This document shows, piece by piece, positions 1-64,000 of a stretch of 64,000 nt of DNA. The notes under the pieces are model-generated. The model saw only the letters and a list, made by a program, of their open reading frames with translations, did no database searches and was not told where the DNA came from. Source of the stretch: Actinoplanes sandaracinus (lineage in GTDB: Bacteria; Actinomycetota; Actinomycetes; Mycobacteriales; Micromonosporaceae); the NCBI RefSeq assembly GCF_030009775.1, contig NZ_JASCTH010000007.1, positions 62,001 to 126,000 of the forward strand, read 5' to 3'. Both the position numbers and the translations under genes were made by a program. The stretch's first letter is position 1. Each line of letters opens with the position of its first letter.

Positions 1-1
1 G

Positions 2-403
2 CCGCGCGAGGTCATGGACCTCACCGGCCCCGTCCTGGCCAGGGCGGGCAGCCACAACACCCCACCGCGGGCGGTACGGTCGTCCGGCATCGCACCGTGG
101 CGGCTCACCGTCACCGTTGACGAGTTGGCCGGCGCCGCGGCAGAGGCCGTTCACGAACTGCGGCGCCGCTGGGAGGGCGGCACCGTGGGCGTCGTCGCCC
201 CCGCTGCCCGTGTCGAGGAACTCCAGGCGGTGCTGACCGGTGTGCCGGTGCTGACCGCGACGCAGGCCAAGGGCCTGGAGTGGGATGCGACGCTGCTCAT
301 CGACCCGGACGGCATCGCCGCCGAACCGCGGGGCTGGAACGGGCTTTACGTCGCGCTCACCCGATGCACCCAGGAACTCGGCCGGCTCGTGCCGACCGGT
401 TGA
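2..403 (+). CDS. UvrD/HelD-like DNA helicase, C-terminal end (partial)
   Basis: This is the last 133 codons of a gene that begins before the window. The translated tail contains TATQAKGLEWDATLLI followed by GLYVALTRCTQELG. These match the motifs near the end of UvrD/Rep/HelD superfamily 1 helicases (the VHxxKGLEFD and YVAxTRA motifs of the 2B/2A region). HelD-type proteins in actinomycetes recycle RNA polymerase, while UvrD types unwind DNA, and the fragment cannot separate the two. The reading frame is open from the left edge to a TGA at 401-403. The following genes are on the opposite strand, so it is the last gene of its transcription unit. Confidence 0.75.
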   Translation, partial: PREVMDLTGPVLARAGSHNTPPRAVRSSGIAPWRLTVTVDELAGAAAEAVHELRRRWEGGTVGVVAPAARVEELQAVLTGVPVLTATQAKGLEWDATLLIDPDGIAAEPRGWNGLYVALTRCTQELGRLVPTG

Positions 404-410
404 TCAGTGG

Positions 411-587
411 TCAGTTGGGGTTGCGGGGCGGCCTGCGGGTCGTGACCGTGCGACGTCGCTGGACCTGTGGTGGCGCGGTTTCCGGGTTGTCGAAGGCGCC
501 GGGGCTGGAGAACACCACCGGCGGCACGGCCGCGCGCACGGCGGCATCGGACGTCGGGGATGAACGCTCGGGATCCGGGTTTTCCAT
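411..587 (-). CDS. small hypothetical protein, possibly leaderless
   Basis: A 58-codon frame starting MENPDPERSS and ending in a Pro/Arg-rich tail, with no recognised domain. It has no Shine-Dalgarno, but on the coding strand a TAGCGT box lies 6 nt before the ATG, the same box and spacing seen upstream of the aminotransferase gene at 29803. That fits a leaderless transcript. It is convergent with the helicase gene, leaving 7 bp between stops. Nothing else is visible between 404 and 692. It may be a chance frame in GC-rich DNA. Confidence 0.35.
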   Translation of the reverse strand: MENPDPERSSPTSDAAVRAAVPPVVFSSPGAFDNPETAPPQVQRRRTVTTRRPPRNPN

Positions 588-692
588 GCACACACGCTAG
601 CATCGAACGGTTGTTCTACGGGTCTCGCCCGACCGGACCAGGCTCCGGACCGCGCCTGATCCGCGTGCGGCGGCCGGTGGCCCGACAGCCGG

Positions 693-1049
693 TCAGCGGC
701 GGGCGAGCCGCCGTGACCCCGGCGCCCCGGCGCCGTAAGGCAGGCCGTAATGGGCGAACACGGCGGGCTCGTCGACGGCCGCGAGTTCGCCGTCGAGGTC
801 GATGCTGGGCGCCTCGCCGACCAGCTTCTTGTCGTACCGGACCCGGACCGCCTTGGGGGTGACGGTCGCCCCGGCGAGCGGCACGAAGACCAGCCGGTGC
901 CGGCCGATGAAACCGACCCGCACGGTGGCGAACACCGGTTCGTCGTTGACCGTGTCGACGTACACCGCCTCCAGGTCGCCGATCTTGCCGCCGTCGGGGT
1001 CGATGACGTTCTCGCCACGCCAGTCACGCAGGTTCTCAGCCGGGAACAT
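693..1049 (-). CDS. PRC-barrel domain protein
   Basis: A 118-residue protein. The N-terminal part (WRGENVIDPDGGKIGDLEAV, then VGFIGRHRLVFVPL) is the PRC-barrel fold, a small beta-barrel found in photosynthetic reaction centre H subunits, RimM and many actinobacterial stress proteins. The C-terminal half (residues 70-118) is less conserved and ends Arg-rich. The start at 1049 was preferred to upstream in-frame codons because AAGG lies about 8 nt upstream and the fold begins immediately after it. It is divergent from the small membrane protein at 1144. Its partner and exact role are unknown. Confidence 0.75.
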   Translation of the reverse strand: MFPAENLRDWRGENVIDPDGGKIGDLEAVYVDTVNDEPVFATVRVGFIGRHRLVFVPLAGATVTPKAVRVRYDKKLVGEAPSIDLDGELAAVDEPAVFAHYGLPYGAGAPGSRRLARR

Positions 1050-1143
1050 GTCATCGCCTTGCCCGGCAGGGATCGTTCGAAACGCGGTGGTTGACCGGTC
1101 AGCACACCGGGCATGCCCCACACATCAACGTAGGGAGCCCCTC

Positions 1144-1302
1144 ATGCGCGCACTTCTGGTAACCCTCGGCGTCGTCGCCGTCGTGCTCATCGTCCTCGGC
1201 CTGGTGGTCAAGGCGGTCAAGTGGCTGATCATTATCGGCCTCATCGCTCTGGCCGCCTCGCTCGTGCTGGGTGTCGTCAAGGGACGCCGGTCGCTGCGGT
1301 AG
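1144..1302 (+). CDS. small hydrophobic membrane protein
   Basis: A 52-residue protein that is almost entirely hydrophobic, with one or two membrane segments (residues 3-22 and 26-45) and a basic C-terminus ending KGRRSLR. An AGGGAG ribosome-binding site sits 7 nt before the ATG. No family could be named. Such proteins often accompany PRC-barrel or envelope-stress genes in actinomycetes, and it lies 94 bp from the PRC-barrel gene on the other strand. Confidence 0.65.
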   Translation: MRALLVTLGVVAVVLIVLGLVVKAVKWLIIIGLIALAASLVLGVVKGRRSLR

Positions 1303-1380
1303 GCGACGCCGCCGCCCCCGGCGGGAGGTTCCACCGCGAGGTCGGGGTTGCCGCACCGGCCGCCGGGGTAGCCGGAGGCC

Positions 1381-2601
1381 GTGTCAGCAGACCAGGAAGA
1401 CCTCGACCGGCTCGACCGGGAGGACGAGGAGGAACGCGATCTCGTCCGCCCGCCCGACGTCAACCAGGAGTCGAACCGCTCCGCCACCCGGCTGGAACTC
1501 TTCTTCGACCTGGCGTTCGTGCTGTTCGTCGCCGGGTGCGCGGACGTGCTGTCGAAGAACGAGACGGTCACCGGCGGGCTGAAGTTCGCCGCGGTGCTCG
1601 CCGTCGGGTGGTGGGCGTGGGCCAGCACCACGCTGTACGCGAACCGGTTCGACACCGACGACGCGATCTTCCGGCTGCTCACCCTCACCGGCATGGGCGG
1701 CGTGATCGTGATGGCGGCGTCGGCCGACCAGGTCACCGGCCCGGCCGGGAAGTGGTTCGCGCTGGGCTACGTCACGCTGCGGATCGTCCTGATCCTGGGC
1801 TACCTGCGGGTCTGGCGGAACCTGCCGGACACCCGGGCGGGGGTCCGGCCGTACCTGATCGGCCACACCGCGGGCGCGGTGTTGTGGCTGGCCTCGCTGA
1901 CGGTGGAGGGGCCCGGCCGCTACGCCCTGTGGGCCGCCGGCGTCCTGGTGGACCTGCTCGGCCCCACCCTGGCCGCCCGGGTGCCGGACGCCCCGCCGCT
2001 GCACATGGAGCACCTGCCGGAGCGGTTCGGCCTGTTCGTGATCCTGCTGCTCGGCGAGGCGGTCGCCGGCACCGTGCACGGGCTGCACGACGGCGCGTGG
2101 TCGGCCGGTGTCGTGACCACGGCGCTCCCCGCGTTCCTGCTCGCCGCCGCCCTCTGGTGGTCCTACTTCGACCTCTCCGGCGGAGCGGCGAAACGCCGTC
2201 TGGTCCAGGAGGGCGGGGAACACACCCGCCAGGGCGTGCACGACTTCTACGTGTACGCCCACCTGCCGGTCGCGATCAGTCTCGCCGCCGTGGCGGTCGG
2301 CCTGGAGCATGCCATCGCGCACGGCTCGGACGGTCACCTCAGCCCCGGCACCCGGGGGGTGCTCGGCGCGGGCCTGGCGGGCTATCTGCTCAGCGCGGCC
2401 GTGATCCAGAGCGTGCTGACCCACCGGTACCGGGCCGCACTGATCTGGCCGGGGCTCGGCGTCCCCGCGATCATCGTGATCATGGTGCTGGACCTGGCGG
2501 CGCCGGTGCTGGTCGGGCTCTGCGCGGCGGTCGTGATCGCCGGCGTCGTGACCGGCATCCGCCAGCACCGGCACGGCGAGATCCGGGTCGCGAAGGTGTG
2601 A
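1381..2601 (+). CDS. low temperature requirement protein A (LtrA)-like membrane protein
   Basis: A 406-residue polytopic membrane protein. After an acidic N-terminus it shows the family signature RLELFFDLAFVLFVAG at about residues 38-53, followed by roughly ten hydrophobic segments. The second half contains HLPERFGLFVILLLGEAVAG, the other conserved LtrA block. LtrA was first linked to growth of Listeria at low temperature, and its biochemical activity remains unknown. The GTG start is preceded at close range by GGAGG. It has the usual family length (about 380-420). Confidence 0.85.
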   Translation: MSADQEDLDRLDREDEEERDLVRPPDVNQESNRSATRLELFFDLAFVLFVAGCADVLSKNETVTGGLKFAAVLAVGWWAWASTTLYANRFDTDDAIFRLLTLTGMGGVIVMAASADQVTGPAGKWFALGYVTLRIVLILGYLRVWRNLPDTRAGVRPYLIGHTAGAVLWLASLTVEGPGRYALWAAGVLVDLLGPTLAARVPDAPPLHMEHLPERFGLFVILLLGEAVAGTVHGLHDGAWSAGVVTTALPAFLLAAALWWSYFDLSGGAAKRRLVQEGGEHTRQGVHDFYVYAHLPVAISLAAVAVGLEHAIAHGSDGHLSPGTRGVLGAGLAGYLLSAAVIQSVLTHRYRAALIWPGLGVPAIIVIMVLDLAAPVLVGLCAAVVIAGVVTGIRQHRHGEIRVAKV

Positions 2602-2638
2602 CGCATGATGATCCGTCGGGCGGGGTAGGTGTCGCCGT

Positions 2639-2875
2639 GTGACCCACATCGACGATCTCGGGCGGCGCACCGCGTCGGCCATGCGCGACACCGCGGACCA
2701 GTTGGAGACGGTCGAGGCCCGGCTGCACCAGAGCGCGGAGGAGTCGCCCGACCCCGAGACCGGGGCCCGGCTGCACGAGCTGGGCGATGAGGTCACCGCC
2801 CAGGCGAAGGACGTGGAGCGGCGCGCCGGGCTCCTGGCCGAGCCGGAGGCGCCGCAGCGGCCGGATCCCGCCTGA
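2639..2875 (+). CDS. hypothetical small charged protein
   Basis: A 78-residue acidic, helix-rich protein beginning MTHIDDLGRRTASAMRDTAD and ending in a Pro-rich tail. The regular spacing of Leu/Ala and charged residues suggests a short coiled coil. The GTG start lies 37 bp after the LtrA-like gene and 41 bp before the CDGSH gene on the same strand, so a shared transcript is likely. No function can be assigned. Confidence 0.5.
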   Translation: MTHIDDLGRRTASAMRDTADQLETVEARLHQSAEESPDPETGARLHELGDEVTAQAKDVERRAGLLAEPEAPQRPDPA

Positions 2876-2916
2876 GCCCGGGTTTCGGCCGGTGCCGTGC
2901 GGGCATCCCCGACCGC

Positions 2917-3198
2917 ATGACCGTCGATGATCAGGAGCAGGGCGCCAGCGTGGTCGTGTACGAGAACGGCCCTCTACTGCTGCGCGGCAGCTTCACGTTG
3001 CGGACGCCGGACGGCGAGACGATCGACCCGGGCCGCACCACGGTGGCGTTGTGCCGCTGCGGACGATCGGCGATCAAACCCTTCTGCGACGGTACGCACA
3101 AGGCCGTCAAGTTCCGGGCGGGAGTGGACCGGGAGACGCCCGCGCCCCGCTCGGCCGACGCCGGGCAGGAGGCCGTCCCCCACCCGAAGTCGACGTGA
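2917..3198 (+). CDS. CDGSH iron-sulfur domain protein
   Basis: A 93-residue protein carrying CRCGRSAIKPFCDGTH at about residues 46-61. This fits the C-x-C-x2-S-x3-P-x-C-D-G-[ST]-H pattern, whose three cysteines and one histidine bind a redox-active 2Fe-2S cluster as in mitoNEET and bacterial homologues. The protein has no membrane anchor, so it should be cytoplasmic. The C-terminal 25 residues are Pro/Ala-rich and probably disordered. It sits between the small charged protein and the VIT1-like transporter, so a link to iron handling is possible but not shown. Confidence 0.88.
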   Translation: MTVDDQEQGASVVVYENGPLLLRGSFTLRTPDGETIDPGRTTVALCRCGRSAIKPFCDGTHKAVKFRAGVDRETPAPRSADAGQEAVPHPKST

Positions 3199-3217
3199 TC
3201 CCGCGCACGGGAGCACG

Positions 3218-3931
3218 ATGGCGTCCGTGACGCATCCCGGGGAACCGCACACCGACGACCTGTCCGGACTGCTGAACCGGCTCCGGGCCGGCGTGCTGGG
3301 CGCCAACGACGGCATCGTCTCGACGGCGGGCCTGGTCGTCGGGGTGGCCGGCACCACCCTGGCCACCGGCCCGATCGCCACCGCCGGAGTCGCCGGCATG
3401 GTGGCCGGCGCGGTGTCCATGGCGCTGGGCGAGTACGTCTCGGTGAGCAGCCAGCGTGACACCGAACGGGCGCTGCTGGCCACCGAGCGCACCGAGCTGG
3501 CCGACTTCCCCGATCAGGAACTCGACGAGCTGACCGCGTTGTACGTGGCCAAGGGTCTGACCCCGGCGACCGCCCGCCGGGTGGCCGAGGAGCTGACGGC
3601 GAAGGACGCGTTCGCCGCCCACGCGGACGCCGAGCTGCACATCGACCCGGAGGCGCTGGCCAGCCCGTGGCAGGCCGCCGGCGCCTCGGCGGCCGCGTTC
3701 ACCCTCGGATCGCTGCTGCCGCTGACCGCGATCCTGCTGCCGCCCCCGCATCTGCGGGTGGCCGTCACGTTCGCGGTGGTCGTTCTCGCCCTGGCCGTGA
3801 CCGGCGCGGTCAGCGCGCGGCTCGGGCGCTCGCCGGCCGGGCGTGCGGTCGCCCGCCTGGTGGGCGGCGGCGCGGTGGCGATGGCCGTCACCTTCGGCCT
3901 CGGGCGGCTGGTCGGCGCCGCCGTGGGCTGA
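3218..3931 (+). CDS. VIT1/CCC1 family transporter
   Basis: A 237-residue membrane protein. It contains GVLGANDGIVSTAGLVVGVAG and MALGEYVSVSSQRDTE in the first half, which are the hallmark transmembrane-1 and transmembrane-2 regions of the VIT1/CCC1 family (vacuolar iron and manganese transporters and bacterial relatives). A soluble helical domain (residues 80-150) rich in Glu and Asp follows, then three more membrane helices. The ATG was chosen because a GGGAG site precedes it by 4-5 nt. Fe2+/Mn2+ export or storage is the likely role from family knowledge. It lies next to a Fe-S protein gene. Confidence 0.85.
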   Translation: MASVTHPGEPHTDDLSGLLNRLRAGVLGANDGIVSTAGLVVGVAGTTLATGPIATAGVAGMVAGAVSMALGEYVSVSSQRDTERALLATERTELADFPDQELDELTALYVAKGLTPATARRVAEELTAKDAFAAHADAELHIDPEALASPWQAAGASAAAFTLGSLLPLTAILLPPPHLRVAVTFAVVVLALAVTGAVSARLGRSPAGRAVARLVGGGAVAMAVTFGLGRLVGAAVG

Positions 3932-4048
3932 GCGACGCCCATCACATTCCCACTAAATCGGCCGTTTCGGTTCAGCACTGGCAATAACTTGGCGAACGGA
4001 TACCGGGTCGACATTCGGCCTTCCGTTCCTGAGAGAGAAAGCCACGCC

Positions 4049-5395
4049 TTGCCCCAGCTGCTCGTCGCCTCCGTCAACCCGATCACCGTCGTCGCCACGG
4101 GCCTCGCGCTCTGCGCGCTGGCCGCGACGCTGCTGAGCCGCAAGGTCCGGCCCGCCGTGGAGGCCGCCTTCCGGGCGGTCGTCGCCCGGCTGCGGCCGCA
4201 CCTCCCGGCCCCGCTGCGCCGGGTGGCACGCCGTTATCGCGACCGGGTCGAGCCGGCCACCGCCCGGTCGGTGGTTATCACCGGGATCGCCGCCGGGATC
4301 GCCTGGTCGGCGGCCGAGACGCTGCACCTGTCCGGCTCGATCATCGCGGCGATCTCCGCGACCCTGTCGGTGCAGCTGAGCTCGCACGCCTCGATGCGGG
4401 AGGGCGCGCAGCGCCTGGTCGGCACCCTCGCCGGGCTGGCTCTCACGGTCGTCGCGTGGGGCGCGTTCGGCCTGAACCCGCTGTCCATCGCGATGATCGC
4501 GGGCTGCGGCCTGGCCGCCGGCCGGCTGCTGCGCCTCGGGGACGCCGCCGTGACGGTCCCGGCGACCTCGCTCGGCATCATCGTCGCCGGCAGCGCCGTC
4601 ACCGAAGCCTTCGTGTGGGAGCGCATCGCGGCGACCGCCCTCGGCATCGTCGTCGGCGCGATCCTGTCGCCGCTGGTCGGCGGGATGACGCCGCTGGAGC
4701 GGGCCCGGGTCCGGCTGGCGGACCTGTCCGGCGAGATCGCCCGCCTGCTCGGCCACCTCGGCGCCGGGGTGTGCGGCGGTTACACCCGCGACCAGGCCGC
4801 CGAGTGGCTGGCCCGGTCCCGCGAACTCGGCGAGAACCTGGAGGACGCGGTCACCGCGGTCGACGACCTGACCCGGCAGGCCCGGTGGTCGCTGACGACC
4901 CCGCTCACCCGGGTGACGCCGATGCACCAGACCCTGCGCGCCCTCGAGCACGGTGTGCACCAGGTCAACTCGGTGGCCCGGTCGATGTTCGACGCCACCG
5001 CGACCCCGCAGGCGGCCGGCGTGCCGCGGCAGATCGGCCAGGTCCTCTCCAAGGCGGCGGAGGCGTTCGCCGCGCACGCCACGCTGGTCGCCGACCATCA
5101 CGCCGACTCCACCCGGGACGCCAGCAACCTGCACGAGCTGCTCGACGGTCTGCGCGAGGCCCGGCAGCGGACTCTGCGCAAGGTCCGCACCGAGGTCGAC
5201 GACACCGGTGTGCTGGTGCTCACCGGCTCGATCATCACCGACATCGACCGGATGGCCGGCTCCCTGGAACGCTCCGCGCCCGCGCTGACCGTCGGCGTGC
5301 GCGAGCCCGGCCCCGGCATTCCCGCGGTCTCCGAGATCCTGCCCGCCGTGCGTCTCATCTGGGAGAAGAAGGTGACCGCCCGCACCGGCCGCTGA
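4049..5395 (+). CDS. aromatic acid exporter-like (FUSC/ArAE family) membrane protein
   Basis: A protein of about 448 residues with an N-terminal membrane half and a long soluble helical C-terminal half. After one anchoring helix, residues 70-200 form several hydrophobic segments with the FUSC-like block SIIAAISATLSVQLSSHASM and a GxxAGRLLRLG loop. Residues 230-430 are cytoplasmic and helical. The family exports aromatic acids (AaeB, YhfK type), but the substrate is unknown here. The TTG at 4049 follows GAGAGAGAAA; another in-frame TTG at 3989 would add 20 residues but has no ribosome-binding site. Confidence 0.75.
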   Translation: MPQLLVASVNPITVVATGLALCALAATLLSRKVRPAVEAAFRAVVARLRPHLPAPLRRVARRYRDRVEPATARSVVITGIAAGIAWSAAETLHLSGSIIAAISATLSVQLSSHASMREGAQRLVGTLAGLALTVVAWGAFGLNPLSIAMIAGCGLAAGRLLRLGDAAVTVPATSLGIIVAGSAVTEAFVWERIAATALGIVVGAILSPLVGGMTPLERARVRLADLSGEIARLLGHLGAGVCGGYTRDQAAEWLARSRELGENLEDAVTAVDDLTRQARWSLTTPLTRVTPMHQTLRALEHGVHQVNSVARSMFDATATPQAAGVPRQIGQVLSKAAEAFAAHATLVADHHADSTRDASNLHELLDGLREARQRTLRKVRTEVDDTGVLVLTGSIITDIDRMAGSLERSAPALTVGVREPGPGIPAVSEILPAVRLIWEKKVTARTGR

Positions 5396-5520
5396 CGCTC
5401 GCGCCACTCTTCGCGTTCACTGCGTGACGACTCCAACACGGAGAGCACTGTCGCGCATCGATCGCGACCGATAGGCTCCTCGACATCGAGATCAGTAGAT
5501 GTCAATGGGGGGCCCAGGCA

Positions 5521-8352
5521 TTGAACATTTTCAGTAGGACCAGTCTCCGGCGCGCGGTGACGGTGGCCGCGATCGGCGCCACCGTCACCGCACTCGCGAC
5601 ACCCGGCGCGAACGCGAAAGCACCCGACGATCCCACCGCCCGCGCATACTCTCAGATCGCCGCGCTCCAGCAGCTCAAGCAGTCGTTGACCCCGGCCGAG
5701 CGCAAGCTCGACAGCCGGCTCGCCGTCGAACTGCGCAAGCGCGGCGGCCAGGTCGCGGCGAACACCCTGCCGCAACTCGGCACCGGCGTCGAGGTGTCCA
5801 AGTCGGGCACCACCGAGGTCGAGGTGCACGCCGAGAAGGTCGGCGACGAGCTGATCTCCCGGCTTCGCGCGATCGGCGCGGGGATCCGCTTCCCGTCGGC
5901 GGCGACCGGAACCGTCCTCGTCGAGGCGCCGCTCACCGCCCTGCCGGAGATCGCCGGCTGGAAGGACGTGACCAGCGTCAACCTCAAACACGGCCTGATC
6001 AGCGCCCGGCAGACCGACCCGAACGCCAAGAAGACGGACGAGTCGAAACAGACGAAGGCGGCCCGCATCGAGACCGCCGTCCGCGCGGCCCAGGCCGCAC
6101 CGAAGGTCGCCGCCGCCCCGCAGGGAGCGGTGGTCTCCGAGGGCGACCGTACGCACGCCGCCGACACCGCCCGCACCAGGTACAAGGTGACCGGAACCGG
6201 CGTCAAGGTCTGCGCGCTGTCCGACGGCGTGGACTCGCTCGCCGCCTCCAAGGCGTCCGGCGACCTGCCGGCCGACCTCGACGTGCTGCCCGGCCAGGAG
6301 GGCTCCGGCGACGAGGGCACCGCGATGCTGGAGATCATCCACGACCTGGTGCCGAACGCGAAGCTCGGCTTCGCGACCGCGTTCACCAGCGAGGCCAGTT
6401 TCGCCGACAACATCCGCGCGCTGCGCTTCACCGCCGGCTGCGACATCATCGTCGACGACGTCGTCTACTACCACGAGAGCCCCTTCCAGGACGGGCTTCC
6501 GGCGCGGGCGGTCAACGACGTCACCGCCGACGGGGCCTACTACTTCAGTTCCGCCGGCAACGAGGGCAACACCCTCGACGGGACCTCCGGCAACTGGGAG
6601 GGCGACTTCGCCGACTCGGGCCGCGGGATCGGCAAGTTCGCCGGCGCCGCGCACGACTTCGACCCGGGCACGGGCGTGCAGGAGTTCAACCCGCTGTCGC
6701 CGAACAGCGCCGGCCAGGTCACCACACTGTGGTGGGCGGACGCGCTGGAGGCCTCGGCCAACGACTACGACCTGTACGTGCTGAACTCGCTCGGCAACGT
6801 CACGTCGTTCTCGCAGGACGTGCAGAACGGTGACGACGATCCGTTCGAGATCCTCCGGACCGGCGCCGGTGCCGGGCAGCGGCTCGCCGTCGTCAAGTTC
6901 TCCGGCGAGGCACGGTACTTCCAGCTCAGCGCGTTCCGCGGCCGTTTCGCCGACTCCACCGACGGGCTCAAGGGCTTCTCCACTCCGGGCGTGACCCGCG
7001 GGCACAACTCGGCCGTCGGCGCGTTCTCGGTCGCCGCGACCCCGGCGAAGGACCCGCTGCCGTTCGCCCTGGAGACCGGTGACCCGGCGAACCCGGCCGG
7101 GCCGTACCCGAACGTGCACACCCGCCAGTCGAAACCGGAACGGTTCACCTCCGACGGGCCACGCCGTGTCTTCTTCAACGCCGACGGCACCCCGATCACG
7201 CCGGGCGACTTCACCTCGACCGGCGGCGCCGTGCGGGCCAAGCCGCAGATCACCGCCGCGGACGGCGTGGCGACCTCGGTCGCCGACTTCGCGCCGTTCT
7301 TCGGCACCTCGGCGGCGGCGCCGCACGCCGCCGCGATCGCCGCGCTGGCGCTGTCCGGCAACCCGGGCCTCAGCAACGACGAGATCCGGACGGCGTTGCA
7401 GGGCACCGCCCTCGACCTCGCCCCGGCCGGCTCCGACAACCGCACCGGGCACGGCGTCATCCGCGCCGACCTGCTGCTGCGCAACACCGGGGCGACACCC
7501 CAGCCGCTGGTACGGGCGGGCACCCCCACGGTCACCCCGACCACCGGCGACGGCGACGCCTTCCTCGAGCCCGGCGAGCAGGCGAAGGTCACCGTTCCGG
7601 CGGAGAACATCGGCGACGGCACGGCCACCGGCGTCAACGTGGTGCTCGACCCGGACCACCCGGGAGCCACGGTCACCCCGCGTGCCCGGTCCTACGGCAA
7701 CCTCGCCGCGGGCGCGTCCAAGTCGCGGGACTACACCGTCAAGCTGGCCGCCGACTACCCGCTCGGCCGGCCGGTCACGCTGAAGGCACGGGTCACGTTC
7801 GCCGGCACCCTCTCCCCCACCACCGGCAGCCTGCTGGTGGCGACCGGGCAGCCGTCGGCCACGGTCCGGGACTTCGCCTACACCGGCGCGCCCGTGCCGA
7901 TCCCGGACAACGACCCGACCGGCGCCTCGGTCACGGTCGACGTCAGCGGCGTCGGCTTCGCCTCCGGGATCACCTTCTCCATCGACGGTACGGCCTGCTC
8001 CACCGACACCGCGTCGGCGACGGTGGGCCTCGACCACACCTGGGTCGGTGACCTGGTCGCCACGCTGACCGGGCCGGGTGGCCGCACGGCGACCCTGTTC
8101 GCCCGCGACGGCGCCGGCGGCAACAACCTGTGCCAGGTCGTGTTCGACGACGCGGCCACCACGGCGTTCGCGTCGGTGACGTCGAGCAACGCGCCGTACA
8201 CCGGCACCTGGCGGCCGGACGACCCGCTGGCGCCGTTCCGGGCCTCCTCGGCCGACGGCACGTGGACGTTCACCGTCGCCGACCGGGCGGGTAGCGACAC
8301 CGGTTCGATCCGGGCGTTCTCGCTGCACGTCACCGGTTTCGAGCCGGCGTGA
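5521..8352 (+). CDS. secreted subtilase-fold serine peptidase with P/Homo B domain
   Basis: A 943-residue secreted protein. Residues 1-32 are a signal peptide (RR then a hydrophobic stretch, ending AxA). Residues 40-200 are a probable propeptide. The peptidase domain runs from about residue 220 to 650, with Asp235 in the LSDGVD block, Asn347 in SSAGNEG (oxyanion hole) and Ser597 in FFGTSAAAPHAAA. The position of the usual subtilisin His (HGT) is Glu265 in DEGTAMLE, which is the Glu-for-His variant seen in subtilases grouped near the S53 sedolisins. Residues 690-775 resemble a CARDB-like beta domain and residues 785-943 a proprotein-convertase P domain. The TTG start follows GGGGGG. A strong terminator follows the gene. 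Confidence 0.85.
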   Translation: MNIFSRTSLRRAVTVAAIGATVTALATPGANAKAPDDPTARAYSQIAALQQLKQSLTPAERKLDSRLAVELRKRGGQVAANTLPQLGTGVEVSKSGTTEVEVHAEKVGDELISRLRAIGAGIRFPSAATGTVLVEAPLTALPEIAGWKDVTSVNLKHGLISARQTDPNAKKTDESKQTKAARIETAVRAAQAAPKVAAAPQGAVVSEGDRTHAADTARTRYKVTGTGVKVCALSDGVDSLAASKASGDLPADLDVLPGQEGSGDEGTAMLEIIHDLVPNAKLGFATAFTSEASFADNIRALRFTAGCDIIVDDVVYYHESPFQDGLPARAVNDVTADGAYYFSSAGNEGNTLDGTSGNWEGDFADSGRGIGKFAGAAHDFDPGTGVQEFNPLSPNSAGQVTTLWWADALEASANDYDLYVLNSLGNVTSFSQDVQNGDDDPFEILRTGAGAGQRLAVVKFSGEARYFQLSAFRGRFADSTDGLKGFSTPGVTRGHNSAVGAFSVAATPAKDPLPFALETGDPANPAGPYPNVHTRQSKPERFTSDGPRRVFFNADGTPITPGDFTSTGGAVRAKPQITAADGVATSVADFAPFFGTSAAAPHAAAIAALALSGNPGLSNDEIRTALQGTALDLAPAGSDNRTGHGVIRADLLLRNTGATPQPLVRAGTPTVTPTTGDGDAFLEPGEQAKVTVPAENIGDGTATGVNVVLDPDHPGATVTPRARSYGNLAAGASKSRDYTVKLAADYPLGRPVTLKARVTFAGTLSPTTGSLLVATGQPSATVRDFAYTGAPVPIPDNDPTGASVTVDVSGVGFASGITFSIDGTACSTDTASATVGLDHTWVGDLVATLTGPGGRTATLFARDGAGGNNLCQVVFDDAATTAFASVTSSNAPYTGTWRPDDPLAPFRASSADGTWTFTVADRAGSDTGSIRAFSLHVTGFEPA

Positions 8353-8354
8353 CC

Positions 8355-8395
8355 GATGCCGTCCGGGCGCGTCCACGGCGCGCCCGGACGGCATC
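8355..8395 (+). terminator. intrinsic terminator after the subtilase gene
   Basis: A perfect 17-bp inverted repeat (arms 8355-8371 and 8379-8395) with a 7-nt loop begins 2 nt after the stop codon. It lacks a T-tract, as is usual in high-GC actinomycetes, and can serve the convergent oxidoreductase gene as well. Confidence 0.8.
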
Positions 8396-8400
8396 CACAC

Positions 8401-8464
8401 CCAGCAGGGCCGGACAGCGTCTCAGCCATCACCCAGCAGGGCCGGACAGCGTCTCAGCCATCAC
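8401..8464. repeat. 32-bp tandem duplication over the 3' end of the oxidoreductase gene
   Basis: Two exact 32-bp copies (8401-8432 and 8433-8464) followed by 10 bp of a third. Each copy contains the sequence that encodes the last codons and TGA stop of the minus-strand FAD oxidoreductase gene, so the stop region is repeated just beyond the gene end. The copies are identical, which suggests a recent duplication. Confidence 0.9.
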
Positions 8465-9362
8465 CCAGCAGGGCCCGGGCGACGGCGCGGCCGGAGAGCC
8501 AGGCGGTCTGGACGCGAGGACGGCCGAAAGCGTCGCCGCAGAGCCAGACGCGGCCGTCGACGGCGTAGGGCGCGTCGGTGGGTTCGGATCGGGCATAGGT
8601 CCAGCGGTGCACCCGCGCCTCGGGCTCGGCGCGGAGACCGAGCAACTCGCCGACGGCCCCGGCGAGAATCGGCCCGGCCGTCTCCGGGTCCTCCAGATGC
8701 CGGGCGGCCAGCGCGGCGGTGGAATGGGCGACCAGCACCGGAGCGCCGTCGCCGCGGCGGTCGCCGTCGTCGCAGACGGTGGCGAGGGTGGGATGGTCGT
8801 TGACGAAGGCGCCGTGCAACTCGCCCCACTCGTGGGACGGATAGGTGAGGACGGCGGTGATCACCGACTGCCAGATCTGCGCGGTCGCCGCCGCGACGAT
8901 CGCGGGTGGCGGGGCCAGGCGCAGAGCCTGCGGGCCGGGCATGGCGAGCACGACGACATCCGCGTCCCCGGGCACCGCGTCGAGCGGGGCCGACAGCCGC
9001 ACGTCGAGCCCGTCGGTGAGGTCGGCGGCCAGAGACCGCAGCCCACCGGGCGCCGCCCATCGCATCGGCCCGGCCGTCTCCGCGCCGCCGGGATAGACCC
9101 GGAACGTGTCGGTCCACGGCCGGGCCAGCCCGCGTGACTCCCAGGACGTGACCTGCGCGGTGAAGTCCGGGTCGTCGGCGACGAGGTAGGCGGCGCCGAT
9201 GTCCGCGTAGCGGCCGTCATAGCGTTTGCTGGCCAGCCTGCCGCCAGGCACCCGGCCCCGCTCGACGACGCGCACCCGGGCGCCGCCGGCAGCCAGCGCG
9301 CGTGCACACGACAGCCCGGCGATCCCGGCCCCCACCACGACAACGTCCACGACGGCGAACAC
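8454..9362 (-). CDS. NAD(P)/FAD-dependent amine oxidase-like oxidoreductase
   Basis: A 302-residue flavoprotein. The N-terminus holds the dinucleotide-binding motif VVVVGAGIAGLSCARAL with the following ERG, then a GGR loop typical of the FAD-dependent amine oxidase/renalase superfamily. The C-terminus has VWLCGDAFGRPRVQTAWLSG, the second FAD contact (GD motif). The length matches renalase-like bacterial enzymes (about 300-330). The substrate is not deducible. GTG at 9360-9362 is taken as the start, with GTG 9348-9350 as an alternative. Its start is 42 bp from the stop of the phosphoesterase gene upstream, so both probably share a transcript. Confidence 0.8.
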   Translation of the reverse strand: MFAVVDVVVVGAGIAGLSCARALAAGGARVRVVERGRVPGGRLASKRYDGRYADIGAAYLVADDPDFTAQVTSWESRGLARPWTDTFRVYPGGAETAGPMRWAAPGGLRSLAADLTDGLDVRLSAPLDAVPGDADVVVLAMPGPQALRLAPPPAIVAAATAQIWQSVITAVLTYPSHEWGELHGAFVNDHPTLATVCDDGDRRGDGAPVLVAHSTAALAARHLEDPETAGPILAGAVGELLGLRAEPEARVHRWTYARSEPTDAPYAVDGRVWLCGDAFGRPRVQTAWLSGRAVARALLGDG

Positions 9363-9403
9363 TACCCAGAATCCCGGCGCGAATCCCGGGGAGCCGGGAT
9401 GCC

Positions 9404-10288
9404 TCAGAACTCCCGGGCCACGTCGTCGCCGGACATGGCGTCGACGAGGTACACCTGCGTGCCCGCGCCGGGATCGCGCGCCTGGAGTGTGTGGAACATC
9501 GGCGAGAACGGGCCGCCGAGATCGACGACGGTCGCGCCCGCACCCCGCACCGCGCGTTCGAGGCGCGCCGGGGCGGTCAGGTCGATCCGGGTGACGACGG
9601 CCGGGGCGACCCACACCGGGATGCCGCTGAGCATTCCCGACAACTGCAGGTGGAAGTGGCCGCAGAGCACCGCGTGCACATCGCTGCCGGCCAGCGCCTC
9701 GGCGAGCCGGCCGGCGTTTCGCAGGTTGACCGTCGGCATCAGCTCCGACGACGCGAGCGCGATCGGCGGGTGGTGCAGGACCACGAGGGATCCGGCGGCC
9801 GCCGGCCGGGACAGCAGCGACCGCAGCCAGACCAACTGCGCGTCGCTGACGGCGCCGTGCACGGCGCCGGGGACGAGGCTGTCCAGCGTGATGACCCGCA
9901 GGCCGTTCACCTCGCTGACGGCCGCCCGTTCGTCGCCCACGTCGTCGGCCGGCCGGCCTACGTCGTCGCCGCCGGGCCCGAGGTGCCCGGTCCCGAGGAC
10001 CGCGGCGAAGGCATCGCGGGAGTCGTGATTGCCGGTGCAGTAGATGTGCGGGATGCCCCGCTCCCGCGCGAACGAGCCGATCTGCCGCAGGACGGCGGCG
10101 CAGCCTTCGGCGGAGCCGTCGTCGGCGAGGTCTCCGCTGACCACGACAGCGTCGATTCCCGGAACGAATCGCAGGTCATGCAGCATGCGTTCGAGCGCGG
10201 CCGCGGCGGCGGCGTCCGCACCGGCGCCGGGCCGGGTCAGGTGCGGATCGGACAGGTGCAGGATGCGGTGCCGTTTCGTGTCGGTCAT
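9404..10288 (-). CDS. metallophosphoesterase (CpdA-like)
   Basis: A 294-residue calcineurin-like phosphoesterase. The metal-binding motifs appear in order: LSDPHL near residue 15, SGDLADDG near 50, GNHDSRD near 87, LHHPP in the middle and LCGHFHLQLSG toward the C-terminus. This set and length match class III cyclic nucleotide phosphodiesterases such as CpdA, so cAMP hydrolysis is plausible but not proven. The start at 10288 follows GAGGAG by 7 nt. That ribosome-binding site lies in the 3' arm of a 9-bp hairpin, so translation may be controlled. Confidence 0.85.
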   Translation of the reverse strand: MTDTKRHRILHLSDPHLTRPGAGADAAAAAALERMLHDLRFVPGIDAVVVSGDLADDGSAEGCAAVLRQIGSFARERGIPHIYCTGNHDSRDAFAAVLGTGHLGPGGDDVGRPADDVGDERAAVSEVNGLRVITLDSLVPGAVHGAVSDAQLVWLRSLLSRPAAAGSLVVLHHPPIALASSELMPTVNLRNAGRLAEALAGSDVHAVLCGHFHLQLSGMLSGIPVWVAPAVVTRIDLTAPARLERAVRGAGATVVDLGGPFSPMFHTLQARDPGAGTQVYLVDAMSGDDVAREF

Positions 10289-10295
10289 GCGCACA

Positions 10296-10318
10296 CTCCT
10301 CATCACGAAGATGAGGAG
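10296..10318 (-). promoter_or_regulatory. hairpin sequestering the phosphoesterase ribosome-binding site
   Basis: On the coding strand CTCCTCATC, a 5-nt loop and GATGAGGAG form a perfect 9-bp stem. The 3' arm is the Shine-Dalgarno of the gene starting at 10288, and the 5' arm is its exact anti-Shine-Dalgarno. The arm also contains an upstream in-frame ATG (10301-10303). The structure could act as an RNA thermometer-like or otherwise conditional translation block. Confidence 0.6.
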
Positions 10319-10461
10319 CACCCAGGCGGTCGATGCTCCGAACTCACTCCCCGGTGGTGGTCCACCCGCGCCAGTCGTGTCGGCCCAGGCTAGATCGATG
10401 CGCCTCCGGCGGCAAGAAGGCTCACGTCCTCTCCGAGGCCGGGGCGGAGACGGGCCGTGGA

Positions 10462-11961
10462 TCACGCGGGCTCATAGTCGAACCAGTCGAAGCGGACCGT
10501 GCCCTCGCTGGCGAACATGCCGATGACCCGGCCGGTGAATCCGCCGGCCACCTCGGTGGACAGATAGCGGCCGTCCAGCTCGGTCAGCACCTCGAAGTGG
10601 CCGTCCTCGGCCTCGACGCCGAGACGCAGCACGTCCGGCTCCTGGCAGGGATGGCCGTCGCCGGGCGCGGCGGCCCGCACGTCGATGCGCAACCGGACCG
10701 GACCGTCGGGCACCGGCCAGGCGGGCATGGTGTGCCGCACCGAGCCGAGACGCGCGGTCACCCGTACCCCGCCGTCTCCGGTCTGCAGTTCGTAATGGTG
10801 GCTCTCGTCGAGCCGGACGGCGAGGCCGCCGCGGCCGGAGGAACTGTCGACCAGCGTGCGGACGCGGCAGGACGGGTGCTGCTGGCGGCGCCCGACGAAG
10901 GTGACCGACGGGTCGTCGAGGGAACGGTCACGGGCGTGCAGGGTGAGCCACCCGGGGCGGTCGGTGGTGGACCAGCAACTGTCGGGACGAGAACGCGGCG
11001 ACACCCATCGCGGATGCAGAGCGGGCTCGTCGAAGTCGTCCCGGCCGTCGACGGGAACCGGTGGGCCGGACGGCCAGGACGCCGTCATGACCGGTTCCAC
11101 GGCACCGACGACCGGCCAGCCGTCGTGCCAGGTCACCGGGGCGAGGAAGGTCTCGCGGCCCAGCACGTGCCAGCCCGGGGTGCCGCCGCCGGGCCGTACG
11201 CCGAGGAGAACCATCCACCAGGAGTCGTCGGGCGCCCTCACGAGATCGGCGTGGCCGGTGTTCTGGATCGGGTGGTCGCGGCCGCGGTGGCTGAGGATCG
11301 GGTTGGCGGGGCAGGGCTCGAACGGCCCGTCCGGCGCGGGACCGCGGGCGATCGACACGGCGTGGGCGCGCTCGGTGCCGCCCTCGGCGATCATCAGGTA
11401 CCAGTACTCGCCGATCCGGTAGAGGTGCGGGGCCTCGGGCGCCTGCGCGCCCGGCGTGCCGGACCACAGTTTCCGCGGCCGCGTCAGGACCCGCCCGGTG
11501 ACCGGGTCGATGCGGATCTGGGAGATGCCGGCGTACGTACACCAGCAGTTGCCCTGGTCGTCCCAGACCAGATCGGGGTCGATGCCGACGCCGGGCACCC
11601 GGATCGGGTCGGACCAGGGGCCGGCGATGTCGACCGACGTGACGATCATGGCGCCCCCGCCGGGCGCGACGTTCGTGGTGATCAGCCAGAACCGTCCGTC
11701 GTGGTGGCGCAGCGTCGGCGCGTAGACGCCACCGGACGAGCGCGTCGAGGGCGGCAGGGCGAGCTGGCCGGGGCGGTCGAGGGCGTTGCCGATCTGTTCC
11801 CAGTTCACCAGGTCGCGGCTGTGGAAGATCGGCACGCCGGGGAAGTACTCGAAGCTGGAGCAGGCCAGGTAATAGTCGTCGCCCACCCGGCAGACGCTCG
11901 GGTCCGGATGCATGCCGGCGATCACCGGATTGGTGAAGCTGTGGCTGCCGACCACGGTCAT
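10462..11961 (-). CDS. GH43 family glycoside hydrolase (beta-xylosidase/arabinofuranosidase-like)
   Basis: A 499-residue protein with no clear signal peptide, hence probably intracellular. The five-bladed propeller (residues 5-310) carries the three GH43 acidic residues: the base in GMHPDPSVCRVGDDYYLA, the pKa modulator in VGIDPDLVWD and the acid in QAPEAPHLYRIGEYWY. Residues 330-499 form the C-terminal beta-sandwich common in GH43 beta-xylosidases. ATG 11961 has GAGAGG 7-8 nt upstream. The family removes xylose or arabinose from oligosaccharides, which fits the other plant-polysaccharide genes here. Confidence 0.88.
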   Translation of the reverse strand: MTVVGSHSFTNPVIAGMHPDPSVCRVGDDYYLACSSFEYFPGVPIFHSRDLVNWEQIGNALDRPGQLALPPSTRSSGGVYAPTLRHHDGRFWLITTNVAPGGGAMIVTSVDIAGPWSDPIRVPGVGIDPDLVWDDQGNCWCTYAGISQIRIDPVTGRVLTRPRKLWSGTPGAQAPEAPHLYRIGEYWYLMIAEGGTERAHAVSIARGPAPDGPFEPCPANPILSHRGRDHPIQNTGHADLVRAPDDSWWMVLLGVRPGGGTPGWHVLGRETFLAPVTWHDGWPVVGAVEPVMTASWPSGPPVPVDGRDDFDEPALHPRWVSPRSRPDSCWSTTDRPGWLTLHARDRSLDDPSVTFVGRRQQHPSCRVRTLVDSSSGRGGLAVRLDESHHYELQTGDGGVRVTARLGSVRHTMPAWPVPDGPVRLRIDVRAAAPGDGHPCQEPDVLRLGVEAEDGHFEVLTELDGRYLSTEVAGGFTGRVIGMFASEGTVRFDWFDYEPA

Positions 11962-12033
11962 TCCGGCACCCTCTCGCCGCGGGAACGTTGGGAGGCCGCC
12001 CGGCCCGACAAGATTCAACCACGGCTGTCGATG

Positions 12034-12714
12034 TCAGGCCATGCTTTGCCACCGGCCGCCGAAAGAAGGTGGGGCCACCACCAGCTCGGTGGCCGGATCA
12101 TGGTCGATCCCGGCAGGACCGCCGGGACCGGCGACGATCAGGGTGGCCCGGGCCCACGGCTGTTCCCGCGCCAGGAACGGCACCTCCTCCAGCAGCCAGT
12201 TCGCCACATGCTCGCGCTGCTCGACGGAGTCACCGTCGCGGGCGGCCAGCAGGCGCTCCCGCTCATCGAGGTCACCCTGCATCCACACCGAGGCGTCCAG
12301 CCACGGGGCCAGCTCGTCGCGGATGATCCCGGTGCCCTCGACCCAGACGAAGTCGGCGCCGGCCGGCACGATGATGGATCCGGGCCGGCCGTGCGCGGCC
12401 CAGGCCTCCGGGCGATGGTCCACGGCCTCACCCCGGTGCAGGGGCCGCAGGATGTTCCCGGCGAGCGTGGCGCCCCAGTCGAAGAAGGCGTGGTTCCAGG
12501 CGACGTCGTCGGTGTGCACGGTGGCGGACCGGGGCACCGCCTCGCACAGCCGCGCGACCAGGGTCGTCTTGCCGGCGCCGCCGCGGCCGTCGACCGCGAC
12601 CACCCGGGGACGCCCGCTGACGCCCGGCGACGCGTCGCGCAGCCGCCGGACCACGTCGGCCACCGTCACCACCTGCCAGCCGGCGGCCTCGGGCTCACCC
12701 GGATGCAGACGCAT
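12034..12714 (-). CDS. P-loop NTPase, uridine kinase-like
   Basis: A 226-residue protein with the Walker A motif AVDGRGGAGKTTLVARL at about residues 39-55 and VHTDDVAWNHAFFDW following, the pattern of uridine kinase/phosphoribulokinase-type small-molecule kinases. GADFVWVEGTGI is the likely Walker B strand. The C-terminal part lists typical lid Arg/Glu residues (DERERLLAARDGD). The phosphoryl acceptor is unknown. ATG 12714 is preceded by GAGGCAGG. It is 72 bp upstream of the GH43 gene on the same strand and may be cotranscribed. Confidence 0.7.
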   Translation of the reverse strand: MRLHPGEPEAAGWQVVTVADVVRRLRDASPGVSGRPRVVAVDGRGGAGKTTLVARLCEAVPRSATVHTDDVAWNHAFFDWGATLAGNILRPLHRGEAVDHRPEAWAAHGRPGSIIVPAGADFVWVEGTGIIRDELAPWLDASVWMQGDLDERERLLAARDGDSVEQREHVANWLLEEVPFLAREQPWARATLIVAGPGGPAGIDHDPATELVVAPPSFGGRWQSMA

Positions 12715-13054
12715 CGGCAACCTGCCTCGGTAGGGGTCGGGACACGGGGCCGGGACATCCGGCGGGCCGTCGGTCCCCGCGATCCTATCGGCGTCACGGC
12801 CGCGCTCGAAGGGAAGGTTTCCGAGCGCGACGACGGGCGTGACTTCGATGCTCGCCGATGAAGGCGGATGCGTGCCGATGACGGCGCCGCCGTCCGGGGA
12901 CCCGGGAGCGTGACAGTCTTGTTTGGCGGGAGCGGTCGCGGGCAACACCAGAACCGGTAAGGGACGTCACGGTGGGTGCGCCGGCCTGGAAGGACGGTCA
13001 TCCACGACACGGACTTTCACATGTGGGCTCGATGACGTGATCGGAGAAGTGTTG

Positions 13055-13501
13055 ATGGGAATGCTCAAGCTGGCCGCTGGTGTAGCCGTCGGATATGTGC
13101 TCGGTAGCCGGGCGGGCCGGGAGAAGTACGAGAACATCGCGGCCACCGCGCGCAAGGTCGGCTCGCACCCCACCGTCGTGCAGGCGCAGGAGAAGGTGAA
13201 GGGTTTCATCGGCACGGGTGGCTCGGTGAGCGGCTCCACGAGCGGCGCGGCGATCGGCTCCTCAAGCGGCTCGTCGGGCGGCTCGGTGAGCGGCTCGTCC
13301 GGCAGCTCCACGACTAGCTCCACGAGTGGCTCCACGAGTGGCTCCACGAGTGGCTCCACGAGTGGCTCGGTGGGCAGCTCCGCCGGTGGCTCGACGGCCG
13401 GCAAGGTGAGCACGCCTGCCACGACCTCGTCGCCCACTCCCGGCGTGACCACGGGCCGGCGGCCGTCGCCCAGCAAGACCGGCACCGACTCCTCGCTGTA
13501 G
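13055..13501 (+). CDS. YtxH-like small membrane protein with Ser/Gly/Thr repeat tail
   Basis: A 148-residue protein. Residues 1-25 (MGMLKLAAGVAVGYVLGSRA) form a membrane helix ending in GREKYENI, the pattern of YtxH-type membrane-anchored stress proteins in actinobacteria. Residues 50-148 are low-complexity Ser/Gly/Thr, including four exact STSG units encoded by a 12-bp tandem repeat, and are probably disordered. GGAGAAG precedes the ATG. A 15-bp stem terminator follows 14 nt after the stop. Confidence 0.6.
   Translation: MGMLKLAAGVAVGYVLGSRAGREKYENIAATARKVGSHPTVVQAQEKVKGFIGTGGSVSGSTSGAAIGSSSGSSGGSVSGSSGSSTTSSTSGSTSGSTSGSTSGSVGSSAGGSTAGKVSTPATTSSPTPGVTTGRRPSPSKTGTDSSL
13318..13365 (+). repeat. 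12-bp tandem repeat, four copies, in frame
   Basis: Four identical 12-bp units (ctccacgagtgg) encode an STSG repeat in the tail of the YtxH-like protein. The unit is a multiple of three, so slippage would change tail length without a frameshift. Confidence 0.9.
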
Positions 13502-13514
13502 GGCATATGTGAGC

Positions 13515-13549
13515 ACGAGGCCCGGGTGCGTTCGGCACCCGGGCCTCGT
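13515..13549 (+). terminator. intrinsic terminator
   Basis: A perfect 15-bp stem (13515-13529 and 13535-13549) with a GTTCG loop, placed just after the YtxH-like gene and before the MerR promoter. Confidence 0.85.
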
Positions 13550-13555
13550 AGCCGT

Positions 13556-13586
13556 TTGACCTTCGCCCGGGGTGAAGGTTGAGACT
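13556..13586 (+). promoter_or_regulatory. MerR-type promoter/operator of the MerR gene
   Basis: TTGACC (13556-13561) and GAGACT (13581-13586) are separated by 19 bp. The spacer holds the dyad ACCTTC-N9-GAAGGT (13559-13579). A long 19-bp spacer with a dyad between the boxes is the classic MerR-family arrangement, in which the activator untwists the DNA. Transcription should begin about 7 nt after the -10 box, at the GTG of the gene itself. Confidence 0.65.
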
Positions 13587-13592
13587 GAGGTC

Positions 13593-14378
13593 GTGGACGA
13601 CCTACTGCCGATCGGCGTGTTCTCCCGCGCGACGCTGATCTCGGCGAACACGTTGCGGGCCTATCACGAGTCCGGCCTTCTCGAACCGGCCGTGGTGGAC
13701 CCGCGGACCGGATACCGCGGCTACCGTGCCGCCCAGTTCGGCGACGCCGCGGTGATCCGCGACCTGCGTTCCCTGGACGTGCCGCTGGCCGGCATCCGGG
13801 AGGTCCTCGCCGCCCGCGACCCCGCGGTCACCCGCCGGGTCCTGGCCGAACACCGCGAACGGACCCTCGCGCAGCAGGCCCGGATGGAACAGATCCTGCG
13901 GGTGACCGGTGAACTGCTCGACGAGCCGGCGGCGATCACCCCCACCGTCGTGACCGAGCGGACCATCGCGCCGGTCACCGCCTTCACCCTCACCCGAGAG
14001 GTCCGCGAGGACCAGTTCGCCGACTTCCTCGACGAGGCGTACGCCCTGCTGGAAGCCTCAGCCGGAGCGGTCCACGGCCCGTCCGGCGCCCTGTTCCCGG
14101 CGGAGTACCACGACGAGGCCGTCCCCGTCACCGCGTACGTCCCCGCGGAGCACGGCCCCGACCGGCTGCCCGGCGGCCGGTTCGCCGTCGCCGAGTTCAC
14201 CGGCCCCTACCACGGCATGTCGGCCGGCTACCGGGCGCTCGGCGCCTGGCTCGCCGGCACCGACCTCGCCATCACCGGGCGCGTCCGGGAGAGCTACCTG
14301 CTCGGGCCGGGCGACGTGGCGTCCGAGAACGAGTACCGCACCGAGATCTGCTGGCCCCTCACCGCCCTGGAGAACTGA
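13593..14378 (+). CDS. MerR family regulator with GyrI-like effector domain
   Basis: A 261-residue regulator. Residues 5-75 are the MerR winged helix (IGVFSRATLISANTLRAYHE, then YRGYRAAQF), followed by the dimerisation helix (residues 80-110) and a C-terminal GyrI-like/SOUL-type small-molecule-binding domain (residues 120-261) as in BmrR and TipA relatives. The GTG at 13593 was chosen over the GTG at 13572, because it lies 7 nt after the -10 box of the MerR-type promoter, making a leaderless mRNA. It overlaps the next gene by 1 bp (TGATG), so both are cotranscribed and autoregulated. Confidence 0.82.
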   Translation: MDDLLPIGVFSRATLISANTLRAYHESGLLEPAVVDPRTGYRGYRAAQFGDAAVIRDLRSLDVPLAGIREVLAARDPAVTRRVLAEHRERTLAQQARMEQILRVTGELLDEPAAITPTVVTERTIAPVTAFTLTREVREDQFADFLDEAYALLEASAGAVHGPSGALFPAEYHDEAVPVTAYVPAEHGPDRLPGGRFAVAEFTGPYHGMSAGYRALGAWLAGTDLAITGRVRESYLLGPGDVASENEYRTEICWPLTALEN

Positions 14379-14716
14379 TGCTCACCATCGAACACATCAC
14401 CTTCGACTGCGCCGACGCCGCCGCGCTGGCCGGCTTCTGGTCGCAAGCCCTGGGACGCCCGGTCGACGAGGGCGCCTGCGAGTACCACGCGACCATCGGC
14501 GAAGGCGGGCCCGGACCCGTGTTGATGTTCCTGCAGGTCGGTGAGGACAAGACGGCCAAGAACCGCTGCCACCTCGACCTCACCGCCGACGACCGCGACA
14601 CCGAGGTCACCCGCCTGGTAGAGCTCGGCGCCGTCGTCCGGTCCGAGCACCAGGAGCACGGAATCCACTGGATCGTCCTGCGGGATCCCTCCGGCAACGA
14701 GTTCTGCGTCGCCTGA
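14378..14716 (+). CDS. VOC (glyoxalase/bleomycin-resistance fold) protein
   Basis: A 112-residue protein of one VOC domain. It begins MLTIEHITFDCADAAALAGF and contains GPVLMFLQVGEDK and the C-terminal DPSGNEFCVA strand typical of glyoxalase-like fold proteins. Metal-ligand positions (His6, a central His and a C-terminal Glu) are plausible. Translational coupling to the MerR gene suggests it handles a compound sensed by that regulator, possibly by binding or modifying a toxic molecule. The substrate is unknown. Confidence 0.82.
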   Translation: MLTIEHITFDCADAAALAGFWSQALGRPVDEGACEYHATIGEGGPGPVLMFLQVGEDKTAKNRCHLDLTADDRDTEVTRLVELGAVVRSEHQEHGIHWIVLRDPSGNEFCVA

Positions 14717-14744
14717 CCGCGCCTCCCGCACGGCGGCCGGCGGC

Positions 14745-14776
14745 GCGGTCAGGCGCGGGTGCGGTCAGGCGCGGGT
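14745..14776. repeat. 16-bp tandem duplication over the 3' end of the NmrA-like gene
   Basis: Two identical 16-bp copies (14745-14760 and 14761-14776), with 6 bp of a third. Each contains the terminal codons and the TGA stop of the minus-strand gene that ends at 14765. Confidence 0.85.
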
Positions 14777-15535
14777 GCGGTCCGGGCTCGGGCCGGCGAC
14801 CTGCCCGCCGAGCCACTCGGTGAACCGCTGCCGGCCCAGCGCCGCTTCCCCGGTGGGCAGCAGGGCGCCGGTCGCGACGGCGCGCGCCGTCGCCCCGGGC
14901 AGCCGTACCGGCAGCACGAGCCTTCGCATGCGCCGGGCGCGCACGACGGCCCGTGCCATGGCGGTGACCTCGAGGCGCTCCGGGCCGGCCATATCGATCA
15001 CCGCGCCGCGCGGCTCGGCGACCGCCAGCCGGACCAGTTCGCCGGCGACCTCGATGGCCGCGACCGGCTGGCTGAGCATTCGGGGCAGCGGCACGACCGG
15101 TCCCGGCACCCGGTCCAGCAGCTGGCCGGCGAATTCGAAGAACTGGGTGGCGCGCAGGACCGTCCATGGCGTCCCGCCCGCGCGAACCAGCTCTTCCTGC
15201 CGTCGTTTGCCCTGGTAGTAGCCGTAGTTCACCCGCTCGACGCCGACGATCGACAGCACCACGTGGTGGCGCACCCCGGCCCGCCGGCCGGCGGCCGACA
15301 GGTGCCCGGTGCTCGCCTCGAAGAACCTCACGGACTTCGTACGGCTGGTCGTGATCACGTTGGTCGCGTCGATCACGGCCTGTACGTCCCGCAATGCGCT
15401 GTCGAGCCCTTCACCGGTGGTCAGGTCGACCCCGGCCGAACGGGCGATCACCACGACGTCGTGTCCGGCGGCCCGGGCGGCCTCGACCGCCATCCGCCCG
15501 ACGAGGCCGGTGCCACCGGCAACCGCGATCCGCAT
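14765..15535 (-). CDS. NmrA-like NAD(P)-binding (atypical short-chain dehydrogenase) protein
   Basis: A 256-residue Rossmann protein starting MRIAVAGGTGLVGRMAVEAA, the GxxGxxG motif of atypical SDRs of the NmrA/complex I subunit type. VLSIVGVERVNYGYYQGKRR keeps the YxxxK-like pair, although the canonical catalytic Ser/Tyr set is not complete. A substrate cannot be named. GGAGG precedes the ATG by 7 nt. It overlaps the membrane protein gene upstream by 1 bp, so the two are translated from one transcript. Confidence 0.8.
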   Translation of the reverse strand: MRIAVAGGTGLVGRMAVEAARAAGHDVVVIARSAGVDLTTGEGLDSALRDVQAVIDATNVITTSRTKSVRFFEASTGHLSAAGRRAGVRHHVVLSIVGVERVNYGYYQGKRRQEELVRAGGTPWTVLRATQFFEFAGQLLDRVPGPVVPLPRMLSQPVAAIEVAGELVRLAVAEPRGAVIDMAGPERLEVTAMARAVVRARRMRRLVLPVRLPGATARAVATGALLPTGEAALGRQRFTEWLGGQVAGPSPDRTRA

Positions 15536-15975
15536 CACCGCACCTCCGCTTCCGTACGCCCGCGAGTCGACCAGGGCGCCCCGCCGGGTATCAGCAGCAG
15601 GGCGGCGAGCAGCACCGATCCACCCAGGGCGACCATCATCGCGATCCGGTCGATCGTCGGGAACATCTCCAGGTGCAGGCTGTGGAAGGCGAGGTGCCCG
15701 GCGCCGAAGACGAGCCACGCCAGCCCGGTCACCCGCACCAGCTCGCCGGAGGGCCGCGCCGCCGCCCAGGCGGTCAGCACGAACAGGGCCAGATAGAGGC
15801 CCCCGACGTCGCGCACCAGGTGCTCGTTGTACGGACCGAGCCCGCTGACCCACGCCCGTCCCGGCAACGGGAAATCGGAATAGAACGACGCCGGGGCCAC
15901 GGCCGCCCACCCGCCGACCACGAGGGCGGAGGCGGCCAGCACCGCCGCCATGCCCTGTTTGCTGATCACACTCAT
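15535..15975 (-). CDS. small four-helix membrane protein
   Basis: A 146-residue membrane protein with four hydrophobic segments, around residues 8-26, 55-72, 80-98 and 108-128, and a short polar C-terminus. It resembles uncharacterised actinobacterial membrane proteins found with NAD(P)-binding oxidoreductases. The stop codon overlaps the start of the NmrA-like gene. Divergent from the reductase at 16149; the 173-bp gap is AT-richer and must contain promoters for both sides. Confidence 0.65.
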   Translation of the reverse strand: MSVISKQGMAAVLAASALVVGGWAAVAPASFYSDFPLPGRAWVSGLGPYNEHLVRDVGGLYLALFVLTAWAAARPSGELVRVTGLAWLVFGAGHLAFHSLHLEMFPTIDRIAMMVALGGSVLLAALLLIPGGAPWSTRGRTEAEVR

Positions 15976-16148
15976 ACCGAACAGACGAGGCGGCCGACCG
16001 CGGTGTGACAGCGATCCACGTCACCCCAAGGGTGGATTCGCGGGGGAAGCAGGCATACCGCCTCCCTGTAGTTCGAATCCGAATTACCTTGGGCGTGGGT
16101 GGAAACACCATCGCGTACCTCCGTTCACCACAGCCCGAGGGAAGAACC

Positions 16149-16781
16149 ATGAAGATCGCAGTGTTCGGCGCCGGCCACGTCGGATCCGCTCTCGCCGCCC
16201 GGCTCGTCGAGCGGGAACACCACGTCACGCTCGTCGCCAGCGATCCCGGCTCACCCCGGCTCGCCGCCGCCGCGGCGGCTTCGGGCGCGGAGATCGGCAC
16301 CGCCGTCGACGCCGCCACCGTCGCGGACCACGTCGTGCTCGCGGTGCCGTTCGCCGCGATCGACGACCTGCTCACCGACGAGGTCCGCGACGCGCTCGCC
16401 GGCAAGGTCGTGATCGACGCGACGAACCCGCTCGCCCCGGACTTCATGTCGCTCACCGTCGGCCACACCACCTCCGGCGGTGAGCGGGTGGCCGAGCGAC
16501 TGCCCCGGTCGCACGTCGTCAAGGCGTTCAACACGATCTTCGCCGCCACGCTCGGCACGCCCACCCTCGGCGGCGCCGCACAGCTGCTGCCGGTCGCCGG
16601 CGACGACCCGGACGCCAAGCGGGCCGTCATCGACCTCGGCATCCAGCTCGGCTTCGACGCCATCGACGCCGGCCCGCTGTCCAACGCCCGCTACCTGGAG
16701 CCGGCCGTCGTACTGCTCCTGCAGCTCGCGTACCGCCAGGGCCTCGGCACGAACATCGGTCTGCACCTCACGCGGGTGTGA
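16149..16781 (+). CDS. NADPH-dependent F420 reductase-like oxidoreductase
   Basis: A 210-residue Rossmann protein beginning MKIAVFGAGHVGSALAARL, followed by VVIDATNPL and HVVKAFNTIFAATL, which are signature blocks of the F420H2:NADP+ oxidoreductase/NAD-binding domain 2 family. In actinomycetes, short members reduce F420 or act on unknown substrates. GAGGGAAG precedes the ATG by 4-5 nt. A 10-bp stem terminator overlaps the stop codon. Confidence 0.8.
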   Translation: MKIAVFGAGHVGSALAARLVEREHHVTLVASDPGSPRLAAAAAASGAEIGTAVDAATVADHVVLAVPFAAIDDLLTDEVRDALAGKVVIDATNPLAPDFMSLTVGHTTSGGERVAERLPRSHVVKAFNTIFAATLGTPTLGGAAQLLPVAGDDPDAKRAVIDLGIQLGFDAIDAGPLSNARYLEPAVVLLLQLAYRQGLGTNIGLHLTRV

Positions 16782-16797
16782 TCGCCACACACCCGCG
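16771..16797 (+). terminator. intrinsic terminator overlapping the F420 reductase-like stop codon
   Basis: A 10-bp stem (16771-16780 and 16788-16797) with a 7-nt loop that includes part of the TGA stop. Confidence 0.65.
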
Positions 16798-16807
16798 ACG
16801 ATCACAC

Positions 16808-16833
16808 GTCTCGCCGCCGGCCGGCGGCGAGAC
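16808..16833 (-). terminator. palindromic terminator of the siderophore uptake operon
   Basis: A perfect 26-bp palindrome (13-bp arms with no spacer) lies 8 bp beyond the stop of the substrate-binding protein gene and can end transcription from either side. Confidence 0.65.
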
Positions 16834-16841
16834 ACGCGTCG

Positions 16842-17780
16842 TCAGCTGGTGAGGTGTTTCTCCAGGTCGTCGAGGATCTTGCCGGCGGCCGTCACTCCGA
16901 TGCCGAGCATCCAGGTCTCGTCCGTCACCGGGTACACCTTGCTCGCCTTCACCGCGGCGAGGTTCTTCCACAGGTCGCCGCCCGTCACCCCGGCCTGCTG
17001 CGCCGCGGCCTTCTCGCCGTAGGCACAGTAGAAGATGACCTCGCCGTCCACCTCGGCGAGGCGCTCGGGGCTGACCTTGTCGAACCGCTTGTCGTCCTTG
17101 CCGGCCAGCAGTTGCCGTTCGGTGCGGCCCAGCCCGACGTCGCCCACCACGATGCCGGAGAACGACTCCGGACCGTAGACCCGGATCTCCGCCGGCATGA
17201 ACCGGACGATCGAGATCTTCCGGTCGCCGGGGGTGCCGATCTTCGTGCCCACCTGCTTGGCGCGGGTCTCGTAGGCGGCCAGCAGGTCGCGCGCCTGCTG
17301 CTGTTTGCCCAGCGCGGCCCCGTCGAGCAGGAAGTTCTCCTTCCAGGTGATGCCGACCTTCTCCGTGAACACGGTCGGCGCGATCGCGGACAGTTCGTCG
17401 TAGAACTTCTCCTGGCGGAACTTGGAGCCGAGGATCAGGTCCGGCCGCAGGGCGCTGATCGCCTCCAGGTCGGGCTCGGCCAGCACGCCGACCTCTTTCA
17501 TGGCCGACACCTTGTCGCCGAGATAGGCGGGCCACCCGGAGGCCTCGCCCGCGCGGGCGGCGCCGACCGGCACGATGCCCAGCGACAGGGCGGTGTCCAC
17601 CTTGTCGGTGTCCAGCACGACCACGCGCTGCGGGCTGGCCGGCACCTCGGTCGTGCCCATCGCGTGGGTGACCGGGCGGGTCGCGCCGGCCGGGGCGCTC
17701 GGCGGGGCATCGCTGGCGCAGCCGGCCACACCGAGGGTGAGGGCGACCGCGATGAGGGCCGCGGTGCTGAATCGACGCAT
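16842..17780 (-). CDS. iron-siderophore ABC transporter, substrate-binding lipoprotein
   Basis: A 312-residue lipoprotein with a signal peptide and a lipobox (GVAGC, Cys21). The body has RVVVLDTDKVDTALSLGI and PDLEAISALRPDLILGS, the standard pattern of FepB/FhuD-type binding proteins (TroA fold, about 300 residues). It binds ferric siderophore outside the membrane and delivers it to the two permeases encoded just upstream. The ATG overlaps the ATPase stop (ATGA). It is the last gene of the iron-box operon. Confidence 0.9.
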   Translation of the reverse strand: MRRFSTAALIAVALTLGVAGCASDAPPSAPAGATRPVTHAMGTTEVPASPQRVVVLDTDKVDTALSLGIVPVGAARAGEASGWPAYLGDKVSAMKEVGVLAEPDLEAISALRPDLILGSKFRQEKFYDELSAIAPTVFTEKVGITWKENFLLDGAALGKQQQARDLLAAYETRAKQVGTKIGTPGDRKISIVRFMPAEIRVYGPESFSGIVVGDVGLGRTERQLLAGKDDKRFDKVSPERLAEVDGEVIFYCAYGEKAAAQQAGVTGGDLWKNLAAVKASKVYPVTDETWMLGIGVTAAGKILDDLEKHLTS

Positions 17781-18589
17781 CAGGCGTCCTTTCCTGGGGA
17801 TACGGTGACCGGCCAGGTGGGCACCACGAGCGGTGCACCGGAGGCCGGGCAGGGCACGACGAGACAGTCCAGCCCGAAGACGTCGCGGACCAGGTCCACC
17901 GTGAGGATCGTGCGTGGCGGGCCGGCCGCCACCACCGCTCCGCCGCGCATCGCGACGAGGTGGTCGGCGTAGCGGGCCGCCTGGTTGAGGTCGTGCAGCA
18001 CCGCGACGACGGTGCGCCCGCGCTCCGACCGCAGCCGGTGCACGAGGTTCAGGATCTCGACCTGGTGTGCCGGGTCGAGGAAGGTGGTGGGCTCGTCCAG
18101 CAGCAGGATGTCGGTGTCCTGGGCCAGGGTCATGGCGATCCAGACCCGCTGCCGCTGTCCTCCGGAGAGGGTGTCGACCGGCCGGTCGGCGATGCCGTCG
18201 ACGTCGGCCAGCGCCATCGCCTCGCGCACCGCCTCGGCGTCGCTCGTGGACCACTGCTGCCACCATCGCTGGTACGGCTGCCGCCCGCGCGCCACCAACT
18301 CCGCCACGGTCACGCCCTCCGGGACCAGCGGGCTCTGCGGCAGCACGGCCAGCCGGCGGGCCACCTCCCGGGTCGGCAGGTCGCGCACCGCGGCGCCGTC
18401 GAGCAGCACCGTGCCGGACCGGGGCTTGAGCAGCCGGGCCAGCGTGCGCAGCAGCGTCGACTTGCCACAGGCGTTCGGGCCCACGATGGCGGTGAACTCC
18501 CCGCCGGGCAGGTCCAGGTCGAGGCCGTCGAGCACCACGCGGTCCTCGTATCCGGCGATGAGCGCACGGGTGGAAAGCTGAGCCGTCAC
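17780..18589 (-). CDS. iron-siderophore ABC transporter, ATPase
   Basis: A 269-residue ABC ATPase. Walker A GPNACGKSTLLRTLARLL lies around residues 37-54, the Q-loop VLPQSPLVPEGVTV near 83, the signature LSGGQRQRVWIAMTLAQD near 141, Walker B ILLLDEPTTFLD near 160 and the switch His in VLHDLNQAARY. The length and sequence match FecE/FepC. The GTG start overlaps the upstream permease stop. It energises ferric-siderophore import. Confidence 0.93.
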   Translation of the reverse strand: MTAQLSTRALIAGYEDRVVLDGLDLDLPGGEFTAIVGPNACGKSTLLRTLARLLKPRSGTVLLDGAAVRDLPTREVARRLAVLPQSPLVPEGVTVAELVARGRQPYQRWWQQWSTSDAEAVREAMALADVDGIADRPVDTLSGGQRQRVWIAMTLAQDTDILLLDEPTTFLDPAHQVEILNLVHRLRSERGRTVVAVLHDLNQAARYADHLVAMRGGAVVAAGPPRTILTVDLVRDVFGLDCLVVPCPASGAPLVVPTWPVTVSPGKDA

Positions 18590-19623
18590 AAGACCCTCCT
18601 ACGTCCACGGACCAGCAGGAAAAGCAGGTACGGCCCGCCGAGGGCAGCGGTCAGCACGCCGGCCGGCAGTTGGGTGGGCGCGAACAGCCGGCGGCCGAGC
18701 AGGTCGGCGAGCACCACCAGGACGGCGCCGACGAGCGCGGCGCACAGCAGCGGCGGGCGCTCCGCGCGGACCAGGCGCCGGGCCACCTGCGGCGCCACCA
18801 GGGCGACGAAGTCGACCGCGCCCACCTGGGCGGTCGCCATGGCGGCGGCCAGCACACCGGTCACCACGAACCCGGTCCGGCGGGCCACCGGCCGCACCCC
18901 GAGGCCCCGGGCCGTGTCGTCGTCCAGGGCACTGCTGTCCAGCGCCCAGCCGGCCCACAACAGCACCGGCAGCAGGACGGCCAGCGTGACGGCGACGTAC
19001 GCCGCCTCGGTCCAGCCCCGGCCGGCGAGCGTGCCGATCAGCCAGATCTGGGCGCGGAGCCCGTCGATCGGGTCGGCGGAGAGCATGACCACCTCGGTGA
19101 GCGAGCGCAACGCCACCGCCACCGCGACGCCGGCCAGCACGAACCGCCGGGCGGCCAGCCCGTGCCGCGAGCCTAGCGCCAGGACGACGGCCGCGGCCAG
19201 CAGGCCACCCGCGAGCGCCGCGGGGGCCACCAGCGCCGCGGCGGCCCCGGTGGTCAGCGCCACCGTGGCGGCCAGCCCGGCGCCCTGGGTGATGCCGATG
19301 ATGTCGGGACTCGCCAGGGGGTTGCGGCTGACGCTCTGGATCAGCGCTCCGCCGACACCGAAGGCGGCGCCGACGACGACCGCGAGCACCGTGCGGGGCA
19401 GCCGGAGCTGCCGCACCACCACGTCGTAGGGCGTGCCGTCGCCGGGAAGCGCACGCAGCACGTCGAGAGGGGCGATGTACCGGCTGCCCACGCAGAGGCT
19501 AGCCAGCACCGCGGCGGCCAGCACGACGAGCAGGGCGCCGGCGACCATGACGGACCGGCGCCGGACGAGGACGGTCACGGCTCCGGCACGCACGACCGAC
19601 CGGCCGATCGTCGCGGAGGTCAC
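18586..19623 (-). CDS. iron-siderophore ABC transporter, permease (FecD/FepG-like)
   Basis: A 345-residue integral membrane protein of the BtuC/FecCD fold with about ten helices. The family blocks are RLPRTVLAVVVGAAFGVGGA, NPLASPDIIGITQGAGL and the late GAVDFVALVAPQVARRL, followed by DLLGRRLFAPTQLPAGVLTA near the C-terminus. GTG start and GTGA overlap with the other permease gene show translational coupling. It forms the import channel together with the second permease. Confidence 0.92.
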   Translation of the reverse strand: MTSATIGRSVVRAGAVTVLVRRRSVMVAGALLVVLAAAVLASLCVGSRYIAPLDVLRALPGDGTPYDVVVRQLRLPRTVLAVVVGAAFGVGGALIQSVSRNPLASPDIIGITQGAGLAATVALTTGAAAALVAPAALAGGLLAAAVVLALGSRHGLAARRFVLAGVAVAVALRSLTEVVMLSADPIDGLRAQIWLIGTLAGRGWTEAAYVAVTLAVLLPVLLWAGWALDSSALDDDTARGLGVRPVARRTGFVVTGVLAAAMATAQVGAVDFVALVAPQVARRLVRAERPPLLCAALVGAVLVVLADLLGRRLFAPTQLPAGVLTAALGGPYLLFLLVRGRRRVL

Positions 19624-20678
19624 TGCGCGGCCATCCGGGCCCGCCGGACCAGAACCACCAGCAGCGGAGCGCCGATCAGCGCGGTGATGATGCCGGCCGG
19701 GATCTCCCCCGGCGGCGCCACCAGCCGGCCCGCGACGTCCGCGCCGAGCAGCAGCGCCGGTCCGAGCAGCGCCGCTACCAGCAGCGTCCACCGGTGGTCG
19801 GCCCCGACCAGGGCCCGCGCCAGGTGCGGCACGGCCAGCCCGACGAACGCGATCGGCCCGGCCGCGGCGACGGCCGCGCCGGTGAGCAGGACGGCGGCGC
19901 CGCCGCCGCCGATCCGGACGAGGCCGACCCGGTGGCCGAGGCCGCGCGCCATGTCGTCGCCGAGAGCCAGCGCGTCGAGGCCGCGCGCCACGGCCGCGGC
20001 CAGCACGGCGCCGACCGCGACGAACGGCAGCACCCGCAGGGCGACGGACACGTCCCGGCCGCCGAGCCCGCCGACCACCCAGAAGCGGAACTCCTCGAAG
20101 GTGCGGGCGTCCGCGGTCAGCAGCGCGACCACCACCGCGCCGAGGCTGGCGTCCAGGGCCGCCCCGACCAGGGCGAGGGTGACCGGGTTGGAGCCGTCGG
20201 GCGTGCCCGCGGTCAGGCCCAGCACCAGGACGCCGGCCAGCAGGGCGCCGGCGACGCCGAACCAGACGTAGCCGGTCAGGGTCCCGACGCCGAACACGGA
20301 GATCGCGAGGACCACACCCACCGAGGCGCCGGCGCTGATCCCCAGGATCCGCGGCTCGGCGAGCGGGTTGCGGGTCAGCGCCTGCAGCAGGACCCCGGCG
20401 ACGGCCAGGGCCACGCCGACCACCAGCCCCAGCACGGTGCGCGGCAGGCGCAGTTCCCGGACGATGACGCTGGCCTCGCCGCCGTCCGGCGCGATCAGGG
20501 CCCGCCACACGTCGCCCGGCGGCAGCGGCTTGCTGCCGAGGGCGAAGCCGGCGAGGACCATCACGGCCAGGAGCACGACCAGCGCGGCCACCACCAGCAC
20601 CCGGCGGCCCGGCCGGGAATCGCGCGATGACGTCGTCTCGGCTGCGGGCGCAGCGGCAATCGTCATCGAGCAGTCCAC
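19620..20678 (-). CDS. iron-siderophore ABC transporter, permease (FecC/FepD-like)
   Basis: A 352-residue FecCD-type permease and first gene of the operon. It has RLPRTVLGLVVGVALAVAGV, NPLAEPRILGISAGASVGV, GPIAFVGLAVPHLARALVG and ADVAGRLVAPPGEIPAGIIT, all conserved in ferric-siderophore permeases. The annotated GTG could be replaced by the ATG at 20666; neither has a clear ribosome-binding site. An iron box lies 15-34 bp upstream, so expression should be repressed by an IdeR/DmdR-type regulator when iron is plentiful. Confidence 0.9.
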   Translation of the reverse strand: MDCSMTIAAAPAAETTSSRDSRPGRRVLVVAALVVLLAVMVLAGFALGSKPLPPGDVWRALIAPDGGEASVIVRELRLPRTVLGLVVGVALAVAGVLLQALTRNPLAEPRILGISAGASVGVVLAISVFGVGTLTGYVWFGVAGALLAGVLVLGLTAGTPDGSNPVTLALVGAALDASLGAVVVALLTADARTFEEFRFWVVGGLGGRDVSVALRVLPFVAVGAVLAAAVARGLDALALGDDMARGLGHRVGLVRIGGGGAAVLLTGAAVAAAGPIAFVGLAVPHLARALVGADHRWTLLVAALLGPALLLGADVAGRLVAPPGEIPAGIITALIGAPLLVVLVRRARMAAQ

Positions 20679-20693
20679 CGTAAGGAGAGTTAA

Positions 20694-20712
20694 TTAGGTT
20701 GCCCTAACCTAA
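20694..20712 (-). promoter_or_regulatory. iron box (IdeR/DmdR-type operator)
   Basis: TTAGGTTGCCCTAACCTAA is a 19-bp element with perfect 7-bp arms (TTAGGTT and AACCTAA). It matches the actinobacterial IdeR/DmdR1 consensus TTAGGTTAGGCTAACCTAA except in the centre. It lies directly upstream of the permease operon and should overlap its promoter. Confidence 0.88.
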
Positions 20713-20818
20713 CATGCGATCTTCAACGATCTCACGCCACGTCACCACGCCGGTGGAATACCGGAAACGGCGCGGCACCCTAGGGCGACGCGCCGTTCCT
20801 GATCAGGTGCGGGTGGTC

Positions 20819-21775
20819 TCAGAGCCGGCCGGCGCCCGCACCGGCCCGCACCAGGGACGGCACCGCCGACGCGGGGTCGAGGGTGTAGCCGTAGTAGGCG
20901 CGGGGTTCGGCGACGGCTCCGCCGGCCTCGCACCGGCCGGAGCCGGTGAAGACGTTGCCGCGCTGCACCAGGCGGCCGGGGCCGCTGTCGGCGTAACCGC
21001 TGGTGGAGAAGCACGGGTACGGGACGGCGCTGAAGTTGTTGGCCTCCAGGAGCACGCCGCCGTTCATGGTGGAGGCCACCCCGTACAGGGCATTGCCGTC
21101 GAAGAAGTTGTTGTAGACGTGGACCGGCTCGCCGAACCGGACCCGGGGATGCCGCTGCCGGGACCCGTCGAACCAGTTGTGGTGGATGCTGACCTTCAGG
21201 TGGCCGACGTCGGTGGACGAGGCGCCGTCGGAGTGGCCGATCAGCATGCTCTTGTCGGTTCCGGCGAAGTGGTTCCACGACACGGTGACGTAGTCGGCGC
21301 CCCGCACGATGTCGATCGACCCGTCCACCGGGCTGACGAACGTGTTGTGGTGGATCCAGATGTGATGGGACTGCTGGCCCACGTTGACGGCGTCGTCCTC
21401 GGCGCCGACGAACGTCAGGTTCCGCACGATCACGTTGTACGACTTGTAGAAGTCGAACCCGCCGCCCCGGATCGTCGCGCCGGCGCCGATGCCGACGATC
21501 GTCTTGTTCGGGCGTACGCCCTGCTTGCTGGTGATGTCGATGGCGCCGGACACCTGGATGGTGAGGTGACCGACCGTGTCGATGGCGTCGAGCAGCTCGT
21601 CGGTGGTGTCGACGGTGACGGTCGGCCCGGCGGCGCCGCCGGTGGTGGTGCTCACCCCGAGAGCGGCGACCGACGCGAACCCGTCGACGGTGGGCGCGGC
21701 GTGCGCGGGACCCGCGGCGACGGTGAGCGAACCGGCGGCGAGCAGCGCGGTGACGAGGACGCGGAGCGGTCTCAT
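20819..21775 (-). CDS. secreted PL1 pectate lyase
   Basis: A 318-residue secreted protein with a signal peptide ending AHA near residue 26. The right-handed parallel beta-helix contains the PL1 blocks: HHIWIHHNTFVSPVDGSIDI (Ca2+-binding acidic residues), YVTVSWNHFAGTDKSMLIGH, and RQRHPRVRFGEPVHVYNN with the catalytic Arg region. It should cleave polygalacturonate by beta-elimination. It is the third gene of a three-lyase operon; its ATG overlaps the stop of the preceding lyase (ATGA). Confidence 0.9.
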   Translation of the reverse strand: MRPLRVLVTALLAAGSLTVAAGPAHAAPTVDGFASVAALGVSTTTGGAAGPTVTVDTTDELLDAIDTVGHLTIQVSGAIDITSKQGVRPNKTIVGIGAGATIRGGGFDFYKSYNVIVRNLTFVGAEDDAVNVGQQSHHIWIHHNTFVSPVDGSIDIVRGADYVTVSWNHFAGTDKSMLIGHSDGASSTDVGHLKVSIHHNWFDGSRQRHPRVRFGEPVHVYNNFFDGNALYGVASTMNGGVLLEANNFSAVPYPCFSTSGYADSGPGRLVQRGNVFTGSGRCEAGGAVAEPRAYYGYTLDPASAVPSLVRAGAGAGRL

Positions 21776-22692
21776 CGGCCCACCCCCGCGCCCGCGGTGA
21801 CCAGCGCCGGGACGTTCGCCGCGGGATCCAGCGTGTAGGAGTAGAAGGTGCGGGGCTCGGTCACGACGCCGCCGGCCTCGCAACCGCCGGAGTTGACGAA
21901 GGCGTTGGCCCGCTGGACGAGGCGGCCCGGGGCGCTCTCGGCGTAACCGCCGGTGGAGTGGCAGGGGTGGGGCACGTTCTCGAAGTAGTTGCCCTCGGCG
22001 ACGACACCGGCGTTCTCGGTGGACGCGATGCCGTACAACCCGATGTTCTTGTAGTAGTTGTTGTAGACGTGCACCGGCTCGCCGAACCGGACCCGCGGGT
22101 GCCGCTGGTTAGAGCCCTCGAAATAGTTGTGGTGGTAGGTGACGCGCAGGTAGCCGACGTCGGCGGTGAAGGTGTCGGAGTGCCCGAGCAGCATCGACTT
22201 GTCGGTGCCGAGGAAACGGTTCCACGACACGGTGACGTTGGTGGACTGCCGTTTGATGTCGAGCGAGCCGTCGTGTCCCGGCAGGAACTCGTTGTGGTCG
22301 ATCCACACGTGGTGCGCCTTGTTGGTGACGCTGATCGAGTCGTCGGAGGCGTTGCCGAACCGGATGTTGCGGATGATCACGTTGTTGCCGGGCCGGGTGG
22401 TGGTGCCCAGCTGCAGGCCGCCGCCGGTGATCTCGGCGGTGGACCCGATCCCGAGGATGCTCTTGTTCGCGACGACGGTGATCATGCCGCCGGCGGAGAT
22501 CCGGCCACTGACCAGGATGGTGTACGGGGTGTTCGCTCCCGCGTACCGGGCCAGGCCGGCGGAGTCGGTGACGGTGACGGTCGGACCGGCCGCGCCCCCG
22601 GTGGTGCCGGTGGCGAAGCCGTCGGCGGTCGTGGCTGGCGGCGCCGCGACCAGACTGGGTGCGATCAGCAGTGCGGCGAGCAGGCCGTGCAT
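21772..22692 (-). CDS. secreted PL1 pectate lyase
   Basis: A 306-residue secreted paralogue of the neighbouring lyases with a very short signal peptide (MHGLLAALLIAPSLVAAPPA). The conserved segments HHVWIDHNEFLPGHDGSLDI, VTVSWNRFLGTDKSMLLGHS and NQRHPRVRFGEPVHVYNNYY carry the Ca2+ ligands and catalytic Arg region of PL1. It is the middle gene of the operon, overlapping both neighbours at start/stop codons. Confidence 0.9.
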   Translation of the reverse strand: MHGLLAALLIAPSLVAAPPATTADGFATGTTGGAAGPTVTVTDSAGLARYAGANTPYTILVSGRISAGGMITVVANKSILGIGSTAEITGGGLQLGTTTRPGNNVIIRNIRFGNASDDSISVTNKAHHVWIDHNEFLPGHDGSLDIKRQSTNVTVSWNRFLGTDKSMLLGHSDTFTADVGYLRVTYHHNYFEGSNQRHPRVRFGEPVHVYNNYYKNIGLYGIASTENAGVVAEGNYFENVPHPCHSTGGYAESAPGRLVQRANAFVNSGGCEAGGVVTEPRTFYSYTLDPAANVPALVTAGAGVGR

Positions 22693-24263
22693 CAGAGCCT
22701 CCCCACACCGGAGCCGGCGGTGACGATCGACTTGACCGCGGACGGGTCGTCGAGGGTATAGCCGTAGTAGGTGGACGGCTCCTGCACGGCGCCGCTGCAG
22801 TCCGGCGGGCCGGACTCGCCCGCGAAGACGTTGTCGCGGGCGACGCAGCGGCCGGCGGGCCCGGCGTAGGTGTTGGTGACCGGTTCCTCGACGTTCTCGA
22901 AGTAGTTGCCCTCGACCAGGCAGCCGGCGGTGTTCTGGCAGGCCACGCCGGTGTCGGTGTTGTAGAAGTAGTAGTTGTTGTAGACGTGCACCGGTTCGCC
23001 GAACCGGACCCGCGGGTTGCGCTGCGGTGTCGCGTCGAACCAGTTGTGGTGGTAGGTGACCTTGAGCCGCCCGGTGTCCTGGGCGCCGTTGCCGTCGTCG
23101 TGGCCGAGCAGCATGTTCTTGGTGTGGTGGTGGTTGTGGTTCCACGACACCGTCACGTAGGACGAGCCGCGTTTGATGTCGATCAGGCCGTCGTAGCCCC
23201 GGGCCAGGTCGTTGTGATCGATCCAGATGTGGTGGGAGAACATCTGCACGTTGATCGAGTCGTCGCTGGCGCCGCGGAACGACAGGTTCTGGACGATCAC
23301 GTTGTGCACCGCGTCGGCCGGCGGTGTGGTGACGGTGGAGACCGGCAGGCCGATGTTGAGGCCGCCGCCGGTGATGCCGGCCGTCGCGCCGACGCCGACG
23401 ATGGATTTGTCGCTGGTCACGTCGTACATGCCGGCGGGCAGGGCGATGACGCCGAGGACGCAGATGGTCAGCGGGCCGGGCGCCGCGATCGAGGACAGCA
23501 GTTCGGCCGCGGTGTCGACCTGGACGGTGGGCCCGCCCGCGCCGCCGGTGGTGCCGTTCTGACCCCACGCGTTCACGGTGGCGAAGCCGGCCGGGGCGCC
23601 GGTGACCGCGCAGCCGCCGGGCGGCGGCGGGGTGGTCGGGGTCGGCGAACTGGGCGACGGGCCGGGTCCGGGCGCGGTGGTGTCCACCCTGACGTCGTCG
23701 AAGGTGGCGCTCGCGGAGGAGGTGATCAGGCCGATCCGGCCGGAGGCGAAGGCGCTGTCGGTGGCCTGGACGACCTGGCTGCCGTCGACGTGGCCGGTGA
23801 GCGTGTTGCCGCGCACGGTCAGTGCCAGGGTTCGCCACGAACCCGCGCCGGAGACGGCCGCGGTGGCCAGCGCCGAAGCCGAGCCGCCGGAGACGCGCTG
23901 CAGCTGGGCGCTGCCCGAGCCGGTCAGCACGAGGGTGTAGTACTGGCTGGTGGACTGGGCGCGGGCGGCCACCCCGGCGGTGCCGGGGGTCTTCACCCGG
24001 GCCTGGACGGTGTAATCGGTCCAGGAGTTGTTGCCGGCCAGGACGCGGGCGTTGCCGCTGGTCCCGGACTGCCGGTAGGCGGGGCTGCCGTCGGCGACGA
24101 TCGCCCAGGTGCCGCCGTTGCGGCTCCAGCCGTTGGCGTCGCCGTCGTCGAAGGTGTCGCCGAACAGGGTTTCCGCGCGTGCGGGGGCGCTGATCAGAGC
24201 GGTGAGGAGCACGGCTGACGCGGCTACCGCCGTGCCGCCGCTGATCCATCGGATTCTTCGCAT
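22692..24263 (-). CDS. secreted PL1 pectate lyase with N-terminal beta-sandwich domain
   Basis: A 523-residue secreted enzyme. Residues 1-30 are a signal peptide ending ARA. Residues 32-195 form a concanavalin-like beta-sandwich (LFGDTFDDGDANGWSRNGGT, then FDDVRVDT) of the type that often binds polysaccharide. A Pro/Ser/Thr linker (residues 198-217) joins it to a PL1 domain (residues 225-523) with HHIWIDHNDLARGYDGLIDI and PQRNPRVRFGEPVHVYNNYY. It is the first gene of the three-lyase operon and the only one with an accessory domain. Confidence 0.9.
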   Translation of the reverse strand: MRRIRWISGGTAVAASAVLLTALISAPARAETLFGDTFDDGDANGWSRNGGTWAIVADGSPAYRQSGTSGNARVLAGNNSWTDYTVQARVKTPGTAGVAARAQSTSQYYTLVLTGSGSAQLQRVSGGSASALATAAVSGAGSWRTLALTVRGNTLTGHVDGSQVVQATDSAFASGRIGLITSSASATFDDVRVDTTAPGPGPSPSSPTPTTPPPPGGCAVTGAPAGFATVNAWGQNGTTGGAGGPTVQVDTAAELLSSIAAPGPLTICVLGVIALPAGMYDVTSDKSIVGVGATAGITGGGLNIGLPVSTVTTPPADAVHNVIVQNLSFRGASDDSINVQMFSHHIWIDHNDLARGYDGLIDIKRGSSYVTVSWNHNHHHTKNMLLGHDDGNGAQDTGRLKVTYHHNWFDATPQRNPRVRFGEPVHVYNNYYFYNTDTGVACQNTAGCLVEGNYFENVEEPVTNTYAGPAGRCVARDNVFAGESGPPDCSGAVQEPSTYYGYTLDDPSAVKSIVTAGSGVGRL

Positions 24264-24453
24264 GTGGAGTCCTTGCTGACGCCGTCGGAAGAGCAGGAGC
24301 GGGTACGCGGAATCGCCGCCGAAGCCTGAAGACGACGGCGTGAATCAGTGACCGAGAATGGGCTGCGTAACATCCGCGTAACCTTGGGCCGACCATAAAA
24401 TTGCCATCCGTGCACGTCAATGCTCTGGCGTTTGCAGGAATGTTGCAGTTCAC

Positions 24454-24471
24454 CCACTGCGAAGTCAGTGG
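24454..24471. promoter_or_regulatory. dyad upstream of the PL9 promoter
   Basis: CCACTG-N6-CAGTGG, with perfect 6-bp arms, ends 1 bp before the -35 box of the PL9 gene promoter. Its position in the 323-bp divergent region between the lyase genes suits a regulator of both directions. The binding protein is unknown. Confidence 0.4.
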
Positions 24472-24472
24472 A

Positions 24473-24501
24473 TTGACTTGCGTCCATGCGTGTCGTACCG
24501 T
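24473..24501 (+). promoter_or_regulatory. sigma-70-like promoter of the PL9 pectate lyase gene
   Basis: TTGACT (24473-24478) and TACCGT (24496-24501) with a 17-bp spacer. The remainder of the 24264-24586 intergenic region shows AT-richer sequence and no coding frame. Confidence 0.55.
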
Positions 24502-24586
24502 CCCGGCGGGAAAGCGCATTCCCCCACGTCGTGGCCGCCCCGGGCCACCTCGGTCGCGCGCCGGCGGCGAATCAAGGAGAATCCCC

Positions 24587-25768
24587 ATGAAATTGCGGAA
24601 TGTGCTGGCCGCCATGATCAGTGGTGTGGCTCTGTCCGTCGTATTCCACGCACCCGCGACGGCCGCCACCACGCTGTATGTGGCGACCGGCGGCAACGAC
24701 GCCGGCGCCGGAACCCTGTCGGCGCCGCTCGCCACCATTCAGAAGGCGATCAGCATGGTCACCGCCGGCGGCACGATCGCGGTGCGCGGCGGCACCTACA
24801 TGCTGGCCACCAACATCCAGATCACCCGGAGCGGCACGTCGGGGGCGCCGATCACCCTGACCGCGTACGGCACCGAACGGGTGATCATCGACGGTGAGAA
24901 CCTGGACTACACGCCGGGAGCGGTCGGTTCCACCATCCCGCGCGCGCAGCGCGGCGCGATCCACATGGAGGCGTCGCACTGGAGGCTGGCCGGGCTGGAG
25001 ATCATTCACGGGCCGTACGGCGTCTATTGCGCGGGGTGCGACGACAACACCTTCGAACGCCTCGTGACCCGCGACAATTACGAGACCGGCTTCCAACTGC
25101 AGGGGTCCTCGGCCGGCAACCAGATCATCAACCTGGACAGTCACGGCAACCGCGACCCTCGCAAGAACGGCGAGAGCGCCGACGGCCTCGGCATCAAGGA
25201 GGGCGGCGGCGCCGGCAACGTGGTACGCGGCGCCCGGCTCTGGAACAACGTCGACGACGGCTTCGACGCCTGGGCTTTCACATCACCGATCACGATCCAG
25301 AACACCGTCGCGTACGGCAACGGCTACAACCGCTGGAGCCTGCCGAACTTCTCCGGTGACGGCAACGGGCTCAAGCTCGGCGGCAGCGGCGGCACCGGCC
25401 CGGCCGCCGCGCACGCGGTCAACAACACGTTCTCCTTCAAGAACGCGGCACACGGGTTCACCGACAACGGCAACACCGGCGCGATCGCGATCAGCCGCAG
25501 CACCGCCTGGCAGAACGCGAAGACCGGTTTCGACGTCGACGGCGGCTCGAAGTCGAAGCTGACGGCGAACCTGGCCGTCGGCAACGCCTCCGCGGTGGCG
25601 CTCGGCTCGTCGACCGCCTCCGGCAACTCGTGGAACATCGGCGGCACCTGGCCGCTGGCCGGCACCGACGCCGCCACGATCACCGGTGCCCGCAACGCCG
25701 ACGGGTCCATCAGGTCGTCGAACTTCCTGGTCCCGTCCAACGGCGCCGCGGTCGGCGCGAGGATCTAA
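24587..25768 (+). CDS. secreted PL9 pectate lyase
   Basis: A 393-residue secreted protein. Residues 1-27 are a signal peptide (MKLRNVLAAMISGVALSVVF then AxA). The mature part starts TLYVATGGNDAGAGTLSAPL, the typical N-terminus of PL9 (PelL/Pel9A) beta-helix enzymes, and contains DGNGLKLGG with the Lys that acts as catalytic base in PelL, as well as ESADGLGIKEGGG acidic Ca2+-site residues. AAGGAG precedes the ATG by 7 nt. It is divergent from the PL1 operon, and its stop overlaps the stop of the convergent MbtH fusion gene. Confidence 0.9.
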   Translation: MKLRNVLAAMISGVALSVVFHAPATAATTLYVATGGNDAGAGTLSAPLATIQKAISMVTAGGTIAVRGGTYMLATNIQITRSGTSGAPITLTAYGTERVIIDGENLDYTPGAVGSTIPRAQRGAIHMEASHWRLAGLEIIHGPYGVYCAGCDDNTFERLVTRDNYETGFQLQGSSAGNQIINLDSHGNRDPRKNGESADGLGIKEGGGAGNVVRGARLWNNVDDGFDAWAFTSPITIQNTVAYGNGYNRWSLPNFSGDGNGLKLGGSGGTGPAAAHAVNNTFSFKNAAHGFTDNGNTGAIAISRSTAWQNAKTGFDVDGGSKSKLTANLAVGNASAVALGSSTASGNSWNIGGTWPLAGTDAATITGARNADGSIRSSNFLVPSNGAAVGARI

Positions 25769-26736
25769 GCGGCCATCTCGATCCGGCCCGCGGGAAGGCG
25801 GCGAACCCGCAGGCCGGTGCGGAACATCAGCCGCCCGTGCCGGGAGCTGAGCGGATCCGGCAGGAAGCGGCTCAGCGTCAGGTCGGGCCGGTCCAGGTAG
25901 CCGGCCGCGATCGGCTCGCCGCCCACGTAGAGCTCACCGGCCTCGGCGGGCCGGAACCGCTCGTCGAAGACGTAGAGGTGACCGCCCGGCAGCGGCGCGC
26001 ACGAGGCGGTGCCGGGCACGGTCACGGCACACAGCATGGTCGTCTCGGGGCAGCCGAGCAGGACGTCCGGGCCGGCCGCGAACCGGGTCAGGCCCGGGCC
26101 GCCGGCGAGCACGGTGAGCGCTTGCGCGTCGCACGGCACGCCGGCCGGCGCCAGGACGAGTTCGGCCCCGGTCAGCAGCGCGCGCAGCACCTCGACCGGG
26201 AACAGCGGGTGGCCGGCCGGGCTGCTCTGCAGCAGTCGCGATCCGGGGCCGAGTCTCGGCAGGCCGCACTCCCCCGCCAGCCGCAGCAGGGTGCGGTGAC
26301 GCCATCGCACGGGCAGATCACCGGACATCACGAGCAGTTCCGGCACCGGCTGGGCGGCGCCGTCGACGAGCGCGGTGAGCAGGTCGCCGACCGGTCCGGC
26401 CCGGTCACCGGCCGGCGAGTCGACGGCGTCCCACAGTTGGCGATAGGTCAGCGACCGCGTCCCGAGGCGCAGCGCCGGGGCGTCCGGTTGCCGGCGCGCC
26501 ACCGCGCGCAGCGCCCGCACCAGCGTCTCGTCCGTGGCACGGGACACCGGTGCGGGCCCGTCGCCCGGCTGCTGCCGGGCGCCGAGCTCGGCCACCTGGT
26601 CGGCGCACGCCTCGACCGTGCCGGCGAACGGGGTCGCCCGCCAGCCGGCCGGGGGCATCTGCCCGACCGGCCACACACCGCGGTCACCGATCTCGTTGAC
26701 GACGATGCGGAAATAGGCCGACTTCACTGCACGCAT
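25765..26736 (-). CDS. MbtH-like domain fused to a degenerate, truncated adenylation domain
   Basis: A 323-residue protein. Residues 5-60 (YFRIVVNEIGDRGVWPVGQM then PAGWR) match MbtH-like proteins, the small partners that activate NRPS adenylation domains. Residues 75-323 resemble an adenylation domain: RTLTYRQLW-like A2 region, a PETTM block where NxYGPTETT (A5) belongs, GELYVGGEPIAAGYLDRPDL (A6) and FRTGLRVRRLPAGRIE (A7). The P-loop A3 (YTSGSTGxPKG) is absent or unrecognisable, the A7 Asp is replaced by Leu, and the frame stops before A8-A10, so the C-terminal subdomain with the catalytic Lys is missing. Catalysis seems impossible. No ribosome-binding site is visible; it probably depends on the 23-codon frame 17 nt upstream. 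Confidence 0.65.
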   Translation of the reverse strand: MRAVKSAYFRIVVNEIGDRGVWPVGQMPPAGWRATPFAGTVEACADQVAELGARQQPGDGPAPVSRATDETLVRALRAVARRQPDAPALRLGTRSLTYRQLWDAVDSPAGDRAGPVGDLLTALVDGAAQPVPELLVMSGDLPVRWRHRTLLRLAGECGLPRLGPGSRLLQSSPAGHPLFPVEVLRALLTGAELVLAPAGVPCDAQALTVLAGGPGLTRFAAGPDVLLGCPETTMLCAVTVPGTASCAPLPGGHLYVFDERFRPAEAGELYVGGEPIAAGYLDRPDLTLSRFLPDPLSSRHGRLMFRTGLRVRRLPAGRIEMAA

Positions 26737-26753
26737 GGCGGGCTCGGGAGAGC

Positions 26754-26825
26754 TCAGTAGCGGAGGACGAACGCGAGCGCCGACACACGCTCGGTCGCGG
26801 CCAGGACTTTCCGGATCATCTTCAT
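26754..26825 (-). CDS. 23-residue peptide (leader peptide or precursor)
   Basis: A 23-codon frame starting MKMIRKVLAA and ending FVLRY, amphipathic and positively charged, with a strong ribosome-binding site (AAGGAG 7 nt before the ATG). The stop lies 17 nt before the start of the MbtH-adenylation fusion, so the two are almost certainly cotranscribed. A response-regulator-type palindrome lies 112 bp upstream. It could be a regulatory leader, a signal or a substrate peptide. The good ribosome-binding site and spacing support translation, but no homologue is known to me. Confidence 0.55.
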   Translation of the reverse strand: MKMIRKVLAATERVSALAFVLRY

Positions 26826-26936
26826 CCTTTTGCTCCTTTCGGGTGGGTACCCGGCAACCGTCCGGCCTGCGTCCGGCCGCTCGCAAGGTGGCGCGGCCCG
26901 GCCGGGCGCAACTGTGGCGGGAGGTGGTACCGGTCC

Positions 26937-26952
26937 TACGACCTAGGTCGTA
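26937..26952. promoter_or_regulatory. TACGAC-type palindrome, site 1 (likely response-regulator box)
   Basis: TACGACCTAGGTCGTA is a perfect 16-bp palindrome in the divergent region between the 23-codon frame and the first UbiA gene, centred 67 bp before the UbiA ATG. The same half-site occurs upstream of the aminotransferase operon and the flippase-like/GH13 pair. The form TACGAC-N4-GTCGTA resembles sites bound by NarL/LuxR-type response regulators such as the one encoded at 28973. Confidence 0.7.
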
Positions 26953-27011
26953 CCGCGGCTCGGCACTCCGGACGGTCCGGGGTAGCCGGTGGCGGCAACA
27001 GGATGTGAGCC

Positions 27012-27902
27012 ATGACGTCCCAGGTGCTCCAGCCCGCTTTCAGCCCGCTGCGCCAGCTCTCCGCCTGCTGGTCCGAGGCCAGACCCGTCGTCCAGATCGT
27101 GTTCCAGCTCCGCTTCTGGGCCGCGGTGGCACTGACCGCCCCGCAGGCCTTCACCGCCCGGCCCGCGTCGGTGCTGCTGGGCGGGACCGCCTGGCTCTGC
27201 GCGACCTGGTACGTCTACCTCATCAACGGGATCTCCGACCAGGTCGAGGACCGGGCCAACGGTTCCGTCCGGCCGCTGGCCTCGGGCCGCCTGCCGGTTC
27301 GGGTGGCGCACCGGTACGCCACGTCGCTGGCGATGACGGCGCTGCTGCTGGCCCTCGCGGTGTCGGTGCGCCTGGCCGTGCTGACCGCGATCATGCTGGC
27401 GCTCGGCTGGGTGTACTCGGCCGGCCCGCACCCGCAGAAGCGCAGCCTGCTCGGGTTCGCGGTGGTGGTCACGATGGGCGGGGTGGTGACCTATCTGGCC
27501 GGCTGCGCGGCCGCGGGCGGGGTGGTGAGCCCGGAACTGCTGGTGCTGATGCTGTCGATGTCGCTGTGGATGGCGCTGGCCGGGTGCACGAAGGATCTCG
27601 GGGACGCGGCCGGGGATCGCGCGGCCGGCCGCCGCACCCTGCCGGTCCTGCTCGGTGATGTGCGGGCCCGCCGCCTGACCGCGGCGTCGGTGCTGCTCGC
27701 CGGAGCCGGAACGGTGACCGCCACGGCGCTGGCCGCGCCGGCGCTGCTGGGCCCGGCGCTGTTGCTGGGCTGTGGCGCGCTGGCTGTCGCCTTCCTGACA
27801 CTCGCCGGCGCCGGGGCCCGGGAGCGTTCCCGGCAACGTCGCCCGTACCGGTACTTCATGGGCAGTCAGTATGTCGTACACCTGTCCATTGTGGCCTTCT
27901 GA
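27012..27902 (+). CDS. UbiA family prenyltransferase (first copy)
   Basis: A 296-residue membrane protein with about eight helices. The first Asp-rich motif appears as NGISDQVEDRANG (NxxxDxxxD form) near residues 71-83 and the second as KDLGDAAGDRAAG near residues 195-207, as in UbiA/MenA enzymes that transfer a polyprenyl chain from a diphosphate. The acceptor is unknown. The gene lies directly before a histidine kinase gene on the same strand (51-bp gap) and downstream of the palindromic site at 26937, so it is probably part of the two-component regulon. Confidence 0.82.
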   Translation: MTSQVLQPAFSPLRQLSACWSEARPVVQIVFQLRFWAAVALTAPQAFTARPASVLLGGTAWLCATWYVYLINGISDQVEDRANGSVRPLASGRLPVRVAHRYATSLAMTALLLALAVSVRLAVLTAIMLALGWVYSAGPHPQKRSLLGFAVVVTMGGVVTYLAGCAAAGGVVSPELLVLMLSMSLWMALAGCTKDLGDAAGDRAAGRRTLPVLLGDVRARRLTAASVLLAGAGTVTATALAAPALLGPALLLGCGALAVAFLTLAGAGARERSRQRRPYRYFMGSQYVVHLSIVAF

Positions 27903-27953
27903 CCCGCATATCCCATCGCTCACCTTGGATTCAAGGGTGTTAGCATCTGGCTC

Positions 27954-28976
27954 GTGACCAGCCAGACGACTGTCGCCGAGCAGGTCTTCGATACACTCCG
28001 CGCACTCCTGACCGAGCAGGGCAGTGAGCTGATCGCCCACCCCGAGGTCGCCGAGCAGCTCGCGATCCAGGTGCGGGCGGTGTTCGACGATGTGACCGCC
28101 GAGATCACCGGCGGCGTTCCTCCCGGTCGCGCTCCGTTGGACGTCGGCACCGACCGCGCCCGGCGCGGCATCCATCCGGCCGAGTCGCTGCGGGCGTCGA
28201 CCGCCCTCTTCGACGTGATGCTCCCGGCGCTGACCGACCTGCTGGCCGCCGACGGCCACGACCCGTTGCGGATCAGCCGCGTCCTGCACAAGGCGATCAT
28301 GACGCGGGTCGCCCAGGCCTCGCTGTCCTACGTGAACTTCCTGATGGAGAAACTGCAGGCGTCCCGCGAGGAGGAGCGCCTGCGGATCTCCCGCGAGCTG
28401 CACGACCGGGTGCTGCACGAGATGGGCCTGGCCGTGCACCGCCTCGATCTGTACCGCTTCTATGCCGACCGTGACCCCGCGCAGGCCCGCGCCAAGGTGG
28501 ACGCCGGCATCGAGTGCGTCGACGAGGCCGCCCGCAGCGTGCGCCTGCTCTCCGCCGAGCTGCGCCGGTCCGCGCGCACCGAGGGCCTGGAGCGGATGCT
28601 GCGCAACTATCTGGCGGTCAACGCGCCCCCGTCGGTCCAGGTGGACGTCTCCACCTCGGGCGACCTGAGCCTGCTTCCGCCGGACGCCCCGGAGGAGCTC
28701 TACCTGATCGTCCGGGAGGCGGCACGCAACGCGCTGCGGCACGCGTCGCCGACCCGTCTGGAGATTCGGATCGACGTGTCACAAGCCGAGGCGCACGCGG
28801 TGGTGTCCGACGACGGGTGTGGTTTCGACCCCGGCGACCCGGAGATCGCCCACGGCGGCCTGCCGTCCATGCACGAGCGCGCCCAGCTGCTGCGCGGCTC
28901 CCTGCGCCTGACCAGCTCCCCCGGCGCGGGCACCCGGGTCGAGGTCCGCCTCCCGTTCGCGCGGGTGACGCTGTGA
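27954..28976 (+). CDS. sensor histidine kinase, NarX/DesK type (HisKA_3)
   Basis: A 340-residue soluble kinase with no membrane helix. Residues 1-130 are an all-helical sensor region of unknown ligand. The dimerisation domain carries EEERLRISRELHDRVLHEMG with phospho-acceptor His150, followed by an HATPase with REAARNALRHASP (N box), SDDGCGFDPG (G1) and GTRVEVRLP. The GTG start has no ribosome-binding site, but TAGCAT lies 7 nt upstream, suggesting a leaderless transcript separate from UbiA. The stop overlaps the response-regulator start. The signal must be cytoplasmic or come via a partner such as UbiA. Confidence 0.9.
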   Translation: MTSQTTVAEQVFDTLRALLTEQGSELIAHPEVAEQLAIQVRAVFDDVTAEITGGVPPGRAPLDVGTDRARRGIHPAESLRASTALFDVMLPALTDLLAADGHDPLRISRVLHKAIMTRVAQASLSYVNFLMEKLQASREEERLRISRELHDRVLHEMGLAVHRLDLYRFYADRDPAQARAKVDAGIECVDEAARSVRLLSAELRRSARTEGLERMLRNYLAVNAPPSVQVDVSTSGDLSLLPPDAPEELYLIVREAARNALRHASPTRLEIRIDVSQAEAHAVVSDDGCGFDPGDPEIAHGGLPSMHERAQLLRGSLRLTSSPGAGTRVEVRLPFARVTL

Positions 28977-29668
28977 CCGGCCCGGCGCTGGAATCGATCA
29001 CGGTCTGCCTGGCCGACGACCACACCCTGATGCGCGACGGCATCCGCGAGATGCTCTCCACCGAGCCCGAGTTCCGGGTCGTCGGCGAGGCGCCCTCCGG
29101 CCACGACGCGATCGCCCTGGTCGCCCGGCTGCGGCCGGACGTGCTGCTGCTCGACGTGGAGATGCCCGGCCCCGGCCCGGTCGCGGTGATCCGCCAGGTG
29201 CGGGCGATGGCGCCGACCACCCGCGTGGTGGTGCTGACCATGCACGACGACGCCGAGATGGTGCACCAGCTGCTGGACGCCGGCGCCGTGGCGTACCTGC
29301 TGAAGACCATCCTGCGGGAGGAGCTGATCGCCGCGGTCCGCTCCGTGGTGCGGCGCCCGGCGCAGAACAACATCCTGCTCGCGGTGTCCCGTGAGACGGT
29401 GCAGCAGCTCGACCGGCAGAAGGCCCGGTCCGAGGGCACCCCACTGACCGCCCGCGAACTGGAGGTGCTGGTCTGCATCGCCGAGGCGATGAGCAACGCG
29501 CAGATCGCGAACCGGCTGTTCATCACCGAGGCCACCGTGAAACGCCACCTGACCAACATCTACGCCAAGTTGCAGGCGGTGTCGCGGGTGGACGCGATCC
29601 GCAAGGCGACCGCCGCCCGGTTGATCAAGCCCGCGGGCGAGCAGCCGCCCTATTCAGCGCCGGCGTGA
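28973..29668 (+). CDS. NarL/LuxR family response regulator
   Basis: A 231-residue regulator. The receiver domain (residues 8-125) has the Asp pair at 15-16, phospho-acceptor Asp61 in LLLDVEMPGP and the Lys of AYLLKT. The C-terminal LuxR helix-turn-helix spans residues 155-215 (LTARELEVLVCIAEAMSNAQ, then EATVKRHLTNIYAKL). It is translationally coupled to the kinase gene (GTGA overlap). The TACGAC-type palindromes at 26937, 29700 and 41849 are its likely targets (inference from family and proximity). Confidence 0.92.
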   Translation: MTGPALESITVCLADDHTLMRDGIREMLSTEPEFRVVGEAPSGHDAIALVARLRPDVLLLDVEMPGPGPVAVIRQVRAMAPTTRVVVLTMHDDAEMVHQLLDAGAVAYLLKTILREELIAAVRSVVRRPAQNNILLAVSRETVQQLDRQKARSEGTPLTARELEVLVCIAEAMSNAQIANRLFITEATVKRHLTNIYAKLQAVSRVDAIRKATAARLIKPAGEQPPYSAPA

Positions 29669-29699
29669 GAGCGCTTTCCCGCTCACGGCTACACCCCGC

Positions 29700-29736
29700 C
29701 TACGACAGGTCGTAGATTCGCCTACGACCTGTGTGC
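29700..29736 (+). promoter_or_regulatory. TACGAC-type sites 2 and 3 upstream of the aminotransferase operon
   Basis: Site 2 is CTACGACAGGTCGTAG (29700-29715), a palindrome with a 2-nt centre. Site 3 begins CTACGACCT at 29722 and has a weak second half. Their centres are about 23 bp apart, near two helical turns. They lie 70-100 bp before the aminotransferase ATG at 29803, whose own promoter has TAGCGT 8 nt before the ATG and no clear -35 box, as expected for an activated promoter. Confidence 0.65.
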
Positions 29737-29802
29737 ACAACATCGCGCCCAGCTACGACGCCACCTGTTCCCGGGTCCGCGAGATCCCTAGCGTCGCTTC
29801 CC

Positions 29803-31230
29803 ATGACGGAACTCATCAGCCTCGACGACTGCGAACTGCTGTCGGTGAAGCAGGTGCACGACCTGTACCGCCGGCACGTCAACAAGAGCCAGGTCGCCCT
29901 GATGACCTCGTTCGGCTTCGGCCAGGAGCTGATCGACCACGCCGAGGGCGCCATCCTGCACACCCGCGACGGACGCGAGATCGTCGACTTCACCGGCGGC
30001 GTCGGCGTGCTCAACCACGGCCACAACCACCCCCGCATCCTCGCCGCTCGCCAACGGTTCGCCGAGCGGCACCGGATGGAGGTGCACAAGACCTACTTCT
30101 CGCCGTACGTCGCCGCGCTCGGCCACAACCTCGCGGCGGTCCTGCCCGGCGACCTGAACATGTCGTTCCTGCCCAACTCCGGCGCCGAAGCCGTGGAGGG
30201 GGCCGTCAAGCTGGCGTACAAGTACCACGGCGGCAAGCGGAACACGATCATGCGGGCCGACATCAGTTTCCACGGCAAGCTGCTCGGGTCCGGCAGCCTC
30301 ACCGGCAGCACCCAGAACCACTTCGCCTTCCCCGGCATCCCCGGCGTGGTGAAGTTCCCCTACGGCGACCTCGACGCCGTCCGCGCGGCGGTCGCGGAGG
30401 CCCGCCGCGCCGACGGCGGCTGCGACGTCTACGCCCTGCTCATCGAGCCGTTCAGCGCGTCCACGATGCGGTCCTGCTCGGAGGAGTTCCTGCGCGGGCT
30501 GCGCGAGCTGTGCACCGCCGAGGGCATCGTGCTGATCTTCGACGAGATCTACACCGGCTGGGGCAAGACCGGCACGATGTTCTACTTCATGCGCTACCCC
30601 GGCCTGCTCCCGGACGTGGTCACCACCTCCAAGTCGTTCGGCGGCGGCAAATCCTCGATCTCGGCGTACGTCGCCCGCGAACCGATCTTCCGCAAGGCGT
30701 ACGACAGCCTCACCGACGCGCTGCTGCAGAGCACCAGCACCACCTACTACGGGTTCGGTGAGGAGACCGCCACCGCGATCGAGGCGGTCAACATCGCCGT
30801 CGAGGAGGACTTCCCCGCCAAGGCCCGCCAGATCGAGCGGATCCTCGCCCCCGGTCTGGCCCGGATCGCCAAGGAACACTCCACCGTCATCGACGAGGTC
30901 CGCGGCGCCGGCGCGCTGTGGGGCGTCTTCCTCAAGGCCGGGGCCGTGCTCGACCTGGTCGGCAAGGTGGCCCCCGGCGGCCTCGCGAAGGACCCGCAGT
31001 TCGGCACCAAGCTGGTCACCTGCGCGGTGATCGACGAGCTGTACCGGCGGCACGACTTCTACACCTACTACACGCTCAACGGCCGCAACCCGTTCGTCGT
31101 CGCGCCGCCGCTGGTCACCGACCCGGCCCACGTCGAACGGTTCCTCGAAGCCCTCGACGCCACCCTGGCCGTCGGGCTGCCCCGACTCGTCATGCGCTTC
31201 ATGCGCGAGAAAGTGAGTTCCCTGTGGTGA
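29803..31230 (+). CDS. class III PLP-dependent aminotransferase
   Basis: A 475-residue aminotransferase of fold type I. GGVGVLNHGHNHP, NSGAEAVEGAVKLAYK, LIEPFSAS, LIFDEIYTGWGKTG with Asp247 (PLP ring nitrogen) and TTSKSFGGGK with Lys277 (Schiff base) are all present. It belongs near the diaminobutyrate/ornithine aminotransferase group, but the substrate is not clear. No ribosome-binding site is seen; TAGCGT 8 nt before the ATG suggests a leaderless mRNA. A GTG at 29731 would add 24 residues of poor quality. It is the first gene of the seven-gene glycan-type operon and overlaps the epimerase start. Confidence 0.88.
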   Translation: MTELISLDDCELLSVKQVHDLYRRHVNKSQVALMTSFGFGQELIDHAEGAILHTRDGREIVDFTGGVGVLNHGHNHPRILAARQRFAERHRMEVHKTYFSPYVAALGHNLAAVLPGDLNMSFLPNSGAEAVEGAVKLAYKYHGGKRNTIMRADISFHGKLLGSGSLTGSTQNHFAFPGIPGVVKFPYGDLDAVRAAVAEARRADGGCDVYALLIEPFSASTMRSCSEEFLRGLRELCTAEGIVLIFDEIYTGWGKTGTMFYFMRYPGLLPDVVTTSKSFGGGKSSISAYVAREPIFRKAYDSLTDALLQSTSTTYYGFGEETATAIEAVNIAVEEDFPAKARQIERILAPGLARIAKEHSTVIDEVRGAGALWGVFLKAGAVLDLVGKVAPGGLAKDPQFGTKLVTCAVIDELYRRHDFYTYYTLNGRNPFVVAPPLVTDPAHVERFLEALDATLAVGLPRLVMRFMREKVSSLW

Positions 31231-32267
31231 CATCGATACTGGTCACCGGCGGCTCCGGCATGCTCGGCGGGGCCGTGGTGCGGTCCCTGGCCGAGGCCGG
31301 CCACCGGGTCCGCAGTGTGGACCTGCGGCCGCCGGCCGAGCCGGTCCCCGGCGTGCAGACGCACACCTGCGACATCCGCGACGCCGACGGCATGCTGCGC
31401 GCCGCCGACGGGATGGACGCGATCGTGCACACCGCGTCGGCGCTGCCCACCTACTCCGACTCCGAGATCGACTCGATCGTCGTCGGCGGCACCCGCGGCG
31501 TTCTCGGCGCGGCGAAACAGGCCGGCACACCGCGGGTCGTGCACATCTCCTCGACCGCGGTGTACGGCCTTCCCAAGATCGTTCCCACCACGGAGAGCCA
31601 CCCACGGGAGCCGGTCGATCCGTACAGCCGCGCCAAGGCCCGCGCCGAGGAGGTCGTCGAGGAGTTCCGGGCGGCCGGTCTGCGGATCCCGGTGCTGCGC
31701 CCCAAGACCTTCGTCGGCCCGGGCCGGATGGGCCTGTTCTCGATGCTGTTCGAATGGGCCGAGGAGGGCCGCAACTTCCCGGTCCTCGGCAAGGGCGACG
31801 TGCGCATCCAGATGCTCGCGATCGAGGACCTGGTCGCCGCGGTGCACACCGTGCTGGACGCGCCGATCGACGTCGCCGACGACACCTTCAACATCGCGGC
31901 CGGCGACTTCGGGACCATCCGCGAGGACTTCCAGGCCGTCCTGGACGCGGCCGGGCACGGCAAACGGGTCGTCGGCATCCCGGCCAGGCCCGCGGTCGCG
32001 GTCCTCGAACTGCTGCAGAAGGCCAAGCTGTCACCGGTCTACGGACGGCTGCTGCACAAACTGCTCGCCGACTCCTACGTCTCCATCGACAAGGCCCGGG
32101 ACGTGCTCGGCTTCGTGCCCGCACGGTCCAACCGGGACGCCATTCTGCGCACCTACGCGTGGTGGCGCGAGCAGCGGCGCGGCGCCCCGGTTCCGGCGGG
32201 CACCGGCCGCACCAGCCGCGAGCCGTGGCGTCAGGGCGTCCTCTCGCTGGTGAAGGCGGTCTTCTGA
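31227..32267 (+). CDS. NAD-dependent epimerase/dehydratase
   Basis: A 346-residue extended SDR. It starts with VTSILVTGGSGMLGGAVV (GxxGxxG), has the catalytic Ser in VVHISSTAVYG and the YxxxK pair in DPYSRAKARAEEVVEE. The length fits UDP-sugar 4-epimerase relatives and 3-beta-HSD-like enzymes. It may epimerise or oxidise a nucleotide- or polyprenyl-linked sugar made by the neighbouring genes. The GTG (31227, or 31224) overlaps the aminotransferase stop, and its own stop overlaps the next ATG. Confidence 0.88.
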   Translation: MTSILVTGGSGMLGGAVVRSLAEAGHRVRSVDLRPPAEPVPGVQTHTCDIRDADGMLRAADGMDAIVHTASALPTYSDSEIDSIVVGGTRGVLGAAKQAGTPRVVHISSTAVYGLPKIVPTTESHPREPVDPYSRAKARAEEVVEEFRAAGLRIPVLRPKTFVGPGRMGLFSMLFEWAEEGRNFPVLGKGDVRIQMLAIEDLVAAVHTVLDAPIDVADDTFNIAAGDFGTIREDFQAVLDAAGHGKRVVGIPARPAVAVLELLQKAKLSPVYGRLLHKLLADSYVSIDKARDVLGFVPARSNRDAILRTYAWWREQRRGAPVPAGTGRTSREPWRQGVLSLVKAVF

Positions 32268-33205
32268 TGACCGCGGTGGACACGGCCGTACCGCTGAATC
32301 CACCGGTGGCCCGGGTGGCGAACGGGCTGCGTGACCTGGTCACCCTGATCCGGCCGCACCAGTGGGCCAAGAACCTGCTCGTGGTGCCGCTCGTCCTGCT
32401 CGACGGGACGGCCCTGAACCTGTCCGCGCTGTTCGCGGTGGCCTGGGCGGTGCTCGGCTTCACGGTCGCGTCGTCGGCGGTCTACGTCTTCAACGACATC
32501 GCCGACCGGCACCGTGACCGGCTCCACCCGGTCAAACAGCTCCGCCCGGTCGCCTCCGGACGCGTGGGGGTGGGACTCGCGTACGCGTACGGAATGATGC
32601 TCGTCCTGCTCTTGATCGCGGTGGCGGTGAGCGGGCCGGTCACCCCGGCCGCGTGGTGGCCGTTGCTGGTGTACCTGGCGCTGAACGTGGCCTACAGCCG
32701 CGGGCTCAAGCACGTGCCGCTGATCGACGTGTTCGTGGTGGCGCTCGGGTTCGTGCTCCGGGTGGTGCAGGGTTACGTGGCCGCCGGCACACCGGTCGCC
32801 GGCTGGCTGCTGGTCGCCGTGTTCAGCCTCTGCCTCGTGATGATCCTCGGCAAACGCCGGCACGAGGTCGGCACCGGCGGCGCCCTGCACCGGCCGTCGC
32901 TGCGCGGCTATTCGACGCAGTATCTCGACTACATGATCGTGCTCTGCTCGGTGCTCGCGGTCAGCGCGTTCCTGCTCTACGTCGACGACGCCTTTCCCGC
33001 CCCCTACGGCACCGCGGCGCTGCTCGGATCCGTGCCGTTCGGGCTGTTCGCGCTGGCCCGCTATCTGCAGGCGCTGGTGGTGCTCGGGGACGGCGGCGAC
33101 CCGGTGCGGGTCCTGCTGCGCGACCGGACCATGGTCGTCACCTCGCTGCTGTGGGCCCTCGTGCTCGGCTCCATCCTCCTGACCGCGCAACTCGTGAAGG
33201 GATAG
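32267..33205 (+). CDS. UbiA family transferase, decaprenyl-phosphate phosphoribosyltransferase-like
   Basis: A 312-residue membrane protein with 8-9 helices. LIRPHQWAKNLLVVPLVL and YVFNDIADRHRDRLHPVKQL (NDxxDxxxD followed by HPxK) are typical of decaprenyl-phosphate 5-phosphoribosyltransferases (Rv3806c/DprE pathway), which use PRPP as donor, rather than of quinone-making UbiA. The second motif region is YSRGLKHVPLIDVFVVALGF. It would create a polyprenyl-phospho-sugar at the inner membrane for use by the GT2 enzymes downstream. TGATG overlap with the epimerase gene. Confidence 0.85.
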   Translation: MTAVDTAVPLNPPVARVANGLRDLVTLIRPHQWAKNLLVVPLVLLDGTALNLSALFAVAWAVLGFTVASSAVYVFNDIADRHRDRLHPVKQLRPVASGRVGVGLAYAYGMMLVLLLIAVAVSGPVTPAAWWPLLVYLALNVAYSRGLKHVPLIDVFVVALGFVLRVVQGYVAAGTPVAGWLLVAVFSLCLVMILGKRRHEVGTGGALHRPSLRGYSTQYLDYMIVLCSVLAVSAFLLYVDDAFPAPYGTAALLGSVPFGLFALARYLQALVVLGDGGDPVRVLLRDRTMVVTSLLWALVLGSILLTAQLVKG

Positions 33206-33211
33206 AACACC

Positions 33212-34204
33212 ATGCTGGTGTCGGTCATCGTGCCGAACTACAACTACGCCAGGACCCTGGACCTGTGCCTGGCGGCCGTGAACGCGCAGACGTACCCCGA
33301 CGTCGAGGTCATCGTCGTCGACGACAACAGCACCGACGACTCGGTGCGCATCGCCGAGGCGCGCGGGGCACGGGTGATCCGTACCGGGACGAACATCGGA
33401 GCCCCGGCGGCGCGCAACCTGGGCGCCACCGAGGCCGAGGGTGAGGTGCTGTTCTTCCTCGACTCCGACGTGGCGCTGCGGCCGGACGCCCTGGCCGAGG
33501 CGGTCGCGATCCTGGCCGACCCGGCCGTCGGCGCGGCGTGCGGCACCTACGAGGCCAAGCCGCTGATCCGCGACAGCCTGGTCGAGGAGTACCGGGCGCT
33601 GCAGCTCTACTCGTGGTGGATCGGCGACCTCGGGGACACGAGCACCGTGTTCACCGCCATCATGGCGATCCGGGCCGACGTGTTCGCCGAGGTCGGCGGC
33701 TTCAACCCGGCGCTGCGGCACAGCGAGAACGCCGACTACGGCCACCGGCTGTCGCAGCGGTACCGGATCCTGCTCACCGACCGCATCCAGGGCCGGCACG
33801 ACCACGACGACAAACTCGGGGTACTGCTCACCAAGTTCTTCCACCGCGCCCGGCTGCACGTGCCGCTGTTCCTGACCCGGCCGGACTTCAGCGGCGGCCC
33901 GACCAACGGCTCGCGCGGCTGGGGCAGCGTGGCCGCCCTGCTGGCGGCGGTCTCCCTCCTGGCCCCGGCGGTCCTCGGGGTGGCGTGGCTGGCCCTGCCG
34001 GCGCTGCTGTTCGCCACGTTCGTGCTGGCCGACCTGCCGATGTACCGGATCGTGCGCGGGCACGTCGGCCCGCTGTTCCTGGCCTACTACACGGCCGTCC
34101 ACTTCGTGGTCAACGTGACCGTGGGCCTGGCCGTCGTGGCCGGCCTCGCCCAGTGCGCGGTGTCGCAGCGGTTCCGGACCACCTACGCGCTGAAGGTGGC
34201 CTGA
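33212..34204 (+). CDS. GT2 family glycosyltransferase with C-terminal membrane region
   Basis: A 330-residue enzyme. The GT-A domain starts SVIVPNYNYARTLDLCLAAV, has VIVVDDNSTDDS, the DxD-like LFFLDSDVAL near residue 90, and a catalytic region around NPALRHSENADYGHRL. The last 110 residues contain two or three membrane helices, so the enzyme is membrane-bound. It is about 50 percent similar by eye to the next gene, indicating tandem duplication. AAGGGA precedes the ATG. It probably adds a sugar to a lipid-linked acceptor. Confidence 0.88.
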   Translation: MLVSVIVPNYNYARTLDLCLAAVNAQTYPDVEVIVVDDNSTDDSVRIAEARGARVIRTGTNIGAPAARNLGATEAEGEVLFFLDSDVALRPDALAEAVAILADPAVGAACGTYEAKPLIRDSLVEEYRALQLYSWWIGDLGDTSTVFTAIMAIRADVFAEVGGFNPALRHSENADYGHRLSQRYRILLTDRIQGRHDHDDKLGVLLTKFFHRARLHVPLFLTRPDFSGGPTNGSRGWGSVAALLAAVSLLAPAVLGVAWLALPALLFATFVLADLPMYRIVRGHVGPLFLAYYTAVHFVVNVTVGLAVVAGLAQCAVSQRFRTTYALKVA

Positions 34205-34206
34205 CC

Positions 34207-35205
34207 ATGCGACTGGTCTCGGTGATCATCCCGAACTACAACTACGCCGTCTCGCTGCCGCTGTGCATCGAGGCGATCCGGAAGCAGACGTACCCGAATG
34301 TCGAAGTGATCATGGTGGACGACCGGAGCACCGACGACTCGGTCGCCATCGCCGAACGTCTCGGCGTCAAGGTACTGCACACGCCGGTCAACTCCGGCTG
34401 CGCCACCGCCCGCAACCTGGGCGTCGCCGCCAGCAACGGCGAGATCCTGATGTTCGTCGACTCCGACGTGGCCCTGCACCCGCAGGCCATCGAGAAGGCG
34501 GTTTTCTATCTAGATCAAGATCAGACCCTGGGCGCGGTCTGCGGGGTGCACGATCCCGAGCCGCTGATCCGCGACAGCATGGTCGAGGAGTACCGGGCCC
34601 TGCAGTACCACTACTGGTCGATCTCGTCGGAGGGCCGGATCTCGTTCATGTTCCCGGCCGTCTGCGCCATCGAGCGGGCCGTCTTCGACGAGATCGGGCC
34701 GTTCAACACCAAGCTGACCCAGACCGAGGAGGTCGACTACGGCAACCGGCTCACCCAGCGGTACGGCATGCTGCTGACCAGCCAGGTCCGGGCCAGGCAC
34801 GACCATGACGACGAGTTGGTCCCGCTGCTGCGCAAGCTCTACCGGCGGGCCCGCGCCCGGGTGCCGCTCTACGCCCGGCGCAAGGCGTTCGCCACCGGTT
34901 TCGAGACCTCGAACCGGGCGTTCGGCAGCGTCGCGGCCCTCGGCGCGGTGGCCACGCTCCCGCTGGTCGCGCTCCTCGGGCCGTGGGCGCTGCTGCTCAC
35001 GGGGGCCGCCCTCGGCGCCTCGCTCGCGGCCGACCTGGGCATGTACCGGTTCGTCCGGAAGTCCCGCGGCGTCGGCTTCCTGCTGTACTTCGCCGCCGTC
35101 CACTTCGCCGTCAACGTCACCATCGCCACCGGGGTCGCCGTCGGCGCCCTGAAGTGGCTGGGGTCGGCGCGGTTCCGGCGGCTCTACGACCCGGTGCCGG
35201 CATGA
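34207..35205 (+). CDS. GT2 family glycosyltransferase with C-terminal membrane region
   Basis: A 332-residue paralogue of the preceding protein with the same layout: SVIIPNYNYAVSLPLCIEAI, MVDDRSTDDSVAI, LMFVDSDVAL, then TKLTQTEEVDYGNRLTQRYG and two or three C-terminal membrane helices. It begins 3 nt after the stop of its neighbour and overlaps the next gene by 4 bp. The pair likely makes a disaccharide or repeats one linkage on a membrane-embedded acceptor. Confidence 0.88.
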   Translation: MRLVSVIIPNYNYAVSLPLCIEAIRKQTYPNVEVIMVDDRSTDDSVAIAERLGVKVLHTPVNSGCATARNLGVAASNGEILMFVDSDVALHPQAIEKAVFYLDQDQTLGAVCGVHDPEPLIRDSMVEEYRALQYHYWSISSEGRISFMFPAVCAIERAVFDEIGPFNTKLTQTEEVDYGNRLTQRYGMLLTSQVRARHDHDDELVPLLRKLYRRARARVPLYARRKAFATGFETSNRAFGSVAALGAVATLPLVALLGPWALLLTGAALGASLAADLGMYRFVRKSRGVGFLLYFAAVHFAVNVTIATGVAVGALKWLGSARFRRLYDPVPA

Positions 35206-36293
35206 CCCTGCTCGAAGCCTCCTCCCCCGTAGTCGCCGAACCGGTCGCACCGGCCCGCCGCCGCTCCGGCCTGACCGTGCTGGGTCTTGCGGTGCTCTGG
35301 CTCGGCTACGTGCTCGCCCACGAGCTGCTGTCCGGCCGGGTGTGGTGGATGCTGCTGCCCGACCTGGCCCCGCCGTTCGTGTTCGCCCTGATCCCGGCGC
35401 TGCTGCTGGGCGGCGCGGCGATCGTGCGCGGACGGCACGGCGGGCGCGCCGCCCTGCTCGCGGTGGTGGCGTTCGCCCTGACCGCCGGCCAGTCCGGCCT
35501 GCGCCTGCCCGCCCTGGGCTCCCCCGGCCCGGTGCCGGCCGGCGCGATCCGGGTGGTCTCCTGGAACACCCAGTTCTGGGAGCAGGACGAGGATCCGCAA
35601 GCCTTCTATCGATACCTGCGGTCGTACGACGCCGACGTCTACCTACTGCAGGAGTACCTCTACTTCACCGACGGCCCCATCCGGATCGACCGGCTCGCCG
35701 AGGTACGGCAGTGGTTCCCCGGTTACCAGATCGTCGCCGACAGCGAACTGCTCACCCTGTCGCGCCTGCCGATCCGCGACTCCCGCCCGCTCGCCGCCGT
35801 CGACGACGCGGCGCCGCCACCGGCCGGCACCGACTTCCTCAGTTACTGGACCACCAAGACGTTGCGCACCGACATCGAGGTCGGCGGGGGGGTGATCTCG
35901 TTCTACAACGTCCACACACCGGTCCAGCTCGACGCCGAACGCAGTCCCCTGACCACCCGCTTCTACACCGTCGTCCAGGACCAGGCGGCCCGGCGCGAGG
36001 CGAGCTGGCGGGCCCTCACCACCGACCTCGACGGCAACCCCGGCCCGGTGTTCGTCGCCGGCGACTTCAACAGCACCCCCGCGATGGGCGAGCTCGACCG
36101 GATCCGGCTCGACGAGGCCGCTCTCACCGGCGGCGGCCTCTACCCGTCCACCTGGGACGCCCGCGGCCGCGGCTGGTGGCGGCTCGACCACGTCTTCACC
36201 AGCGACGACGTAGCCGTGCACCGCTACGACCTGCACGACAGTCTCGATCTCTCCGACCACCGTGCGCAGGACCTGCGCATCAGCCTCACGTAG
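35202..36293 (+). CDS. membrane-anchored endonuclease/exonuclease/phosphatase (EEP) family protein
   Basis: A 363-residue protein. Three hydrophobic segments (around residues 25-43, 50-72 and 84-102) anchor it, with the catalytic domain (residues 118-363) probably outside. EEP motifs are VVSWNTQFW, LLQEYLY (Glu metal ligand), VFVAGDFNSTP and the C-terminal LDLSDHRAQ (SDH). This superfamily hydrolyses phosphodiesters or phosphomonoesters. Here a lipid- or sugar-phosphate substrate is more plausible than DNA because of the operon context (inference). ATGA overlap with the GT2 gene. Confidence 0.83.
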   Translation: MTLLEASSPVVAEPVAPARRRSGLTVLGLAVLWLGYVLAHELLSGRVWWMLLPDLAPPFVFALIPALLLGGAAIVRGRHGGRAALLAVVAFALTAGQSGLRLPALGSPGPVPAGAIRVVSWNTQFWEQDEDPQAFYRYLRSYDADVYLLQEYLYFTDGPIRIDRLAEVRQWFPGYQIVADSELLTLSRLPIRDSRPLAAVDDAAPPPAGTDFLSYWTTKTLRTDIEVGGGVISFYNVHTPVQLDAERSPLTTRFYTVVQDQAARREASWRALTTDLDGNPGPVFVAGDFNSTPAMGELDRIRLDEAALTGGGLYPSTWDARGRGWWRLDHVFTSDDVAVHRYDLHDSLDLSDHRAQDLRISLT

Positions 36294-36304
36294 GGAGAAC
36301 ATCC

Positions 36305-37261
36305 ATGGAACAGCGTCACATCGGCGGTCTCCAGGTCAGCGCGCTGGCCCTCGGCACCATGTACTTCGGCACCCAGACCGACGAGGACACCGCGTTCGCC
36401 CTGCTCGACCGTTTCCACGCGGCCGGCGGCACCCTCGTCGACACCGCCAACTGCTACAACCAGTGGCTCGGCGAAGGCGGCGAGAGCGAGGCCGTGATCG
36501 GCCGCTGGCTCGCCTCCCGCGGCCACGACATGGTGATCGCCAGCAAGGTCGGCTGCCAGACCACGGTGCCCGGCAAGCCCGTCCCCGACTATTTCCAGGG
36601 CCTCGGCGCCGACGTGATCCGTGGCGGAGCCGTGGAGACCCTGCGCAACCTCGGCCGCGACCACATCGACCTGTACTACGCCCACTTCGACGACCGGGAC
36701 ACCCCGCTGGAGGAGACCGTGGACGCCTTCGCCGGGCTGGTGGAGTCCGGCAAGGTCCGCGCCCTCGGCGCCAGCAACCAGGCCACTTGGCGGATCGAGC
36801 AGGCCCGCGCCCTGGCCCGCGCCGCCGGACGTCCCGGTTACACGGCGGTGCAGCAGAAGTACACCTACCTGTGGACGCGGCAGTTGCCGGCACAGACCGA
36901 CCAGGCCAGCGACGAACTGCTCGACTACGCGTCCTCGCAGCCGGACGTGCAGGTGCTGGCCTACACGCCGCTGCTGAAGGGCGCCTATGTGCGGTCCGAG
37001 GTGGAGCTGCCGCTGACCTACGACCACCCGTCCAACGCGGCGCGCCTGCGGGTGCTGCGGGAGGTCGCCGCGGACCTGGGCCTCACCCCGAACCAGGTGG
37101 TGCTGGCGTGGATGATGCGGGGCCGGCCCGCGGTCATCCCGATCATTGGCGCGAGCAGCGTGGAACAGCTCGACGAGTTGCTCGGCGCGGCCGACGTGAC
37201 CCTGGCCCCGGAGATCCGCGACCGTCTCGACGCCGCCGGCCAGAACATCGGCGCCCGCTGA
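36305..37261 (+). CDS. aldo/keto reductase
   Basis: A 318-residue (alpha/beta)8 NADPH-dependent oxidoreductase. The catalytic tetrad is visible as Asp46, Tyr51 (DTANCYNQW), Lys81 (ASKVG) and His127 (YYAHFDD). The C-terminal IIGASSVEQLDELLGA binds the cofactor phosphate. Members of this branch often act on sugar C4 or C3 keto groups in deoxysugar routes, which suits this operon. GTAGGGAG precedes the ATG. It is the last gene before a strong terminator. Confidence 0.88.
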   Translation: MEQRHIGGLQVSALALGTMYFGTQTDEDTAFALLDRFHAAGGTLVDTANCYNQWLGEGGESEAVIGRWLASRGHDMVIASKVGCQTTVPGKPVPDYFQGLGADVIRGGAVETLRNLGRDHIDLYYAHFDDRDTPLEETVDAFAGLVESGKVRALGASNQATWRIEQARALARAAGRPGYTAVQQKYTYLWTRQLPAQTDQASDELLDYASSQPDVQVLAYTPLLKGAYVRSEVELPLTYDHPSNAARLRVLREVAADLGLTPNQVVLAWMMRGRPAVIPIIGASSVEQLDELLGAADVTLAPEIRDRLDAAGQNIGAR

Positions 37262-37279
37262 CGGCGCCCCAGCGATGAC

Positions 37280-37310
37280 GGCCGCCGCCGGCTCCCTGCC
37301 GGCGGCGGCC
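37280..37310 (+). terminator. intrinsic terminator of the glycan-type operon
   Basis: A perfect 13-bp GC stem (37280-37292 and 37298-37310) with a TCCCT loop, 18 bp after the aldo/keto reductase stop. The 147 bp that follow (to 37457) are AT-richer with imperfect inverted repeats around TTCGCG and AACCGT, and hold no gene. Confidence 0.8.
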
Positions 37311-37457
37311 ATCGCGCTGTCCGCGCGCCGCGAACCTCACCGGACGGCTGGTTCACCGACTTCGCGGACGGCTCGCGATTTCATATTTTCACAGTTTCTT
37401 GTCACCGTTTCACGGTTTCGCGGCGAACCGTCACACGGTCTTCGCGAAATCCGTATT

Positions 37458-37871
37458 TCAGAAATTGAAAACGTCGCCGGTCGCCAGCAGAAGAAGGCAG
37501 CGGTTGGAGAACGTGGCACGGTAGGAAAGAGGCTCTCCCCGCCACACTCCCATCGCCACCGCGGTCACCGGACGATATTCACGAGTACAGATGCCGTCCT
37601 CCGTGGCCAGGGCCCGGATGTCGCCGCCGACGGAGCGGAGATCGTCGCAGGCGGCGGTCGCCGCGCGGTGCGTCCCGCCGTCGGCGTCACACCTCAACAG
37701 GGCCTGCTGAATCGGCCCACCAGCAGGTTCAGCGGGGATGACGCTCAGTAGGACGGTGCTGGAGGCCAGCGGCCGCGCGGACTCGGCCGCGGCCGGCGAA
37801 CCCAGCGGCAGCGCGGCTGCCGTGGCACAGAGGGATAGCGCGAGAATGCGCGCACGTCGGTTTCGCAACAT
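37458..37871 (-). CDS. secreted subtilisin inhibitor (SSI, family I16), predicted P1 Arg
   Basis: A 137-residue secreted protein with a signal peptide ending AAA-E near residue 30. The mature part follows the Streptomyces subtilisin inhibitor pattern: LLSV near the start, ALLRCDADGGTHRAATAACD, DLRSVGGDI, GVWRGEPLSYRATFSNRC and a final VFNF. Cys61-Cys75 and Cys95-Cys125 correspond to the two disulfides of SSI. The reactive loop reads CTREY, so P1 is Arg97 instead of Met73 of SSI, pointing to trypsin-like targets. AAGGAGG precedes the ATG by 6 nt. Confidence 0.88.
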   Translation of the reverse strand: MLRNRRARILALSLCATAAALPLGSPAAAESARPLASSTVLLSVIPAEPAGGPIQQALLRCDADGGTHRAATAACDDLRSVGGDIRALATEDGICTREYRPVTAVAMGVWRGEPLSYRATFSNRCLLLLATGDVFNF

Positions 37872-37959
37872 CGATTCCTCCTTGTGGAAGGGGGCGGCGA
37901 AAAGGGGATCACTCTCTTGTGGAGAGCACCTCATCCGTTCGCCACTCATGTGTCACGAG

Positions 37960-37989
37960 CACGTTAAGACGACGCTTCGCGGGCGTCAA
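37960..37989 (-). promoter_or_regulatory. promoter of the SSI gene
   Basis: On the minus strand TTGACG (37984-37989) and TAACGT (37960-37965) with an 18-bp spacer, leaving a leader of about 80 nt before the ATG at 37871. Confidence 0.5.
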
Positions 37990-38004
37990 ACCGACAGCTT
38001 TTCA

Positions 38005-38018
38005 ATTGTTCCAACAAT
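38005..38018. promoter_or_regulatory. AT-rich palindrome upstream of the SSI promoter
   Basis: ATTGTT-CC-AACAAT lies 16 bp upstream of the -35 box in otherwise GC-rich sequence and could be an operator. The region 37872-38242 shows the promoter and this element, and no supported gene. Confidence 0.35.
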
Positions 38019-38242
38019 GCGACGACATGGCGGCCCCCGGGGGGCCGGCGCGGGGTCGGCACGCCGGGGCGAAAGGGGCCTCGGCCGTGTGTCAGCGCCG
38101 GTCGCGGGCACGCCGGCGCCGTGGCCCGGTCGGGCCACCCGCACCGTCGAGAGTTCACCGTGTCAGATTGGTCACTCTTGGCCATTGATGAGCCACGCCC
38201 AGTGATGATCGCCCGTCGGCCCTTCCCCGCCGGCGGCCGGCA

Positions 38243-38334
38243 CGGCTCAGGAAGCCGCCCGGTCATGACGGCGGCTCAGGAGCCGCCCGCTCGGCCAGGA
38301 CGGCGGCTCAGGAAGCCGCCCGCTCGGCCAGGAC
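38243..38334. repeat. 32-33 bp tandem repeat over the 3' end of the DinB-like gene, about three copies
   Basis: Copies at 38302-38334 (33 bp, inside the gene end), 38270-38301 (32 bp, one A missing) and a partial divergent copy at 38243-38269. Each carries the minus-strand TGA stop and preceding Ala/Ser codons (AERAAS). Confidence 0.85.
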
Positions 38335-38949
38335 GGTCACCCCGGGGCCGGTCAGCTCGCCGGGCTCGACGGCACGGCCGGAGACCGCGAGCAGCAGCGC
38401 GATGGCCGGACCGCGCACCTCCGGCCCGGATCCGGTGTCGAGGGGCGCGTCGGAGGCGACCAGCCGCAGGCCGGCGGCGAGCTCCTTGCCGCCGCCCATC
38501 CGCACCGTGGTGCGGAGCTGGTGCGCCAGCGCCGTCACCACCGGGCCGGGCGGATAGTCGCCACGGAGCCCGACGGCGCGCCGGATGTCCTCGCCGTGCA
38601 CGAAGGCCTCGACCAGGCGCGTGGCGACCGGCGCCGGCGGAGCGCTGGTGCGCGTCACGACCGACCGGAACGCCCGGAGGGTGTCCCGCGGATCGTCGCG
38701 CCTCTCCCGTGCGACACCGAAGGCGTTCTGCCGGTCGAAGTCTCCTCGGGCGGCGAGCATGTCGCGGACGAAGCCGAGCCTGGTGGCCTTGGCGCTGTCG
38801 ACCAGGTGGGCCACGACGTCGTGCACGTCCCATCCGGTGCAGGCGGTGGGGGCGCTCCACTGCTCGGGCGCGAGCGTCGCCAGGTCACGGCAGAGGGTGG
38901 CGCGCTCCTCGTGGACCACGCTCCAGACGGTGGCGCGTTGAACGGTCAT
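38308..38949 (-). CDS. maleylpyruvate isomerase/DinB-like mycothiol-dependent family protein
   Basis: A 213-residue protein of the DinB-like four-helix fold. TACTGWDVHDVVAHLVD (residues 37-53) carries the metal-binding His residues, and VEAFVHGEDIRRAVGL (about 115-130) the third His/Asp block, as in TIGR03083-type mycothiol-dependent proteins. The reaction is unknown. No ribosome-binding site; TTTAGT 7 nt before the ATG, with TTGCCC 18 bp further upstream, suggests a leaderless mRNA from a promoter that overlaps the HxlR operators. Its 3' end is tandemly repeated. Confidence 0.8.
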   Translation of the reverse strand: MTVQRATVWSVVHEERATLCRDLATLAPEQWSAPTACTGWDVHDVVAHLVDSAKATRLGFVRDMLAARGDFDRQNAFGVARERRDDPRDTLRAFRSVVTRTSAPPAPVATRLVEAFVHGEDIRRAVGLRGDYPPGPVVTALAHQLRTTVRMGGGKELAAGLRLVASDAPLDTGSGPEVRGPAIALLLAVSGRAVEPGELTGPGVTVLAERAAS

Positions 38950-38952
38950 CGC

Positions 38953-38990
38953 ACTACTAAAACAGTAGTAGCCACTACCGGGCAAGTAGT
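38953..38990. promoter_or_regulatory. paired ACTACT/AGTAGT dyads between DinB-like and HxlR genes
   Basis: Two dyads lie in the 53-bp divergent region: ACTACT-N5-AGTAGT (38953-38969) and ACTAC-N6-AGTAGT (38974-38990), with centres 21 bp apart. They overlap both leaderless promoters and are the likely operators of the HxlR regulator. Confidence 0.65.
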
Positions 38991-39002
38991 TAGCATGGTC
39001 GG

Positions 39003-39683
39003 GTGGCCACGCGACGGACGTACAGCTCGTACAACGACGGCTGTGCCTCCGCCCACGCGCTGGACCTCATCGGCGAGCGATGGGCACTCATCGTGGTGCG
39101 GGAGCTGATACTCGGCCCCAAACGGTTCGTCGACATCCAGCGCGACATCCCCGGCATCGGCCCCGGCGCTCTCTCCCGCCGTCTGCAGGACCTCGAGGAC
39201 TCCGGGATCGTCGTGCGCCGCAGCCTGCCCCGCCCGGCGGCGGTCACCCTCTACGACCTCACCGATTGGGGCCGCGAGCTGGAAGCCGTCAACGCGGCCC
39301 TGTCGCGGTGGGCCGTGCGCTCACCGGCGCTGCCGGTCGAGGCCGACATGAGCCCCGACACCCTCGTCCTGGCCATGCGCGCCCACGCGCGGCCCGCGTC
39401 GGCCGGTGAACCCACCCGACGGATCGCCCTGACACTGACCGATTCCCGCATCGCCGGGCAGGAGCCCGCCGGCTACCTCGCGACCGTGGGCCCCGGCGGC
39501 ACCACCGTGTCGAGACAGCCGCTCCCCGCCGACGTCGACGCGCACGTCGAGGCGACGACACTCGCGTGGAAGACCCTCGTGCTCGGTGGTCCGCCGCCCG
39601 GGGACGCGGCGATCACCGTGTCCGGCGACGCCGAAGCGGTCCGAGCCCTCGTCGCGGCGACCCGGCTGGAGATCCCCGGCTGA
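39003..39683 (+). CDS. HxlR family transcriptional regulator
   Basis: A 226-residue regulator. Residues 8-105 form the HxlR winged helix (CASAHALDLIGERWALIVVR, then GPKRFVDIQRDIPGI and LSRRLQDLEDSGIVVRR). The C-terminal 110 residues are an extra alpha/beta domain resembling SCP2-like lipid-binding domains, so it may sense a hydrophobic ligand. GTG start without ribosome-binding site; TAGCAT 6 nt upstream suggests a leaderless mRNA. It is divergent from the DinB-like gene it probably controls. Confidence 0.85.
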   Translation: MATRRTYSSYNDGCASAHALDLIGERWALIVVRELILGPKRFVDIQRDIPGIGPGALSRRLQDLEDSGIVVRRSLPRPAAVTLYDLTDWGRELEAVNAALSRWAVRSPALPVEADMSPDTLVLAMRAHARPASAGEPTRRIALTLTDSRIAGQEPAGYLATVGPGGTTVSRQPLPADVDAHVEATTLAWKTLVLGGPPPGDAAITVSGDAEAVRALVAATRLEIPG

Positions 39684-39702
39684 GCCGGATCCGCGGTGAA
39701 CG

Positions 39703-39720
39703 CTCCCGGCCACCCGGGAG
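39703..39720. terminator. short bidirectional hairpin
   Basis: CTCCCGG and CCGGGAG (7-bp stem, 4-nt loop) between the convergent HxlR and GT2 genes. Confidence 0.4.
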
Positions 39721-39767
39721 TCCCGGGACAGGGGACCCGGCGCGGCCAGGGAGCGCCGGTCAACCGT

Positions 39768-40784
39768 TCAGCCCACCGGTGCGGGGCGGCGGCGGGCGGT
39801 CATCCAGTGCAGGGCGCCGGTGGCCGCGCCGGCCAGCGTGGTCACCTGGACCGTCAGGTGCAGGCCCAGGAAGAACGCCAGGAACGCCGCTCCCCGCTCA
39901 CGCAGGACCAGGCGGCACAGACCCGGGTCGGCCGCGACCATCGCGGCGAAGGCCAGCGCCGGGACCGCCAGCAGCCACGGTGACAGCCACACGAGCGGCA
40001 GCGTCGCCAGGCCCGCCGCGGTCGCCGCCACGGACGCGGGGCGCAGACCGGTGAGGGTCGCCGGGCCACGCCCGCCGGAGCGGGGGCGCGAGGCCCGGTC
40101 GCGCAGCTCGGCGACGGCCATCGGGACCAGCAGCCGGGAGCGGCGGAACTGTTCGCCGAGAACGTCGCGCAGGGAGGCGGCGTCGTCGTGGCGGCCGACC
40201 ATCCGGTCGGTCAGGACGATGCGGCAGCGACCGACCAGCCGGGTGCTGATCTCCACGTCCTCGCCGTCGCGCAGGGACTCGTCGAAGCCGCCGGCGTCCA
40301 GGAGCAGCCGCCGGCGGATGGCGCCGAGCGCGAACAGGGCGGTGCCGACCTCGCCCACCGCCCGTACCCGCCAGTGATGGTTGTTGAGGATCTTGTAATG
40401 CTCCACCGGACCGTCGTCGTAGAGCGGCTCCGGCGCGTAGATGCCGTGGACACAGCCGACACCGGGGTCCTGTTCCAGGACGGCCACCGCCTCCGCGACG
40501 GCTTCCGGCTCGATCGCCACGTCCGCGTCGACGTAGAAGATCACGTCGCCCCGGGCCGCCGCCGCGCCGGTGTTGCGGGCCGCGGAGACGCCCCGGTTGT
40601 GCGGCTGACGGATCACCCGCACTCCGAACGCGGCCGCCTGGGCCGCGGTCTCGTCGGTGCTGGCGTCGTCGACCACGATCACCTCGGCCACCGGGTGGGT
40701 CTGGCTGAGCGCGGCCCGGAGGCAGACGGCGATGGTCCGGGTCGCGTTGTAGGCCGGTACGACGATCGACACCGACAGGGTCAT
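39768..40784 (-). CDS. GT2 family glycosyltransferase with C-terminal membrane helices
   Basis: A 338-residue enzyme with the same layout as the two GT2 proteins at 33212 and 34207: SVSIVVPAYNATRTIAVCLR, VIVVDDASTDET, DVIFYVDADVAI (DxD), ESLRDGEDVEISTRLVGR, then two or three membrane helices. It is coupled (ATGA overlap) to the flippase-like gene upstream. The layout similarity and the shared palindrome suggest it belongs to the same pathway as the 29803-37261 operon. Confidence 0.87.
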   Translation of the reverse strand: MTLSVSIVVPAYNATRTIAVCLRAALSQTHPVAEVIVVDDASTDETAAQAAAFGVRVIRQPHNRGVSAARNTGAAAARGDVIFYVDADVAIEPEAVAEAVAVLEQDPGVGCVHGIYAPEPLYDDGPVEHYKILNNHHWRVRAVGEVGTALFALGAIRRRLLLDAGGFDESLRDGEDVEISTRLVGRCRIVLTDRMVGRHDDAASLRDVLGEQFRRSRLLVPMAVAELRDRASRPRSGGRGPATLTGLRPASVAATAAGLATLPLVWLSPWLLAVPALAFAAMVAADPGLCRLVLRERGAAFLAFFLGLHLTVQVTTLAGAATGALHWMTARRRPAPVG

Positions 40785-41755
40785 GACACACCTCCGAGAA
40801 GGACGGGCGCGAGCCGGCGCCGGCGGACCTCGGCGGCGAGGAGCATCCCGCCGCTGAGAGCGAGTTCACTGACGACGCAGACGACCCGGCTGGCCAGCGC
40901 GGCGGTGCCGGCGAGGGGCAGCGGCAGCACCGTGACGAGCAGGGCGCCGAGCAGCACGTCGCGAGCGCCCCAGCCGTCGGGCAGCACGATGACGAGCATT
41001 CCGGCGGTCGAGGCCAGCGCGAACCCGCCGACGCAGACCGGCAGGGCCGCGACCGGATCGGCGCCGAGCGCGATCGCGAGCAGCCACAGATGCAGGCCGC
41101 CGACCGCCCAACTGGCCACCGACGCGGTCACCGAGCGGCGGATCGCCCGGCGCTGCGGCGGCTGCTCGGGCAGGGGCCGCCGGACCAGCCGGGCGGCCCG
41201 GGCGACCAGCCGGTAGACCAGTTCCGGCCGCAGGTAGCCGACGACGGCCGCGCCCACCGGCGCGGCCAGCCACACCATCGACGTACCGAGCAGGCCGGGG
41301 GCCGCGAGCAGGCCGACGGCGGCGCCGGTGAGCGCGGCGGTCGCCAGGCCGAGCAGGAAGACGGCCATCAGCGGGCCGGCGGCGATTCCGGCGCGGCGGC
41401 CGATCTCCAGCTGGGCGAGGACGCCCCACACCCGGCCGGGCACGTACTTGCCCAGGAACGCGACGAAGAAGATGCGGGACTCGGTGACGAATCCGGCCGG
41501 TGCGGCGACCGCGGCCAGCAGCCGGCGCCACGACAGCCAGCTCAGCAGGACTCCCGCCGCGTTGGCGAGGACCGCGCCGACGAGCAGCGGCAACGCTTCG
41601 GGGCGGGTCATCGCGGACACCGCCCGCGGGTCGACCATCCGGGCGGCGAGGACCACCCCGAGGATCACGGCGACGGCCAGGAACGCGGTGCCCGCGCGCC
41701 GCCGCCACGGCCTCTGCCGGTCCGGTTCGGGCATCGGGCTGTCCGGTTCGGGCAT
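40781..41755 (-). CDS. UPF0104/lysylphosphatidylglycerol synthase transmembrane-like (flippase-like) protein
   Basis: A 324-residue membrane protein with about eight helices. SRIFFVAFLGKYVPGRVWGV and VLPDGWGARDVLLGALL match the conserved blocks of the AglD/MprF flippase-domain family (UPF0104). Such proteins often move or help modify lipid-linked sugars. AGGAG 6 nt before the ATG at 41755 decides the start; a second in-frame ATG 21 bp downstream comes from a tandem duplication of the 5' end. A TACGAC-type site lies about 100 bp upstream. Confidence 0.8.
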   Translation of the reverse strand: MPEPDSPMPEPDRQRPWRRRAGTAFLAVAVILGVVLAARMVDPRAVSAMTRPEALPLLVGAVLANAAGVLLSWLSWRRLLAAVAAPAGFVTESRIFFVAFLGKYVPGRVWGVLAQLEIGRRAGIAAGPLMAVFLLGLATAALTGAAVGLLAAPGLLGTSMVWLAAPVGAAVVGYLRPELVYRLVARAARLVRRPLPEQPPQRRAIRRSVTASVASWAVGGLHLWLLAIALGADPVAALPVCVGGFALASTAGMLVIVLPDGWGARDVLLGALLVTVLPLPLAGTAALASRVVCVVSELALSGGMLLAAEVRRRRLAPVLLGGVS

Positions 41756-41761
41756 CGGGCG
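41720..41761. repeat. 21-bp tandem duplication over the start codon of the flippase-like gene
   Basis: Two 21-bp copies (41720-41740 and 41741-41761, one mismatch at the last base). Each encodes MPEPD with its own ATG, so the start region is doubled and the protein has gained seven N-terminal residues. Only the outer copy has a ribosome-binding site. Confidence 0.9.
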
Positions 41762-41848
41762 CTCCTGTGGTCGCGGGTCCTCTACGCCTGCCGAGCGTAG
41801 GGACGCCGGCCGGGCCGCACAGGTGGCAGCGGGCTCCGGGACCGCAAG

Positions 41849-41867
41849 ACTCGACTTAGGTCGTAGA
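41849..41867. promoter_or_regulatory. TACGAC-type palindrome, site 4
   Basis: Read on the minus strand the site is CTACGACCTAAGTCGAG, matching 15 of 17 positions of the palindrome at 26936 (TACGAC-N4-GTCGTA). It lies in the 228-bp divergent region between the flippase-like/GT2 genes and the GH13 gene. Confidence 0.6.
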
Positions 41868-41983
41868 CCGCGGATACGCCGTCCCCTCATCCCGAGATCA
41901 CGAAAAGGGGTACGCGACGCCGGGACCGGGCATCATCGACCGCGAACGTTGATCGCCGACCCCGGCCCGAACGGAGAACACCC

Positions 41984-43351
41984 ATGTCCGGCACGCACCG
42001 GCCCGGACCCGACTGGGCCCGGCACGTCATCTGGTGGCACGTCTACCCGCTCGGGTTCGTCGGCGCGGAGCCGCGGGCTGACGACGGCGGGCGAGCGCCG
42101 CGGGACCAGGTGGTCCGGCACCGCCTGGAGCGGCTGACCGGCTGGCTGGACCACGCGGTCCGGCTCGGCGCCTCCGGCCTCGCCCTCGGCCCGGTCTTCG
42201 CCTCGGAGAGCCACGGCTACGACACCACCGACCACTACCGGATCGACCCACGCCTCGGCGACGACGCCGACCTCGACGCGCTGCTGAAGGCCGCGGCCGA
42301 GCGCGGCGTCCGGGTCCTGTTCGACGGGGTGTTCCATCACGTCGGCCGGTCGCATCCGGCGTTCCAGGCCGTGCTGGAGCAGGGACCGGCGGCGCCGACC
42401 GCCTCGTGGTTCCGGCTCCGCTGGCCGGACGGGCCGGAAGCCTGGAAACCCGGCACCGAGCCGGACTACGACGATTTCGAGGGCCATCATCATCTGGTCG
42501 CCCTCGACCACACCGAGCCGGCGGTGGCCGCCCACGTCGCCGACGTGATGAACCACTGGCTCGACCGTGGGATCTCCGGCTGGCGGCTCGACGCCGCGTA
42601 CGCCGTACCTGCCGCCTTCTGGGCGAAGGTCGCCGACCGGGTCCGTGCCCGCCACCCGGACGCCTACCTGATGGGTGAGGTGATCCAGGGCGACTACGCC
42701 GCCGCCGTCACGGGCGGCCACCTGGACTCGGTCACTCAGTACGAGCTGTGGAAGGCGATCTGGAGCAGCCTCAACGACCGCAACCTGTTCGAACTCGCGC
42801 ACGCGCTGCGCCGGCACGACGAGTTCCTCGACACGTTCGTGCCGTACACCTTCCTCGGCAACCACGACGTGACCCGGATCGCCAGCCGTCTCGCCGACGA
42901 ACGGCACCTGGACCACGCCCTGGTCGTGCTGACCACGGTCGGCGGCACCCCGGCGATCTACGCCGGTGACGAGCACGCCTTCCGCGGGGTCAAGGAGGAC
43001 CGTGCCGGCGGCGACGACGCGGTCCGGCCGGAGTTCCCCGAATCGCCGGACGACCTGTCGCCGCTGGGCCTGCCCACGTTCCACCGTCATCAGGAGCTGA
43101 TCGGCCTGCGGAGGCGTCATCCGTGGCTGCACGCGGCCCGCACCACGATCCTGGACACCGCGAACGAGCACCTCAGCTATGCCACCAGCGCCGGCGCGGA
43201 CGGCATCGTCGTGGCCCTGTCCACCGCGGCGACGGCGACCACGGTCCGCGCGCCCGGAGCCGGCCGGCTCCTTGCCGGTCGGGGCGACGTCGCCGACGGC
43301 CGGGTGACACTGCCCCCGCACGGCTGGGCGGTCCTGTCCCGGTCCAGCTGA
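41984..43351 (+). CDS. GH13 family glycoside hydrolase (neopullulanase/cyclomaltodextrinase-like)
   Basis: A 455-residue intracellular alpha-amylase-family enzyme with no signal peptide. The four conserved regions are LFDGVFHHVG, GISGWRLDAAYAV (nucleophile Asp), AYLMGEVIQGD (acid/base Glu) and YTFLGNHDVTR. It is somewhat shorter than typical neopullulanases and has no N-terminal N domain. It should cleave alpha-glucosidic bonds in maltodextrin-type substrates. GGAG precedes the ATG. Divergent from the flippase-like gene. Confidence 0.87.
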   Translation: MSGTHRPGPDWARHVIWWHVYPLGFVGAEPRADDGGRAPRDQVVRHRLERLTGWLDHAVRLGASGLALGPVFASESHGYDTTDHYRIDPRLGDDADLDALLKAAAERGVRVLFDGVFHHVGRSHPAFQAVLEQGPAAPTASWFRLRWPDGPEAWKPGTEPDYDDFEGHHHLVALDHTEPAVAAHVADVMNHWLDRGISGWRLDAAYAVPAAFWAKVADRVRARHPDAYLMGEVIQGDYAAAVTGGHLDSVTQYELWKAIWSSLNDRNLFELAHALRRHDEFLDTFVPYTFLGNHDVTRIASRLADERHLDHALVVLTTVGGTPAIYAGDEHAFRGVKEDRAGGDDAVRPEFPESPDDLSPLGLPTFHRHQELIGLRRRHPWLHAARTTILDTANEHLSYATSAGADGIVVALSTAATATTVRAPGAGRLLAGRGDVADGRVTLPPHGWAVLSRSS

Positions 43352-43398
43352 GTGGCTCGCGCACACCGGCCCCGGCATGTGACGAGTTCGCACGAAAC

Positions 43399-43428
43399 TT
43401 GAACGATTCCAGAAAGGGGCACTATGGT
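43399..43428 (+). promoter_or_regulatory. furA-katG promoter and probable FurA operator
   Basis: TTGAAC (43399-43404) and TATGGT (43423-43428) with an 18-bp spacer. The spacer ACGATTCCAGAAAGGGG is very like the AT-rich FurA box described upstream of mycobacterial and Streptomyces furA genes (TTGACT, ATTCCAGAAAAGGG). The start ATG at 43436 lies 7 nt after the -10 box, so the transcript is leaderless. Confidence 0.65.
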
Positions 43429-43435
43429 CGTCCCC

Positions 43436-46107
<2,672 letters not shown>

Positions 46108-46120
46108 TCCTGCTGTACGG

Positions 46121-46150
46121 ACGAGCCCCGGCCGATCGGCCGGGGCTCGT
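46121..46150 (+). terminator. bidirectional terminator after katG
   Basis: A perfect 30-bp palindrome (15-bp arms) between the convergent katG and the gene ending at 46158. Confidence 0.85.
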
Positions 46151-46157
46151 CGGCGTC

Positions 46158-47126
46158 TCAGCCGTCGATGCTCTGCGACAGGTTCGCGATGCTGGTGACC
46201 AGGGCCGTCAGATAGGCGTCGATGCGCCAGGCGGTGGCGACCACGGTCGCGAGCCGCGCCACCACCACCGGCAGCGGAACCACGGTGGTGCCGGCCGCCC
46301 AGACGATGACGCGGGCGACGAGGTCACCGATCAGCCCGCGGACGATGTCCCGGGTCAGCAGGATCAGGTCGCCGGCCGCCTTCGTGATCACGGTCATGGC
46401 GGTGCAGGTCGCGTCGAGCCCTCGGAGCGCTTCGACGTTGTTCGCCATCAGGGCGAGGTAGGCGCGCACGTCCGGCCGCCCGACCGCGCCGAGATCCTCG
46501 TCGAGGCACCGCCGCAGATCGGCGCCGATCGCGCGCAGGTCGGCGGCCATGCCGGTCCACAGGTCGGCCTGCTTGGCGACGACGTCGGGCATGCCGGTCA
46601 GGTCGTCGAGCATCTGCCGCAGCGCCGAGACGTGCGTCATCGCCCGGTCCAGGCCGGCGGCGCGCAGCGCGGCGACGGTGTCGTCGACCGGCGCCGCGAA
46701 CTCGGCCACCGGCGCGGCCTCCGCGAGCTGCGGCTCCACCCATTCCCGGCTCGACACCGTCTCCAGGACACCGTCGACGATCTCGGTCGCCGAGCGCGGG
46801 GGCTCGTCCGGGACGGGTTCGGTGTCCTCGTCGGGCAGGCCGAGGAAGTCGGCGAGCCGCTGCTCGCCGTCGGCGACCCGGGTCAGTCCGTGCACGGTCA
46901 GGACGAACGTCTCCTCGACGTACGCGACCAGTTCGTCGTGCCGGACGTACCGTTCCTCCAGCCCGGTGAGGATCCAGCCGCACAGGCGCCCGAACGCCGC
47001 CTGATCTCGCTCGAACTCCGCGACGGTGACCCGCACCCGGCCGAGCCTGGCCCGCAGCGCGTCGAGCCGGGCGGCGTGCGCCCGGAAAAGCTCCGGGCCG
47101 AACTGGTTGCCGGCCGCCGTGTCCAC
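46158..47126 (-). CDS. hypothetical helical protein
   Basis: A 322-residue, mostly helical protein. Residues 1-100 are charged helices reminiscent of WXG100/ESX-type N-termini. Residues 100-160 are acidic and Pro-rich. The C-terminal part has a hydrophobic stretch (VIVWAAGTTVVPLPVVVARL) that may insert in the membrane. GTG start without ribosome-binding site; TAGGGT 7 nt upstream suggests a leaderless mRNA. It may be related to secreted ESX substrates or toxins, but no motif confirms this. Confidence 0.5.
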   Translation of the reverse strand: MDTAAGNQFGPELFRAHAARLDALRARLGRVRVTVAEFERDQAAFGRLCGWILTGLEERYVRHDELVAYVEETFVLTVHGLTRVADGEQRLADFLGLPDEDTEPVPDEPPRSATEIVDGVLETVSSREWVEPQLAEAAPVAEFAAPVDDTVAALRAAGLDRAMTHVSALRQMLDDLTGMPDVVAKQADLWTGMAADLRAIGADLRRCLDEDLGAVGRPDVRAYLALMANNVEALRGLDATCTAMTVITKAAGDLILLTRDIVRGLIGDLVARVIVWAAGTTVVPLPVVVARLATVVATAWRIDAYLTALVTSIANLSQSIDG

Positions 47127-47176
47127 GACAGCGACCCTAATCGCCGGACACTCCGCCCGGCCGTCTGGGCCCGACG

Positions 47177-48010
47177 TCACAGCCCTTCCCGGGCCCGGGT
47201 CAGAGCCCGGCGGGCCAGCAGGCGGAACGCGCGGGGGCGGGCACTGTGGACGGCGTCGACCCCGGCGGCGGCCTCCGCGGCGGCGTTGATGGCGGCGTCC
47301 GAGAACGTGCCACCCACCAGGGCCTTCTCGGCCGCGTGGGCCCGGACCGGACACGGGCCGCCGTTCACCAGGCCGATCGCCGCCGCGCTGACCGCCCCAT
47401 CGGTGACGGTGACCGCCGCCATCGCGGCCGCCTGCGGATAGATCGTGGTACGCCGGTCCTCGGCGTACCCGGTGCCGGTTCCGGCCGGCAGCACCGGCAG
47501 CCGCGCCTCGATCAGCAGTTCCTCGGGCCGGCGCACGGTCGTGTACGGCCCGGTGAAGAACTGCTCCGCCGGAACCGTCCGGCGCCCGTCCGGTCCGGTC
47601 AGGACCAGCCGCGCGCCGACCGTGACGGCCAGGACCGGCCACTCCGCCGCCGGATTGGCGTAGGCGAGGCTGCCCAGCATGGTCCCCCGCGCCCGGATCG
47701 GCGGATGCCCGATGTGGCACACGACCAGGCGCATCAGGTCACCGAGCGGGCCGCCGACCGCGTCCGACTCGAACGCCCGGTGCCGGACCAGCGCGCCCAC
47801 CCGCAGCGTGCCTTCGGTCTCGGCCAGAGCGTCGAGCCCGGCCACCGGGTTGATGTCGACCACCCGCCGCGGCGGATGATCCATGGTCGCCATCTCCGGG
47901 ATGAGGCTCTGCCCGCCGGCCAGCACGGCCGTGTCACCGTCGGCCAGCACGCCCAGCACCTCGTCCACATTCGTCGCCGCCACGTACTCGACGGTCGCCG
48001 GCCTCATCAT
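47177..48010 (-). CDS. CoxM-like FAD-binding subunit of a molybdenum hydroxylase (orphan)
   Basis: A 277-residue flavoprotein. VLAGGQSLIPEMATM binds the FAD pyrophosphate, and RARGTMLGSLAYANPAAEWP is the second family motif, as in CoxM, XdhB and other medium subunits of xanthine dehydrogenase/CO dehydrogenase-type enzymes. GGAGGGTGA precedes the ATG pair. Genes for the molybdopterin (CoxL) and 2Fe-2S (CoxS) subunits would normally be adjacent, but none is present, so it is an orphan or must partner with a distant complex. The 121-bp gap to the GH65 gene holds no gene. Confidence 0.83.
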   Translation of the reverse strand: MMRPATVEYVAATNVDEVLGVLADGDTAVLAGGQSLIPEMATMDHPPRRVVDINPVAGLDALAETEGTLRVGALVRHRAFESDAVGGPLGDLMRLVVCHIGHPPIRARGTMLGSLAYANPAAEWPVLAVTVGARLVLTGPDGRRTVPAEQFFTGPYTTVRRPEELLIEARLPVLPAGTGTGYAEDRRTTIYPQAAAMAAVTVTDGAVSAAAIGLVNGGPCPVRAHAAEKALVGGTFSDAAINAAAEAAAGVDAVHSARPRAFRLLARRALTRAREGL

Positions 48011-48131
48011 TCACCCTCCACCAGATCAGCCACCAGACGCATACCAGCGGCTGTGTCTTAACCGGCAGGCGGAGACCATTCTCGGTCACTGCGACGGGGT
48101 GTGGGGACCACCGCCACCCGTCCGGGTGACC

Positions 48132-50495
48132 TCATCGTTCGTCGCGGCGGCGCGGCGCGTATCCCGGTGGCTGCCGCGGCGGCGGCAGGACCGGTTCCAG
48201 GGGCACGACCGGACGCGTCACCGCCTCGGCCGCGGTCACCTCCACCTCCTCGCCGTACAGCAGGATCGGCAGCCGGCCGTCGGCGCCGTCGCGCAGGCTC
48301 ACCCGGGCCGTCTCGTGGTCGGCCTCGACCAGCAGCCGCAGTCCGCTGTGCCGCAGGTTGAACCGCAGCCGGGTGATGCCGGACGGCAGCCGCGGCGCCA
48401 GCGCCAGGACCGGGCCGTGCTCGCGTTCCCGCAGCCCGCCGAACCCCTCGACGATCGCCGACCACGCCCCGGCCAGGGACGCGATGTGCAGGCCGTCGCG
48501 GGTGTTGCCGTGCAGGTCGCGCAGGTCGACCATGGCGGCCTCCCAGGCGTAGTCGTGCGCCAGCTCCAGGTGGCCCACCTCCGCGCACATGACCGCCTGG
48601 GTGCACGCCGACAGCGACGAGTCCCGCACGGTGATCCGCTCGTAGTAGTCGACGTTGCGGGCCTTCTGCGCGGGCGTGAAGTCGTCGGCGCACCAGTGCA
48701 TCGCCAGCACCAGGTCGGCCTGCTTGCACACCTGTCGGCGGTAGAGCTGGAAGTACGGGGCCCGCATCATCAGCGGCTCGTCCGGGCGCTCGGGCGGGAA
48801 GTGCCAGGGCGCGTACCGGGTGAAGCCCGCCGACTGCGGGTGCACGCCGAGCCGCTCGTCGTACGGCAGGTGCACGGCGTGCGCGCACGCCCGCCAGGTG
48901 TCCGGCTCGTCCGCCCGCACACCCAGCCGTCTCGCCAGCTCGGGGTGACGGGCGCAGGCCTCGGCCGCGGCCCGCAGGTTTCGGGCCGCCATCAGGTTGG
49001 TGAAGACGTTGTCGTCGGCGACCGCGCTGTACTCGTCGGGCCCGGTGACCCCGTCGACGTGCCAGACCCCGTCGGCGTCGTGGTGGCCGTGCGACTCCCA
49101 CAGGCGGGCCGTCTCCACCAGGATCTCCAGCCCGCACTCCTGTTCGAGGGAGCTGTCGCCGGTGATCTGCCGGTACCGGTCGACGGCCCGGGCCACGACC
49201 GCGTTCAGGTGCAGCGCGGCAGTGCCGGCCGGCCAGTACGCCGAGCACTCCTGGCCGCCGATGGTCCGCCACGGGAACGCCGCGCCGGACAACCCCAGCG
49301 TGGCGGCCCGCTCCCGGGCGTGCGGCAGGATCGCCCACCGCCAGCGCAGCGCGTCCGCGGCGGCTTGCGGGGCGACGTAGGTCAGGAGCGGCAGCACGAA
49401 GCCCTCGGTGTCCCAGAAGGCGTGACCGTCGTAGCCGGGACCGGTCAGGCCCTTGCCCGGCACGGCCCGCCGCTCGGCGCGGGCGCCGGCCTGCAGCACG
49501 TGGAACAGCCCGAACCGGACGGCCTGCTGCAGCGCCGGGTCACCGTCGATCTCCACGTCCGCGGCGTCCCAGAAGTCGTCGAGGTAGCCGCGCTGCTCGG
49601 CGACCAGACCCTCCCACCCGGCGTAGCGGGCGCCGTGCAGGGCCGCGGCGATCTGGTCGCGCATCGCCTCGGTGGAGCGGGACGTGCTCCACCCGTACCC
49701 CAGGAATTTGACGATGCGCAGCCGCCCGCCGGGCGGCAGGACGGTGACCACGGTCGTCCTCGCCCAATCCGGCCGGACGTCGGTCTCCTCCTCGTAGTCC
49801 CCGGGCGCCTCGACGATGTGGTCCATTCCGGCGGCCATCAGCAGCCCGCTGCGCCGGGTACGGTGCAGCAGCACCGCGCCGTGCTGCTCGGTGTCCTGCT
49901 CGACGGCGACCAGCGGGTCCTTGAGCGCGGCCGCGACCCGCGGATCATCGGAGACCTTCACCTGCTCCTCGTTGGCGGCCAGGCCCGACTGCGCGGTGAC
50001 GCGGACCGGCTGATCGCCCGCCTGGACCTCGTAGGCGATCGCGGCCACCGCCCGCTGGGTGAACGAGACCAGTCGCTCGCTGCGGACCCGCACCCGGCGG
50101 CCGGCCGGCGACTCCCAGTCGACGTCACGGCGCAGCAGCCCGGACCGCAGGTCGAGGACCCGCTCGTGGGCGTGCAACCGGCCCCGGTCGATGTGGAACT
50201 GCTCGTCGTCGACCATCAGGCGGATCAGCTTGCCGTCGGTGACGTTGACGACGGTCTGCCCCTGCTCGGGATAGCCGTACCCGCCCTCCGGGTACGGCAG
50301 TGGCCGCTGTTCGTAGAACGAGTTCAGGTAGGTGCCGGAGATCTCGTGCGGCTCCCCCTCGTCGAGGTTGCCGCGCAGGCCGAGATAGCCGTTGGCGAGC
50401 GCGAACACCGACTCCATCTGGGCGAGCAACCGGGTGTCGAGGCGCGTCTCGCGCACCTGCCAGGGGTCCGCCGGGCAGATCTCTTCATTGATCAT
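48132..50495 (-). CDS. GH65 family glycoside phosphorylase
   Basis: A 787-residue GH65 enzyme of usual length: N-terminal beta-sandwich (residues 1-270), (alpha/alpha)6 barrel and a small C-terminal domain. FWDTEGFVLPLL, GVTGPDEYSAVADDNVFTN with the catalytic Glu, and VCKQADLVLAMHW (phosphate-binding region) identify the family, which phosphorolyses kojibiose, trehalose or maltose. The exact disaccharide is not certain. The ATG has no clear ribosome-binding site. The C-terminal 30 residues are Pro/Arg-rich and unusual. Confidence 0.85.
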   Translation of the reverse strand: MINEEICPADPWQVRETRLDTRLLAQMESVFALANGYLGLRGNLDEGEPHEISGTYLNSFYEQRPLPYPEGGYGYPEQGQTVVNVTDGKLIRLMVDDEQFHIDRGRLHAHERVLDLRSGLLRRDVDWESPAGRRVRVRSERLVSFTQRAVAAIAYEVQAGDQPVRVTAQSGLAANEEQVKVSDDPRVAAALKDPLVAVEQDTEQHGAVLLHRTRRSGLLMAAGMDHIVEAPGDYEEETDVRPDWARTTVVTVLPPGGRLRIVKFLGYGWSTSRSTEAMRDQIAAALHGARYAGWEGLVAEQRGYLDDFWDAADVEIDGDPALQQAVRFGLFHVLQAGARAERRAVPGKGLTGPGYDGHAFWDTEGFVLPLLTYVAPQAAADALRWRWAILPHARERAATLGLSGAAFPWRTIGGQECSAYWPAGTAALHLNAVVARAVDRYRQITGDSSLEQECGLEILVETARLWESHGHHDADGVWHVDGVTGPDEYSAVADDNVFTNLMAARNLRAAAEACARHPELARRLGVRADEPDTWRACAHAVHLPYDERLGVHPQSAGFTRYAPWHFPPERPDEPLMMRAPYFQLYRRQVCKQADLVLAMHWCADDFTPAQKARNVDYYERITVRDSSLSACTQAVMCAEVGHLELAHDYAWEAAMVDLRDLHGNTRDGLHIASLAGAWSAIVEGFGGLREREHGPVLALAPRLPSGITRLRFNLRHSGLRLLVEADHETARVSLRDGADGRLPILLYGEEVEVTAAEAVTRPVVPLEPVLPPPRQPPGYAPRRRDER

Positions 50496-50616
50496 GCGAT
50501 GTGACCGGAACTGTTCATGGCAAAGCCGATTGCCCAGGCCGGTGCGGAGGAAACTGGCAGTTCCCTGAATCCTCGGCCGCGATCCGCCCCGTCCTTCTCA
50601 GCTCGGCGGCGAGCTC

Positions 50617-51183
50617 TCAGGTCACCAGGCGTTCGACGAAGGCGGCGACCACCTCGTCCGGGTCGGCGGCGGCGCCGATCGAGGTGGTGAGCATGTCCAG
50701 CAGCAGCCCGTCCATGGCGTAGTGCAGCAGCGCGATCTCGAACTCCCCGCCGGGCAGGCCGGTGGTGGCGTGGAAGGCGACGTCGTCGCGGAAGCCGCCG
50801 CGCAGGGTCGCCCCGAGGATCTCGGCGAGCTCGGGGCGGCGGGCCGCCTCCAGCCGCAGCTCGATCAGCGCACGGGTCACGTCGGGCTGCCGGGTGGTGC
50901 GCTCCAGGATGTAGCGCAGATAGTCGATGAACAGCTCGCGGGACGGCTCGCGGGCGGCCAGGGCGGCGATGACCTTCTCGTCCGGGGCGAACCGCTCCAT
51001 GATCCGTTCGCCGAGGGCGCCGAGCAGCGCGTCGCGGGAGCGGAAATAGTTCGACGCGGTGCCGGCGGGCACCCCCGCCCCGGTGTCGACGGCGCGGTGG
51101 GTGAGGCCGCGGGCGCCCTGCTCGGCGAGCACGCGCAGGCCGGCGTCGGCGAGGAGGCGACGGCGATCCGGATTTCTCGGCAT
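50617..51183 (-). CDS. TetR family transcriptional regulator
   Basis: A 188-residue regulator with the TetR helix-turn-helix at residues 8-52 (LLADAGLRVLAEQGARGLTH, then AGTASNYFRSRDALL) and a helical ligand domain. ATG start without ribosome-binding site; TACCGT 7 nt upstream fits a leaderless mRNA. It is divergent from the dihydrofolate reductase-like gene, and a dyad between them is the likely operator for both. Confidence 0.87.
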   Translation of the reverse strand: MPRNPDRRRLLADAGLRVLAEQGARGLTHRAVDTGAGVPAGTASNYFRSRDALLGALGERIMERFAPDEKVIAALAAREPSRELFIDYLRYILERTTRQPDVTRALIELRLEAARRPELAEILGATLRGGFRDDVAFHATTGLPGGEFEIALLHYAMDGLLLDMLTTSIGAAADPDEVVAAFVERLVT

Positions 51184-51200
51184 GGCGACACGGTAGCAGT

Positions 51201-51246
51201 AACCACTACAGCTGTTGTACGTTGAACCACGACAGCCATAGTGGTT
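51201..51246. promoter_or_regulatory. TetR operator region
   Basis: AACCACTA (51201-51208) and TAGTGGTT (51239-51246) are perfect 8-bp inverted arms 30 bp apart. The palindrome ACAGCTGT (51208-51215) lies within. The region is in the promoter area of the TetR gene. Confidence 0.5.
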
Positions 51247-51318
51247 CTGTTCTCATCCTGTCGCCCTCGTCCCGTCGCCCTCTTCTCCTCACCCTCGTCC
51301 CGTCGCCAGGAGGCCTCC

Positions 51319-51906
51319 ATGCGAAAGCTCGTCTACTACGTCGCCAGCACCCTCGACGGCTACATCGCCGCGCCGGACGGCTCGTGGGACTTCTTCCTCA
51401 TGCCCGCCGACCTCACCGCGCTCATGAACGCGCGCTATCCGGAGACGGTGCCCACCCACATCCGCGGGATGTTCGGCGTCGACGGCCCCAACCAGGAGTT
51501 CGACACCGTCCTGATGGGGCGCAACACCTACGAGCCCGCCCTCAAAGAGGGTTTCACCAGCCCTTACTCCCATCTGACCCAGATCGTCTTCTCGCGCACG
51601 ATCACCACCTCGCCCGACCCGGCCGTGCGGGTCGTCGCGGAGGATCCACGCGACTTCGTCGACAAGCTCAAACAGCAGCCCGGCAAGGACATCTGGCTCG
51701 CCGGCGGCGGCAGCCTCGCCGGGCACCTCATGCCGGCCGTCGACGAGTTGGTCATCAAACTCAACCCGACGATCGCCGGTGACGGCATCAAGCTCGCCGC
51801 GACCGGGTTCGACCCGCACCGGTTCACCCTGATCGAGGCCACCCCGCTGGAAAGCGGCGTCGTCGTGCTGCGCTACCGCGCGGCCCGATCATCGTCCCGG
51901 GGTTAG
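51319..51906 (+). CDS. dihydrofolate reductase-like (RibD C-terminal fold) protein
   Basis: A 195-residue protein of the bacterial bifunctional deaminase-reductase C-terminal fold. MRKLVYYVASTLDGYIAAPD is the typical start, VLMGRNTYE and IWLAGGGSLAGHLM are the NADPH-binding motifs. Many such proteins lie next to TetR regulators in actinomycetes; substrate unknown. GGAGG precedes the ATG by 5 nt. Just before it, CCTCGTCCCGTCGCC occurs twice (51266 and 51292). Confidence 0.85.
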   Translation: MRKLVYYVASTLDGYIAAPDGSWDFFLMPADLTALMNARYPETVPTHIRGMFGVDGPNQEFDTVLMGRNTYEPALKEGFTSPYSHLTQIVFSRTITTSPDPAVRVVAEDPRDFVDKLKQQPGKDIWLAGGGSLAGHLMPAVDELVIKLNPTIAGDGIKLAATGFDPHRFTLIEATPLESGVVVLRYRAARSSSRG

Positions 51907-51983
51907 CGGACCGGCGGGCAGGGCATACGGAAGACGACCATCGCGAGAACCGAGCGCGAAGTCCGCAGTGGAAAGGCTTTCTC

Positions 51984-52286
51984 ATGACCATGTACGACAC
52001 CAGCACCGATGCCCGCACCAGCACGATGGGCGCTGACATCGACGCCACCCGTGACCGGCTGCTCGACACCGACGGCCCGGCGTCCGGCTCGCGGGTCCGG
52101 CAGGCTCTCAGTGCCGCACCGGTCAAGGCCCGCCAGGCCGGCCAGGCCGTCCGCAACCGCCCCCGCACGACGGCGGTGACCACCCTGCTGCTCGTCGTCA
52201 CCGCGGTCGCCGGCACGGTGGGCGCCCGCAAGATCACTGAGGCCCGGCGACCGCGCAGCCGGTGGCAGGCGCTGCTGCGCCGCTGA
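51984..52286 (+). CDS. hypothetical single-helix membrane protein
   Basis: A 100-residue protein with a polar N-terminal region rich in Thr/Asp/Ser (residues 1-60), one membrane helix around residues 62-80 (TTAVTTLLLVVTAVAGTVGA) and an Arg-rich C-terminus. It resembles small actinobacterial membrane stress proteins of the DUF3618 type, without a clear match. GGAAAGG precedes the ATG. Confidence 0.5.
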   Translation: MTMYDTSTDARTSTMGADIDATRDRLLDTDGPASGSRVRQALSAAPVKARQAGQAVRNRPRTTAVTTLLLVVTAVAGTVGARKITEARRPRSRWQALLRR

Positions 52287-52314
52287 TCCGTGACCGGGCT
52301 GCCGCCGGCGTTCC

Positions 52315-52560
52315 GACGTGTCGGGACGCCGGCGGCAGCTCCGGCTCCATACCGGCGGGACGCCGGTGCCAGCCCCCGTTCCATGCCGGCCGCGATGCCG
52401 ACGGGCGCTCCGCCTCCATGTCGGCCAGACCGCCGACACCAGCCCCCGCCCATTGCCGGCCGGACCGCCGACGGGGGCTCCCACTCATTGCCGGCCAGAC
52501 CGCCCACGGCGGCTCCCCGCTCAGTACCAGCCAAACCGCCGACGGCGGCTCCGGCTCAGT
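52315..52560. repeat. degenerate 34-36 bp minisatellite, seven copies, adjoining a gene 3' end
   Basis: Seven diverged units (52315-52350, -52384, -52419, -52454, -52489, -52525, -52560). Each has the plan gccggccagaccgccgacgg followed by a variable GC-rich segment and a ctca(t/g)t or ccat ending. The last unit contains the minus-strand TGA stop of the SRPBCC gene ending at 52556. The stretch between 52287 and 52555 holds no gene. Confidence 0.85.
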
Positions 52561-52999
52561 GCCAGTCGCTGATCGGGACGTCGCGGGGCGAGGGGGCGCC
52601 CTCACCGGTCTCCACCAGCGACTTCAAGCTCAGCAGGTAGGAAGCCCACTTGGTGCTGCAGTGGTGCATGAACTCCACCGGCGCCGCCCAGCCCTGATGC
52701 CGGAACAGCACGATCGTGTAATCGCCGTCCTGCCGCAGGTTCCAGTCGACCGTGGTGCCGATCCATTCCTCCGGCCCGTCGACGACCCGCCACGACACCC
52801 GCTCCCGCGGCCGTAGCTCGACGACCTCCATGTCGAAACCGCCCGGCAGGAAGCGGAACTCCAGAACACCACCCTCGGCGGCGCTGCCCTTCGTATCCTC
52901 GGTCCACCAGCCGGCGAGGCCTTCGATCGTCGTCAGCGCGTCGTACACCTTCTCCGGCTGCGGGGTCTTGACGCCCACGCGGTGCAGGATGTCCACCAT
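52556..52999 (-). CDS. SRPBCC (AHSA1/START-like) domain protein
   Basis: A 147-residue hydrophobic-ligand-binding fold protein. It starts VDILHRVGVKTPQPEKVYDA, contains LAGWWTEDTKG and RVSWRVVDGPEEW, and ends with a helix with CSTKWASYLLSLKSLVETG, the pattern of AHSA1-like bacterial proteins. AGGAGG precedes the ATG. It is third in an operon after an SRPBCC and an ArsR gene (30-bp gap). Its stop lies in the last unit of a minisatellite. Confidence 0.85.
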   Translation of the reverse strand: MVDILHRVGVKTPQPEKVYDALTTIEGLAGWWTEDTKGSAAEGGVLEFRFLPGGFDMEVVELRPRERVSWRVVDGPEEWIGTTVDWNLRQDGDYTIVLFRHQGWAAPVEFMHHCSTKWASYLLSLKSLVETGEGAPSPRDVPISDWH

Positions 53000-53029
53000 C
53001 TCGTCCTCCTGATTTGGTCGATCTCGTCG

Positions 53030-53380
53030 TCATTCCTGCCGATTGCGCTGGATCGCCTCGGCGATCCGCTTGATCCGCTGCAGCCGGGCGTCCCACGCCG
53101 CGCCGACCGACGACAGCTGGGCCACGGCTCGCGCGAGCTGGGCGTCGTCGACCCGGTACAACTTCTCCCGGCCGGCCGTGGTCGCCCGGACCAGGCCGGC
53201 GCGGTCGAGGACACCGAGGTGCTTGGCCACCCCTTGCCGGGTGACCGACATCTGCTGGCTCAGCGTGGTCGCCGTGCCGTGGCCGTCGACCAGCAGCAGG
53301 TCGAGCATCCGGCGCCGGGTCGGGTCGCCGATCGCGGACCACAGATCATCGTCGACCGGGTCGGCCACCGGGACGCTCAC
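53030..53380 (-). CDS. ArsR family transcriptional regulator
   Basis: A 116-residue winged-helix regulator. LWSAIGDPTRRRMLDLLLVD and LSQQMSVTRQGVAKHLGVLD, followed by GREKLYRVD, are typical of ArsR regulators in SRPBCC gene pairs. It lacks the metal-binding cysteines. GTG start with GTGA overlap to the first SRPBCC gene. It probably binds the CGCAAC dyads upstream of the operon. Confidence 0.88.
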   Translation of the reverse strand: MSVPVADPVDDDLWSAIGDPTRRRMLDLLLVDGHGTATTLSQQMSVTRQGVAKHLGVLDRAGLVRATTAGREKLYRVDDAQLARAVAQLSSVGAAWDARLQRIKRIAEAIQRNRQE

Positions 53381-53838
53381 GGCCGCACCGCGAGCTTCGC
53401 GGCGTACGACACCAGCCGCGGAAGGTAGAAGTCCCAGCCACTGACGTGGTCCCGGTACTGCTCCTCCAGGACGGCGACCTCCCAGCCCATCTCGCGGAAG
53501 CCGGTCTCGGTCATCTTCAGCAGCGTGCCGGCGCCGGACGGCGCCAGATCGAAGGTCACCAGCAACGAGTTGCCCTCGGCCGCCGTCTCGCCGGCCGGGT
53601 GCGTCCACCGGAACGAGAACATCACCGGCGGCCGCGTCTCGACGACGGTGAGCGCCACCACCGTTCCGCCGGCATCGCGGTCACCGAAGACGATCTCCCC
53701 GGACGAACCCGGCTCCGTGCCGTAGCGAGCGTCGTCCGGCCACCACTGCTTGAGGTGCTCGGGGCTGCTCACCACCTCGAACACGACCTCGGGCGACGCC
53801 TCGACGTAGATCTCCCGCTCGATCGAACCTGTCTCCAT
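53377..53838 (-). CDS. SRPBCC (AHSA1-like) domain protein
   Basis: A 153-residue SRPBCC protein starting METGSIEREIYVEASPEVVF, with HLKQWWPDDARYG, FRWTHPAGE and a C-terminal helix HVSGWDFYLPRLVSYAAKL. It is the first gene of the operon, with GGGAGG 7 nt before the ATG. It is paralogous to the last gene of the same operon. Such paired SRPBCC proteins with ArsR are common in actinomycetes, but their ligand is unknown. Confidence 0.87.
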   Translation of the reverse strand: METGSIEREIYVEASPEVVFEVVSSPEHLKQWWPDDARYGTEPGSSGEIVFGDRDAGGTVVALTVVETRPPVMFSFRWTHPAGETAAEGNSLLVTFDLAPSGAGTLLKMTETGFREMGWEVAVLEEQYRDHVSGWDFYLPRLVSYAAKLAVRP

Positions 53839-53848
53839 GACAACCTCC

Positions 53849-53910
53849 CGCAACCTTTGGTTGCGCATCACGGTAGCCCTGGCGCGGGTCATGCGCAACC
53901 ATTAGTTGCG
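53849..53910 (-). promoter_or_regulatory. promoter with two CGCAAC/GTTGCG dyads (ArsR operators)
   Basis: CGCAACC-N3-GGTTGCG (53849-53865) and CGCAAC-N5-GTTGCG (53894-53910) are 45 bp apart centre to centre. Between them on the minus strand, TTGCGC and TACCGT (53870-53875) with a 17-bp spacer form a promoter. One dyad overlaps the -35 box, the other the transcription start region, a layout suited to repression. Confidence 0.7.
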
Positions 53911-54032
53911 TTTCAGGCGTCGCCAACCTGCCGGCGCCCATCAGCCGCGCCGACAGGCGGGCGACCGAACCTAGCGGCCGGACGCGGCGGGCTCAGAGAT
54001 GATCGTGAGGTCCCGGATCACCTGGCGACCGC

Positions 54033-54060
54033 GGCGAGCGGCGAGCGGCGAGCGGCGAGC
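54033..54060. repeat. 7-bp tandem repeat, four copies
   Basis: Four exact copies of ggcgagc plus a partial fifth, in the 53911-54189 intergenic region, which otherwise shows no gene. Confidence 0.85.
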
Positions 54061-54189
54061 GGCGACAAAACTGTGCGCACGCCGGTGAATCCCGCCGGCC
54101 ACCGGGGCCCGCCGCGTGCCGCGCTGTCACGACCCCGGAACACGAGGGCACGGCGATGACGGCCGATGTCGGCATCGTGTGACCGCCGC

Positions 54190-55380
54190 TCACGGCTGGT
54201 GGAAGACGACCTCCGGATGGTCGGCGGCCGGCCCGTCCAGCAGCGGCTGGGCGACACCGCGCAGGTGCAGGTCGAAGAACGCGTTCACGTAGTCACGGAC
54301 GATCCGCGCGGTCCGGTCGCCGGGCAGCGGCGAGCCGTTGTCCGGCAGCCCCGCCTGCTCGGAGAGCACCGAGGTGTCGCTGAAATCGAGATGCCCGGTG
54401 CCGGTGACGGTGAACCAGCGCTTCCAGCCGTCGAGCCGTGCCCAGTCCCGGTCCCAGGTGGTGTCCCTGGGGTTCACGCCCGGACTGTGGCCGGGCGCGC
54501 CGAACAGCATGAACGGCCGCCCGGCCAGCCCGTCGGCGGGCAGCGGCGCGAACTGGGTGCCGTCCATGTTGATCCCGGCCCGGACCCGCCGGTCGGCCGC
54601 CATCGTCGCCGCCGCCGCATTGCCGCCGATCGAGTGCCCCGCCATGCCGATCCGGCGGCGGTCGATCAGGCCGGCGTGCCGCCAGGCCGGGCGGACCCCG
54701 GTCAGCCGGTCGAGCAGGAACGACACATCCGCCGCCCGGCCCTCGGCGACCCGCGCGAGGTCGTCGTTCTCCTGCTGCTCGAACACGTCGCAGGCGGTGC
54801 AGGCGATCAGCCGCCCACCCGGGAACGCGGTCCCGGCCGACTCGTGGGCGTGGTCCACCAGGGCGACGACATATCCTCGGCTGGCGAGTTCCTCGGCCAG
54901 GTGGGTGAGGGTGTGTCGGTGCAGGGTGAAGCCGGGCGAGAGCACCACCAGCGGGTAACGGCCCCGGCGCGGCTGCGCCGACCTGCGGGCGGCCGTGCGA
55001 GTCGCACTGAGCTCCTCCGGCTCGACGAGGCCGGACACCTTGCGGTCCTCGACGAACCGGCGTGCCTCGTCCACGGTCAGGTAGGTCGCCGCCGGCCCGG
55101 GGCGGGCCGCCGCCGGGTAGTACATCGACACCATCAGCTCACGTGGGCTCGCCGGCACCCACGGGTCCCGCCGGCTCCGGTCGACCAGATGCAGCACCTC
55201 TCGCCCCACGGCGTGGGCCCCCGACGGGACCGGCAACACGAACCGCGACGCGGCCGTCTCATAGCCGGCGGCGACCGTCGCGGCGGCCGGTGAGACCGAC
55301 AGAGCCGGCGGTACGAAGGCGGTGGCCGCCACCACGAACGCAGCGGCGGCCTTCTTGGCGATATCCATCCGTGTCGTCAT
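54190..55380 (-). CDS. secreted PAF-acetylhydrolase-like alpha/beta hydrolase
   Basis: A 396-residue protein with a signal peptide (residues 1-34, ending AAA). The alpha/beta hydrolase core has YPLVVLSPGFTLHRHTLTHL, the nucleophile elbow GMAGHSIGGNAA and a C-terminal GHLDFSD with the catalytic His. The family is platelet-activating factor acetylhydrolase isoform II/bacterial lipase. Two cysteines in IACTACDVF may be structural. Start ATG 55380 has a weak ribosome-binding site; ATG 55368 is possible. The 234-bp gap to the CE7 gene shows no gene. Confidence 0.85.
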   Translation of the reverse strand: MTTRMDIAKKAAAAFVVAATAFVPPALSVSPAAATVAAGYETAASRFVLPVPSGAHAVGREVLHLVDRSRRDPWVPASPRELMVSMYYPAAARPGPAATYLTVDEARRFVEDRKVSGLVEPEELSATRTAARRSAQPRRGRYPLVVLSPGFTLHRHTLTHLAEELASRGYVVALVDHAHESAGTAFPGGRLIACTACDVFEQQENDDLARVAEGRAADVSFLLDRLTGVRPAWRHAGLIDRRRIGMAGHSIGGNAAAATMAADRRVRAGINMDGTQFAPLPADGLAGRPFMLFGAPGHSPGVNPRDTTWDRDWARLDGWKRWFTVTGTGHLDFSDTSVLSEQAGLPDNGSPLPGDRTARIVRDYVNAFFDLHLRGVAQPLLDGPAADHPEVVFHQP

Positions 55381-55614
55381 GCGTCCAGCCAACCGCACCG
55401 GCCCGCCCAGCACAGTCACCCACCGTGGACATCCGGGGGTAGACCCAGCACTACCTCCGCCGGCGTCGCGCAGAAGAAGTCCCGTCGTGCGCTCAGGTCC
55501 GGCCGGACGGGTCACCGAAGCCGGGACCGCGCGGACCGTCACGCCGCCCTCAACCGCGTCGGTGACCGGAGAGGAGACGATGTCCGCTCGCCATGAATTC
55601 CTCGCTTCCCTTCG

Positions 55615-56643
55615 TCAGGCGGAATCGAGGGTGGCGGCGAGCCAGCGGAGTTGGTCTCGGGTGTGGAAGGCCTCCCCGCCCTCATGGCCGTTGTACGGAT
55701 AGACCCGCATGGTCCGAGACGGCGGGGCGGAGCGGCCGTTGGCCGAGCCGTACTGGTCATAGGCGGCGAAGCCGGTGTCCGGCGGGCACACGGTGTCGCG
55801 CAGACCGATACCGAAGTGGACGGGCGCGACGGCCCGGCGGGCGAAGGTGACGGCGTCCACATACGCCAGGGTGTTCCAGACCGCGGGGGCGGCGTCGCGG
55901 TGGACGGCCAGGTAGGCGGCGATGAGGTTGTACGGTTCGGTGCCGGCCAGGTCGACGGCGCGCTGGATCTGGCAGAGGAACGGCGCCGAGGTGAGCACCG
56001 CGGCCACGTCGGGGACCAGACCGGCGACGGCGAGGGCCAGCCCGCCGCCCTGGCTGTTGCCGGCCACGGCGACGCGATGCGGGTCGACGCCGGGCAGGGC
56101 TCTCAGCGCGTGGACGGCCCGGGCCGCGTCGGTGATGAGCCGGCGGTAGTAGTAGTCGTACGGCGAGAGGATGCCCCGGGCGAGCAGGCCCGCCGCGGTG
56201 CCCTGCGGGTCGGGGGTGTCGCCGCCGGAACCGTACTGGTCGCCCTGGGCCCGATTGTCCATCAGCAGATGGGCGTATCCGGCGGCCGGCCAGGTGAGCC
56301 GTTCGTGCGGCAACCCGCGCCCACGGCCGTAACCGGCGTATTCCACGACGGCGGGCAGTGGGCCGCGCTGACCGGCGGGCCGGGTGTACCAGGCGCGGAT
56401 CGGGTCGCCGTCGAATCCGGCGAACGTGACGTCCCAGCAGTCGAACAGGGGAAGGCCGTTCGGCTCGGGATGGACGTCCAGGATGGGCGGGCCGTCGGCC
56501 GCGGCGAGGGTCGCCTTCCAGAAGGCGTCGAAGTCGTCGGGTTCGGGTTGTGTCTGAATAGCGTGCCCCCAGAGGAGCCGAAAAATGACGTGCCGATGTC
56601 GGTAGTTGCGACCCCGGTGCCAGCAACCATACTTTCCTCCCAT
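55615..56643 (-). CDS. CE7 family acetylxylan esterase/cephalosporin-C deacetylase, atypical N-terminus
   Basis: A 342-residue hydrolase. The core from PEPDDFDAFWKATLA onwards follows acetylxylan esterases: GGDTPDPQ near residue 145, nucleophile VAVAGNSQGGGLAL, IGLRDTVCPP (Asp) and YPYNGHEGG (His). It should remove acetyl groups from xylo-oligosaccharides. The N-terminal 30 residues are Arg/His-rich and unlike the usual LPLDELxxYxP start. The best ribosome-binding site (GGAGGAAAGT before ATG 56630) opens a different frame, so a frameshift or altered 5' end is possible. It is divergent from the sugar transport operon. Confidence 0.75.
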   Translation of the reverse strand: MGGKYGCWHRGRNYRHRHVIFRLLWGHAIQTQPEPDDFDAFWKATLAAADGPPILDVHPEPNGLPLFDCWDVTFAGFDGDPIRAWYTRPAGQRGPLPAVVEYAGYGRGRGLPHERLTWPAAGYAHLLMDNRAQGDQYGSGGDTPDPQGTAAGLLARGILSPYDYYYRRLITDAARAVHALRALPGVDPHRVAVAGNSQGGGLALAVAGLVPDVAAVLTSAPFLCQIQRAVDLAGTEPYNLIAAYLAVHRDAAPAVWNTLAYVDAVTFARRAVAPVHFGIGLRDTVCPPDTGFAAYDQYGSANGRSAPPSRTMRVYPYNGHEGGEAFHTRDQLRWLAATLDSA

Positions 56644-56658
56644 CGACGAAGTCCACTG

Positions 56659-56688
56659 TTGACATGCCTTCCGTACCGGGCTTACGTT
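56659..56688 (+). promoter_or_regulatory. promoter of the sugar transport operon
   Basis: TTGACA (56659-56664) and TACGTT (56683-56688) with an 18-bp spacer, giving a leader of about 50 nt before the permease ATG. Confidence 0.65.
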
Positions 56689-56722
56689 CGCCGCCAGACA
56701 TCTCGTTACATCGATGAAATCT

Positions 56723-56735
56723 CCGAAAGTTTCGG
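56723..56735 (+). promoter_or_regulatory. CCGAAAGTTTCGG operator
   Basis: A perfect 13-bp palindrome around a central G, located about 30-40 nt downstream of the predicted transcription start. Its core CGAAAGTTTCG is the kind of site bound by LacI-family regulators of xylan and xylo-oligosaccharide genes in streptomycetes (BxlR/XlnR type). No LacI gene is in the window. Confidence 0.65.
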
Positions 56736-56743
56736 CGGGAGGT

Positions 56744-56887
56744 GACATGAGAAAGCCAGCGGACGGCGACCTGAAAACGCCTGTGGCCGGCGGCCTGAGC
56801 GAGGCGCCGCGCGGTGACCTGAGAGAACCCGCGGCCGGGGACAGGACGGGCACGGTGGGCGGCGGCGCGAGACGAGCGCCGGGTCGC
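56744..56887 (+). repeat. degenerate 24-bp minisatellite, six copies, covering the 5' end of the permease gene
   Basis: Six consecutive 24-bp units (56744, 56768, 56792, 56816, 56840, 56864), with the general form gacctgagaaagccggcggc plus 4 nt. They encode an 8-residue period (MRKPADGD, LKTPVAGG, LSEAPRGD, LREPAAGD, then more diverged units), adding a non-family extension to the permease N-terminus. The start ATG lies in the first unit. Confidence 0.75.
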
Positions 56888-57784
56888 ACCTGGAGGCAGG
56901 CGCTGCGCCGGGATTGGCAGTTGTACTCGCTGGCCGTACTCCCGCTGATGTTCTTCCTGGTCTTTCGCTATCTGCCGATGCTGGGCAACGTCATCGCGTT
57001 CCGCCGGTACGAGCCGGGCGGTGACCTGTTCGGCGAGCGGTGGGTCGGGCTGCGCTATTTCGAGATGTTCCTGGCCGACCCCACGTTCTGGCAGGTGTTC
57101 ACCAACACCGTGGTGCTCGGCGGGCTCACTCTGCTGTTCTGCTTCCCGTTGCCGATCGTGCTGGCCCTGCTGCTCAACGAGGTGCGCACCCGGTGGCTCA
57201 AGGGCCTGGTGCAGACCGTGTCGTACCTGCCGCACTTCCTGTCGATCGTGGTCGTCGCCGGCCTGGTGCTGCAGACGGTGTCGGTGGACGGGGTGATCAA
57301 TCAGGGGTTGCGGGCGGCCGGGGAGGATCCGGTCGCGTTCATCCAGGAGGCCGGCTGGTTCCGCACCATCTACGTCTCGTCGGAGGTGTGGCAGACCGTC
57401 GGCTGGGGCACGATCCTCTACCTCGCGGCGCTGACCACGATCGACCACGACCTGTACGACCAGGCGAAGGTGGACGGCGCGAACCGGTGGCGGCAGACGT
57501 GGCACGTGACGCTGCCCGGGATCCGGCCGACGATGATCACGCTGCTGATCCTCAACATCGGCACGTTCCTGGCGGTCGGTTTCGAGAAGGTGCTGCTGCT
57601 CTACAACCCGCTGACCTTCACGACGGCGGACGTCGTCTCCACCTATCTGTACCGGGTCGGCATCGTCTCCGGCAGCTTCAGTTACGCCACCGCGATCGGC
57701 CTGTTCGAGGCGCTGATCGGGCTGGCGCTGGTGCTGGGCGCGAACACGCTGTCGCGGCGGACCACCGGGACGAGCCTGTGGTGA
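56747..57784 (+). CDS. sugar ABC transporter permease (LplB/UgpA type)
   Basis: A 345-residue permease. Residues 1-47 are a degenerate 8-residue repeat not seen in the family; the permease proper begins near WRQALRRDWQLYSLAVLPLM and has six helices. The cytoplasmic EAA loop is YDQAKVDGANRWRQTWHVTL. It pairs with the next permease and the lipoprotein to import an oligosaccharide; as in other actinomycetes, no ATPase is encoded and a shared MsiK-type ATPase is expected. GGGAGGTGAC before ATG 56747 decides the start over ATG 56714. Confidence 0.88.
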   Translation: MRKPADGDLKTPVAGGLSEAPRGDLREPAAGDRTGTVGGGARRAPGRTWRQALRRDWQLYSLAVLPLMFFLVFRYLPMLGNVIAFRRYEPGGDLFGERWVGLRYFEMFLADPTFWQVFTNTVVLGGLTLLFCFPLPIVLALLLNEVRTRWLKGLVQTVSYLPHFLSIVVVAGLVLQTVSVDGVINQGLRAAGEDPVAFIQEAGWFRTIYVSSEVWQTVGWGTILYLAALTTIDHDLYDQAKVDGANRWRQTWHVTLPGIRPTMITLLILNIGTFLAVGFEKVLLLYNPLTFTTADVVSTYLYRVGIVSGSFSYATAIGLFEALIGLALVLGANTLSRRTTGTSLW

Positions 57785-58650
57785 CCGTGACCCGGGGGTA
57801 CCGGGCGTTCCAGGCGGTCAACGCGGTGGCGCTGGCCGGCGTGGTGCTCGTGACGTTGTTCCCGTTCGTCAACATCGTGGCCCGCTCGTTCAGCGGCGAG
57901 CAGGAGATCCGGGCGGGTCAGGTCACGTTCTGGCCGAAAGGGTTCAACCTCACCACGTACGAGCGGGTGATGTCCGACGCTCTGTTCTGGACGAACTATC
58001 GCAACACCGTCGTCTACACGGTGGTGGCCACGGCCATCGCGCTGGTGCTGACGACCTGTTACGCGTACGTGCTGTCGAAGAAGAACCTGAAGGGCCGCGG
58101 CCTGCTGGTCGGGATCGCGGTGTTCACCATGTTCTTCAACGGCGGGCTGATCCCCAACTATGTGCTGGTCAGCACGCTCGGCCTGCGCAACTCGCTGTGG
58201 GCGATCGTGCTGCCGAACGCGATCAGCGTGTTCAACCTGCTGGTGATGAAGGCGTTCTTCGAGAGCCTGCCGTCCGAGCTGGAGGAGGCCGCGGCGGTCG
58301 ACGGCTCGGGCACCTACGGCACGCTGCTGCGGATCGTGCTGCCGCTCTCGAAGGCGGTACTCGCGACGATGCTGCTGTTCTACGCGGTGTCGTTCTGGAA
58401 TTCGTGGTTCGCCGGGTTCCTCTACATGGACCGGCAGGAGTTGTTCCCGGTCACCGTCTATCTGCGCAATCTGATCGCCGGCGCCACCGCCGGCACCGAC
58501 AACACCGCGAGCAGTGAGGCCGCGCTGCAGATCGCCGCGAGCATCCAGGCCGTCACGATCGTGCTGACCATGCTGCCGATCATGCTCGTCTATCCGTTCA
58601 TCCAGAGGTTCTTCGTCTCCGGCGTCACGCTCGGAGCCGTCAAAGGCTAG
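57781..58650 (+). CDS. sugar ABC transporter permease (YtcP/UgpE type)
   Basis: A 289-residue permease with six helices and the EAA loop ELEEAAAVDGSGTYGTLLRI followed by VLPLSKAVLAT. It starts FPFVNIVARSFSGEQEIRAG after the first helix, as in YtcP-type permeases of polysaccharide-derived sugars. GTGA overlap with the first permease gene. It forms the second half of the channel. Confidence 0.9.
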   Translation: MTVTRGYRAFQAVNAVALAGVVLVTLFPFVNIVARSFSGEQEIRAGQVTFWPKGFNLTTYERVMSDALFWTNYRNTVVYTVVATAIALVLTTCYAYVLSKKNLKGRGLLVGIAVFTMFFNGGLIPNYVLVSTLGLRNSLWAIVLPNAISVFNLLVMKAFFESLPSELEEAAAVDGSGTYGTLLRIVLPLSKAVLATMLLFYAVSFWNSWFAGFLYMDRQELFPVTVYLRNLIAGATAGTDNTASSEAALQIAASIQAVTIVLTMLPIMLVYPFIQRFFVSGVTLGAVKG

Positions 58651-58660
58651 GAGCCCTCCC

Positions 58661-60307
58661 ATGATCCCACTGACCAGACGTCATCTCCTGACCGCTGCCG
58701 GCGCCGCGGCTGTCGCCGGTCTGGCCGGCTGCGGCGACGACGAGCCGGACGCGAAGGAGGGCCTCGACGGCAAACGGGCCGGAGCCATGGACGCGTTCAA
58801 GGTCGGTGACCAGTTCAAGGCCACCGAGCCGCTCACGTTCTCGATCATGATGCTCAGCAACCAGACCTATCCGTACAAGGCGGATTGGCCGTTCCTCACC
58901 GAGTTGACCAGGCGGACCAACGTGTCGCTGGAGGCGACCGCCGTCCCGGGCAGCGACTACAACCAGAAGCGCAGCGTGATGGTGAGCGCCGGGAACGCCC
59001 CGTTCATCATCCCGAAGACCTACCACCCGGACGAGGAGGCGTTCATCGCCGGCGGGGCGATCCTGCCGGTGAGCGACTACGTCGACCTGATGCCGAACTA
59101 CTCCGACAAGCTCGCCCGCTGGAACCTGCAGCCCAACGTGGACGGGTTCAAGGCCGAGAACGGCAAGTACTACCTGCTGCCCGGCCTGCACGAGAACGTC
59201 TGGCAGGACTACTCGCTCGCGGTGCGCACCGACATCATGGACAAACTCGGCCTCACCGCCCCGCAGACATGGGACGACCTGGCGAACGTGCTGCGCGAGA
59301 TGAAGAAGGCGTACCCGGACCGCTATCCGCTGTCCGACCGGTGGAGCACTCCGCCGCAGCCCGGCGGCAACAACCTGATCAATCTGGTCGGCACCGCGTA
59401 CGGCGCGCGCGCCGGCTGGGGCTGGACCCCGGCCGTCTGGGACGCCGCCGCCGGCAGGTTCGTCTACTCCGGAGCGATGGATCAGTACCGGCAGATGCTG
59501 GAGTACCTGAACAAGCTGGTCACCGAGGGCCTGGTCGACCCGGAGAGCTTCACCCAGACCGACGACAACGCCCGGCAGAAGTTCGCCGCCGGCAAGTCGT
59601 TCGTGATGAGCTGCAACGCCCAGACCCTGGTGAACGAGGCCCGCAAGGACATCGCGAAGATCCCCGGCGCGACGGTGGCCAAGATGATCCTGCCGACCGG
59701 GCCGATGGGCGCGACACTGCCCGGTTACAACCGCCTGGAGAACGGCATCATGATCTCCAAGAAGGCCGCCGAGAGCAAGAACTTCGTGGCCATGATGCAG
59801 TTCATCGACTGGGTCTGGTACTCCGACGCCGGCCAGTTGTTCAGCAAGTGGGGCATCGAGGGACAGACCTACAGCGGCAGCATCGAGGACGGCACCTTCA
59901 AGCTCGACCCGGGCGTCAAATGGGCCGGCCTGAACCCGGACGCGCCCAAGGGCCTGCAGGTCGACTACGGGTACTCCAACGGCGTCTTCTCCTACGGCGG
60001 CAGCACCAAGCTGCTCAGCACGCAGTTCTCCGACGAGGAGAAGGCCTTCCAGGCCGAGATGAACAAACGCAAGGCCCAGCCGGTCCCCCCGCCCGCCCCG
60101 TTGTCGGCCGAGGAACGCGAACAGGTCACGCTTTGGGACTCGGCGCTCAAGGACCACGTCTTCCAGAACACGCTGCGGTTCATCCTCGGCCAGCGGCCGC
60201 TGGGCGAATGGGACGCCTACGTCAAAGAACTGGAGGGCAAGAACTCCACGAAATACCTGGACATCGTCAACAAGGCGTACGAGCGCTACAAGAAGGCGCA
60301 CGGCTGA
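58661..60307 (+). CDS. sugar ABC transporter substrate-binding lipoprotein (LipO type)
   Basis: A 548-residue lipoprotein. The signal peptide has twin Arg (LTRRHLLTAAG), a hydrophobic stretch and the lipobox LAGC with Cys24, so Tat export is possible. The long length and YPYKADWPFLTELTRRTNVS, plus aromatic-rich DWVWYSDAGQLFSKWGIEG, match the YtcQ/LipO family that binds oligosaccharides from plant polymers. AGGAG precedes the ATG. The stop overlaps the GH39 start. Confidence 0.9.
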   Translation: MIPLTRRHLLTAAGAAAVAGLAGCGDDEPDAKEGLDGKRAGAMDAFKVGDQFKATEPLTFSIMMLSNQTYPYKADWPFLTELTRRTNVSLEATAVPGSDYNQKRSVMVSAGNAPFIIPKTYHPDEEAFIAGGAILPVSDYVDLMPNYSDKLARWNLQPNVDGFKAENGKYYLLPGLHENVWQDYSLAVRTDIMDKLGLTAPQTWDDLANVLREMKKAYPDRYPLSDRWSTPPQPGGNNLINLVGTAYGARAGWGWTPAVWDAAAGRFVYSGAMDQYRQMLEYLNKLVTEGLVDPESFTQTDDNARQKFAAGKSFVMSCNAQTLVNEARKDIAKIPGATVAKMILPTGPMGATLPGYNRLENGIMISKKAAESKNFVAMMQFIDWVWYSDAGQLFSKWGIEGQTYSGSIEDGTFKLDPGVKWAGLNPDAPKGLQVDYGYSNGVFSYGGSTKLLSTQFSDEEKAFQAEMNKRKAQPVPPPAPLSAEEREQVTLWDSALKDHVFQNTLRFILGQRPLGEWDAYVKELEGKNSTKYLDIVNKAYERYKKAHG

Positions 60308-61785
60308 TGCGGTTCTCCGACGCCTGGCGCGCCTGTGTCGGCACCGGCCGGATGGACCTGGCGCTGCGCCGCGACTATCAGGATTCGCTGGCCCTGATCC
60401 AGCGCGAGATCGGTTTCCGGCATATCCGCGGGCACGGCCTGTTCAGCGACGGCATGGGCATCCACCGCCCGTTCCGGCACCTGGAGCAGGAGCACGTGCG
60501 GTATTCCTTCACCTATCTGGATCAGGTCGTCGACGCCTATCTCGAACTGGGGATCCGGCCCTTTCTGGAGCTGGGGTTCATGCCGTCCGGGCTCGCCTCC
60601 GGTGACCAGACGGTCTTCTGGTGGCGCGGCAACGTCACGCCCCCGCGCTCCTGGAGAGCGTGGGCCGATCTGGTGCGGGCGACCGTCACCCACCTGGTCG
60701 ACCGGTACGGGCTCGACGAGGTCCGCGGCTGGCCGATCGAGGTGTGGAACGAGCCGAACCTGACCCAGTTCTGGCAGGGCGCGGACGCCGACGCCTACTA
60801 CCGGCTCTACCAGGTGAGCGCCGAGGCGATCAAGGAGGTGGACGCGCAGTTGCGGGTCGGCGGCCCGGCCATCTCCCCCGGCGCGGACGAGTGGCTGGAG
60901 AGGTTCGCCGACTTCGTGATCGGTCACGACGTGCCGATCGACTTCGTGAGCCGGCACGCCTACACCTCGGGCCCCGCCCGGCACGTGCCGTTCGGCAGCC
61001 GTCAGAGGCTGGCCCCGGCGTCGCGCCTGCTCGACCAGTTCGCCCTGCCCCGCAAACAACTGGCCGGCACCCCGCTCGCGGATCTGCCGGTGCACATCAC
61101 CGAGTTCAACTCCTCCTACTGTCCCGACAACCCGATCCACGACACCGCGTTCCAGGCCGCCTATCTGGCGCCCGTGGTCGCCGCCGGCGGCGACCCCGCC
61201 GACTCCTTCTCGTACTGGACCTTCAGCGACGTGTTCGAGGAGGCGGACGTCCCCACCGAACTGTTCCACGGCGGCTTCGGCCTCCTCACCCACCGCCAGA
61301 TCAAGAAACCGGCCTTCCATCTGTACGCCTTCGTCGCGCGCATGGGCGACCGGTTCCTCTCCCGCGGCCCCGATCACCTGATCACCACCGACGCGGACGG
61401 CCGGGTGACCGTGCTCGCCTGGGCGCCGGTCGACCACACCGGCGCCGGCCGGTCCCCGCGCACGCACAACCTGCGGTTCTCGGTGCCGGTCGACGCGCCG
61501 GCGGCGTTCCTGCTGCGCTCGACCGTCGACGAGGAGCACGGCAACGCCTTCGCGGCCTGGCAGGAGATGGGCCGTCCCCCGTCCCCGCTCCCCCGCCAGT
61601 TCGACACGCTGCGGGAGGCCGCCGAACCGGCTCGCAGCCATCGCCGCCTGCCGGTGCGTGACGGCCGCGTCGACATGGAGATCGCCCTCGCCCGGCACGA
61701 GGTGACCCTGCTGGAGATCACCCCGGTGACCGGCTCGGCGCCGCCGTGGTGGGACGACGACGACCTGCTGGACGGACCGTCGTGA
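60307..61785 (+). CDS. GH39 family glycosidase (beta-xylosidase-like)
   Basis: A 492-residue intracellular enzyme. The (beta/alpha)8 domain has PIEVWNEPNLTQFWQGADAD with the acid/base Glu and PVHITEFNSSYCPDN with the nucleophile Glu, both standard for GH39. RHIRGHGLFSDGMGI near the N-terminus is another family block. Residues 370-480 form a C-terminal beta-sandwich. It should release xylose from imported xylo-oligosaccharides. It overlaps neighbouring genes at both ends. Confidence 0.9.
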   Translation: MRFSDAWRACVGTGRMDLALRRDYQDSLALIQREIGFRHIRGHGLFSDGMGIHRPFRHLEQEHVRYSFTYLDQVVDAYLELGIRPFLELGFMPSGLASGDQTVFWWRGNVTPPRSWRAWADLVRATVTHLVDRYGLDEVRGWPIEVWNEPNLTQFWQGADADAYYRLYQVSAEAIKEVDAQLRVGGPAISPGADEWLERFADFVIGHDVPIDFVSRHAYTSGPARHVPFGSRQRLAPASRLLDQFALPRKQLAGTPLADLPVHITEFNSSYCPDNPIHDTAFQAAYLAPVVAAGGDPADSFSYWTFSDVFEEADVPTELFHGGFGLLTHRQIKKPAFHLYAFVARMGDRFLSRGPDHLITTDADGRVTVLAWAPVDHTGAGRSPRTHNLRFSVPVDAPAAFLLRSTVDEEHGNAFAAWQEMGRPPSPLPRQFDTLREAAEPARSHRRLPVRDGRVDMEIALARHEVTLLEITPVTGSAPPWWDDDDLLDGPS

Positions 61786-62435
61786 GCGCCGTCCAGGAGC
61801 GTTTCGGGACGGGCCTGCTCGCGCAGGCGGCGGCGCTCGCCTATCACCTGATCGTCGTCGAGTCGCTGCTGCTGGTCACCGCCGGGCCGGGACTGGCCGT
61901 CCTGGTGCTGCTCGACCGGGACCCGTCCAACCTGCCGCTGGCCGCGTTGTGCGCGCTGCCCGCCGGGCCGGCGCTGTCGGCGGCCCTCTACACGCTGCAC
62001 CACCGGCGGCTCGACCTGACCGACCTGCGGCCGGCGAGCGTGTTCCTGCACGGCTACCGGCTCAACGCCCGCGGCGCGTTGCCGGTCTGGGCGATCTGGC
62101 TGACCGTTCTCACGCTGAACCTGGCTCACCTCGGCGCGACCGGTCTGGCCGGGCCGGTCCTGCTGATGGGCGTCACGCTGTGGATGCTGAACGCGCTCGT
62201 GATCACTTCGCTGTTCGAGTTCCGCACCCGTGATGTGGTGCGCCTGGCGGCGTACACCCTGGTCCGGACGCCTCCGGTGACCCTCGCCAACGTCTGCCTC
62301 GTCATCGTCGTCCTCGCCGGGATCCTGATCTTCTCGGAGGCCGTGCTGGCGCTGGCCGGCTCGGTGCTGGCGCTGGTGCTGCTCGCCAACAGCCGGAAGC
62401 TGATCGCCGTGATCCGGAGGGACTTCACCCGGTGA
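61782..62435 (+). CDS. YesL-like (DUF624) membrane protein
   Basis: A 217-residue membrane protein with five hydrophobic segments. YesL-type proteins are consistently found beside LplB/YtcP/LipO transporters and glycosidases in Gram-positive bacteria, but their role is unknown. The GTG overlaps the GH39 stop, and its stop overlaps the GH42 start. Confidence 0.8.
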   Translation: MSAVQERFGTGLLAQAAALAYHLIVVESLLLVTAGPGLAVLVLLDRDPSNLPLAALCALPAGPALSAALYTLHHRRLDLTDLRPASVFLHGYRLNARGALPVWAIWLTVLTLNLAHLGATGLAGPVLLMGVTLWMLNALVITSLFEFRTRDVVRLAAYTLVRTPPVTLANVCLVIVVLAGILIFSEAVLALAGSVLALVLLANSRKLIAVIRRDFTR

Positions 62436-64000
62436 CGATCCCCTACGGCGGCGACTACAACCCGGAGCAGTGGCCGGCCGAGGTGTGGGACACCGACCAC
62501 CGGCTGTTCGACGCCGCACACATCGACACGCTCACCGTCGGAGTGTTCACCTGGGCACTGACGCAGCCGGCGCCGGACGTCTACGACTTCTCGACCCTGG
62601 ACCGGATCGTGAGCAGGGCCGCCGCCGCGGGCAGGCGGATCTGCCTGGCCACCGGGACCGGCGCGCACCCTCCCTGGCTGGCGAAGGCGTACCCGTCGGT
62701 GACCCGCACCGACTTCGAAGGACGCAAGCACCGGTACGGCCAGCGGCACAACTCCTGTCCCAGCTCACCGGAGTTCCGGCGGCTCTCGGCCGAGACGGCC
62801 CGCCGGATCGCGCGGCGCTACGCCGGCCATCCCGCGATCATCGCGTGGCACGTCGGCAACGAATATGGCGGCGCCTGCTACTGCTCATACTGTGCGGCGG
62901 GTTTCCGGGGCTGGCTGCGCACCCGCTACTCCACTCTGGACGGCCTGAACGCGGCCTGGTACACCACTTTCTGGTCGCACACGTTCACCGACTGGGACGA
63001 GATCGAGCCGCCGTCGGCGCTCACCGAACACTGGCGCGGACCCGACCACACCGCCTTCCAGGGCATCACCCTGGACTATCTGCGGTTCATGTCGGACGCG
63101 ATGCTCGCCAACTTCTCCGACGAGAAGGCGGCGATCCGCGAGTCCGACCCGGACACCCCGGTGACCACCAACTTCATGGGCCTGTACCGGCCGGTCGACT
63201 ACCACCGGTGGGCGCCGCACCTCGACTTCGTCTCCTGGGACAACTACCCGCCCGACGACCGGTCCGCGGCCCGGATGGCGCTCGCCCACGACCTGATGCG
63301 CGGTCTCAAGGACGGGCAACCGTTCTGGCTGATGGAACAGACCCCGAGCGTGACCGCGTGCCGCGACGTCAACCCGCTCAAGCGGCCCGGCGTGATGCGA
63401 CTGTGGAGCTGGCAGGCGGTGGCACACGGCGCCGACGCGGTCCTGTTCTTCCAGATGCGGGCCGGGCGCGGGGCCAGCGAGAAATACCACGGCGCCGTGA
63501 TCGGTCACGCCGGCCGCGCCGACACCCGGGTGTTCCGCGAGGTCGCCGCGCTGGGCGCCGAACTCCGGCGGATCGGTCCGGCCACCCTGGGCGGCCGGAC
63601 CCCGGCACGGGTGGCGCTGCTGTTCGACTGGGACAGCTGGTGGGCGCTGGAGATCTCGGACGGCCCGTCCCGGCTGGTCCGCTACCTCGACGTGGTGCAG
63701 GCCTATCACCGGGCGCTGTGGGACGCGGGCGCCGGCCTCGACGTGGTCCCGGTGACCGCCGACCTGACCGGCTACGACGTGGTGGTGGCGCCCGTCCTGC
63801 ACATGGTCAAGGGCGACCTGGCGGCGCGGCTGTCCGAGGTCGCCGCACGCGGTGGTTCGGTGGTGACGACGTTCCTGTCCGGACGGGTCGACGAGAACGA
63901 CAACGCGTTCCTCACCGACGTGCCGGGGCCGCTCGGCCCGCTGATGGGCGTGCGCGTCGACGAGTGGGACGCCCGGGAGAGCGACCACGTGAACCCGGTG
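62432..64000 (+). CDS. GH42 beta-galactosidase (partial, runs off the window)
   Basis: 523 codons are present, open to the right edge. The N-terminus IPYGGDYNPEQWPAEVWDTD is the usual start of GH42. IIAWHVGNEYGGACYCSYC carries the acid/base Glu and the first zinc-binding cysteines, and FWLMEQTPS the nucleophile Glu. The trimerisation domain starts near residue 390. It removes beta-galactose or alpha-arabinopyranose from oligosaccharides. GTGA overlap with the YesL-like gene. Confidence 0.92.
   Translation, partial: MTIPYGGDYNPEQWPAEVWDTDHRLFDAAHIDTLTVGVFTWALTQPAPDVYDFSTLDRIVSRAAAAGRRICLATGTGAHPPWLAKAYPSVTRTDFEGRKHRYGQRHNSCPSSPEFRRLSAETARRIARRYAGHPAIIAWHVGNEYGGACYCSYCAAGFRGWLRTRYSTLDGLNAAWYTTFWSHTFTDWDEIEPPSALTEHWRGPDHTAFQGITLDYLRFMSDAMLANFSDEKAAIRESDPDTPVTTNFMGLYRPVDYHRWAPHLDFVSWDNYPPDDRSAARMALAHDLMRGLKDGQPFWLMEQTPSVTACRDVNPLKRPGVMRLWSWQAVAHGADAVLFFQMRAGRGASEKYHGAVIGHAGRADTRVFREVAALGAELRRIGPATLGGRTPARVALLFDWDSWWALEISDGPSRLVRYLDVVQAYHRALWDAGAGLDVVPVTADLTGYDVVVAPVLHMVKGDLAARLSEVAARGGSVVTTFLSGRVDENDNAFLTDVPGPLGPLMGVRVDEWDARESDHVNPV

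Follow-up and report, generated by a model that had tools for sequence, protein, structure and literature searches.

The window, meaning the whole stretch of 64,000 nucleotides of Actinoplanes sandaracinus DNA analysed here, carries on its minus strand a 23-codon frame, referred to below as the leader (26754-26825; MKMIRKVLAATERVSALAFVLRY), which runs from an ATG at 26825 to a TGA. A Shine-Dalgarno (SD) sequence, AAGGAG (26833-26838, minus strand), lies 7 nt 5' of this ATG, and a gap of 17 nt (26737-26753) separates the leader's stop from the ATG of the following gene at 26736, an arrangement already described in an earlier sequence-only reading. The gene behind the gap, MbtHA (25765-26736, minus strand), encodes a 323-aa fusion of an MbtH domain with a shortened adenylation-like domain. 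On the plus strand, divergent from the leader, stands the gene of a UbiA-family prenyltransferase (27012-27902; PF01040, 113.8 bits), followed by those of a HisKA_3 histidine kinase without predicted membrane segment (27954-28976) and a response regulator with a LuxR-type (GerE) DNA-binding domain (28973-29668). Between the leader and UbiA lies the palindrome TACGACCTAGGTCGTA (26937-26952), a putative response-regulator operator; the leader ATG is 111 nt away from it on one side and UbiA about 60 nt on the other. UbiA together with the kinase and the regulator recurs in other genera. An MbtH/adenylation-like fusion beside these three genes is also present in the related loci L053-L058 and L063, and a further locus, L194, has the fusion on a piece of contig that shows, of these three genes, the kinase and the regulator only.

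The identification of the downstream gene as an MbtH fusion is right, with 27.6 bits to the MbtH profile PF03621, barely above its cut-off of 27, and 38.4 bits to the AMP-binding profile PF00501 (cut-off 29.9). The protein is shorter than its counterparts, at 323 aa compared with 413-435 aa in the six relatives that have a complete N-terminus (L074, 340 aa, and L076, 384 aa, were called without an N-terminus and stand outside this range). Alignment shows that internal adenylation-domain sequence has been lost and that the C-terminal part is still conserved. All nine aligned MbtHA proteins stop shortly past an (M)FRTG-like stretch, which we take to be adenylation motif A7; the subdomain that would complete the adenylation domain at its C-terminal end therefore seems to be missing. 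The MbtHA of the window looks degenerate, and it may lack catalytic activity or be in the course of decay.

Ribosome-binding sites were compared by the energy of their best anti-SD duplex, using 157 genes from the window and seven related loci as the comparison set (median -7.4 kcal/mol). The leader site reaches -8.2 kcal/mol and is surpassed by 43% of these genes, whereas the MbtHA start reaches only -2.2 kcal/mol and is surpassed by 94%. The statement that MbtHA lacks a ribosome-binding site of its own is therefore correct as a matter of degree. In seven relatives (L053-L058 and L063) the MbtHA starts pair at -6.4 to -7.3 kcal/mol; L195, where MbtHA was called without its N-terminus, and L161, which gave no match to the start pattern, fall outside this comparison. 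In the relatives examined, MbtHA follows the genes of the kinase and the regulator and has no leader, and in the seven measured it carries an SD itself. Occlusion of the MbtHA start by a hairpin was considered and rejected, given that its opening cost of 13.2 kcal/mol is ordinary (36th percentile), and hence folding provides no particular argument for coupling. Modelling a ribosome that terminates at the end of the leader reduces this cost by only 2.4 to 3.8 kcal/mol, the value varying with the length of RNA folded.

The leader peptide has a net charge of +4, contains no Trp, and found no family at E 0.1 in Pfam, NCBIfam or PHROGs; a search of Rfam gave a single match, at E 0.5, whose 18.8 bits fall short of the gathering score (41.2). 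Its helical moment is 0.27, compared with a shuffle mean of 0.24, and is reached by 39% of shuffles. The description of the frame as a cationic, amphipathic peptide behind a strong ribosome-binding site, ahead of an MbtH fusion gene, was accordingly accurate in part: the anatomy, the MbtH identity and the charge are borne out, the site has the motif and spacing described but not exceptional strength, and amphipathicity is no greater than that of shuffled sequences.

Codon use indicates that the leader is probably a coding frame. Its codon score is 14.3; the scoring model drew its training data from the window and the related loci themselves rather than from an independent set. Among 437 intergenic ATG frames of 18-30 codons from 109 loci, chosen with no SD condition (mean score -5.1, sd 6.6), two score at least 14.2, one of them being the leader. 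When intergenic ATG frames of 15-40 codons were required to have a suitably spaced SD match of six bases, 11 were found in 217 kb of intergenic DNA from 101 loci; four of these score about 12 or more, namely the leader, which is highest, two conserved peptides ending in GFSWG (discussed below), and one frame clipped by the edge of its locus. In addition, the leader start region is easy to open, its opening cost falling in the lowest 10% of the 157 genes. The SD and the codon score together support translation, short of independent proof.

Codon use also bears on a technical explanation, in which a one-base insertion or deletion introduced by sequencing or assembly splits a longer MbtHA N-terminus and so creates an apparent leader. 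The MbtHA frame indeed has no stop back to 26886 and spans the entire leader, and the genome is available as a draft assembly in 99 contigs. However, the leader's codon use is coding-like right up to its stop, and the six relatives with a complete N-terminus begin MbtHA within one or two residues of the same place, without an extension. We regard such an error as most improbable.

Comparison with related genomes places the frame in a single strain. Among 354 genomes of the family, the leader peptide has a match only in its own; in a sensitivity control, a variant with five residues conservatively replaced (78% identity) was recovered there as well, so that relatives at about this level would have been picked up, although more distant ones were perhaps missed. 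Similarly, the 171 bases around the frame have a full-length match in their own genome only, among 60 genomes, of which 59 give some match to the surrounding DNA at E <=1; the best of these outside the own genome covers 37 bases (E 7e-4). In all seven relatives scanned, no SD-bearing frame with a positive coding score lies between the regulator and MbtHA, and none was seen on reading by eye in L194, an eighth relative that keeps MbtHA in the same gene order. For the readings that give the peptide a conserved function, the check in relatives keeping MbtHA is thus negative, all eight being without the frame. This absence argues against a conserved function and is compatible with a lineage-specific leader. 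A conserved signal or drug-like peptide is probably not what the frame encodes, as it is found in one strain only. No relative of the leader peptide was found that would reveal a RiPP-like conserved core, and the proposal that the neighbouring enzymes use the peptide as a substrate gains no support, there being no relative in which a core could be conserved.

We suggest that the frame is translated and serves, in this lineage only, as a leader from which ribosomes pass on to MbtHA, and we would give this reading about an even chance of being correct. Transcription would start in the intergenic region between UbiA and the leader, adjoining the palindrome; ribosomes would load at the leader AAGGAG, read the 23 codons and terminate at the TGA, and reinitiation would follow 17 nt further on at the ATG of MbtHA, a start nearly devoid of an SD. 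In the course of its history, MbtHA probably left its SD behind when it moved to the divergent promoter, and then came to rely on the leader. The leader peptide itself would need no function. This is the simplest reading, as it requires no conserved peptide and accounts for the occurrence together of the frame and the weak SD. Of the three roles put forward in the sequence-only reading (a leader that couples translation, a signal for the nearby kinase and a substrate of the neighbouring enzymes), it is the first that finds support, both in the anatomy and in the comparison, with the weak MbtHA SD confined to this locus as against seven relatives and the frame confined to it as against eight.

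Attenuation leader peptides of the trp and his type offer one point of comparison, since they too are small translated frames ahead of a gene. The leader differs from them in that reading its sequence shows no run of one regulatory codon, a scan of 26700-27050 finds no terminator-like site, and the gap to MbtHA is too short. A closer parallel is reinitiation past short leader frames, which has been proposed for many bacteria, including Actinobacteria (Korolev et al., 2016; PMC4833913). That paper sets the greatest distance for reinitiation at about 12 nt and finds a peak at 10-11 bp in actinobacteria, and it also lists one example with 17 nt. As in the leader genes described there (PMC4833913), the frame is short, lies on the same strand in the 5' leader, does not overlap the structural gene, and has neither a terminator nor a run of one codon. 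In contrast, its gap of 17 nt (18 in the counting of the paper) exceeds both the limit and the peak given there, and the downstream MbtHA is almost without an SD, so that its dependence on the leader would be stronger. Because the gap exceeds the limit of about 12 nt, the leader can be said to work like this class (PMC4833913) and is not assigned to its close-distance members.

Several points weigh against a leader function. The leader SD is ordinary by comparison with other genes, MbtHA may be a shortened and decaying gene, and a consensus scan of 26700-27050 finds no sigma-70-type promoter, so the start of the transcript is a point that we infer. Some genes of high-GC actinobacteria start without an SD, and the MbtHA start could therefore be used in the same way, without dependence on a leader. 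Since the frame occurs in one genome only, no selection on it can be demonstrated.

An alternative view is that the frame has no function and is either a chance occurrence or the relic of a gene start, with an SD and start codons that a rearrangement brought in front of a decaying MbtHA. We consider this possible but doubtful. It would fit the presence of the frame in a single genome, the internal losses of MbtHA, and a gap that lies past the limit for reinitiation in PMC4833913, the last of these being a difficulty for the leader reading as well. Furthermore, the N-terminus of the leader peptide weakly resembles that of a neighbouring secreted lyase (24587, plus strand), but the shuffle P of 0.03 is one of 12 comparisons and not significant, and derivation of the leader from the lyase was rejected. 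Against a relic stand the SD and the codon score, which indicate translation, and MbtHA itself, which is open across 323 codons and retains a conserved C-terminal part.

A different possibility is that the peptide acts itself, as a cluster-situated signal, a small protein or a modified-peptide precursor, and is the counterpart of small peptides encoded in related clusters. The gene neighbourhood recalls the ComQXPA quorum-sensing system of Bacillus, in which an exported peptide with a prenylated Trp is sensed by a membrane-spanning kinase: here, too, a prenyltransferase, a short peptide, a kinase and a LuxR-type regulator adjoin one another. However, the prenyltransferase belongs to the UbiA family and not to ComQ, the kinase has no membrane segments (0 hydrophobic windows above 1.6, compared with 54 in UbiA as a control), and the peptide has no Trp. 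Moreover, in 27 of 28 related UbiA loci the module has no immediate neighbour that looks like a coding peptide frame. In 17 of these loci, no SD-bearing frame with a positive score directly flanks UbiA, the kinase or the regulator; in another ten, directly flanking SD frames score no more than 4.5; and in the remaining one (L168), a flanking frame of 89 codons scores 15.1 and lies near the start of its contig. A ComQXPA-like prenylated pheromone was therefore rejected, on account of the soluble kinase, the absence of Trp and the low scores of flanking frames in 27 of the 28 loci, and the proposal that the peptide is a signal for the nearby kinase is likewise not supported, L168 being the only exception among the flanking frames. 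Literature searches on the cluster, on Streptomyces peptide signalling and on MbtH fusions gave nothing on this locus among the papers listed.

The related clusters nevertheless contain short peptide genes, which favour a peptide that acts itself. A wider set was assembled from 80 of 132 loci encoding an aminotransferase relative; in these, a class-III aminotransferase is accompanied, to varying extent, by genes for an epimerase, a decaprenyl-phosphate phosphoribosyltransferase-like UbiA protein, glycosyltransferases and a phosphatase and by LPG-synthase-TM-like genes. Short frames ending in GFSWG occur in 20 of the 80 listed loci, all from Streptomyces (L090, L091, L093, L095, L097-L103, L105-L107, L109, L114, L117, L118, L137 and L150; e.g., L099:6346-6543), and encode 36-84 aa where called. 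In 18 of the 20, the frame lies upstream of a glycosyltransferase gene, usually with one further small gene between them, and in L137 and L150 it lies on the opposite strand at the other side of the cluster. In L091 the frame is divergent from a gene for a TrmB/LuxR-type regulator. Several Streptomyces loci have, ahead of the GFSWG peptide, a gene of 254 aa, which in L099 (L099:5257-6021) encodes a GntR/UTRA regulator, next to putative sugar-transport-like genes; these surroundings resemble the dasR-dasABC region. A literature search for the GFSWG string returned a single, unrelated paper (on PML bodies).

In Micromonospora-type clusters, a conserved gene for a peptide of 75-81 aa, with a C-terminal part like DDCPPILLY...RN, lies between a SARP/BTAD regulator and a glycosyltransferase (L053:4904-5134, L054:6611-6841, L055:11121-11348, L056:7488-7733, L057:10836-11063 and L058:11080-11313); the BTAD domain of the SARP gene was established for L054 only. 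Small peptides that begin with a hydrophobic stretch and contain the motif DDQWD or DDKWD are also encoded at L113:7936-8163 and L115:8411-8599, each adjoining a regulator-like gene, which beside the L115 peptide has a LuxR-type domain.

Two further observations favour a peptide that acts itself: the leader is divergent to UbiA, in the same position as the arm bearing the SARP gene and its peptide, and 18 of the 28 UbiA loci, when scanned more widely, contain some positively scoring SD-bearing frame, one of which is the gene for the peptide of 75-81 aa in L053-L058. However, the leader shows no significant similarity to the Micromonospora or GFSWG peptides (eight comparisons, with shuffle P between 0.06 and 0.71), and homology was rejected for both, as it was for the DDKWD peptide (shuffle P 0.73). 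The GFSWG peptides share with the leader their character as short frames inside a related gene cluster; they differ in their N-terminal part, which is hydrophobic or rich in Ala, and in the conservation of their C-terminus. A search for a conserved small frame ahead of the glycosyltransferase in six Streptomyces loci that have the regulator gave no SD frame whose coding score is >3. The match in only one of 354 family genomes, the unexceptional amphipathicity, the kinase without a membrane segment and the low-scoring frames that directly flank UbiA, the kinase and the regulator (one edge case aside) also argue against this possibility, which we consider unlikely. More doubtful still is the broader idea that short peptides exchanged between lineages control the cluster family: the GFSWG peptides in Streptomyces, the peptide of 75-81 aa in Micromonospora and, at the present locus, the one of 23 residues, which would serve both as the MbtHA leader and as a signal for the UbiA-kinase-regulator module. 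For peptide signalling, the GFSWG peptides are a better lead than the leader.

The LuxR-type response regulator of the cluster itself probably binds the palindrome between the leader and UbiA as its operator, as the distribution of the motif among related loci suggests. The exact TACGACCNNGGTCGTA occurs once in the 10.19-Mb genome. With at most one mismatch, the motif is found in intergenic DNA of 7 of 11 cluster loci that have the regulator (defined as a response regulator above 55% identity) and of 1 of 69 that do not (Fisher p 8e-7, an optimistic value given that the loci are related). The sole motif-bearing locus without the regulator, L083, is a 6-kb contig and may simply not reach it. 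These counts use L073-L152 only; a wider reading of the palindrome includes L053, L054, L055 and L057 plus L074, L075, L073 and L078, in which the same organisms are counted twice. Separately, GGGAGCGCTCCCA palindromes are present upstream of the kinase/regulator in all six stretches concerned (L079, L081, L082, L084, L085 and L086); these resemble the CebR operator, and in L084 they adjoin putative sugar-transport-like genes and a putative glucosidase-like gene.

Taken together, a putative response-regulator operator and a probably translated leader are well supported, and a conserved peptide signal is not. If the leader does supply ribosomes to MbtHA, the locus would represent a natural case in which a gene, seemingly stripped of its ribosome-binding site on relocation, is served by a new leader, and in which the SD-bearing relatives provide the controls. 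As the gap lies beyond the proposed limit for reinitiation, the case also bears on how far ribosomes can reach.
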